39,837 nucleotides of DNA from a bacterium (GTDB taxonomy: Bacteria > Verrucomicrobiota > Verrucomicrobiia > Limisphaerales > UBA11358), in NCBI GenBank assembly GCA_021780375.1, contig JAJXYT010000084.1, positions 1 through 39,837 on the forward strand, given 5' to 3'. Position 1 is the stretch's first letter; each line of letters opens with the position of its first letter. Under the pieces are notes generated by a model that was not told where the DNA came from, made no database searches, and saw only the letters and a program-made list of their open reading frames with translations. The translations under genes were made by a program, and so were the position numbers. Below are positions 1 to 39,837 of this stretch, one piece after another.

Positions 1-1470
1 GCCCATCGAGCCCAGCCCGCCGCTGGTAATGAACTGGCGCGGGTGTTCATACTTGAACCACTGGCCGGCCCACATTTGATGCTGGCCCACGCCGGTGGTG
101 ATGAGGGCATCACCCTTGGTCAGTTCGTAGAGCGCCTCGACCACCATCTGTTGGAGGATAATCTGGTCTTGCTGGCCTTTAAGATGGTCCTTCATGTGAT
201 CGCTGGTGGCGATTTCATGCGTGATGGTGTAAGCGAACGGCGCCTTCTGTTTCCACTCGCCAATTTGCTCCAGCCAGGCCGTGTGTTTCTTGTTCAGCGG
301 GCGCTGAGCGAGCATGGCATTGAGCCGCACCAGCGCATCTTTGATGTCACCGACCACGGCCAGGTTGGCGCGGCGATTCTTGTTCAACTCGGATGCGTCA
401 ATGTCCACATGCACAATCGTGCCGTGCTTGCAGAATTCCTCGAACTTGCCGGTCACGCGGTCGTCGAACCGCACGCCGAACGCCAGCAGCAGATCCGCGC
501 CGTCCTTGAGCTTCACCATCGGATCGTTGAACGATTTGCGGTGCGCATATTCGCCGTTGACGGCCCAATTGGCAAACGCCGCGCCGTGCATGCCCAGCCA
601 GCGCAACGACAGCGGGTGCGTCTCGGGAAAACCGCCGATGCCCATGAGGGTGGTCGTGACCGGAATGTTCGTTGCCTCGGCGAATTTCTTGAGCTCCGCC
701 GCCGCGCCGCTGCTGATGATGCCGCCGCCGCAATAAATCACCGGGCGCTCGGCCTTCTCAATCAGGCCCATGATTTCGTTCAACGCCAGGTCGTCGGCGC
801 GCAAATCCGGCTGCGTGTAACCGGGCAGACCTTTTTTGATCTGCGCCAGCGTCGGCCATACCGGCTGGGTTTTGGCCTGCTGGATGTTTTTCGGCACGTC
901 AATCACCACCGGGCCGGGCCGGCCGGTTTGCGCGATATAAAACGCTTCCTTGATGATGCGCGGAATATCGTTCACGTCGGTGATGAGATAGCTGTGCTTC
1001 ACGATGGGCAGCGTCACGCCGATGATGTCGGTTTCCTGGAACGCGCCGCGACCGATCATGTTTTGATTGACCTGGCCGGTGATGGCGATGAGCGGGCAGG
1101 AATCCAGGTAGGCATCGGCAATGGCGGTGACCAGATTGGTCGCGCCGGGACCGCTGGTGCCCATGCACACGCCGGCCTTGCCGGTCGCCCGGCCGTAACC
1201 TTCCGCCGCGAAACTGCCGCCCTGCTCGTGCCGCGGCAGAATGGTGCGGATTTTGGATTTGGTCAGCGACTGGTGGATTTCCATGCTCGCGCCGCCGGGA
1301 TAGGCAAAAATGACCTCCACGCCCTCACGTTCAAGGGCTTCGACGAGGATGTCGCGGCCAAACATGGCCGCGCCGACCTCGGCGCGCGTGGCGGAGGCGG
1401 GTTTTTTTTCCAGTGGCGCCGAAGCCGCTTTGGCGGCGGCGGATCCAGCGATTTCAGTTGTTTTGCTCAT
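1..1470 (-). CDS. ilvB: acetolactate synthase large subunit, 3' end beyond left window edge
   Basis: Reverse-strand translation from ATG at 1470: [70 protein letters not shown]...[55 protein letters not shown]; ThDP-enzyme motifs typical of IlvB. Not in the ORF track because it runs off the edge. Confidence 0.95.
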   Translation of the reverse strand, partial: [490 protein letters not shown]

Positions 1471-1475
1471 AGGCT

Positions 1476-1572
1476 TTGGCGATCAAGAGTAAGATTATGA
1501 TTACGATTAAGAATCAGGCCGGAATTTTGACCCTTCTTAATCTTAATCTTTTTCTTAATCTTAATCATCGTA
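1476..1572. repeat. imperfect inverted repeat built of GATTAAG/CTTAATC-like units
   Basis: gagtaagattatgattacgattaagaa ... cttcttaatcttaatctttttcttaatcttaatcatcg between the attenuator and the ilvB start. Confidence 0.6.
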
Positions 1573-1604
1573 TTTTTGGTTGTGGCCGGTGGCGCGGATT
1601 GAAC

Positions 1605-1636
1605 GAAAAACCCACGACCGTTTCCAGCCGTGGGTT
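1605..1636 (-). terminator. intrinsic terminator / attenuator between leader peptide and ilvB
   Basis: Minus strand AACCCACG-gctggaaacggt-CGTGGGTTTTT: 8-bp stem with T-run, 21 nt after the leader-peptide stop and upstream of the ilvB ATG. Confidence 0.8.
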
Positions 1637-1657
1637 CTTGTTAAAACTTGGTTGCGT

Positions 1658-1729
1658 TCAACAAGCGCCAACGGCGTCGGCGACTACGACGACGACCACA
1701 TTGACCACTTGCAGAACGTTTTTCAACAT
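1658..1729 (-). CDS. putative ilv leader peptide MLKNVLQVVNVVVVVVADAVGAC (23 aa, 10 Val, 2 Leu)
   Basis: ATG TTG AAA AAC GTT CTG CAA GTG GTC AAT GTG GTC GTC GTC GTA GTC GCC GAC GCC GTT GGC GCT TGT TGA read on the minus strand; six consecutive Val codons directly upstream of a terminator and ilvB. Confidence 0.82.
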   Translation of the reverse strand: MLKNVLQVVNVVVVVVADAVGAC

Positions 1730-1738
1730 TACCGGCTC

Positions 1739-1766
1739 AGTTTACAGGAGTTATCGGCAGAGTCAA
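1739..1766 (-). promoter_or_regulatory. putative sigma70-type promoter for the ilv leader
   Basis: Minus strand TTGACT (1766-1761) - 16 nt - TAAACT (1744-1739), about 9 nt before the leader ATG. Confidence 0.55.
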
Positions 1767-1850
1767 GCCCTGTTTTTAGCCAATTTTAACCCCTTTTTTG
1801 CCCTCGCACGCCGAAACCGTGGAGCGGCAAGGTTAATCAGGGAGGCGGAT

Positions 1851-1880
1851 AAAAAAAGCCGCGGAGAAGTTCCGCGGCCT
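1851..1880 (-). terminator. intrinsic terminator after rplI
   Basis: Minus strand GCCGCGGAActtcTCCGCGGCTTTTTTT, directly downstream of the rplI stop. Confidence 0.85.
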
Positions 1881-1907
1881 GCTAAAAACAAACTGTCCGC
1901 CGGTGGA

Positions 1908-2642
1908 TTACTCGGCTTTCTTTTCCTTCTTTTCGGCCTTGGGCGCCTTGGCGGCTTTTTCCGGTTTTTCACCTTTTTCCGCCCGGACATGTTTCTCCAC
2001 AGGCTTCTTCTCTTTGGGTTTGGATTCAGCCGCTTCGATTTTTTCAGCCTTTTCGGGCTTGGCCGCTTTTTCGCCCCTGGCCTCCCGTCTGACGAAACCG
2101 CGTTTTTCCGTCCTGGGCATTCTGCCTTCCTCAGCCCTGGCTTCGGCGGGCGCCGCCGCGGCCGCCATTTCCGGAGCGGGCGCCGCCGGCGTGGTGCTCT
2201 CGACCCGGACTTTGAGCGTGCCTTTGACTTCGGCGTGAAGGTTCAATTCCACTTCATGGTCACCCACCGCGCGGATCGGGTGTTCGAGATGAATCTTCTT
2301 CTTGTCGAGCGAGATGTCGAACTGATGCTTCAATTCATCGGCAATCATGCCGACGGTCACCGAGCCGAACATCTTGCCGTCTTCGCCCGCCTTGACCTTG
2401 ATGACGCAGATGAGCCTGGAGAGCGCCTTGGAAAGTTCGGCCATGGTGTTGAACTCGTGGGCTTCGCGTTCGGCGCGGCGTTGGCGCAAGGCCTCGATCT
2501 GGCGTTTGTTGGCCTGCGTGAGGGGAATGGCCAGCCGCTGCGGGAACAGAAAGTTGCGCGCGTAACCGGCGGCGACCTTCACCTGATCGGACTCGGCCCC
2601 GAGGCTGACGATGTTGTGCGTGAGAATGACTTCAGTCTTCAT
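1908..2642 (-). CDS. rplI: 50S ribosomal protein L9 with long charged Lys/Glu/Ala-rich C-terminal extension
   Basis: MKTEVILTHNIVSLGAESDQVKVAAGYARNFLFPQRLAIPLT is L9-like; about 95 extra residues of KPEKAEK-type sequence follow. Confidence 0.93.
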   Translation of the reverse strand: MKTEVILTHNIVSLGAESDQVKVAAGYARNFLFPQRLAIPLTQANKRQIEALRQRRAEREAHEFNTMAELSKALSRLICVIKVKAGEDGKMFGSVTVGMIADELKHQFDISLDKKKIHLEHPIRAVGDHEVELNLHAEVKGTLKVRVESTTPAAPAPEMAAAAAPAEARAEEGRMPRTEKRGFVRREARGEKAAKPEKAEKIEAAESKPKEKKPVEKHVRAEKGEKPEKAAKAPKAEKKEKKAE

Positions 2643-2717
2643 AAAAAAAGTGATGCGTGAAACGTGAAACGTGATTTGTGAATCGATCGGCGCTCGCCGA
2701 AAATCAAATGTCCTTCA

Positions 2718-3167
2718 TTAGAACGGAACGTCGTCGTGTTCGGGCGGCGCTTCGGCATCAGCCGGTTGAGGCGCAGACGCGGCTGCCGGACTGGGCCGCG
2801 ATGCCGAAGGTGCGCCGCTGCCTTCGCCGCCCGCCGGGCTGCCGAGAAATTGAACGGATTCGGCGACGACACCCAAGCGGCTGCGTTTCTGGCCGGTTTG
2901 TTTGTCATCCCACTGATCCAACCGCAAACGTCCTTCGACGAGCAGGGGACGGCCTTTGCGCATGTATTGGCCAACATTTTCCGCGGTGCGACCAAAAACA
3001 TCCACATCCACAAAAGTGACTTCTTCTTTCTTTTCCCCGGTTTCTGTCGTCCAGTAACGATTGATTGCCAACCCGATTTTGGCAATCGCCGTGCCCTTGG
3101 GCGTATAGCGCAGTTCGGGGTCGCGGGTGAGGTTGCCGACAAGGATGACTTTGTTAAAGCTAGCCAT
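2718..3167 (-). CDS. ssb: single-stranded DNA-binding protein
   Basis: MASFNKVILVGNLTRDPELRYTPKGTAIAKIGLAINRYW; acidic C-terminal tip ...EHDDVPF. Confidence 0.95.
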   Translation of the reverse strand: MASFNKVILVGNLTRDPELRYTPKGTAIAKIGLAINRYWTTETGEKKEEVTFVDVDVFGRTAENVGQYMRKGRPLLVEGRLRLDQWDDKQTGQKRSRLGVVAESVQFLGSPAGGEGSGAPSASRPSPAAASAPQPADAEAPPEHDDVPF

Positions 3168-3188
3168 AAGGCCTCCGGGGTTAAGGGT

Positions 3189-3494
3189 TTATTTCGCTGG
3201 TTTCGGCTCGGGCGAGTGCGTAAAGAAAGCGCGGAAAACTTCGCCGTTCAACGCCAGTTTCGTCCGCAATTGCGTGACTGTGGCCGGCGTGCCCGTGAAA
3301 ATCACATTCGCGTAAAATCCGGCGGTGTGTTTCTTGTCGGCCACGCGCGCAAAACTCTTCCGGTCCATCTTTTGCACCGTTTCCACTTTGCCGCCCGCCG
3401 CGGTGATTTCGGAGGAAATCTTGTCGAGGGCGTCTTTGACGCCTTCTTCCCGTCCCGCCGTATTCAGGATGAACAGACCTTCGTATCGTTTCAT
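3189..3494 (-). CDS. rpsF: 30S ribosomal protein S6
   Basis: MKRYEGLFILNTAGREEGVKDALDKISSEITAAGGKV; S6-like and adjacent to ssb. Confidence 0.88.
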   Translation of the reverse strand: MKRYEGLFILNTAGREEGVKDALDKISSEITAAGGKVETVQKMDRKSFARVADKKHTAGFYANVIFTGTPATVTQLRTKLALNGEVFRAFFTHSPEPKPAK

Positions 3495-3505
3495 TGTTGT
3501 GATTC

Positions 3506-3587
3506 GTTAAATGAGTAACTCGTTAAATCAGTTAAATGGGTTTGGCCCGACCTCGCATTTAACCAGTTAACCAGTTGCTCATTCAAC
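3506..3587. repeat. imperfect inverted repeat of GTTAAAT/ATTTAAC units between pth and rpsF
   Basis: Left arm gttaaatgagtaactcgttaaatcagttaaatg (3506-3538); right arm catttaaccagttaaccagttgctcattcaac (3556-3587). Confidence 0.65.
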
Positions 3588-4164
3588 CATCTAACTTTCC
3601 ATTCAATTGCATTGCTTTTTGTACCCCGTCGCTCAACCAGCATTCCGTCTGGCCGGCCGCCCGCTCCAGAACTTTTTCCACCAGCGCCGCTTCCGTCCGG
3701 TCAAACCGGCCGAGCACGTAATCCGTGATCTCCCGCGCGCCGTCCCGGCGCCCGATGCCGAGCCGCAGCCGCGCGAATTCGCGCGAACCCAGATGCTGCT
3801 CGATGGATTCCAGCCCGTGATGGCCGCCGCTGCTGCCACCCGCCCGCAACCGAATCTCACCCAGCGGCAAATCCGCGTCGTCCACGCCTACCAGAACCCG
3901 CGTCCGCGGCAACCGGTAAAAATTCATCAATGCCCCCACCGTTTCGCCGCTGGCATTCATGAATGTCTGCGGCTGGCACAACAAAACACGGCGGCCATGG
4001 CGTTCCGCGCGGGCCAGGCGCGCGTTGAACCTGCGTTCGTTCTTCCACTCCGCCCGCCAGCTTGTCGCCAGTTTTTCGACCAGCAAAAAGCCGGCGTTGT
4101 GGCGCGTCTTCGTGTATTCCGCGCCCGGATTGCCCAGGCCCACGATGAGATGCAATGACTCCAT
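3583..4164 (-). CDS. pth: peptidyl-tRNA hydrolase
   Basis: MESLHLIVGLGNPGAEYTKTRHNAGFLLVEKLA...PQTFMNASGETV...GVDDADLPLGEIRLRAGGSSGGHHGLESI. Confidence 0.95.
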   Translation of the reverse strand: MESLHLIVGLGNPGAEYTKTRHNAGFLLVEKLATSWRAEWKNERRFNARLARAERHGRRVLLCQPQTFMNASGETVGALMNFYRLPRTRVLVGVDDADLPLGEIRLRAGGSSGGHHGLESIEQHLGSREFARLRLGIGRRDGAREITDYVLGRFDRTEAALVEKVLERAAGQTECWLSDGVQKAMQLNGKLDG

Positions 4165-4206
4165 GCGCGGCGCGGGCGCGGTGATCCTCGCGGATCACCC
4201 GCAAAA

Positions 4207-5007
4207 TTATTTCTTTTTCTCCGCCGGCTTTTTCTCGCCGGCTTTGTCGGCAGCCTTTTCCGCCGCCGCTGCCGCGCCTTTCTCGGCGCCTTTGGCGGGG
4301 ACTCTTTCGCCGGGTTTGGCGCCCTTTTCGCCCTTGGCCGGAGCTTCGCCCTCTTCGCCTTCTTCCTTCTTTTCCTTGATCATCTCGACATCGCCTGCCG
4401 CCACCGCCTCGGTGGTGGTCGCCGCTGCTTCTTCCTCTTCCGCGCGTGGTATCGCCACGGTCACGACCGGGTTGTTCTTGTCGCCAATGATTTCCACACC
4501 CGCAGGGGCCGGGATTTCGCCAAGATGAACGGCCTTGCCGAGTTCCAGATGGCTGACATCAATCACGATCTGCTCCGGCAAATCCTTGGGCAGGGCCCGG
4601 ACTTTGAGCTTGAACAAAATGTGTTCGAGCACGCCGCCACCGGTCTTCACGCCGGCGGCTTCACCGACGGTCTCCAGCGGCACCTGAACGACGACCTTTT
4701 CGTTTTCGGCGACTTCATGAAAATCCACATGCAGGACCTTCCCATCGAGCGGGTGATGCTGGACTTCCTGGACCAGCGCGAGGCGCCTGGCGCGCGCGTC
4801 GTTTTCCACAGACAAATCCACCAGCATATTTTCCGACGCGGAATGATGGATGAGGTCGCTGATTTCCTTCGCGTTGATTTCGAGGTTTTGCGGCTTGGCC
4901 TGATGGCCGTAAATGACCGCCGGCACGCGACCCGTGTCGCGCAATTTCTTGACTCCACCCCGCCGCATCTGCGTCCGGGGATACGCTTTCAATGGCACCG
5001 ATTTCAT
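4207..5007 (-). CDS. rplY: 50S ribosomal protein L25/general stress protein Ctc with charged low-complexity C-terminus
   Basis: MKSVPLKAYPRTQMRRGGVKKLRDTGRVPAVIYGHQAKPQNLEINAKEISDLIHHSASENMLVDLSVEN; L25/TL5/Ctc pattern, tail rich in E/K/A. Confidence 0.9.
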   Translation of the reverse strand: MKSVPLKAYPRTQMRRGGVKKLRDTGRVPAVIYGHQAKPQNLEINAKEISDLIHHSASENMLVDLSVENDARARRLALVQEVQHHPLDGKVLHVDFHEVAENEKVVVQVPLETVGEAAGVKTGGGVLEHILFKLKVRALPKDLPEQIVIDVSHLELGKAVHLGEIPAPAGVEIIGDKNNPVVTVAIPRAEEEEAAATTTEAVAAGDVEMIKEKKEEGEEGEAPAKGEKGAKPGERVPAKGAEKGAAAAAEKAADKAGEKKPAEKKK

Positions 5008-5031
5008 GCTAAAAAATGTTTTCCGGCCGGC

Positions 5032-5976
5032 TCAACTTGTGCGCCCGCCTTTGAATTCAAAGAGCGAGTTCACCGACGAATTGCTGTTAATCCGCTTGAT
5101 GGCTTCGCCCAAAAGCCCCGCCACCGACAGCGTCGTTATTTTTACACCGTCAATTGCGGGGCGTTGGACTGTATCAGTTGTAATCAATTCGTCAATGGCT
5201 GATTTTCGCAATCGGTCAATGCCGACATTATTGAGAATGGCATGGGAAACACAGGCCAGAATCTGTTTGGCGCCTTTTTTCTTCAATAACGCCGCCGCCG
5301 CCGTCAAGGTGCCCGCCGTTTCCGTCAAATCGTCCACCAACAGGATGTTTTTGCCGCGAATTTCACCGATCACGGCCATGGATTCCACTTCCGTGGCGCT
5401 TTTGCGCCGCTTGGCCACGATGGCCAGCCCCGATTCGAGCACCTGCGAATAGGCGTGCGCCATTTTCAGGCCACCCACGTCCGGGCTGACGACCACGAGG
5501 TCGGGCAGCTTTTTCTTCTTCAAATACTCGTACATGACCGGCGCGGCATAGAGATGATCCACCGGGATATCGAAAAAACCCTGAATTTGCTGCGCGTGCA
5601 AGTCCACGGTGAGAATGCGGTTGACACCCGCCGCCACCAGCAGGTTGGCGATGAGCTTGGCGGTGATGGGCACGCGCGGCTGGTCCTTGCGGTCCTGGCG
5701 GGCATAACCGTAAAACGGCAGCACGGCGGTGATGCGCGACGCGCTGGCCCGGCGCAACGCGTCAATCATGATGAACAACTCCATCAAATTGTGGTTGGTG
5801 GGCGGCGACGTCGGCTGGACCACGAACACGTCCTCGCCGCGCACGTTCTCCTCGATTTTGATGAACGTCTCGCCGTCAGGAAACGGTTGGATGGAGCACT
5901 TGCCCAATTCCATGCTGATGGATTTGCAGATCGCACGAGCCAAAGGCTCGTTGGCGGTGCCGCTGAAAACTTTCAC
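5032..5976 (-). CDS. prs: ribose-phosphate pyrophosphokinase
   Basis: MKVFSGTANEPLARAICKSISMELGKCSIQPFPDGETFIKIEENVRGEDVFVVQPTSPPTNHNLMELFIMIDALRRASASRITAVLPFYGYARQDRK. Confidence 0.96.
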   Translation of the reverse strand: MKVFSGTANEPLARAICKSISMELGKCSIQPFPDGETFIKIEENVRGEDVFVVQPTSPPTNHNLMELFIMIDALRRASASRITAVLPFYGYARQDRKDQPRVPITAKLIANLLVAAGVNRILTVDLHAQQIQGFFDIPVDHLYAAPVMYEYLKKKKLPDLVVVSPDVGGLKMAHAYSQVLESGLAIVAKRRKSATEVESMAVIGEIRGKNILLVDDLTETAGTLTAAAALLKKKGAKQILACVSHAILNNVGIDRLRKSAIDELITTDTVQRPAIDGVKITTLSVAGLLGEAIKRINSNSSVNSLFEFKGGRTS

Positions 5977-6004
5977 AAATTAATGGTCTTTCAGGTTAAA
6001 ATGG

Positions 6005-6025
6005 AAAAACCGCCGCGGTCGGCGG
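6005..6025 (-). terminator. putative terminator hairpin in the prs 5' leader
   Basis: Minus strand CCGCCG-accg-CGGCGG-TTTTT ending 29 nt before the prs ATG. Confidence 0.6.
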
Positions 6026-6070
6026 ATGAAAACGCGACCTGACTGTAACAGTGAACGAACCCGGTGCAAG

Positions 6071-6098
6071 CTGAAATTGGTTACCTGAAATTGGATAC
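6071..6098. repeat. 14-bp tandem repeat in the prs/DUF2330 divergent spacer
   Basis: CTGAAATTGGTTAC then CTGAAATTGGATAC, 13/14 identical. Confidence 0.7.
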
Positions 6099-6206
6099 TG
6101 TTGGGGCGCGTCTGAAAACTCCTTGTCAGGGGTCCCTCGCAGGAGTATTTCCCTGTCAATTCCGTCTGCTTCAGATGTGTGGCAAAATCACAATGCTGAA
6201 TTGTCT

Positions 6207-8252
6207 ATGAAAGCGCTGACGCCTGTTTTCCTGGTTTGGCTCATTGCTCTTCTCCTGGCACCCACGAATGCGACGGCGGACGGCATGTTCGTCGTGCCGA
6301 AATTCGTCTGGGACAAGCACAAGGACATCAACGAACCGACGCAAAAGGCAATCCTTGTTTACGATGCGGGGCGCGAGGATTTGATATTGCAGGTCAAATA
6401 TGAAGGACCGGTGGACGAATTCGGGTGGCTCATCCCCGTACCGAACCTGCCCACGATCCGAAAAGGCTCGATGAACTGTTTCTACGAATTGAGCCAATAC
6501 ACGCAACGGAATTTCGGACAGCAAGCTGGAGAAATACCGATGGCAGGCAGTCTTGGCAGAGGTGACAACGAAAAACCTGAACCGGTGAAAGTAATCGAGG
6601 TCAAAACCGTCGGTGCTTACCAAATCGCCGTGCTTTCGACCCAGGATTCCGGCGCATTGGCAAAATGGCTGGAGGTAAACCGGTTTTATTTTCCGACGAA
6701 CAAAACCGACGCGCTGGATGCCTACGTCAAACAGCAATGGTATTTCGTCGCGGCCAGAATCGATCTGTCAGCGAGCGGCGGTTTTCGGTTGCTCTCGCCG
6801 CGACAGGCACAAAACGAACTCATCCCAAACTATTCAGCCCACTTGAAACTCGCCAACGGCGAATTGAATCCGCTGCAAATCAGTTTTGCCAGCGACCGCT
6901 GTGTATTTCCGCTGAAAATTTCTTCCGTCAACGGCCAACCGTCAGAAGTACAGGTTTATGTGCTCTCGCCGGAGCCGCTGCTGGAAAAGTCAATGTTCGA
7001 AGAGAAGCAGGAGGAACTAGTTCGCTCTGATCAAGAGCGTGAGTCAAAGTTGGAACAGTCCAGAAGAAACCTTCAAGCGTTGCGTGTGCAAATGTTGGAG
7101 GCTTCATTGCTGCCGTCGGCAGAAGCCGGCAAACAGTTGAACTCACCGCCGGAGGTGCCTGCATGGGATTTGTTACCTTATGATGCTGTCACGGAAAAGG
7201 AACTTCCCCAGTGCAGCAAAGTCATTTATCGGCTCAAAGGTAAAACATGGTGGTTGACCAAACAGACATGGACTTTCCAGCCCACCCAAATGCATGATCT
7301 TGAATTTCAACCCGCTATTCCGGCGCTCGTCGGAAAACTGAAGGGTACAGCAGGGTATTTCGCCGCAGCGAATCTTGCTTCATTGGGAACGAACGGCGCG
7401 ACAGCTCTGCTGTCGGCACTCGATGGAACCAACAGTGTCGCACGGCTCAATGTCGCTTCCGTCCTCGAACGTATCAATGACCCCCGTTTGTCAGGTCAAC
7501 TGGATAGGCTCCTGGCCGATCCGCAGCCGGAGGTTCGAGCACAGGCCATTTCCGCGGTAATGAATCATTGGAATTCTGGTTTCACCAAGGAACTTGTCGG
7601 CTTACTGCGGGATCCCTACCGAGAAATCCGCCATCAAACCGTGTTAGCTCTGGAAAGACACCGGAGCGAAGTATCCCCCTACATTCCGGTTTTCCGGCAA
7701 ATGCTCAAAGACACGAATGCGGCAGTTCGCGCCTCCGGAATGGAAATGCTTTACCAGCTTCAAGTGCCGTTACCCCGGGAACAGTTGCTGCAATTCTTCA
7801 AACTGCCCGACCGGGAAGCCATCAGCCTGGTACTCGCTCAACTACGAAACAAAAACAACTCAGGCATGCCCGCTTTCATTAACGACGGAACGGGTATTTC
7901 TGATAATGAAGCCATCCCTTTGCTGCGAAACGCCGATCCGCTCGCGCGGTTGATAGGTCTTAAGATTTTATATAAAAACGCGGAAAAACAATCGGTTGAA
8001 CTGGCAATGTTGCTATTGAAAGACCCTGAACCAGCAGTGCGGTTGCGTGCCGCGAGGACATTGCGCGCCCTTACCGGGCAACATTTCACGGATAAACAAG
8101 CCGATCAATGGCAGAAATGGTGGATGGCCAACAAAACCAGTTTTGTGGTACAGGTGGATCCCGAAGAACTGGTCCCGCAGCCTCCTGATTATCGGATCGA
8201 CGAAATCACTGACCGTCCCCGCGCCACGCCGCCGGAAAATTTTCCGCGTTGA
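6207..8252 (+). CDS. exported DUF2330-type protein with C-terminal HEAT-like repeats
   Basis: Signal peptide MKALTPVFLVWLIALLLAPTNATADG; DGMFVVPKFVWDKHKDINEPTQKAILVYDAGREDLILQVKYEGPVDEFGWLIPVP is DUF2330-like; C-terminal half has repeated ADPQPEVRAQAISAV / DPYREIRHQTVLAL / DTNAAVRASGMEML helical repeats. Confidence 0.75.
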   Translation: MKALTPVFLVWLIALLLAPTNATADGMFVVPKFVWDKHKDINEPTQKAILVYDAGREDLILQVKYEGPVDEFGWLIPVPNLPTIRKGSMNCFYELSQYTQRNFGQQAGEIPMAGSLGRGDNEKPEPVKVIEVKTVGAYQIAVLSTQDSGALAKWLEVNRFYFPTNKTDALDAYVKQQWYFVAARIDLSASGGFRLLSPRQAQNELIPNYSAHLKLANGELNPLQISFASDRCVFPLKISSVNGQPSEVQVYVLSPEPLLEKSMFEEKQEELVRSDQERESKLEQSRRNLQALRVQMLEASLLPSAEAGKQLNSPPEVPAWDLLPYDAVTEKELPQCSKVIYRLKGKTWWLTKQTWTFQPTQMHDLEFQPAIPALVGKLKGTAGYFAAANLASLGTNGATALLSALDGTNSVARLNVASVLERINDPRLSGQLDRLLADPQPEVRAQAISAVMNHWNSGFTKELVGLLRDPYREIRHQTVLALERHRSEVSPYIPVFRQMLKDTNAAVRASGMEMLYQLQVPLPREQLLQFFKLPDREAISLVLAQLRNKNNSGMPAFINDGTGISDNEAIPLLRNADPLARLIGLKILYKNAEKQSVELAMLLLKDPEPAVRLRAARTLRALTGQHFTDKQADQWQKWWMANKTSFVVQVDPEELVPQPPDYRIDEITDRPRATPPENFPR

Positions 8253-8259
8253 CCGGTAC

Positions 8260-8332
8260 GGGGCGCCGAGCACCCGCTCGGCTCATTGCGACGCGTCCAA
8301 CGATTCGCGCCGAGCCGGTGCTCCGCGCTCCG
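8260..8332. repeat. palindromic repeat element
   Basis: Arms GGGGCGCCGAGCACCCGCTCGGC (8260-8282) and GCCGAGCCGGTGCTCCGCGCTCC (8309-8331), about 20/23 complementary. Confidence 0.75.
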
Positions 8333-8386
8333 GTTTCTGTTCGCGAAAATTCGTGTAATTCGCGTCCAGGGATTTATCTTTTCGCC

Positions 8387-9280
8387 ATGCGTTATCGGAT
8401 TCTGGGCAAGACGGGTCTGCGCGTGTCGGTCATTGGCATCGGCACGTGGCAGTTTGGCGGCGAGTGGGGACATGATTTTTCCCAGGCCGAGGCCGATGCC
8501 ATCCTCGACACGGCGGCGGAGTGCGGCCTCAACCTGATTGACACCGCCGAATGTTACGGCGACCACCTGTCCGAGCGGCTGATTGGTAATTACCTCGCGC
8601 GCCGCGACCGGTCACACTGGCTGGTGGCGACCAAGTTCGGCCACCACTTCAACCGTTTCATGAACCGCGACGACGATTTTTCCGTCGCCGGCGTGCGGCA
8701 GCAACTCGAAGCCTCGCTCCAGGCGCTGCGCGTCGGGACGATTGACCTCTACCAGTTTCATTCCGGTTCCGACACGCTCTTTCAGAACCAGGAATTGTGG
8801 ACGATGCTGGCGGAGCAAAAACGCGCCGGCAAAATCCGGCATCTGGGCGTTTCCATTTTGGGCAAGGGAAGTGAGTGGCAGGCGCAGAAGGCGGTTCAAT
8901 TCGGCGTGGAGGCATTGCAGGTGGTTTATAACCGGCTCGACCGGCGTCCGGAGCAACTCTATTTCCCGCACGCGCAGAAAAACAACCTGGGGATTCTCGC
9001 GCGGGTGCCGCTCGCCAGCGGATTGCTCTCCGGCAAATACAAACCCGGCGCCACCTTTGCCGCCAATGACGTCCGCGCCACGTTCGACGCGGAAAAAATG
9101 CAGCGCGACCTGGCCGAAGTGGAGCGTCTGCAAAAAGAGGAAGTGCCGCCCGGCGTGCCGATGGCGAAATGGGCGATGGCGTGGTGCCTGAAAAATCCGG
9201 CGGTAACCGCGCTCATCCCCGGCTGTAAAAATCCCGAGCAGGTGCGCGCGAATGCCGGCGCGGCGGAGTTGGTAAAATGA
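8387..9280 (+). CDS. aldo/keto reductase
   Basis: MRYRILGKTGLRVSVIGIGTWQFGGEWG...LIDTAECYGDHLSERLIG...LRVGTIDLYQFH; the ORF-track start at 8249 reads through the palindromic element. Confidence 0.92.
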   Translation: MRYRILGKTGLRVSVIGIGTWQFGGEWGHDFSQAEADAILDTAAECGLNLIDTAECYGDHLSERLIGNYLARRDRSHWLVATKFGHHFNRFMNRDDDFSVAGVRQQLEASLQALRVGTIDLYQFHSGSDTLFQNQELWTMLAEQKRAGKIRHLGVSILGKGSEWQAQKAVQFGVEALQVVYNRLDRRPEQLYFPHAQKNNLGILARVPLASGLLSGKYKPGATFAANDVRATFDAEKMQRDLAEVERLQKEEVPPGVPMAKWAMAWCLKNPAVTALIPGCKNPEQVRANAGAAELVK

Positions 9281-9284
9281 TTTG

Positions 9285-9353
9285 GTAGCAGCCGACGTGA
9301 GTCGGCTCAAACTTTCGAAAAAGGAATCATGCGCCGACTCGCTTCGGCTGCTC
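9285..9353. repeat. palindromic repeat element (GTAGCAG family) in a convergent spacer
   Basis: GTAGCAGCCGACGTGAGTCGGCTCAAACTTTCGAAAAAGGAATCATGCGCCGACTCGCTTCGGCTGCTCC. Confidence 0.8.
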
Positions 9354-9438
9354 CTTGTTTGATCTGCTCACCGCAACCCGTCCGCCGCCGTCAGCCAGGT
9401 CATCTCGCTATAACGCCACCGCTCCAGGCGGTTCAGCT

Positions 9439-9987
9439 CTATTTCGCCGCCAACGCGGTTTCGATGGCGTGAGTCACTTCCGGGGAGTCGGGTTTCACGG
9501 GTGAGGCGAAGCGATTCAGGATTTTGCCGTCACGGCCGATGACAAACTTGGTGAAGTTCCAGCCGATGTTGCCGGGAAATGGCGAGTCTTGGCCTGCCAA
9601 CAGCACGTAAAGCGGATGGCGATTGGGACCATTGACTTCAATCTTGTCGAACATCGGAAAGGTCACGTCGAATTTCGAGGTGCAGAACTGTTTGATTTCC
9701 AGGTCCGTGCCGGGTTCCTGATGGGCGAACTGGTTGCAGGGAAAACCGAGCACCACCAGACCCTGGTCCTTGTATTTTTTGTAAACTGCCTCCAGCGCGG
9801 TGTATTGCGGGGTGAATCCGCACTTGGACGCGACATTGACGATGAGCAGCACCTTGCCCTGATACGGCTTGAGGGAAGTGCTGTTGCCGTCAATATCCTT
9901 AAGCGGAATGTCGTAAATGGACTCGGCCGCCTTGGCGGCCAGGATTTGAACAAATGTAATCGCGACCAGTAGAACAAGTGTTTTCAT
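9439..9987 (-). CDS. glutathione peroxidase (Cys type), exported
   Basis: MKTLVLLVAITFVQILAAKAAESIYDIPLKDIDGNSTSLKPYQGKVLLIVNVASKCGFTPQYTALEAVYKKYKDQGLVVLGFPCNQFAHQEPG. Confidence 0.93.
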   Translation of the reverse strand: MKTLVLLVAITFVQILAAKAAESIYDIPLKDIDGNSTSLKPYQGKVLLIVNVASKCGFTPQYTALEAVYKKYKDQGLVVLGFPCNQFAHQEPGTDLEIKQFCTSKFDVTFPMFDKIEVNGPNRHPLYVLLAGQDSPFPGNIGWNFTKFVIGRDGKILNRFASPVKPDSPEVTHAIETALAAK

Positions 9988-10136
9988 GGCCGGAACGATG
10001 CACCGGCTTTGACGGGTTGTCAACCTGGGGCAGGCCGACCGCGGAAAATTTATTTTCGGGGAACCTTTGATCGTCTCATGCCTCTTATCCGACGCAACCA
10101 ATGTTTCGTTCGAAACAAGAAAAACAGGAGAGTCTA

Positions 10137-11278
10137 TGATTAAACAAAGTAAAAACACCTTAAGGTCGGCCGAAGGCTGGTGCAGTCTTCTTGCCGCCGC
10201 GGGCATTCTGGTTCTGGCCGGCACGGCTTCGGCTGACGGCTTGAAACTGAACCGTCATTTCAACCGGCCGGGTAACCTTCTGATGGCCGATCAGTTCAAC
10301 AACCGCGTCATCGAGACCGACCCGGCGGGCAACATCGTCTGGTCGTTCGGGCTGGGTCCGAATGATTTTTCCGCCAAATCCATCATCGGCGTTAACGACG
10401 CCCAGCGCGTCGGGCCGTTCACCCTGATGGCCGGCACGGGTACCCCGCCGGGTGTGATTCCCCAAGCTCCCGACGGTGTGGCGGACAACCGCATCATCCT
10501 GGTGAACCCGTTCGGCCACATTGTCTGGCAATACGGCCAGTTTGGAGTGACGGGTTCTGGTCCCAATCAATTGAGCACACCGGTGCAATGCACCTGGCTT
10601 CCGAACGCACACGTCCTCATCTCCGATCAGGGCAACAACCGGATCATTGAAGTGAACTTGCGGAAGCAAATCGTCTGGCAATTTCCCGGTTCGGATACGA
10701 ATGCCTCCGACCAGCTCAGTAGCCCGAATTCTGCCGAGTTGCTGGAAAACGGCCATATTCTGATCTCCGACGAAGGCAACTCCCGCGCCCTCGAAGTCAC
10801 GCGCGACGATCAGGTCGTCAAAGTCTTCACGGCCGGTGGCACGGTGGGCGCGGTGGCCTTCGCCAGTCGTCTCGACAATGGCGACACGCTCCTGACCGAT
10901 GCCGGCAATTCTGCTGCCGTCGAGGTGGATGCCAACGATAATATTGTCTGGCAATACTTTACAGACACAGATCCGCTCAGCGTCCCGGCGCCGGCGCCGA
11001 CCCGCGCCATTCGGCTGAAAAATGGCGACACCTTGATCAGCGACCAGTTCAACAATCGCGTCATCCGGGTAAGCCTGGCCGGAGTCATCGTGGCCGACTA
11101 TGGTCTGCCATTGACGGGAATGACGCTTCCCGGCACCGGCGGTGTGATCGGCAGCAACGTTGGCTACGACCTCCACACCACGCAAAACGGGTTGTATTCA
11201 CCTTATGATGCCAAAATCATCGGGGATTACACCGGTTTAACGCCGCCGTTTGACTTCGACGAAGACAACGACGATTGA
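10137..11278 (+). CDS. exported beta-propeller (NHL/PQQ-like repeat) protein
   Basis: Signal peptide; repeated LLMADQFNNRVIETDPAGNIVWSFG / VLISDQGNNRIIEVNLRKQIVWQFPG / TLISDQFNNRVIRVSLAGVIVADYG units. Confidence 0.75.
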
Positions 11279-11283
11279 CCGGT

Positions 11284-11350
11284 TGCAGGACAAGCATCTT
11301 GCCTGTCTCTGACTTTTCGAAGTTGGAGACAGGCTGGAAGCCCGTCCTAC
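11284..11350. repeat. palindromic repeat element (GTAGGAC/ACTTT-loop) between convergent genes
   Basis: GCAGGACAAGCATCTTGCCTGTCTCTGACTTTTCGAAGTTGGAGACAGGCTGGAAGCCCGTCCTAC; arms about 19/25 complementary. Confidence 0.78.
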
Positions 11351-12543
11351 TTCGCAATCCACCCGCCGCCGAGGACCAGGTCGTCCTGATAAAACACCGC
11401 CGCCTGGCCGGGTGTAATGGCGCGCTGGGCGGAATGCAGTTTCACCTGCACCGAACCGTTGCCGGTCGGCGTTACCGTCGCCGGCGTGCCAGGATGGTTG
11501 TAACGAATCTTCGTCGTGACCTCGACCGGCCCCGAGAGGCTGTCGAACGGAATCCAATTACAACTCGTCGCGGTGAATTCGTCGCGGTCGAGCGCGGACT
11601 CGTCACCGACGACGACGCGATTGTTTTCCGCGTCCAGCTCGACGACATAAACCGGCTTAGGCGTGGTGATGCCGAGCCCTTTGCGCTGGCCGATGGTGTA
11701 AAATTCAATGCCCTCGTGATGGCCAAGGACAGTTCCGTACAAATCCATAATTTCGCCGCGATGCGGTTGCGCGAGGCCGGCTTGCTGAAGGAAGTCGCCG
11801 TAATTGTTGTCCGGTACGAAACAGATTTCCATGCTTTCCGCCTTATCGGCGGTCTTAAGCTGGCAATGTCGCGCCACTTCGCGGGTATCGTTCTTGGTCT
11901 TTTCGCCCAGCGGAAACAGGGCCCTCGCCAGTTGGTCCTGGCGCAGTGAAAACAGGAAGTAACTCTGGTCCTTCTTCAAATCGCGTCCGCGCTTGAGCAG
12001 ATAACGAGGCAGCGTAGCACAGGCGTCCCGCCTGTCCTGCGCATGGGTCAGTGCGGGCGTCGGCGGGTTTTGAACGGTTTGTGCAGGCGAGACGCCTGCG
12101 CTACTTTTTTCACCAAAGGAGCCATTTTCCACCCGCTCAATCCTTGCGAAATGTCCGGTGGCGATGTAATCCGCGCCAAGTTGCCTGGCGCGATCAATAA
12201 GCCGCCCAAACTTCAGGTTTTGATTGCACATCACACACGGATTCGGCGTGCGGCCGGCCTTGTATTCATCGGCAAAGTATTGAATGACGTGCTTCTGGAA
12301 CTCCGCCGCCTCGTCAATGAGGTAATACGGGATCCCGAGCTTGTAACACACGGCGCGGGCGTCGGTGACGGCCTGAGGGCCGCAACACTTATCCTCGGCG
12401 CGGTTCACGCAGTCCTGCGGCCAGAGCTTGAGCGTGATGCCAATGACCTCGTAGCCTTGCTCCAGCAAAAGCGCCGCCGTGGCGGAGGAGTCCACTCCCC
12501 CGCTCATGCCGCAGACGACGCGTTGACTCTTCGGCGAATTCAC
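11347..12543 (-). CDS. mnmA: tRNA-specific 2-thiouridylase, carrying an in-frame palindromic insertion
   Basis: (GTG)NSPKSQRVVCGMSGGVDSSATAALLLEQGYEVIGITLKLWPQ...TPNPCVMCNQNLKFGRL...YIATGHFARIE...RYLLKRGRDLKKDQSYFLFSL. Confidence 0.95.
   Translation of the reverse strand: MNSPKSQRVVCGMSGGVDSSATAALLLEQGYEVIGITLKLWPQDCVNRAEDKCCGPQAVTDARAVCYKLGIPYYLIDEAAEFQKHVIQYFADEYKAGRTPNPCVMCNQNLKFGRLIDRARQLGADYIATGHFARIERVENGSFGEKSSAGVSPAQTVQNPPTPALTHAQDRRDACATLPRYLLKRGRDLKKDQSYFLFSLRQDQLARALFPLGEKTKNDTREVARHCQLKTADKAESMEICFVPDNNYGDFLQQAGLAQPHRGEIMDLYGTVLGHHEGIEFYTIGQRKGLGITTPKPVYVVELDAENNRVVVGDESALDRDEFTATSCNWIPFDSLSGPVEVTTKIRYNHPGTPATVTPTGNGSVQVKLHSAQRAITPGQAAVFYQDDLVLGGGWIAK
12014..12104. repeat. palindromic element inserted in-frame within mnmA
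   Basis: GTAGCACAGGCGTCCCGCCTG ... CAGGCGAGACGCCTGCGCTAC terminal inverted repeats; encodes SAGVSPAQTVQNPPTPALTHAQDRRDACAT between FARIE and RYLLKRG. Confidence 0.85.
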
Positions 12544-12589
12544 AGAAGGACATTATACAATGCGCGGGCGGCGTGTAAAATGGTTTGAG
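12503..12589 (-). repeat. mnmA 5'-end repeat, copy A (functional mnmA promoter and first codons)
   Basis: Minus strand ctcaaaccaTTTTACAcgccgcccgcgcattgTATAATgtccttctGTGaattcgccgaagagtcaacgcgtcgtctgcggcatgag. Confidence 0.9.
12552..12579 (-). promoter_or_regulatory. putative mnmA promoter TTTACA-N16-TATAAT
   Basis: Minus strand TTTACA cgccgcccgcgcattg TATAAT, -10 (12557-12552) about 8 nt before the GTG start; conserved in copies B and C. Confidence 0.65.
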
Positions 12590-12636
12590 CAAACAGCCTT
12601 TACGCTGAAAGCAAAATGGGCTAATTTAATCTCACG

Positions 12637-12855
12637 ATGATTGTTCCAGTTTCCAAAGTGCAACTCCGGCGGGACGAAGACGGTGTATGGATTGCCAAAT
12701 CACCGCTGCTGCCCGGTTGTCACGCGCACGGGCGTGACCGGGGCGAGGCTGTGCTGCGTTTTCAGCAAGCTGCCAAAGCGCACCTTGAAGCGTTGCTCGA
12801 AACCGGACGCCCGATTCCTGAAGCTTTCCGCGATAAATTTATTCTGGCTGCGTGA
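12637..12855 (+). CDS. HicB-like antitoxin
   Basis: MIVPVSKVQLRRDEDGVWIAKSPLLPGCHAHGRDRGEAVLRFQQAAKAHLEALLETGRPIP; HicB fold pattern (G.W.A..P.LPGC...G.....A). Confidence 0.75.
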   Translation: MIVPVSKVQLRRDEDGVWIAKSPLLPGCHAHGRDRGEAVLRFQQAAKAHLEALLETGRPIPEAFRDKFILAA

Positions 12856-13088
12856 CCGTGGGAAAATATCCCTCATGGAATTGCCGTCAGCTTGAACGTC
12901 GCCTGCGTGAAATCGGTTGTGAGCTTCTCCGCACTGCCGGCAGTCACCGGCATTATTCAAATCCATTCCGGCCCGACCGGCTCATCACGTTCGCGTGGCA
13001 TCCGGGCGACGTGCCGCGCGGCATCATCGCCGACATTGTGGAAGACCTCGGCATCAGCCGTGACGACTTTTACTTCAAGAAATTCTGA
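12852..13088 (+). CDS. HicA-like mRNA interferase toxin
   Basis: GTG start overlapping the upstream stop by 4 nt; WNCRQLERRLREIGCELLRTAGSHRHYSNPFRPDRLITFAWHPGDVPRGIIADIVEDLGISRDDFYFKKF has the G.SH..Y......P.H......G....I....I....F pattern. Confidence 0.8.
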   Translation: MTVGKYPSWNCRQLERRLREIGCELLRTAGSHRHYSNPFRPDRLITFAWHPGDVPRGIIADIVEDLGISRDDFYFKKF

Positions 13089-13089
13089 A

Positions 13090-13187
13090 CGACTCCTCCG
13101 CTCATGCCGCAGACCACACGCTGGCGCTTTGGCGAATTCACAGATGGACATTATACAATGTGCCAGCAGTGTGTAAAATGGTTTGCG
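13090..13187 (-). repeat. mnmA 5'-end repeat, copy B
   Basis: Minus strand cgcaaaccaTTTTACAcactgctggcacattgTATAATgtccatctGTGaattcgccaaagcgccagcgtgtggtctgcggcatgagcggaggagt; encodes NSPKRQRVVCGMSGGV; about 85% identical to copy A by eye. Confidence 0.9.
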
Positions 13188-13232
13188 TGGCGCAAACTTG
13201 ATTTGCAGCTTCAAACAAGGTATTTTTCAGTC

Positions 13233-13448
13233 ATGCAATACAATGTCGTCATGGTTGAATCCGAAGAAGGTTTTGCGGTTTCCTGTCCCGCCCTGCCGGG
13301 GTGTCACAGCCAGGGGGCGACGCACGATGAAGCGCTGGCTAACATCCGCGAAGCCATCCAACTTTGGCTCGAAGTCGCTGAGGAAGACGCCAAGCGCGAA
13401 GCCGAAGCCGAGGGCGCGCATTTCACCCGCGAACTGGTGACCATTTGA
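13233..13448 (+). CDS. HicB-like antitoxin (second pair)
   Basis: MQYNVVMVESEEGFAVSCPALPGCHSQGATHDEALANIREAIQLWLEVAEEDAKREAEAEGAHFTRELVTI. Confidence 0.88.
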   Translation: MQYNVVMVESEEGFAVSCPALPGCHSQGATHDEALANIREAIQLWLEVAEEDAKREAEAEGAHFTRELVTI

Positions 13449-13451
13449 TTT

Positions 13452-13664
13452 GTGCCGAAAATTCCGGGCATCAGCCAGCGCGACGCCGTCCGTATTTTCG
13501 AAAAGCTGGGCTACCGCATCGCCCGACAAAGCGGACACATCGTGATGACCAACGGCAAACAACGGCTCATCATTCCCCGCCACAATCCCATCAATGCGAT
13601 CACCATGGGTTCGATTGCCAAAAGCGCCGGACTGACGCCGGATGAATTCCGCAAGCTGCTTTGA
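13452..13664 (+). CDS. HicA-like mRNA interferase toxin (second pair)
   Basis: (GTG)PKIPGISQRDAVRIFEKLGYRIARQSGHIVMTNGKQRLIIPRHNPINAITMGSIAKSAGLTPDEFRKLL; typical HicA/YcfA. Confidence 0.9.
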   Translation: MPKIPGISQRDAVRIFEKLGYRIARQSGHIVMTNGKQRLIIPRHNPINAITMGSIAKSAGLTPDEFRKLL

Positions 13665-13671
13665 TAACCTG

Positions 13672-13758
13672 CTCATGCCGCAGACGACGCGCTGGCGCTT
13701 TGACGAATTCATCGTGCGACATTATACAATGCGCAGGCGGCGTGTAAAATGGTTTGAG
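13672..13758 (-). repeat. mnmA 5'-end repeat, copy C
   Basis: Minus strand ctcaaaccaTTTTACAcgccgcctgcgcattgTATAATgtcgcacgATGaattcgtcaaagcgccagcgcgtcgtctgcggcatgag; encodes MNSSKRQRVVCGMS. Confidence 0.9.
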
Positions 13759-13778
13759 AAGTGAGAAAAAGGAAAGTG

Positions 13779-15425
13779 CTATTGAACATTCTTAAAATCT
13801 GACAGCAAAAAACTTTGATTCACGGAAATGTTCTTGTGTGTTTGGGTAAAGACAATTTTCTCCGCTTGAGCCGGTTTCATGGTCTTTTCCAGCTCTGCTC
13901 TTAAAGTTGCAATGGCTTCAGGCGTAGCGGCTTTATTTTGTCTTGCCAAAATAGTCTTGATGGATGAATCCGTTATTTGAAAATGCAGAATGCCACCTTC
14001 CGTTGCTGTTCGGGTCTGGTGAATAAGATGATCCTGCATGCCAATCCAAAGCGTGGTGGTTAGGCTTCCCAAGTTGCCGTCATTTGGCAATTTTACTGGT
14101 TTCGAACTGCTCGATACTACGTAACACTCAACACTGCCAACTTTTTCATCGGGTTGCCTTACAACTTCAGAACTTCCCGAAGCTGTAACTCCCAATGCTC
14201 CCAATGCGTCACCCCATGGTCGTTTAAAAAATGCTGCCGGTATGATTGCCGCCGCACCGCCGGAAACGCCCGAGGCTGTAGCCAAGGCAAATTGCATATC
14301 GTGCATTTTTTCTGGCTTTTCAGTCTTTTCCTGCCCGGCTGCTCCCATCACGAAAAAGTCTCCAGTCCCGTCCGACGAGACGACTCCTTTACTGATGTAA
14401 AGTCCGCCCGATTGCGTCCAATCAATCCGATAAAGGTTTGGGCGCTGTAACCGGATGTTGAAAGTGGTGGTCGTGGTCTGGCCACTACCTTCTGATATAG
14501 CTGTCCCGTTGTCACTGTAGCTCGACAAAGCCGCGTAAGCGTCCTGCGACTGCTTCACGATTTCTTGTGCGGAGATTTTGGCATCACTGCGACTTTGAGA
14601 GATTGCCACAGTCGCCGTGCCGCTTGCGAGCAATACTGCCACGCTCACACCAAACGCGAATTTGAGTTTTAACCAGGTCATCATTTTCATAGTTCCTTTG
14701 ACAAGAATTAGGGTTGAAGCGGAAGCCGCCGCGCCATTGGCAATCGCCACGGCCGTCACGGATTTTGCCAACGCCACGGGCGCGGCTTGAACGGAATGGG
14801 CGGAAATTGTTCCGGCAATGATGGCGGTGGTTGAACGCACGCTATGTTTCGCGAAAAATTTCCGCAGCTTTTCCAGCGCGCGGTTCACGCGCATTTTCGC
14901 CGCGTCTTCGCTGGCGCCCAGCGCCACGCCGACTTCCTTTAAATTCCGGTTTTCAAAAAACCGCAGCACCAGCGCGTCGTGGTCTTTCTGGCCGAGTTTC
15001 TCCATCGCCGTGTCGAGCAACGGCGCGATTTGCTGCCAGGTTTCCGCCTCCGCTTCGCTTCGGCGCGACAAGTCCGATTGATCGAGTTGCGATTGCATGA
15101 ATGCCTCCTGTTCGCGGTGTTGACGCCGCCGTTGAGTCGTCAGCGCGTTGGCGCTCGCGTAGCGCGCCGTGCGGCAAAGCCAACCGGGCAGAATGGTTTT
15201 GTTGCCCAGCGAACCCGCCTTGCGCGCCAGAATGATGAACACCGCCTGCGTGATTTCCTCGGCCAGATGCGGGTCGCGCACCTGCCGCAGCGCCACGGAA
15301 TAAACCAGATTGACGTAGCGCGAGACGAGCGCGGCGAACGCCTCCTCGGAGTTGCGCCCGCCGTGCTCGCGCACCGTCGCGGCAGGCCGGGCGTATTCCC
15401 GCAACAGGGCCAGGTCGTCATTCAT
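13779..15425 (-). CDS. ECF-type sigma-70 factor fused to transmembrane and extracytoplasmic (LolA/DUF2092-like?) domain
   Basis: N-term [44 protein letters not shown]...[44 protein letters not shown] (sigma2/sigma4); hydrophobic segment [24 protein letters not shown]; then about 270 aa with [10 protein letters not shown]...[16 protein letters not shown]. Confidence 0.8.
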
Positions 15426-15500
15426 GATTTCACCGATACATTTACGCCGCGGCGAAAAAGGTAACAGACTATTTTCATTAAACAGTGATTACGTCCGACC

Positions 15501-15706
15501 TCACCCCGGCCCTCTCCTCTCCGTCATCGCTACGCTTCGACGCGATCGCGCCGAAGCCAAAGGCAAAGGCGGACAGGAGAGGGCAGATTATTTGCCGCCA
15601 CTTTAAAAATTCGCGTGATGGAATTTGCCGGCGCCTGTTCGCAAAGCCAACAACCGCCGGCAGGCATTTCCTCCCCCGGTGGAGAGGACACCGGCGAGGG
15701 CGAGTG
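15501..15706. repeat. compound inverted-repeat element (CCCTCTCCT.TCCG / CGGACAGGAGAGGG and outer GGAGAGGACACCGGCGAGGG)
   Basis: Complementary arms near 15509-15523 and 15563-15578, plus an outer arm at 15681-15703; no convincing coding content of its own. Confidence 0.55.
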
Positions 15707-15766
15707 TTCAACCAATTGAATCGTTTTTTACAAACGCATCCGCTTCCATTACTTTGGATTCGATCC

Positions 15767-16327
15767 GTGAATGCCGCAGGTAAGACACTTTTACTCCCCA
15801 TCGGAATGAGTCTGGTGCTTATCGTGCCAACCTTAGCCGGTCCGCCATTTTTGACGGACGATCCAGAGCCGGTGGATTATCAGCATTGGGAATTCTATCT
15901 CTTCGGCCTGGGCGACCATCCCAGTGCGACCGATTTCAACATCGAAGGCCCGGCGATGGAATTGAATTATGGCGTGCTGCCGGACACACAGCTTCATCTC
16001 ATTGGCGTACCGTATCCGGATTTCTTCGGCCCGTTTGTGGCGGCGCTGGAAACCGTTTGCGGGGCGATGATCATTCTTGGCCTGCTGACGCGACCGGCAG
16101 CCATCGCCCTGTTCATTGACATCTCGGTAGCGATTCTCAGCACCAAAATCCCCGTCCTGTTGGGGCATGTTTTTCCGGGGTTTTCATTGATGGACCTACC
16201 ACATTGCGGCTTTCTCAGCATGGTGCATGAAGCACGCACGGATTTCTCCAGGTGGTTTGGCCTGCTGTTCCTGCTGGTAACCGGACCGGGCCGCTGGTCG
16301 GTGGATGCCTGGCTGGCAACGAGATAA
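15767..16327 (+). CDS. chimeric protein: N-term of a transporter-like exported protein joined to C-term of a DoxX-family membrane protein
   Basis: GPPFLTDDPEPVDYQHWEFYLFGLGDHPSATDFNIEGPAMELNYGVLPDTQLHL followed directly by GVPYPDFFGPFVAALETVCGAMIILGLLTRPAAIALFIDISVAILSTKIPVLLGH...EARTDFSRWFGLLFLLVTGPGRWSVDAWLA. Confidence 0.6.
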   Translation: MNAAGKTLLLPIGMSLVLIVPTLAGPPFLTDDPEPVDYQHWEFYLFGLGDHPSATDFNIEGPAMELNYGVLPDTQLHLIGVPYPDFFGPFVAALETVCGAMIILGLLTRPAAIALFIDISVAILSTKIPVLLGHVFPGFSLMDLPHCGFLSMVHEARTDFSRWFGLLFLLVTGPGRWSVDAWLATR

Positions 16328-16431
16328 GCCTGGGTGGCGCACGGTCGCGCCGGGATTCAGATTCGGCGGGCAGGGTTGAGGCTTGATTGCCCGGGCGCGC
16401 AAACCGAATAAGCCTCGGACCGGATACTTCC

Positions 16432-16740
16432 TTAACGGCTTGAAACAATCCCCAGGGAGTTCACGCCACCATACGGGTTGGGCACCGTTGCTTTGGCAGA
16501 CGGATCCGGCATCCGCTTCCCCTCCGCCACGATCAAATGCTCATAACGACCCGGCAGCGGATCCAATTCCTTCAGCCATCGGCCTTGACGCAGTGCCATC
16601 ATCGGCATGCACCCGGGCCGCCAGTCGTTAAAGCTTCCGGCAATGGCGACGGCCTTGGCGGTGGAGTGGGTAAACTCCACCCGCAGCGGTTGTGAGGTTT
16701 GACCATTCCCTTTTATTCTGTTCTTTCCATTGGTTTTCAT
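16432..16740 (-). CDS. stand-alone CBM48/AMPK glycogen-binding-like domain protein
   Basis: LRVEFTHSTAKAVAIAGSFNDWRPGCMPMMALRQGRWLKELDPLPGRYEHLIVAEGKRMPDPSAKATVPNPYGGVNS. Confidence 0.82.
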   Translation of the reverse strand: MKTNGKNRIKGNGQTSQPLRVEFTHSTAKAVAIAGSFNDWRPGCMPMMALRQGRWLKELDPLPGRYEHLIVAEGKRMPDPSAKATVPNPYGGVNSLGIVSSR

Positions 16741-16855
16741 AAACTTCCTGTCCTTTTGTTTCGTTCGTTCAGTTCCCTCTCACATCTGCATCAGAGCTTC
16801 GTCCACCATTGAGTCCCAAGAGCGAACGCGGCGCAGGGCGTTTCCGTACCGGTCT

Positions 16856-17314
16856 TCAAGGGTTGCTCTTTGGCAGAGACACATTGCGCGGGTGCAGCGG
16901 CGGCACGTACCGCAGGTCGCTGCGCAGCCCAATCCTCCGGCTTGGACGCGCCTTCGAATCTTCGGCAATCATTTCGCGGATGGATTTCAGCAGCAACGGC
17001 AGGTTGAGCGGTTTCTCCATGAGCGCACCGACCCCCGCCAAGGTCGCCAGGTCCTGCTGATCTTCCCTCCCGGTAATGACGATGATCGGGAGGAAGGGGT
17101 TGGAAGAGGTGATCGCCCCGAAAATTTCCCAGCCGCCACTTCCAGGCAGGTTGATGTCCAACAACACGAGATCAATTTGCTGCGTATCAAATATTTCGAC
17201 GCCCCGCTGCCCATCCGCCGCCAAGGCCGCCTCGTAACCCTCGGCGCTTAACAGCTTGCCGAGCGATTGGCGGATTTGGGGATCATCATCCACCACGAGG
17301 ATTGCTTTTTTCAT
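16856..17314 (-). CDS. response regulator receiver protein (no output domain)
   Basis: MKKAILVVDDDPQIRQSLGKLLSAEGYEAALAADGQRGVEIFDTQQIDLVLLDINLPGSGGWEIF...PIIVITGRED...GVGALMEKPLNLPLLL. Confidence 0.92.
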   Translation of the reverse strand: MKKAILVVDDDPQIRQSLGKLLSAEGYEAALAADGQRGVEIFDTQQIDLVLLDINLPGSGGWEIFGAITSSNPFLPIIVITGREDQQDLATLAGVGALMEKPLNLPLLLKSIREMIAEDSKARPSRRIGLRSDLRYVPPLHPRNVSLPKSNP

Positions 17315-17805
17315 ACCCGATGATTTTTGGAATCACGCGGTTCGCCGGAGGGATAAGGCGTCGTGAAGCGTTTCCACAACTGTTCACAGAAGGCCTGGAC
17401 ATCACACGGCACACAGCGGAAACCGCGCTTCCGGCCGCGGGCCCCGGCGGATTCCTGGAGCAGTTCACTGATGTTTTGAAGCAACAGCGGCATGTTGAGT
17501 GGCTTCTCCATCAGAACGTCCACGCCGGCGGCCTCCGCCAGTTCGGCCTGTTTCCAGCGCCCGGTGATGACAATCACCGGAAACAACGGATTGACCCGGG
17601 CGAGCCAACGCAGTGTGCCCCAGCCATCCTTCACCGGCAACCCGAGATCCAACAGCAGGAGGTCAACGGGTTCCTGAATCATTTTTTCAATGGCTTCCTG
17701 GCCGGTCTCAGCCAGCACGACGTCATAGCCTTCCGTCCGCAGCACTTTGCTCAAGGATTCGCGGATGGATTTCTCATCATCCACCAACAGGATTTTTCCT
17801 GGCAT
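17311..17805 (-). CDS. response regulator receiver protein (no recognised output domain, 4-nt overlap with next gene)
   Basis: MPGKILLVDDEKSIRESLSKVLRTEGYDVVLAETGQEAIEKMIQEPVDLLLLDLGLPVKDGWGTLRWL...VIVITGRWKQAELAEAAGVDVLMEKPLNMPLLL. Confidence 0.92.
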   Translation of the reverse strand: MPGKILLVDDEKSIRESLSKVLRTEGYDVVLAETGQEAIEKMIQEPVDLLLLDLGLPVKDGWGTLRWLARVNPLFPVIVITGRWKQAELAEAAGVDVLMEKPLNMPLLLQNISELLQESAGARGRKRGFRCVPCDVQAFCEQLWKRFTTPYPSGEPRDSKNHRV

Positions 17806-18212
17806 ACTTCACCTCAATCAGCCAAGTGCCTTGTCAAACGCCAGCAGGATCCACTTTCATGAATCCACCCGTGCGAGCTGGCTCATCCGGCCCTCCCAGC
17901 CGCCGAGTTCGCCCGCCATTTTGTAGTCCGGGTCGCGACTGCCCGACAGGGGTTGACTGCCGGGTGGATCGCCGCAGGACAAGGCACTGGCTGAAATCAA
18001 AATCTTTTCCGTTTTCATCGCTTTGGCATCTGGTTTGCGATAAGATTGATACATGTGTTGCCCGCTTCAATTTCAGTTAAGCTGGTTTTGTGCCAGCCGG
18101 CGCTTCCAGCTCCGCATGTTTATTGACGCGCGTTTAAGGGCTTGGCCGTACTTTGCCCCAGGTGTCCTCGTGGCGACCGGGGGCTCACCGGTGGTCAGCC
18201 GCTAATCACTTT

Positions 18213-19583
18213 ATGATTATCCGACCGCGATCTTTCAGCTTTGCGCTTATCACGGTTTTGCTGGTGCTGGTCGCGGGCTGGGTGGGAGGCAACACCTGGC
18301 GGGAACTCCAGCAGTTGCATCGGAGCTTTGCTGCCGTGCAAGCGGACGACCTGTATCTCCCGTCGCACGTCGAGGCGACGGTCCGGGAATTGAACGACAC
18401 CGTCCTGCGCATTGACCTGCGTCAGGATCACGCGGACCGGGCTGCGTTTGAAGAAGTGAGTCAGGAGTTGCAGCGCTGGATTCGCGCCCATCGGGATGCC
18501 CTGACGACGCCGGAGCAACGCGACCTGATGGTCCGGATTGAAACCGCATTTGAAGTCTATCTGACCCGGAGCGCCAGGTTGATGGACGCAGGAATTAACG
18601 CTTCGCCCCCGACACCGTTCCTCGAGCAAGTGGAAAACAACGCCGCGCCCATCCTGGATTTGTGCGGCAAACTAAAGGAGTCGGAGCGTACCGAGCAAAC
18701 GCGATTCTTCAATGATTCACAAAGGGCTTTGGCGTGGATTCAGCGGCTTTTGGCGGTCGTGTTTGTCGTTCTGGTCGTGCTGGTAGGCACGGGAATCGTG
18801 GCGATTTATACCGGCGTGATTGGCCCGTTGCGGGTTGAGCTGACCCAGAGCCGGGCCTTGGCCATCCGGAACGAGAAACTGGCGTCGCTGGGAACCCTGG
18901 CGGCCGGCGTGGCCCATGAAATCCGGAATCCGCTCACGGCCATCAATGTGCGTCTCCACAGCCTGAAACGGGGCCTTGCCAAAGACTCGTCGGAACAGGA
19001 AGACGCGCTGGTGATCGACCATGAAATCCAGCGGTTGGAACACATCGTCCAGGAATTCCTGCAGTTTGCCCGGCCGGCCGAACCAAAACTCGTCGTCGTT
19101 TCCGCCGACAGCCTGCTCGCCAAGGTGCAATCGCTGTTCGGTTCCCAATTGGAAAAGGCCTCCATCCGGTTGAACTTGGAATCGGTGCCGGACATTTGGG
19201 TGCGGGCGGATCCGCACCAGATCGAGCAGGTGTTGATCAACCTGATCCGGAACGCCGCCGAAAGCATTGAACACGACGGCACGATTACTTTGCGCGTCCG
19301 CACCGACACCGCGCGCCTGACCGGCCGCACCCGGCCGGTGGTTGTGCTGGAGGTGAGCGACACCGGCAAGGGCATTCCGCCCGAAGCCCGGAAGCGAATG
19401 TTCGATCCGTTCTTCAGCACCAAAGAGGAAGGCACCGGTTTGGGCCTGGTCATCGCGTCCCGCATCATCGAAAAGCATAACGGCGCGCTGGAGTTCCGCT
19501 CCGAGGTGAACCGCGGCACCACCTTTACCATCCTGTTACCGCAAACGAAACCGGAAGACGAAACTGATGAATCCGCAACCTAA
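18213..19583 (+). CDS. membrane sensor histidine kinase (NtrB-like)
   Basis: Two TM segments; LASLGTLAAGVAHEIRNPLTAINVRLHSLK (H box), LINLIRNAAESIEHDGTI (N box), DTGKGIPPEARKRMFDPFFSTKEEGTGLGLVIASRI (G boxes). Confidence 0.95.
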   Translation: MIIRPRSFSFALITVLLVLVAGWVGGNTWRELQQLHRSFAAVQADDLYLPSHVEATVRELNDTVLRIDLRQDHADRAAFEEVSQELQRWIRAHRDALTTPEQRDLMVRIETAFEVYLTRSARLMDAGINASPPTPFLEQVENNAAPILDLCGKLKESERTEQTRFFNDSQRALAWIQRLLAVVFVVLVVLVGTGIVAIYTGVIGPLRVELTQSRALAIRNEKLASLGTLAAGVAHEIRNPLTAINVRLHSLKRGLAKDSSEQEDALVIDHEIQRLEHIVQEFLQFARPAEPKLVVVSADSLLAKVQSLFGSQLEKASIRLNLESVPDIWVRADPHQIEQVLINLIRNAAESIEHDGTITLRVRTDTARLTGRTRPVVVLEVSDTGKGIPPEARKRMFDPFFSTKEEGTGLGLVIASRIIEKHNGALEFRSEVNRGTTFTILLPQTKPEDETDESAT

Positions 19584-21000
19584 AATTCTATTGATTGAAG
19601 ACGATCCCGGCATCACGGCGGCGCTGCAAAAGGAGTTCCAGGCCGAAGGTTATCAAGTGGCTGTGGCCGGGCGCGGTGACGACGGCCTGGCCCTGGCCCG
19701 GGAACAGCCTTGTGACGTGGTCCTGACCGACTTGAAGATGCCGGGCTTGTCGGGCCTGGAATTGGTCGCGCAACTGCATGCCGCCAAGCCAAAGCTCCCC
19801 ATCATCATGATGACCGCCTTTGGTACCACCGAGATCGCCATCGAAGCCACCAAGCTCGGCGCCTACGATTATCTCCTCAAGCCCCTGGATATGGGCGAAT
19901 TGTTCGACCTGATCGCCAAGGCGGTGGCCGGCAGCCGGCTCGCGTCCGAGCCGCTGGAAATGGGCAAAACCCAATCCGCCCAATCCGCCATCATCGGCAA
20001 CAGCCGCGCCATGCAGGCCATTTACAAGGAAATCGGGCGCGTGGCCGCCACGGCTGTCACCGTGCTGATTCGCGGTGAAACCGGGACCGGCAAGGAACTG
20101 GTCGCGCGGGCGATTTACCAGCACAGCAATCGCCACGACAAGCCGTTTGTGGCGGTCAATTGCGCGGCCATCCCGGAGACGCTGCTGGAAAGCGAGCTGT
20201 TCGGCCATGAACGCGGCGCTTACACCGGCGCCCACGCCCGCCGGATCGGCCGCTTCGAGCAGGCCAATCTCGGCACCATTTTCCTCGACGAAATCGGCGA
20301 TTTGAGCTTGAGCACCCAGGTCAAGCTGTTGCGCGTGCTCCAGGAAAAATACATCCAGCGCGTCGGCGGCAATGAAAAGATTCCGGTGGACGTGCGGGTG
20401 CTGACGGCGACGCACCGCGATCTGGAAGGCGCCATCCAGGAAAAGCAGTTCCGCGAGGATTTGTTTTACCGTTTGAGCGGCGTCACCATCACTCTGCCGT
20501 CCCTGAGCCAGCGCGCCCAGGACATCCCCGACCTGGCGAGGTATTTCCTGGGCCGCTCCGCCATGGAACTGGGGAATGGCGCGCCTTCCATCCGACCCGA
20601 AGCCATCACCTTCCTGCAAACCCAAACCTGGCCGGGCAACGTGCGCGAACTGGAGAACGTGGTGCGCCAGGCGTTGCTGCTGGCCCGTGGCTATTCCGTC
20701 AGCCTGGAACACGTACAACAGGCGGTGGCCCGGAGCCGCAAGCCGCTCGCCGTCGAAAACCAGTCCATCGCCGGATATTTCACCGAACTGCTGGAGCGGG
20801 CGCAGCGCGGGGAAATCGAAGGCATCCGCGCGCGCATGTTTGCAGACATGGAGCGGGAGTTGTTCACACGCGCCTTTCAACTGGCCAGGGGAAACCAGGC
20901 CAAGGCCGCGCGCTGGCTGGGCGTGACCCGCACCACCATGCGTGAAAAGCTGATTCATTTTGGTTTGCATCACGCCGGAGAAAAGCCCCAACCACCCTGA
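19567..21000 (+). CDS. NtrC-family sigma-54-dependent response regulator
   Basis: REC domain + AAA+ (GETGTGKELVARAIYQHS, ELFGHERGAYTGAHARRIGRFEQAN) + Fis-type HTH (AKAARWLGVTRTTMREKLIHFGL). Confidence 0.95.
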   Translation: MNPQPKILLIEDDPGITAALQKEFQAEGYQVAVAGRGDDGLALAREQPCDVVLTDLKMPGLSGLELVAQLHAAKPKLPIIMMTAFGTTEIAIEATKLGAYDYLLKPLDMGELFDLIAKAVAGSRLASEPLEMGKTQSAQSAIIGNSRAMQAIYKEIGRVAATAVTVLIRGETGTGKELVARAIYQHSNRHDKPFVAVNCAAIPETLLESELFGHERGAYTGAHARRIGRFEQANLGTIFLDEIGDLSLSTQVKLLRVLQEKYIQRVGGNEKIPVDVRVLTATHRDLEGAIQEKQFREDLFYRLSGVTITLPSLSQRAQDIPDLARYFLGRSAMELGNGAPSIRPEAITFLQTQTWPGNVRELENVVRQALLLARGYSVSLEHVQQAVARSRKPLAVENQSIAGYFTELLERAQRGEIEGIRARMFADMERELFTRAFQLARGNQAKAARWLGVTRTTMREKLIHFGLHHAGEKPQPP

Positions 21001-21196
21001 CGGCGACGACGATCTGATGCCAAAGGGCGGAGGTGGCCGGCAACTGACCGCCCGTGGCTGCTCAAACGCCACGGGCAAACGGGCCGCCATCACTTCAACA
21101 GGGCTAAACGCTTGTGGCTGAGTTTCCGGAAGCGCATTCCGGGATGGCATGGTGAAAGCTAAACGTCTCCCGCTGAACCCGGCCAGGCCAAAACCG

Positions 21197-21703
21197 ATGA
21201 GTGAGCGGAAATACAGAGTCATGGTGGTTGATGACGATGAATCGGTGCGCGAGTCGCTGCGCAAGGTGCTGGACCATGAGGGCTACGAAGTGACGCTGGC
21301 GGCTGACGGCGCGGAGGCGGTGGAGATCTTCCGGCAGGCGGGATGCCGGGTTGACCTGCTGCTGGTGGATTTGAACATGCCCGTGAAAAATGGCTGGGCC
21401 ACGCTGGACCGGCTGCTCGAAGCGGATCGCTCCCTGCCGGTCTTCGTTCTCACTGGATTGTCTAACCAATACGAACTGGCCGAGGCGGCGGGAGTCAGTG
21501 TCTTGGTGGAGAAGCCGATTGATGTGACGGGGTTGCTGCAACTCATGCACAGGCAGTTGGCCGGGCCGCTCCCGTCTCCCCTGCAAGCCGCCGGCCCCCG
21601 GGCATTCCCGTTTTATTGCCTTCGCGCGGCGCACGACGCCTTACCCGGCCATTGGCCGGAGCCGCACGCTGCTCCATACGACCACTGGGGGCTGAATGAA
21701 TAA
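21197..21703 (+). CDS. response regulator receiver protein (no recognised output domain)
   Basis: MSERKYRVMVVDDDESVRESLRKVLDHEGYEVTLAADGAEAVEIF...LLLVDLNMPVKNGWATLDRLL...FVLTGLSNQYELAEAAGVSVLVEKPIDVTGLL. Confidence 0.9.
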   Translation: MSERKYRVMVVDDDESVRESLRKVLDHEGYEVTLAADGAEAVEIFRQAGCRVDLLLVDLNMPVKNGWATLDRLLEADRSLPVFVLTGLSNQYELAEAAGVSVLVEKPIDVTGLLQLMHRQLAGPLPSPLQAAGPRAFPFYCLRAAHDALPGHWPEPHAAPYDHWGLNE

Positions 21704-21742
21704 AAAAACCTGAGCCTGTTTTCGATTTGCGATTTACGAAGT

Positions 21743-21862
21743 GAGACCTCTGCAAAACCGGAGCGCCGGTCTCCGACCCGGCATATCAGGAAAATCCACA
21801 GCTTCGCGGGAGGTCGGAGAACGGCGCTCCGTCCCTCAAGAAAACGCTTTTGCAGAGGTCTC
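21743..21862. mobile_element. MITE-like element with 15-bp perfect terminal inverted repeats
   Basis: GAGACCTCTGCAAAA ... TTTTGCAGAGGTCTC; inner palindrome GGAGCGCCGGTCTCCGACC ... GGTCGGAGAACGGCGCTCC; no ORF. Flanked by TGCGATTTACGAAGTG (21728) and TGCGATTTACGCAGTG (21867). Confidence 0.8.
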
Positions 21863-22043
21863 GAGGTGCGATTTACGCAGTGCGCCCCGCACCCCCGGAG
21901 GACTCGGAAATCAGGTGTCTAAATTCAATCCGGTACAATCTGTGATTTTCCGGTGAAGTACGAAACAAACCCTGTGGAACACAACTTCTTACATTGACAA
22001 GCGCTGAAATAAGTGCTTCAATGCCATCTCAGCAGGAGCGGCC

Positions 22044-23171
22044 ATGAAACGATTCTTGATTCTTTTGACGGCGGGTTGGCTTCTTTACCCGATCACAAAC
22101 TACGGCACGGAGACGGCCCAGGCGCGGGTATATTGCATGTCGCTTCGGTTCCAGCAAGGCACGACGTATGGCGGCACCTTGAATTTGAGTACCATTGGTG
22201 GACCGCCCTACAACGGTGAATTGGTGCCGACATTTTCGAGCGACTCTCTCGGTGATCCATGGGGCAGCGGTCTGGCGCTTGTATGGAGCGGCTATACAGA
22301 TAGCGGGTCAATATACGTGAATTTGCCGTTGGGAACAGACGCCAATAATGATGGCTACGATGATTTCTTTGAAGTTTCACAAGGCGTGACCAACGAAGTC
22401 AGTACAGGGTCGTATCCGGCAACTGATAACGGTAACTTTGGCGGTGGATCAGTCACCGCCACATGGAACCGCGCCGCGGGTTCGGCCAGCGGCACCTGCG
22501 CGCTCTACTTGTATGACGACCTCTGGGGATCTTTGGGCACTTTTACGTGTCCGTTTACTCTGATCGAATACACCGGCCCGCTGACCTACACACCCGGCTC
22601 GAACTCGGTTTCAGCCGCCGTGAATCTGGCTCAGACCGGCAATTCTGGCAACACGCTGCAAGGGCCGATTGTTTTTGACAAGTCTTCGACAGATCCTTTC
22701 AACACGTTGACCAACCAGCCCGGCGTATGGACCAATGCCTCCTCGCAAATTCTCAGCTTTGAGAACGAAATTTTTTCGCGACAGATTCCAACCTGGCCCA
22801 CCAACTACGCCGGCTACGTTTACTTTGCCGACGGCGATCCCAGCACGGCGGCGTCCGATTACCAACTGTGGGTGCTTTCCATCAATGACACGAACGACGC
22901 CAACGCGAACGGCATCCCCGATTTCAGCGACAATCCGGCCAGCGTGACACCGCCGCGCACGCCGCAGCTCTCCCTCGCGCGTGGTTCAACCAACCTGCTG
23001 CTGACGATCAGCGGTACGGTCGGCCACAGCAACCAAATCCAGCAAATTACGTCTCTGAATTCGACCAATTGGCAAGTGGCGCAGTCTTTCCTGCAAACCA
23101 ACGATCCGCAGGTGGTTTCCCTGCCGTTGCCATCCGGCAGCCCGAAGTTCTGGCGCGTGGTGGCGTGGTAA
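22044..23171 (+). CDS. exported hypothetical protein with C-terminal 'STNW..FWRVV' type domain
   Basis: Signal peptide MKRFLILLTAGWLLYP; C-term LLLTISGTVGHSNQIQQITSLNSTNWQVAQSFLQTNDPQVVSLPLPSGSPKFWRVVAW. Confidence 0.7.
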   Translation: MKRFLILLTAGWLLYPITNYGTETAQARVYCMSLRFQQGTTYGGTLNLSTIGGPPYNGELVPTFSSDSLGDPWGSGLALVWSGYTDSGSIYVNLPLGTDANNDGYDDFFEVSQGVTNEVSTGSYPATDNGNFGGGSVTATWNRAAGSASGTCALYLYDDLWGSLGTFTCPFTLIEYTGPLTYTPGSNSVSAAVNLAQTGNSGNTLQGPIVFDKSSTDPFNTLTNQPGVWTNASSQILSFENEIFSRQIPTWPTNYAGYVYFADGDPSTAASDYQLWVLSINDTNDANANGIPDFSDNPASVTPPRTPQLSLARGSTNLLLTISGTVGHSNQIQQITSLNSTNWQVAQSFLQTNDPQVVSLPLPSGSPKFWRVVAW

Positions 23172-23430
23172 AAGAGACGCGGGGAACTTTGCCGCCGGCC
23201 TGTGGTTTGCCCCCTGATTTTGGGCGACCCGGCAATCAAGGCAAAATAACAACCTGAATGGCCTTGAATTCCAGGACCATTTCAAATTTTATCCCGTTCC
23301 TGGCAGACCCCTTTTCCCACCAGGAAGTTCCGCGCAGGTCATTTGATGGTGATGGGTGCGCCGGGCGCCTCGCTGTGTCTGGCAACCTGCCATGTACAAT
23401 CCCCCGCTAACGTGTAGATTGAGGCTGGTT

Positions 23431-23452
23431 TGTGCAAAACATTTGTTGCACA
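23431..23452. promoter_or_regulatory. dyad-symmetric site upstream of gltB
   Basis: TGTGCAA-AACATTTG-TTGCACA, 7-bp perfect inverted repeat, about 20 bp before the gltB start. Confidence 0.45.
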
Positions 23453-23473
23453 ACCGCTAAAATTGAGTAAAAA

Positions 23474-28141
<4,668 letters not shown>

Positions 28142-28179
28142 TTACAATTTACAATTCCGTCATCAAACTCGATTTATAA

Positions 28180-29664
<1,485 letters not shown>

Positions 29665-29707
29665 GTAACGGTTGCCCTGAGAAAACAGCTTTGCTATTTA
29701 TCCCGCC

Positions 29708-30097
29708 ATGGCGCACGCTGACCGCATGACGCAGCCGCTCGCGCTCGTTTTTTACGAGAAGCTGATGCCCGGCAGCCAATTGGTGAACCGGCTGCAGGAT
29801 TTGAATTATCGCGTCCAGGCAGTCAATGATTTGGCGTCGCTGCAGCAATGTGCGCGGAGTGAAGGTCCCTTGCTGGTGATCGCGGATCTGGCGGGCCGGG
29901 AGGAGGTTTGCCGCGCCATTGCCGCGTTGAAGGCGGACGCCGCCACGCAACATATCCCCGTCATCGCCTTTGCCGGGGATCAGGCGGCGGAATGGCAGGC
30001 GGCGGCGCAAAAGGCCGGGGCCACGCTGGCGGTCAGCGAGGCGGCGATTATCAATTACCTGCCCCAGTTGCTGAATCAGGCCTTGCAACTGGAGTAA
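29708..30097 (+). CDS. degenerate receiver-like (pseudo-REC) protein
   Basis: LALVFYEKLMPGSQLVNRLQDLNYRVQAVNDLASLQQCARSEGPLLVIADLAGREEVCRAIAALKADAATQHIPVIAFAGDQAAEWQAAAQKAGATLAVSEAAI; REC-like layout without the N-terminal acidic pair. Confidence 0.6.
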   Translation: MAHADRMTQPLALVFYEKLMPGSQLVNRLQDLNYRVQAVNDLASLQQCARSEGPLLVIADLAGREEVCRAIAALKADAATQHIPVIAFAGDQAAEWQAAAQKAGATLAVSEAAIINYLPQLLNQALQLE

Positions 30098-30142
30098 TGA
30101 CCCCGGTTAATCAAGTGTGAAAATGGTGTTAAAAAGTTGTGC

Positions 30143-30171
30143 TTGACGGGAACGCAATAACTATTTATTGT
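30143..30171 (+). promoter_or_regulatory. putative promoter of the cold-shock gene
   Basis: TTGACG (30143-30148) - 17 nt - TATTGT (30166-30171). Confidence 0.5.
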
Positions 30172-30211
30172 CGCAGGAAATAGGCATGAGTGTACCTGAA
30201 AAGTGACGACC

Positions 30212-30241
30212 GGCACGGCTGAGTTTCAGTCGTGTCTTTTT
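30212..30241 (+). terminator. intrinsic terminator-like hairpin in the cold-shock gene 5' leader
   Basis: GGCACGGCTGA-gtt-TCAGTCGTGTC-TTTTT: 11-bp stem (two G-U pairs), 3-nt loop and U-run, 38 nt upstream of the ATG. Confidence 0.75.
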
Positions 30242-30279
30242 CGCTTCTAAGAGTTGCGCTTCGGAAGTCAGGAGAGATT

Positions 30280-30489
30280 ATGGCCAGTGGCAAAGTCAAG
30301 TGGTTCGATAATAAAAAAGGGTTTGGGTTCATCGCCCAAAATTCCGGGCAGGACGTCTTTGTGCATCATTCGTCTATTGTCGGCACGGGATTCAAAACAC
30401 TGAATGAGGGAGACGACGTGTTGTTTGATGTCGTTGTCAGTGATAAAGGGTTGAAGGCCCAAAACGTTCAGCGCGTGCATCAGCAGTAA
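30280..30489 (+). CDS. cold-shock protein (CspA family)
   Basis: MASGKVKWFDNKKGFGFIAQNSGQDVFVHHSSIVGTGFKTLNEGDDVLFDVVVSDKGLKAQNVQRV; RNP1 KGFGFI and RNP2 VFVHH. Confidence 0.97.
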   Translation: MASGKVKWFDNKKGFGFIAQNSGQDVFVHHSSIVGTGFKTLNEGDDVLFDVVVSDKGLKAQNVQRVHQQ

Positions 30490-30495
30490 CGACTG

Positions 30496-30554
30496 CCGCC
30501 GTCGGAATTTAGTTGGTAGGCACGACCCCGGGGATTTGTCTTCACCGACGGCGG
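30496..30554. repeat. inverted repeat after the csp gene
   Basis: CCGCCGTCGG (30496-30505) / CCGACGGCGG (30545-30554). Confidence 0.6.
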
Positions 30555-30575
30555 TTGGAGCGGTAATGTGTCTTC

Positions 30576-31793
30576 ATGCGGGATTCCAAAACGACGCGCG
30601 TTTCCAGCCTCTACCTTCATGTGCCGTTCTGCGCGCAGAAATGCGCCTATTGCGCCTTTTATTCCGAGCCTGCAACCGGCGACCTGATCAACCGGTATGT
30701 CGCCGGACTCGTTCGGGAGTTGGAGCTCGTGGCGAATGATCTCCGGCCTGAAACGATCTTCTTCGGGGGCGGCACACCGTCGCTGCTTAATCTTCGCCAA
30801 TGGGAACAAATCCTTCGGGCCATGGAACGGTTGAACCTGCTCGGCGCGGAGGAATTCACCGTCGAATGCAATCCGGCCACCGTTTCAGCCGACAAGGCCA
30901 AATTGCTCCGTGGCTTTGGCGTCAATCGGATTTCCATGGGCGTTCAGTCACTCGACGAGCCCCTGCTGGACCGGTTGGGCCGCATCCATTCGCGGGAGAT
31001 GGTTTTCAAATCGTTCGACCTCCTGCGCCAGGCCGGTTTCGACAACCTGAACCTCGACCTCATGTTCGCCATCCCCGGCCAGACGGTGGAGGTCTGGCGC
31101 GCCACACTGGCCGAGGCGCTGGCGCTGGGCAGTGAGCATCTGTCCAGTTATGAGGTTATTTATGAAGATGATACACCCCTGTTCGCGCAACTAAAGGCCG
31201 GCGAATTTGACGTGGACGAGGAGCTGGCCTGCACCATGTATGAGGAATTGGTTGAACGGGCGACCTCGGCCGGTTTTTGCCAATACGAAGTTGCCAATTT
31301 TGCGCGCGATTACGGAGCGACCGCCTCCGGCCCGGCGCGAACCGGAGCTGTCCCGTCAGGCCGGGTCGGCGACCGGCGCTCCATTCCGTCCCTTGCGTGC
31401 CAACACAACGTCAACTACTGGCGGGGCGGCTCGTTTTACGGACTTGGGCCCAGCGCGACGAGCTATGTGCGCGGGGTGCGAACCAAAAACTGGTCCAACA
31501 CGCAGCTTTATTGCGAGCAGTTGGAAAAAGGAAATCGCGCCATCGAATCCCGCGAGGAATTGCCGCCCTTGAGGCGCGCCGGGGAGACCGCCGCCTTTGG
31601 CCTCCGGATGGTCGCCGGCTGGCCGTTTGCAGAGTTTCAACGCACAACGGACTTTGATTTGCGTCAGGAATGGTCCGCCGACATGAATCAACTCGTGAAT
31701 CGCGGGTGGGCGGAAATCTCACAGAATAATTTTCACCTCACACACCAGGGCTTGCGTTTTGCGGATGCGGCGGCGGAGTTATTTTTACGGTAA
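30576..31793 (+). CDS. hemW: HemW/HemN-like radical SAM protein, carrying an in-frame palindromic insertion
   Basis: SSLYLHVPFCAQKCAYCAFYSEP (CxxxCxxC), FFGGGTPSLL, GVNRISMGVQSLDEPLLDRLGRIHS; QYEVANFARDYG...ACQHNVNYWRGGSFYGLGPSATSY. Confidence 0.93.
   Translation: MRDSKTTRVSSLYLHVPFCAQKCAYCAFYSEPATGDLINRYVAGLVRELELVANDLRPETIFFGGGTPSLLNLRQWEQILRAMERLNLLGAEEFTVECNPATVSADKAKLLRGFGVNRISMGVQSLDEPLLDRLGRIHSREMVFKSFDLLRQAGFDNLNLDLMFAIPGQTVEVWRATLAEALALGSEHLSSYEVIYEDDTPLFAQLKAGEFDVDEELACTMYEELVERATSAGFCQYEVANFARDYGATASGPARTGAVPSGRVGDRRSIPSLACQHNVNYWRGGSFYGLGPSATSYVRGVRTKNWSNTQLYCEQLEKGNRAIESREELPPLRRAGETAAFGLRMVAGWPFAEFQRTTDFDLRQEWSADMNQLVNRGWAEISQNNFHLTHQGLRFADAAAELFLR
31314..31382. repeat. 69-bp palindromic element inserted in-frame within hemW
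   Basis: GGAGCGACCGCCTCCGGCCCGGC ... GCCGGGTCGGCGACCGGCGCTCC; reverse complement of the right arm matches the arm at 21761 with one mismatch over 23 nt. Confidence 0.82.
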
Positions 31794-31804
31794 AATCTGT
31801 AATT

Positions 31805-31885
31805 CGCAGGAGCCGGGGTGACGTGGCTCTAACTTTTCAAAAAGCACGAATTCAGAGCCTCCTTACGTCGGCTCCGGCACTGCTA
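31805..31885. repeat. palindromic repeat element (GTAGCAG family) between convergent genes
   Basis: CGCAGGAGCCGGGGTGACGTGGCTCTAACTTTTCAAAAAGCACGAATTCAGAGCCTCCTTACGTCGGCTCCGGCACTGCTA; loop GGCTC.AACTTT..AAAAAG shared with 9285-9353. Confidence 0.8.
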
Positions 31886-33027
31886 CATCGGCAATCGCAC
31901 GATAAAAGCCGCCCCCGCATTTTCCCGGCTCGAAACTTCAATCGTCCCCCCATGTGCCTCGATGATGGCCTTCGATATGGACAATCCCAGCCCGGCGCTG
32001 CCATTGGCGGTGGTTCGTGATTTGTCACCACGATAAAACCGCTCAAACACGTGTGGCAGATCCCCGGCGGAAATTCCCGGCCCCGTGTCGCTGACCGTCA
32101 ACACCGCCAGCCCGGTTTGAGCTTCCAATGTTACCCGTACTTCGCCGCCGGGTGGGTTGTATTGGATGGCATTGGTCAGCAGGTTGGCGACGACCTGTGC
32201 GAGGCGTTCAGCGTCGCCGGTGATTTCAACCGGAGCCAGTTCAGTCAGGACTTTTATACTGCGTTGATTAGCAACTGGTTTCAATTGTTCGGCGCACTCG
32301 TTCACGGTTCCGGCCAGATTAAAGCGCAGCCGTTTCATGGTCTCCTGTCCTGCATCGAGCCGTGCCAGTTCCAGGAGTGATTCAATCAACCGGCGCATCC
32401 GCTGGGCCGAACGCTGGCAGGCCTCGACCGTTTCCCGGTACCCGGTGGCGCTGCGTTCGCGGTTCAAGGCGGTCTGTGTTTGGGTGAGCATCACGGAAAC
32501 GGGCGTGCGCAGTTCGTGCGCGGCGTCGGCAGTGAATTGTTGCTGCTGGGCGAACGCGGTTTCCAGCCGGGCGAACGTGGCGTTTAACACCGCTGCCAGT
32601 TGGCCCAGTTCGCTTTCGGTTTCGGCAACATTGATGCGTTGCGACAAATCGCCGGCGGAGATCTTCACGGCGGCCGAACTGATGCCGTCAATGGGCCGGA
32701 GCGCGCGTCCGACCAGCCACCAGCCGCCTGCCAAACCCAGCAGCAGTATGATTCCGCCCGCGCCCGTCAATTTCAAGGCAGTGAGATTGAGTTGCTTTAA
32801 TTCCGGCGCAATCGAGCAGCCAACCCAGATGATCTCACCTGAAGGCAAAGGCCGGCAAACCTCCCGAAATTTTCCGATGAGATAGGGTGGCGGCGGCTTG
32901 GCTTCTTTCGCGGAAAACAGCGAAGGGGTATTGACTGAAATCAGTGGGTGGAGAGACAGGGTGATGGTCCGGCTGGGTTGGTTGGTTGACGCGGCGAACT
33001 CTTTCCCGTCACGAAAGATAACAAAAC
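31883..33027 (-). pseudogene. N-terminally truncated sensor histidine kinase (HAMP/HisKA/HATPase)
   Basis: ADAAHELRTPVSVMLTQTQTALNRE (H box), ...SAGLGLSISKAIIEAHGG; reading frame continues upstream of 32848 as ARFVIFRDGKEFAASTNQPSRTITLSLHPLISVNTPSLFSAKEAKPPPPYLIGKFREVCRPL and then runs into response-regulator sequence; no TM1. Confidence 0.75.
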
Positions 33028-33177
33028 GAGCACAATGGCGTCGTAATCGTAGCTGTCGGCGTTGAACAGACCGTCCTCGCCGTTGTTCGCGGTGTCCACG
33101 GCGTAACCTGCCTCGCGCAAGGCCTGGGCCAGGCTGCGGAGCAAATCCGGTTCGTCTTCGACAATCAGGATTCTCAT
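32941..33177 (-). pseudogene. truncated response regulator (REC domain cut after about 48 aa)
   Basis: MRILIVEDEPDLLRSLAQALREAGYAVDTANNGEDGLFNADSYDYDAIVL then VLLSFVTGKSSPRQP...; the phosphoacceptor D.xLP region and DNA-binding domain are missing. Confidence 0.8.
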
Positions 33178-33372
33178 GTTGACCGCGGCTGCGGCTGATT
33201 TAACACAACCGCCTTCCGCCGTCACTCTCGCAGACGCAACCTTAAGAGAAGATGAAGGTGCGAAACGAAAAAATTTCCAAAAAATTTCCGGCTTCACGTC
33301 TCCTTAAGGTGCGTCCGGGTAAATTGCGTCAAAAGAAAAATTCACACCGGCAAAATAGAAAGAGAGCACAAC

Positions 33373-33930
33373 ATGAAAACCACAATGAAAACCATGCTGA
33401 CACTGCTGGCGCTTGGCGCGTCGGCCTTCCTCATCAACGCCCAGGACGCTGGCGGACCGCCTCCGGACAGTGGTCCGGGCGGAGTCGGTCCCCGCCATCG
33501 CCCGCCCCCGTTGCCGCTGATTCGAGCGCTGGATGTCAATCACGATGGTGTGATAGATTCCAATGAGATTGCCAATGCCAGCGCGGCCTTGTTGACGCTG
33601 GACAAAAACGGCGACGGTCAATTGACCAAGGACGAATACCTGCCGCCCTTGCCGGCCAACGCGCCCAAGGACGCCCCGCGTCCGCCGCTCCCGGCGATCG
33701 TCAAGGCGCTCGATGCCAACGGCGACGGAGTGATTGACGCGGCTGAAATCGCCAACGCACCGGCGGCTTTAAAGGCACTGGATAAAAACAGCGACGGACA
33801 ACTGACGCCGGATGAATTCATCGGACCGCGCCCCCACATGGGCCCGCCGCGCGAACGAGGCGCAAACGGTGACCCGAGCGGCCAACCGCCGGACGATGCA
33901 GCGGGCGGGCCGCCGCCGGACCAGCAATAG
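33373..33930 (+). CDS. exported EF-hand protein with two duplicated EF-hand pairs
   Basis: DVNHDGVIDSNE, DKNGDGQLTKDE, DANGDGVIDAAE, DKNSDGQLTPDE loops; Pro-rich linkers. Confidence 0.92.
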   Translation: MKTTMKTMLTLLALGASAFLINAQDAGGPPPDSGPGGVGPRHRPPPLPLIRALDVNHDGVIDSNEIANASAALLTLDKNGDGQLTKDEYLPPLPANAPKDAPRPPLPAIVKALDANGDGVIDAAEIANAPAALKALDKNSDGQLTPDEFIGPRPHMGPPRERGANGDPSGQPPDDAAGGPPPDQQ

Positions 33931-33954
33931 ATTCTGTTCGGGTGAACGGAACGG

Positions 33955-33998
33955 CGGCGGATTGTCGCAAAAGCCGGTGTGACGCGATCAATCCGCCG
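33955..33998. repeat. inverted repeat (possible bidirectional terminator) between convergent EF-hand and MFS genes
   Basis: CGGCGGATTG (33955-33964) / CAATCCGCCG (33989-33998). Confidence 0.5.
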
Positions 33999-35229
33999 TC
34001 GGTGTTTTAACGGCGGCGGGGGCTTTGGAATCCCGGCAAAGAAACTGCCACGCGAGTAACCCGGTCAGGAAAGCGATGCCGCCGCAGATGACATAGGGCA
34101 GCTCCGGCGAAGGCCGGGCGGGCCGCAGAAAGAACAAGGTGGTGGCGAAGATTGGGCCGACGATGCGCGCCAGGGCGCCGAAGCTCTGGGCGACGCCCAG
34201 GTTCGCGCCCTGTTCGTCCGGTGAAGACTTGAGCGAAATCATGCCGAACACCGGCGGGCGGTTCAGCCCGGAACCGATGGCCAGCACGGCCAAAACGACC
34301 AGCAATCCGGGCAGATGGGTTTGGAAGGGCAACGCCGCCAGGCCGATCGCGAAAGTAATCATGCTGCCGAAAATCAGGCGGGGTTCGCCAAAGGTTTTGA
34401 CCAGCCGATGAATGACACCTTGCACCAGCACGGTGATGATGCCCGCGTAAGCAAAGAGGTATCCCACCTCATCCCGGCTCTTGAGGCCAAAACCCTGTGC
34501 CGATTGCGGCTGCAACAACAAGGGGAACGTGGACTCAAAACAGGTGAAACAAAACGTGGCGAGGAAGAAAAGGCCGATGAGCAGGCCGAGCCTGGGTTGG
34601 CGAAGCGTATGGCCCCATTGCGTGAATTTGGGCCGGGCCACCGTGGGCGTGGCGCCGGGCTTCCGGCTTTCGCCGAGGATGAACCAGCCCAGGATGAAAT
34701 TCGCCGCGCAAAAAGCGGCCGCCACCCAGCCGGGGCCCGTTTTGCCGAAGAGGCCGGCGGTGAGAGCACCGACCGCCGGACCGATGATGAATCCGACTCC
34801 AAACGCAATGCCGATCAAGGCCATGCCGGCCGACCGCTTTTCCGGCGGCGAAATGTCCGCAATATAAGCCGAAGCCACGGAAATATTCGCTCCGGAAATC
34901 CCGGCAAAAACGCGCGAGGCCAGGATCCACCCCAGGGCCGTTGCCCCATGCAAACCGGAGGCATAGGCAAAAAGGACGTACGAACCCGCCGCGCCCAGGT
35001 TGCCAATCAACATGACCGGACGGCGCCCGATGTGATCGGACCACCGGCCCCAAGCGGGCGCGAAAAGAAATTGCATCAGCGAAAACGACGCGATGATGGA
35101 GCCGATGACAAAACTTTTGGCGCCGAAATCCTCGGCGTAACCCGGCAGCAGCGGCAACACGATGCCGAAACCAATCAGGTCAATGAAGACGGACAAAAAA
35201 ATAACCAAGCGTGACGGTTTGCGATTCAT
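33988..35229 (-). CDS. MFS transporter (TetA-like/drug efflux)
   Basis: VIFLSVFIDLIGFGIVLPLLPGYAEDFGAKSFVIGSIIASFSLMQFLFAPAWGRWSDHIGRRPVMLIGNLGAAGSYVLFA; MFS signature and multiple TM segments. Confidence 0.93.
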   Translation of the reverse strand: MNRKPSRLVIFLSVFIDLIGFGIVLPLLPGYAEDFGAKSFVIGSIIASFSLMQFLFAPAWGRWSDHIGRRPVMLIGNLGAAGSYVLFAYASGLHGATALGWILASRVFAGISGANISVASAYIADISPPEKRSAGMALIGIAFGVGFIIGPAVGALTAGLFGKTGPGWVAAAFCAANFILGWFILGESRKPGATPTVARPKFTQWGHTLRQPRLGLLIGLFFLATFCFTCFESTFPLLLQPQSAQGFGLKSRDEVGYLFAYAGIITVLVQGVIHRLVKTFGEPRLIFGSMITFAIGLAALPFQTHLPGLLVVLAVLAIGSGLNRPPVFGMISLKSSPDEQGANLGVAQSFGALARIVGPIFATTLFFLRPARPSPELPYVICGGIAFLTGLLAWQFLCRDSKAPAAVKTPTAD

Positions 35230-35309
35230 GTTTGCAACGAGCGGGAATTCTAATTGCCGTCAGAAGCGAGTCAAGGAATGCGGGGGTTTGGTACTGTCCT
35301 GAATTCGCC

Positions 35310-35357
35310 CGGAGTTCCGCCTTCCGGCGGCTCCGAACCGCGTAAACACGGAACTCC
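35310..35357. repeat. palindromic repeat element
   Basis: GGAGTTCCG (35311-35319) ... CGGAACTCC (35349-35357) with inner CCGCCTTCCGGCGG. Confidence 0.65.
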
Positions 35358-35618
35358 ACACTCCGAATCAGGATGCGGCCGGGGGTTTTGTTTGAGATCC
35401 CCTGTGCTACGACCCGGTTCAAATCGGGAAAGTTTGCGGCACCCTTGACGGCAATGCACGTCCGGGCGCACCGCGTGAGACAGCCTGCGGTTGCGCGCCC
35501 GCCGCGACCCAGGTGATTCGGCCCAATTATTTGGATTCCATCTATTTATTCGACTAGACCTGTTTTCACATGTATCTTATGGCGCCGGTTCGGATCATCC
35601 AAGAAAGCATCGAGTATC

Positions 35619-37604
35619 ATGAAACGCATTTCCTTTATCCCCGCACTGCCACTGGCTGGCTGTTTGATTTTCGGCGCCCTGGCTTTCGGCACGGGTTCCG
35701 CTTATGGCGGCTGGCAACTGGTCTGGAGTGATGATTTCACCAACGCCGACGGGAGTTCGCCGGATCCGGCCAAATGGGGCTACGACATTGGCAATGGCGA
35801 CAACGGTTGGGGAAACGCTCAACTCGAATACGACACGTCCCGGACGAACAATATACGAATACAGGGTGGTAACCTGGTGATTGAAGCCGACCAGGAAAGT
35901 TACGGCGGCTTTGACTACACTTCGGGCCGGATGAATACCAAGGGGAAATGGTCCTGGACGTATGGGCGGATCGAGGCGCGCATTAAAATCCCGCGCGGAC
36001 AGGGAATCTGGCCCGCGTTTTGGATGCTGGGTGCAAACATTGACCCGGTCGGGTGGCCCACCTGTGGCGAGATTGACATCATGGAAAACATCGGCAAAAC
36101 CAGCGACCAGGGCACCGATCACGGCACGATGCACGGCCCGGGCTATAGCGGTGGCAACGGGATTGGCGGAACCTATACGCTGCCGGGCGGAGCGAAACTC
36201 TCCGACGACTTCCATATTTACGCCATCGAGTGGACGACCAACCAAATCAAATGGTATTTGGACAATAATCTATTCTTTACCGCCACGCCCGCCAGTCTGC
36301 CCGCCGGCACCACCTGGGTCTTTACGGCGCCGCAATTCATAATCCTCAACGTGGCGGTCGGCGGCTACTGGCCCGGATATCCGGATGGAACAACGGTCTT
36401 CCCCCAACAAATGCTGGTGGATTACGTGCATGTTTACAGTTACGTGACGACGTCGGTGCCGGACGTGCCGGCGGGTTTGAGTGCGACGGCGGGCGGCACC
36501 CAGGTGGTGTTAAGCTGGTCGCCTTCCAATGGAGCGACCAATTACAATGTCAAATTCTCCACGACCAACGGCGGGCCTTACCTCACTATCGGCAGCACGG
36601 CGGCGACCAGTTACACCAACACCGGCCTGGCCAACGGCATCCCCTGCTATTACGTGGTTTCGGCGGTGAACTCTTTTGGCGAAAGCTCCAATTCAGTCCA
36701 GGTCAGCGCCACAACCACGGTTCCGTCGGCGAATCTGGCGTTGAACAAACCGGTCGCCGTGAGTTCCATTGAAAACGCGGGCCTCGGCGGAGCCAATGCG
36801 GTGGACGGCAATACCACGACGACCCGCTGGTCTTCGGGATTCAGTGATCCGCAATGGATTTATGTGGATTTACAGGCAACCGTTGACATCACCCGGGTAA
36901 GGCTCTACTGGGAAAACGCCTGCGCGACGAGTTATCAGATTCAAGTTTCTTCCAATGCCGTGGACTGGACCCCGATTTACAGCACGACGACGGGAACCGG
37001 TGGCGTCCAGGATTTGACCGGGTTATCCGGAACGGGTCGTTATGTGAGGATGTATGGGACGGTGCGCAAAACCCAGTATGGCTATTCGCTTTATGAATTT
37101 GAAGTCTATGGGAATATTACAGTGCCAACAGGTCTGTCGGCCACGGCCGGCAACCAGCAAGTTTCATTAAGTTGGAACGTTGTCCCGGGAGCCACCAGCT
37201 ACAATGTGAAAAGTTCCACGACCAACGGCGGGCCCTACCTCACCATCGCCAGTCCGACGACCACCGGTTATACGAACACTGGCCTGGCCAATGGGACCAC
37301 CTACTATTACGTGGTTTCCCAGGTGAACCCGGTGGCCGAAAGCTCCAACTCCATCCAGGTCAGTGCCATGCCGGTCAGTTCGTCCAATCATCCGCCGGTG
37401 CTGGCGGCGTCCATCACCAACGGTCAGTTTGGATTTTTGATCAGCGGTGATACAGGGCCGAATTATATCATTCAAGTTTCCACCAATCTGACTACGTGGA
37501 CTTCTGTGTTCACGAACAATTCACCGACATTGCCTTACTATTGGGTTGATACCAACTCCGCAGCCTACCCGGTTCGTTACTACCGGACCATTTTGGGGCC
37601 ATAA
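35619..37604 (+). CDS. secreted glycoside hydrolase family 16 (beta-glucanase-like) with FN3 - F5/8 type C (CBM32-like) - FN3 - C-terminal domain
   Basis: QLVWSDDFTNADGSSPDPAKWGYDIGNGDNGWGNAQLEYDTSRTNNIRIQGGNLVIEA; catalytic motif GEIDIMENIG; two near-identical FN3 units; discoidin-like NLALNKPVAVSSIENAGLGGANAVDGNTTTRWSS. Confidence 0.92.
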   Translation: MKRISFIPALPLAGCLIFGALAFGTGSAYGGWQLVWSDDFTNADGSSPDPAKWGYDIGNGDNGWGNAQLEYDTSRTNNIRIQGGNLVIEADQESYGGFDYTSGRMNTKGKWSWTYGRIEARIKIPRGQGIWPAFWMLGANIDPVGWPTCGEIDIMENIGKTSDQGTDHGTMHGPGYSGGNGIGGTYTLPGGAKLSDDFHIYAIEWTTNQIKWYLDNNLFFTATPASLPAGTTWVFTAPQFIILNVAVGGYWPGYPDGTTVFPQQMLVDYVHVYSYVTTSVPDVPAGLSATAGGTQVVLSWSPSNGATNYNVKFSTTNGGPYLTIGSTAATSYTNTGLANGIPCYYVVSAVNSFGESSNSVQVSATTTVPSANLALNKPVAVSSIENAGLGGANAVDGNTTTTRWSSGFSDPQWIYVDLQATVDITRVRLYWENACATSYQIQVSSNAVDWTPIYSTTTGTGGVQDLTGLSGTGRYVRMYGTVRKTQYGYSLYEFEVYGNITVPTGLSATAGNQQVSLSWNVVPGATSYNVKSSTTNGGPYLTIASPTTTGYTNTGLANGTTYYYVVSQVNPVAESSNSIQVSAMPVSSSNHPPVLAASITNGQFGFLISGDTGPNYIIQVSTNLTTWTSVFTNNSPTLPYYWVDTNSAAYPVRYYRTILGP

Positions 37605-37846
37605 ACCCTCGGCCGGTTTTGGCGCGCCAGCCGTGAAAACCGGGTGGACCGGAGAATCATGGCCGGAATTTGTTTCCCGCGGCAAAGCGGTTTTATACCG
37701 CCCCGGCGATTCGTTCACAGATCGCGTTCGTCCGGATGCGGCGGGTTGGTTTGGAATTCGCCGGCGAATAACTTTGTGAATGGATTGCGAACGGGTGTTG
37801 AGAATTCCAGCTTGTCGCGGATGCCAATTAGCGGTCTCCTGTCCGG

Positions 37847-39319
37847 ATGATTGATTCCGTTTCCGAGACCGCCGGCGCCGCGGCAGATTTGAAAAAGGCG
37901 CGGCGCCAGAAATCCGCAGCCCATGGCCCGCAATCCGCGCTGGTGGACCGGCTGCCGCCGCACTCACCGGAAGCCGAGCAAGGCGTGCTGGGCTGTGTGC
38001 TGCTTTCACCGAATGAGTGCATGGGTGAATGCATGGAAAAACTCAAAGATGGCCATGAAGTTTTTTATGACCTGCGGCACCAGACGATTTTTGAAACGTT
38101 GACGGCGATGTATGACACGCGCCAGGCGATCGACGTCATCACCTTGCAGCAGCGCCTCAAGGACAAGCAACTGCTGGAACAGGTCGGCGGCATCGCCTAC
38201 CTGACGCAGCTCCCGGACGCCGTGCCGAGCGCGGCGAATCTTTCCTATTATCTCGACATCGTCCGGGAGAAATTTCTGCTGCGGAAAATGATCCGGACCT
38301 GCACCGATGTCGTCGGCCGGGTTTATGATTACGAAGGCGAGGTGGACGCGTTGCTGGACGAAGTGGAGCGCGACGTGCTGCGGATTTCGGAATCACGCGT
38401 GCAGGGTGGCGCGTTGACGACGAAAGAACTGGTCAACAAGGCCATCGGCACGATCGAAAACTTTTTCAGCCGCAAAGGAACACTGACGGGCCTGGCGACG
38501 GGTTTTGCGGATCTGGACCGGATGACGGACGGCCTGCACGGCAGCGAGATGATCGTCATCGCCGCCCGTCCCAGCATGGGCAAAACGTCCCTGGCGATGA
38601 ACGTCGTGGAACACGCGGTCCTGGAGCAAAAACTGCCGGTGGGGGTGTTCAGCCTGGAAATGAGCGCGGAGGCCCTGGTGCTGCGCATGATGTGTTCCAT
38701 CGCGCGGGTGAATTTGCGGAGCATTCGCGAGGGGTTCATGAGCGAATCGGACTTCCCCAAACTGACCAGCGCGGCCGGCAAGCTGGCGAACGCCAAGCTG
38801 CTGATTGACGATTCGGCGGGGCTTTCGATTCTGCAACTGCGGGCGCGGGCGCGACGCATGGCGCAACAACACGACATCAAGCTTTTTGTGGTTGATTATT
38901 TGCAGTTATTACATTCTACTGGCCGCCGGGCACAGGAAAACCGGCAGCAGGAAATCTCGGACATTTCCAGCGGCCTCAAGGCGCTGGCGAAGGAATTGAA
39001 GGTGCCGGTGCTGGTGCTCAGCCAGTTAAACCGCGAACTCGAGCGGGACAAAAGCCGCAAGCCGCGGCTGTCGGATTTGCGGGAATCCGGTGCGATTGAA
39101 CAGGATGCCGACCTGGTCGGTCTGCTGTACAAACCTAACGCGGGCGACGATGAAGAGGCCGCATCCGGCGAGGAAGCCGATGGTGTGCCGGTTAATTTGC
39201 TGATTGCCAAACAACGAAACGGCCCGACGGGCGATATCAATCTGACATTCTTGAGGCCTTACACGCGATTTGAAAGCGCAGCCAAAGTCAGCGATGAAGA
39301 TGTGCCGGTGGACCGATAG
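37847..39319 (+). CDS. dnaB: replicative DNA helicase
   Basis: LPPHSPEAEQGVLGCVLLSPNECMGE...VIAARPSMGKTSLAMNVVEHAV...LFVVDYLQLL...VLVLSQLNRELE...LSDLRESGAIEQDADLVGLLYK. Confidence 0.97.
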   Translation: MIDSVSETAGAAADLKKARRQKSAAHGPQSALVDRLPPHSPEAEQGVLGCVLLSPNECMGECMEKLKDGHEVFYDLRHQTIFETLTAMYDTRQAIDVITLQQRLKDKQLLEQVGGIAYLTQLPDAVPSAANLSYYLDIVREKFLLRKMIRTCTDVVGRVYDYEGEVDALLDEVERDVLRISESRVQGGALTTKELVNKAIGTIENFFSRKGTLTGLATGFADLDRMTDGLHGSEMIVIAARPSMGKTSLAMNVVEHAVLEQKLPVGVFSLEMSAEALVLRMMCSIARVNLRSIREGFMSESDFPKLTSAAGKLANAKLLIDDSAGLSILQLRARARRMAQQHDIKLFVVDYLQLLHSTGRRAQENRQQEISDISSGLKALAKELKVPVLVLSQLNRELERDKSRKPRLSDLRESGAIEQDADLVGLLYKPNAGDDEEAASGEEADGVPVNLLIAKQRNGPTGDINLTFLRPYTRFESAAKVSDEDVPVDR

Positions 39320-39322
39320 ACG

Positions 39323-39837
39323 ATGAAATTATTTTTTCGCCTTTTCGGGATATGCCTCCTGCTGGGCTGCGCGCCGGCCGTCTGGTCGCAAACCGCCGGG
39401 CTCAAAATTGACCGCGTGGACATCAAATACGTCGGCCCGGCGTCGGTCAGCGAGCAATTCATTCGTTCCAACATCCGCCTCAAAGCCGGCGATTTTTACA
39501 GTGCCAGCGCCTCCGAAGCGGACATTCGCGGCCTTTATGCCACCGGACAGTTCTACAATATCCGGATAGGCCTGGATCAGGCCGGCGATGGCGGCGTGGT
39601 GCTGACGTATATCGTCCAGGCCCGCCCGCGCCTGACCGAGATCAAAATCGAAGGCAACAAAAAACTGAGCGCCTCAAAAATCCGGAAGAAAATCACCGTC
39701 AAGGTCGGCCAGCCCCTGGACGAACAAAAGCTGTTCACCGACAGCCAGGAGATTCAGAAACTGTATGAGAAATACGGCTATGCCGGCACCAAGGTCAAAT
39801 ACGTGGTGGACGTGGATGAAAACGCCGGGCGCGGCAC
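39323..39837 (+). CDS. bamA: outer membrane protein assembly factor BamA/Omp85, POTRA region, runs off right edge
   Basis: MKLFFRLFGICLLLGCAPAVWSQTAGLKIDRVDIKYVGPASVSEQFIRSNIRLKAGDFYSASASEADIRGLYATGQFYNIRIGLDQAGDGGVVLTYIVQARPRLTEIKIEGNKKLSASKIRKKITVKVGQPLDEQKLFTDSQEIQKLYEKYGYAGTKVKY. Confidence 0.88.
   Translation, partial: MKLFFRLFGICLLLGCAPAVWSQTAGLKIDRVDIKYVGPASVSEQFIRSNIRLKAGDFYSASASEADIRGLYATGQFYNIRIGLDQAGDGGVVLTYIVQARPRLTEIKIEGNKKLSASKIRKKITVKVGQPLDEQKLFTDSQEIQKLYEKYGYAGTKVKYVVDVDENAGRG

Follow-up and report, generated by a model that had tools for sequence, protein, structure and literature searches.

A valine-rich leader and terminator as a very likely ribosome-mediated attenuator of ilvB in Limisphaerales

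The window analyzed here, a stretch of 39,837 nucleotides, begins within the gene for the large subunit of acetolactate synthase, ilvB, which lies on the minus strand (1..1470, ATG at 1470) and has TIGR00118 as its best match (E=2e-152). The 3′ end of the gene is truncated by the contig edge. Upstream, also on the minus strand, are rplI, ssb, rpsF, pth, an L25-family gene and a prs-like gene, and a terminator-like site (1880-1856) separates the rplI-ssb-rpsF group from the ilvB promoter. Between this site and the gene, the minus strand carries in succession a promoter, a short leader open reading frame (ORF), an intrinsic terminator and a spacer of about 136 nt leading to ilvB. In the stretches read of three relatives (L036, L041 and L049), no ilvN-like ORF was found downstream of ilvB, which seems to be a single-gene unit there.

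A first-pass annotation of this DNA had described a promoter, a valine-rich ORF of 23 codons and a terminator ahead of ilvB, and each of these is present. The sigma-70-like promoter, TTGACT-N16-TAAACT, is located at 1739..1766 on the minus strand and is conserved in relatives; a match of this type is expected by chance 0.3 times per 801 bp. The leader ORF on the same strand (ATG 1729, stop 1658) encodes MLKNVLQVVNVVVVVVADAVGAC, with Val at 10 of its 23 codons, including a run of six consecutive ones. No Val run of six in a short ORF arose in 5000 shuffles of the 437-nt region, and a short ORF with 10 Val codons was reached in two of the 5000. The leader is thus a short ORF rich in codons for a product of the pathway, as in attenuators of branched-chain amino acid (BCAA) genes, and one so short is easily overlooked in routine annotation. 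The intrinsic terminator, AACCCACGGCUG-GAAA-CGGUCGUGGGUU followed by a U-tract (1606..1636, minus strand), consists of a 12-bp stem closed by a GAAA loop and sits between the leader ORF and the structural gene, the place that a terminator occupies in an attenuator.

This arrangement is shared across Limisphaerales, which the NCBI taxonomy ranks as an order within Verrucomicrobiia. The closest relatives of this ilvB come from Verrucomicrobiota metagenome-assembled genomes, several of them labelled Limisphaerales, Pedosphaera or subdivision 3. On the strength of these relatives, the window itself is assigned to an uncultured bacterium of this order. Among 80 fetched ilvB loci, three were cut too close to judge a leader; in 72 of the 77 judgeable relatives, counted by reading, a Val/Leu/Ile-rich short ORF followed by a terminator precedes ilvB, and the element stays before the gene although its distance from it varies. 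Comparison of homologous upstream regions had been proposed in the first-pass annotation, and the lack of such an ORF from related genomes, named there as evidence against attenuation, was not what the relatives displayed. Five relatives (L069, L088, L089, L106 and L114) have the same layout with few Val codons, possibly through decay or retuning of the sensor. Such leaders, for instance MSEAVQKAPVSVGGPEAAGGACRYA, retain the terminator and the RNA strand that overlaps the leader stop codon (strand 2, below). A covariance model was built from a set of 68 leaders that includes the window's own. It matches 263 of the order's 294 genomes; among those with completeness of 90% or more and contamination of 5% or less, the count is 150 of 154.

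The leader also has an unusual start. TTGAC occupies the −35 place in 67 of the 68 leaders; in a control stretch it occurs in 3 of 66. In 64 of 68 the −10 box ends 6-12 nt ahead of the leader start codon. With the usual distance from the −10 box to the transcription start taken as 6-7 nt, this spacing leaves a 5′ untranslated part of about 0-6 nt, and transcription in the window is predicted to begin near 1732. No Shine-Dalgarno (SD)-like sequence was seen before any of the 68 leaders. A start codon so close to the −10 box and the lack of an SD sequence together suggest that the leader mRNA is probably near-leaderless. Since an SD-like sequence is rare before ilvB itself too (7/77), SD-free starts may be usual in these genomes. 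In some leaders, those of L051, L059 and L079, a further in-frame start codon lies upstream, which makes it uncertain where precisely these leaders begin.

The 136-nt leader RNA folds 4.8 standard deviations below dinucleotide shuffles and can be divided into three strands, all on the minus strand, and the terminator. Strand 1, CGUUCUGCAAGUGGUCAA (1701..1718), pairs with the 3′ part of strand 2 in the 1:2, or anti-antiterminator, hairpin, which belongs to the minimum free energy structure of the window. Strand 2, GCCGUUGGCGCUUGUUGAA (1657..1675; also written GCCGUUGG), lies in the last leader codons and the stop codon and forms the 5′ side of the antiterminator. Strand 3, UUUAACAAGAACCCACGGC (1627..1645), forms its 3′ side and holds most of the 5′ arm of the terminator. 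The antiterminator is a long helix of GCCGUUGGcgCUUGUUGAA (1675-1657) with UUUAACAAGaaCCCACGGC (1645-1627), and because it shares the 5′ arm of the terminator the two structures are mutually exclusive, as in known attenuators. Their energies in the window are close, at −19.9 kcal/mol for the antiterminator and −21.0 kcal/mol for the terminator. A different competitor, a small hairpin over the leader stop (CTTGTTG-aacg-CAACcAAG), had been named in the first-pass annotation. It can be written, but reaches only −3.3 kcal/mol and is conserved no better than shuffles; the long helix reaching the terminator's 5′ arm replaces it.

All three pairings can be followed in the relatives. The terminator is the most conserved part, with 98.8% of cells paired across 68 relatives. 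The antiterminator is paired in 87% of cells compared to 24-57% for slid controls, and 23 of its cells are compensatory against 10.4 from shuffles; at one pair, for example, 14 sequences have CG in place of UA. Related sequences may beat such shuffles without any structure, which is why the slid control matters too, and it agrees. In the 1:2 helix, 82% of cells keep the pairing of a conserved core, ACAAGY:RCUUGU, and support for the helix is weak in more distant relatives.

The leader bears a coding signature as well. Among 17 leaders of equal length that make up the near clade, pairwise diversity in the Val run rises from 0.04 at the first codon position to 0.12 at the second and 0.29 at the third, the pattern to be expected if the sequence is translated. 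At the C-terminal codons the corresponding values are 0.02, 0.02 and 0.20, and the residues they encode, DAVGAC, are conserved in the near clade. Distant relatives have other residues there (GTCRA, DGTCRNA) and largely keep the pairing, which points to an RNA role for the C-terminal codons.

Folding of the growing transcript in silico, with all RNA as far as the ribosome kept from pairing, connects these structures to translation. When the ribosome is blocked at codons 9-14, the antiterminator is the best structure until the 3′ arm of the terminator has been made; at codon 16 it remains only in part, and with the ribosome at the stop codon no structure but the terminator is available. If no ribosome is present, the RNA folds into the 1:2 hairpin and the terminator. 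In this constrained folding, which structure wins depends on where the ribosome sits, over the Val codons or at the stop codon. At equilibrium, a leader RNA that includes the whole terminator favours that structure even with a stalled ribosome, so the model requires kinetic, cotranscriptional folding, on which attenuators in general depend.

In all likelihood, then, a ribosome-mediated transcription attenuator at this locus responds chiefly to the level of charged tRNA-Val and less to that of tRNA-Leu, and ilvB is very probably the gene that it regulates. RNA polymerase would initiate a few bases ahead of the leader ATG, and a ribosome would load on the near-leaderless 5′ end. With ample Val-tRNA, it would proceed to the stop codon and cover strand 2, leaving strand 3 to pair with the 3′ arm of the terminator and transcription to end at about 1606. 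With scarce Val-tRNA, it would stall in the Val run, strand 2 would pair with strand 3, and the resulting antiterminator would block the terminator and allow ilvB to be transcribed. If the leader were not translated, the 1:2 hairpin would form and termination would be the default. This reading is built on anatomy, conservation, compensatory pairing, folding and the coding signature; from these we predict where transcription starts, that the leader is translated and that the gene responds to valine.

A second element in the same genome provides a counterpart. The ilvB model finds it at C118:46793-46919 (E=1.8e-4), where it encodes the Leu-rich peptide MNRHLNLNLLLNALRLCRAAVGF ahead of leuA, with energies of −18.9 kcal/mol for the antiterminator and −23.5 kcal/mol for the terminator. 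A Leu-rich leader in this layout is present at 26 of the 30 leuA loci of the family. Pairing of the leuA terminator reaches 97.2%, and in 10 of 24 sequences one of its AU pairs is replaced by CG; the antiterminator is 88.5% paired compared to 31-59% when slid, and because its covariation is not above that of shuffles, its support comes from position and not from compensation. The leader ends in AAVGF over the equivalent helix. At trpE and hisG in the family, Trp- or His-rich leaders were looked for and none was found. The leader codons therefore follow the pathway product, Leu at leuA and Val at ilvB, and no other observation speaks more strongly for codon sensing. Together with the order-wide conservation, the compensatory changes and the coding signature, the leuA leader lends strong support to the first-pass proposal that a Val-rich leader attenuates ilvB. 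Common to the ilvB and leuA elements are the C-terminal A-V-G codons and an ACCCAC terminator arm. Tentatively, both could descend from a single near-leaderless module that was duplicated and then, by codon changes, retuned from Val to Leu; on this view, ribosomes would initiate at the bare 5′ end in step with the polymerase. We place the chances of this scenario somewhat below even. The paired Val and Leu versions, with an SD-free and near-leaderless leader, offer a clean natural comparison.

Other explanations have been weighed against codon sensing. The terminator might act alone or with a small-molecule aptamer as a riboswitch, the Val-rich ORF being incidental; that the terminator is the best-conserved part, and that a few relatives retain it after losing most Val codons, would fit such a device. 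No covariance-model match to a T-box or other Rfam riboswitch was found for the window's element, however: no family reaches its gathering score, and relaxed E-values give only sub-threshold chance matches to unrelated families. Beyond the ORF there is no conserved aptamer-like region, and the coding-type variation of the Val run and the Leu-rich ORF at the equivalent position of leuA tie the codons to the pathway, making this account highly improbable. Equally, if not slightly more, improbable is that the leader is an arrest peptide whose nascent chain, ending in DAVGAC, stalls the ribosome irrespective of codon starvation. The near-clade conservation of these residues would suit it, but their codons encode antiterminator strand 2, the distant relatives change the residues while largely keeping the pairing, and the leuA leader has a different ending over the equivalent helix.

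The leader and terminator might instead end a read-through transcript of the rplI-ssb-rpsF operon, which lies upstream on the same strand, and play no role in the control of ilvB. Against this, the upstream group has its own terminator-like site, the ilvB promoter lies downstream of that site and is conserved in nearly all relatives, and the element stays ahead of ilvB across the fetched loci despite the varying distance to the gene; this explanation is as remote as the arrest peptide. The codon-sensing attenuator is the reading retained here.

Leader-peptide attenuation is known in Proteobacteria, where the enteric ilvBN, ilvGMEDA and leuABCD operons follow the same logic, with Val/Leu-rich leaders at ilv and Leu-rich ones at leu. 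In the enteric systems the leader is preceded by a ribosome binding site and a longer 5′ untranslated region, and the sequences of these attenuators are unrelated to the verrucomicrobial element. Work on attenuation in Escherichia coli is cited in PMC10272879, and the mechanism is also known in Actinobacteria (PMC1262725; PMC10272879; PMC11857589; PMC13236596). For instance, the attenuator of Corynebacterium ilvBNC (the ilvB-II motif) resembles the present one in having a BCAA-rich short ORF, an antiterminator and a terminator before ilvB, and in that the terminator is its most conserved part. Its leader is made without a ribosome binding site (PMC10272879; Morbach 2000, as cited in PMC11857589). 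It differs in belonging to another phylum, in its peptide (MTIIRLVVVTARRLP) and RNA sequence, and in controlling ilvBNC, whereas the three relatives examined in this respect show no ilvN-like ORF after ilvB. Another example is ilvB1NC of Mycobacterium tuberculosis, which likewise has an upstream ORF (uORF) with regulatory BCAA codons; a ribosome at its stop codon masks the antiterminator and a stalled one permits it (PMC13236596). Its regulatory codons are LVVI without a Val run, its sequence is unrelated, and expression data exist for it. The ilvB-OMG and Leptospira ilvB motifs are further ilvB-associated RNAs proposed as uORF attenuators (PMC10272879); the verrucomicrobial element, in contrast, has no Rfam match. 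When candidate regulatory codons ahead of ilvB were altered in Streptomyces coelicolor, no effect was seen (PMC1262725), a result which demonstrates that anatomy alone is no proof of mechanism.

No earlier description of such an attenuator in Verrucomicrobiota was found in the open-access papers searched, and an earlier notice in subscription literature is possible. The present element extends leader-peptide attenuation to an order of this phylum known largely from metagenomes, and gives a testable regulation of branched-chain amino acid synthesis in Limisphaerales. In a phylum-wide sample, 30 of 295 genomes match the covariance model at E 0.01, mostly weakly. Most matches outside the order look like generic terminators, the exceptions being L123 and L125, which precede ilvB. 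Among 40 upstream regions from other orders of Verrucomicrobiia, no convincing ilvB leader was found, and in other classes of the phylum Val/Ile/Leu-rich ilvB leaders with terminators are present in scattered genomes, namely L123, L125, G192, G119, G160 and G219. AVG-type C-termini are common to some of these outside-order leaders and may reflect shared origin or convergence on the same pairing.

Between the terminator and the ilvB start codon, the window also carries an imperfect palindromic repeat, GATTAAGATTAAGAAAAAG...CTTAATCGTAATCATAATC (1475..1568, minus strand). The repeat has partial copies elsewhere in the genome and is absent from most relatives; it was apparently inserted and is probably not part of the attenuator. 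Similar repeats occupy the site in L037, L040 and L057, and a different one (GGATGATTGGATG...) is found in L036 and L038. Repeats that differ or are absent among relatives suggest that the site is an insertion hot spot for REP-like elements.
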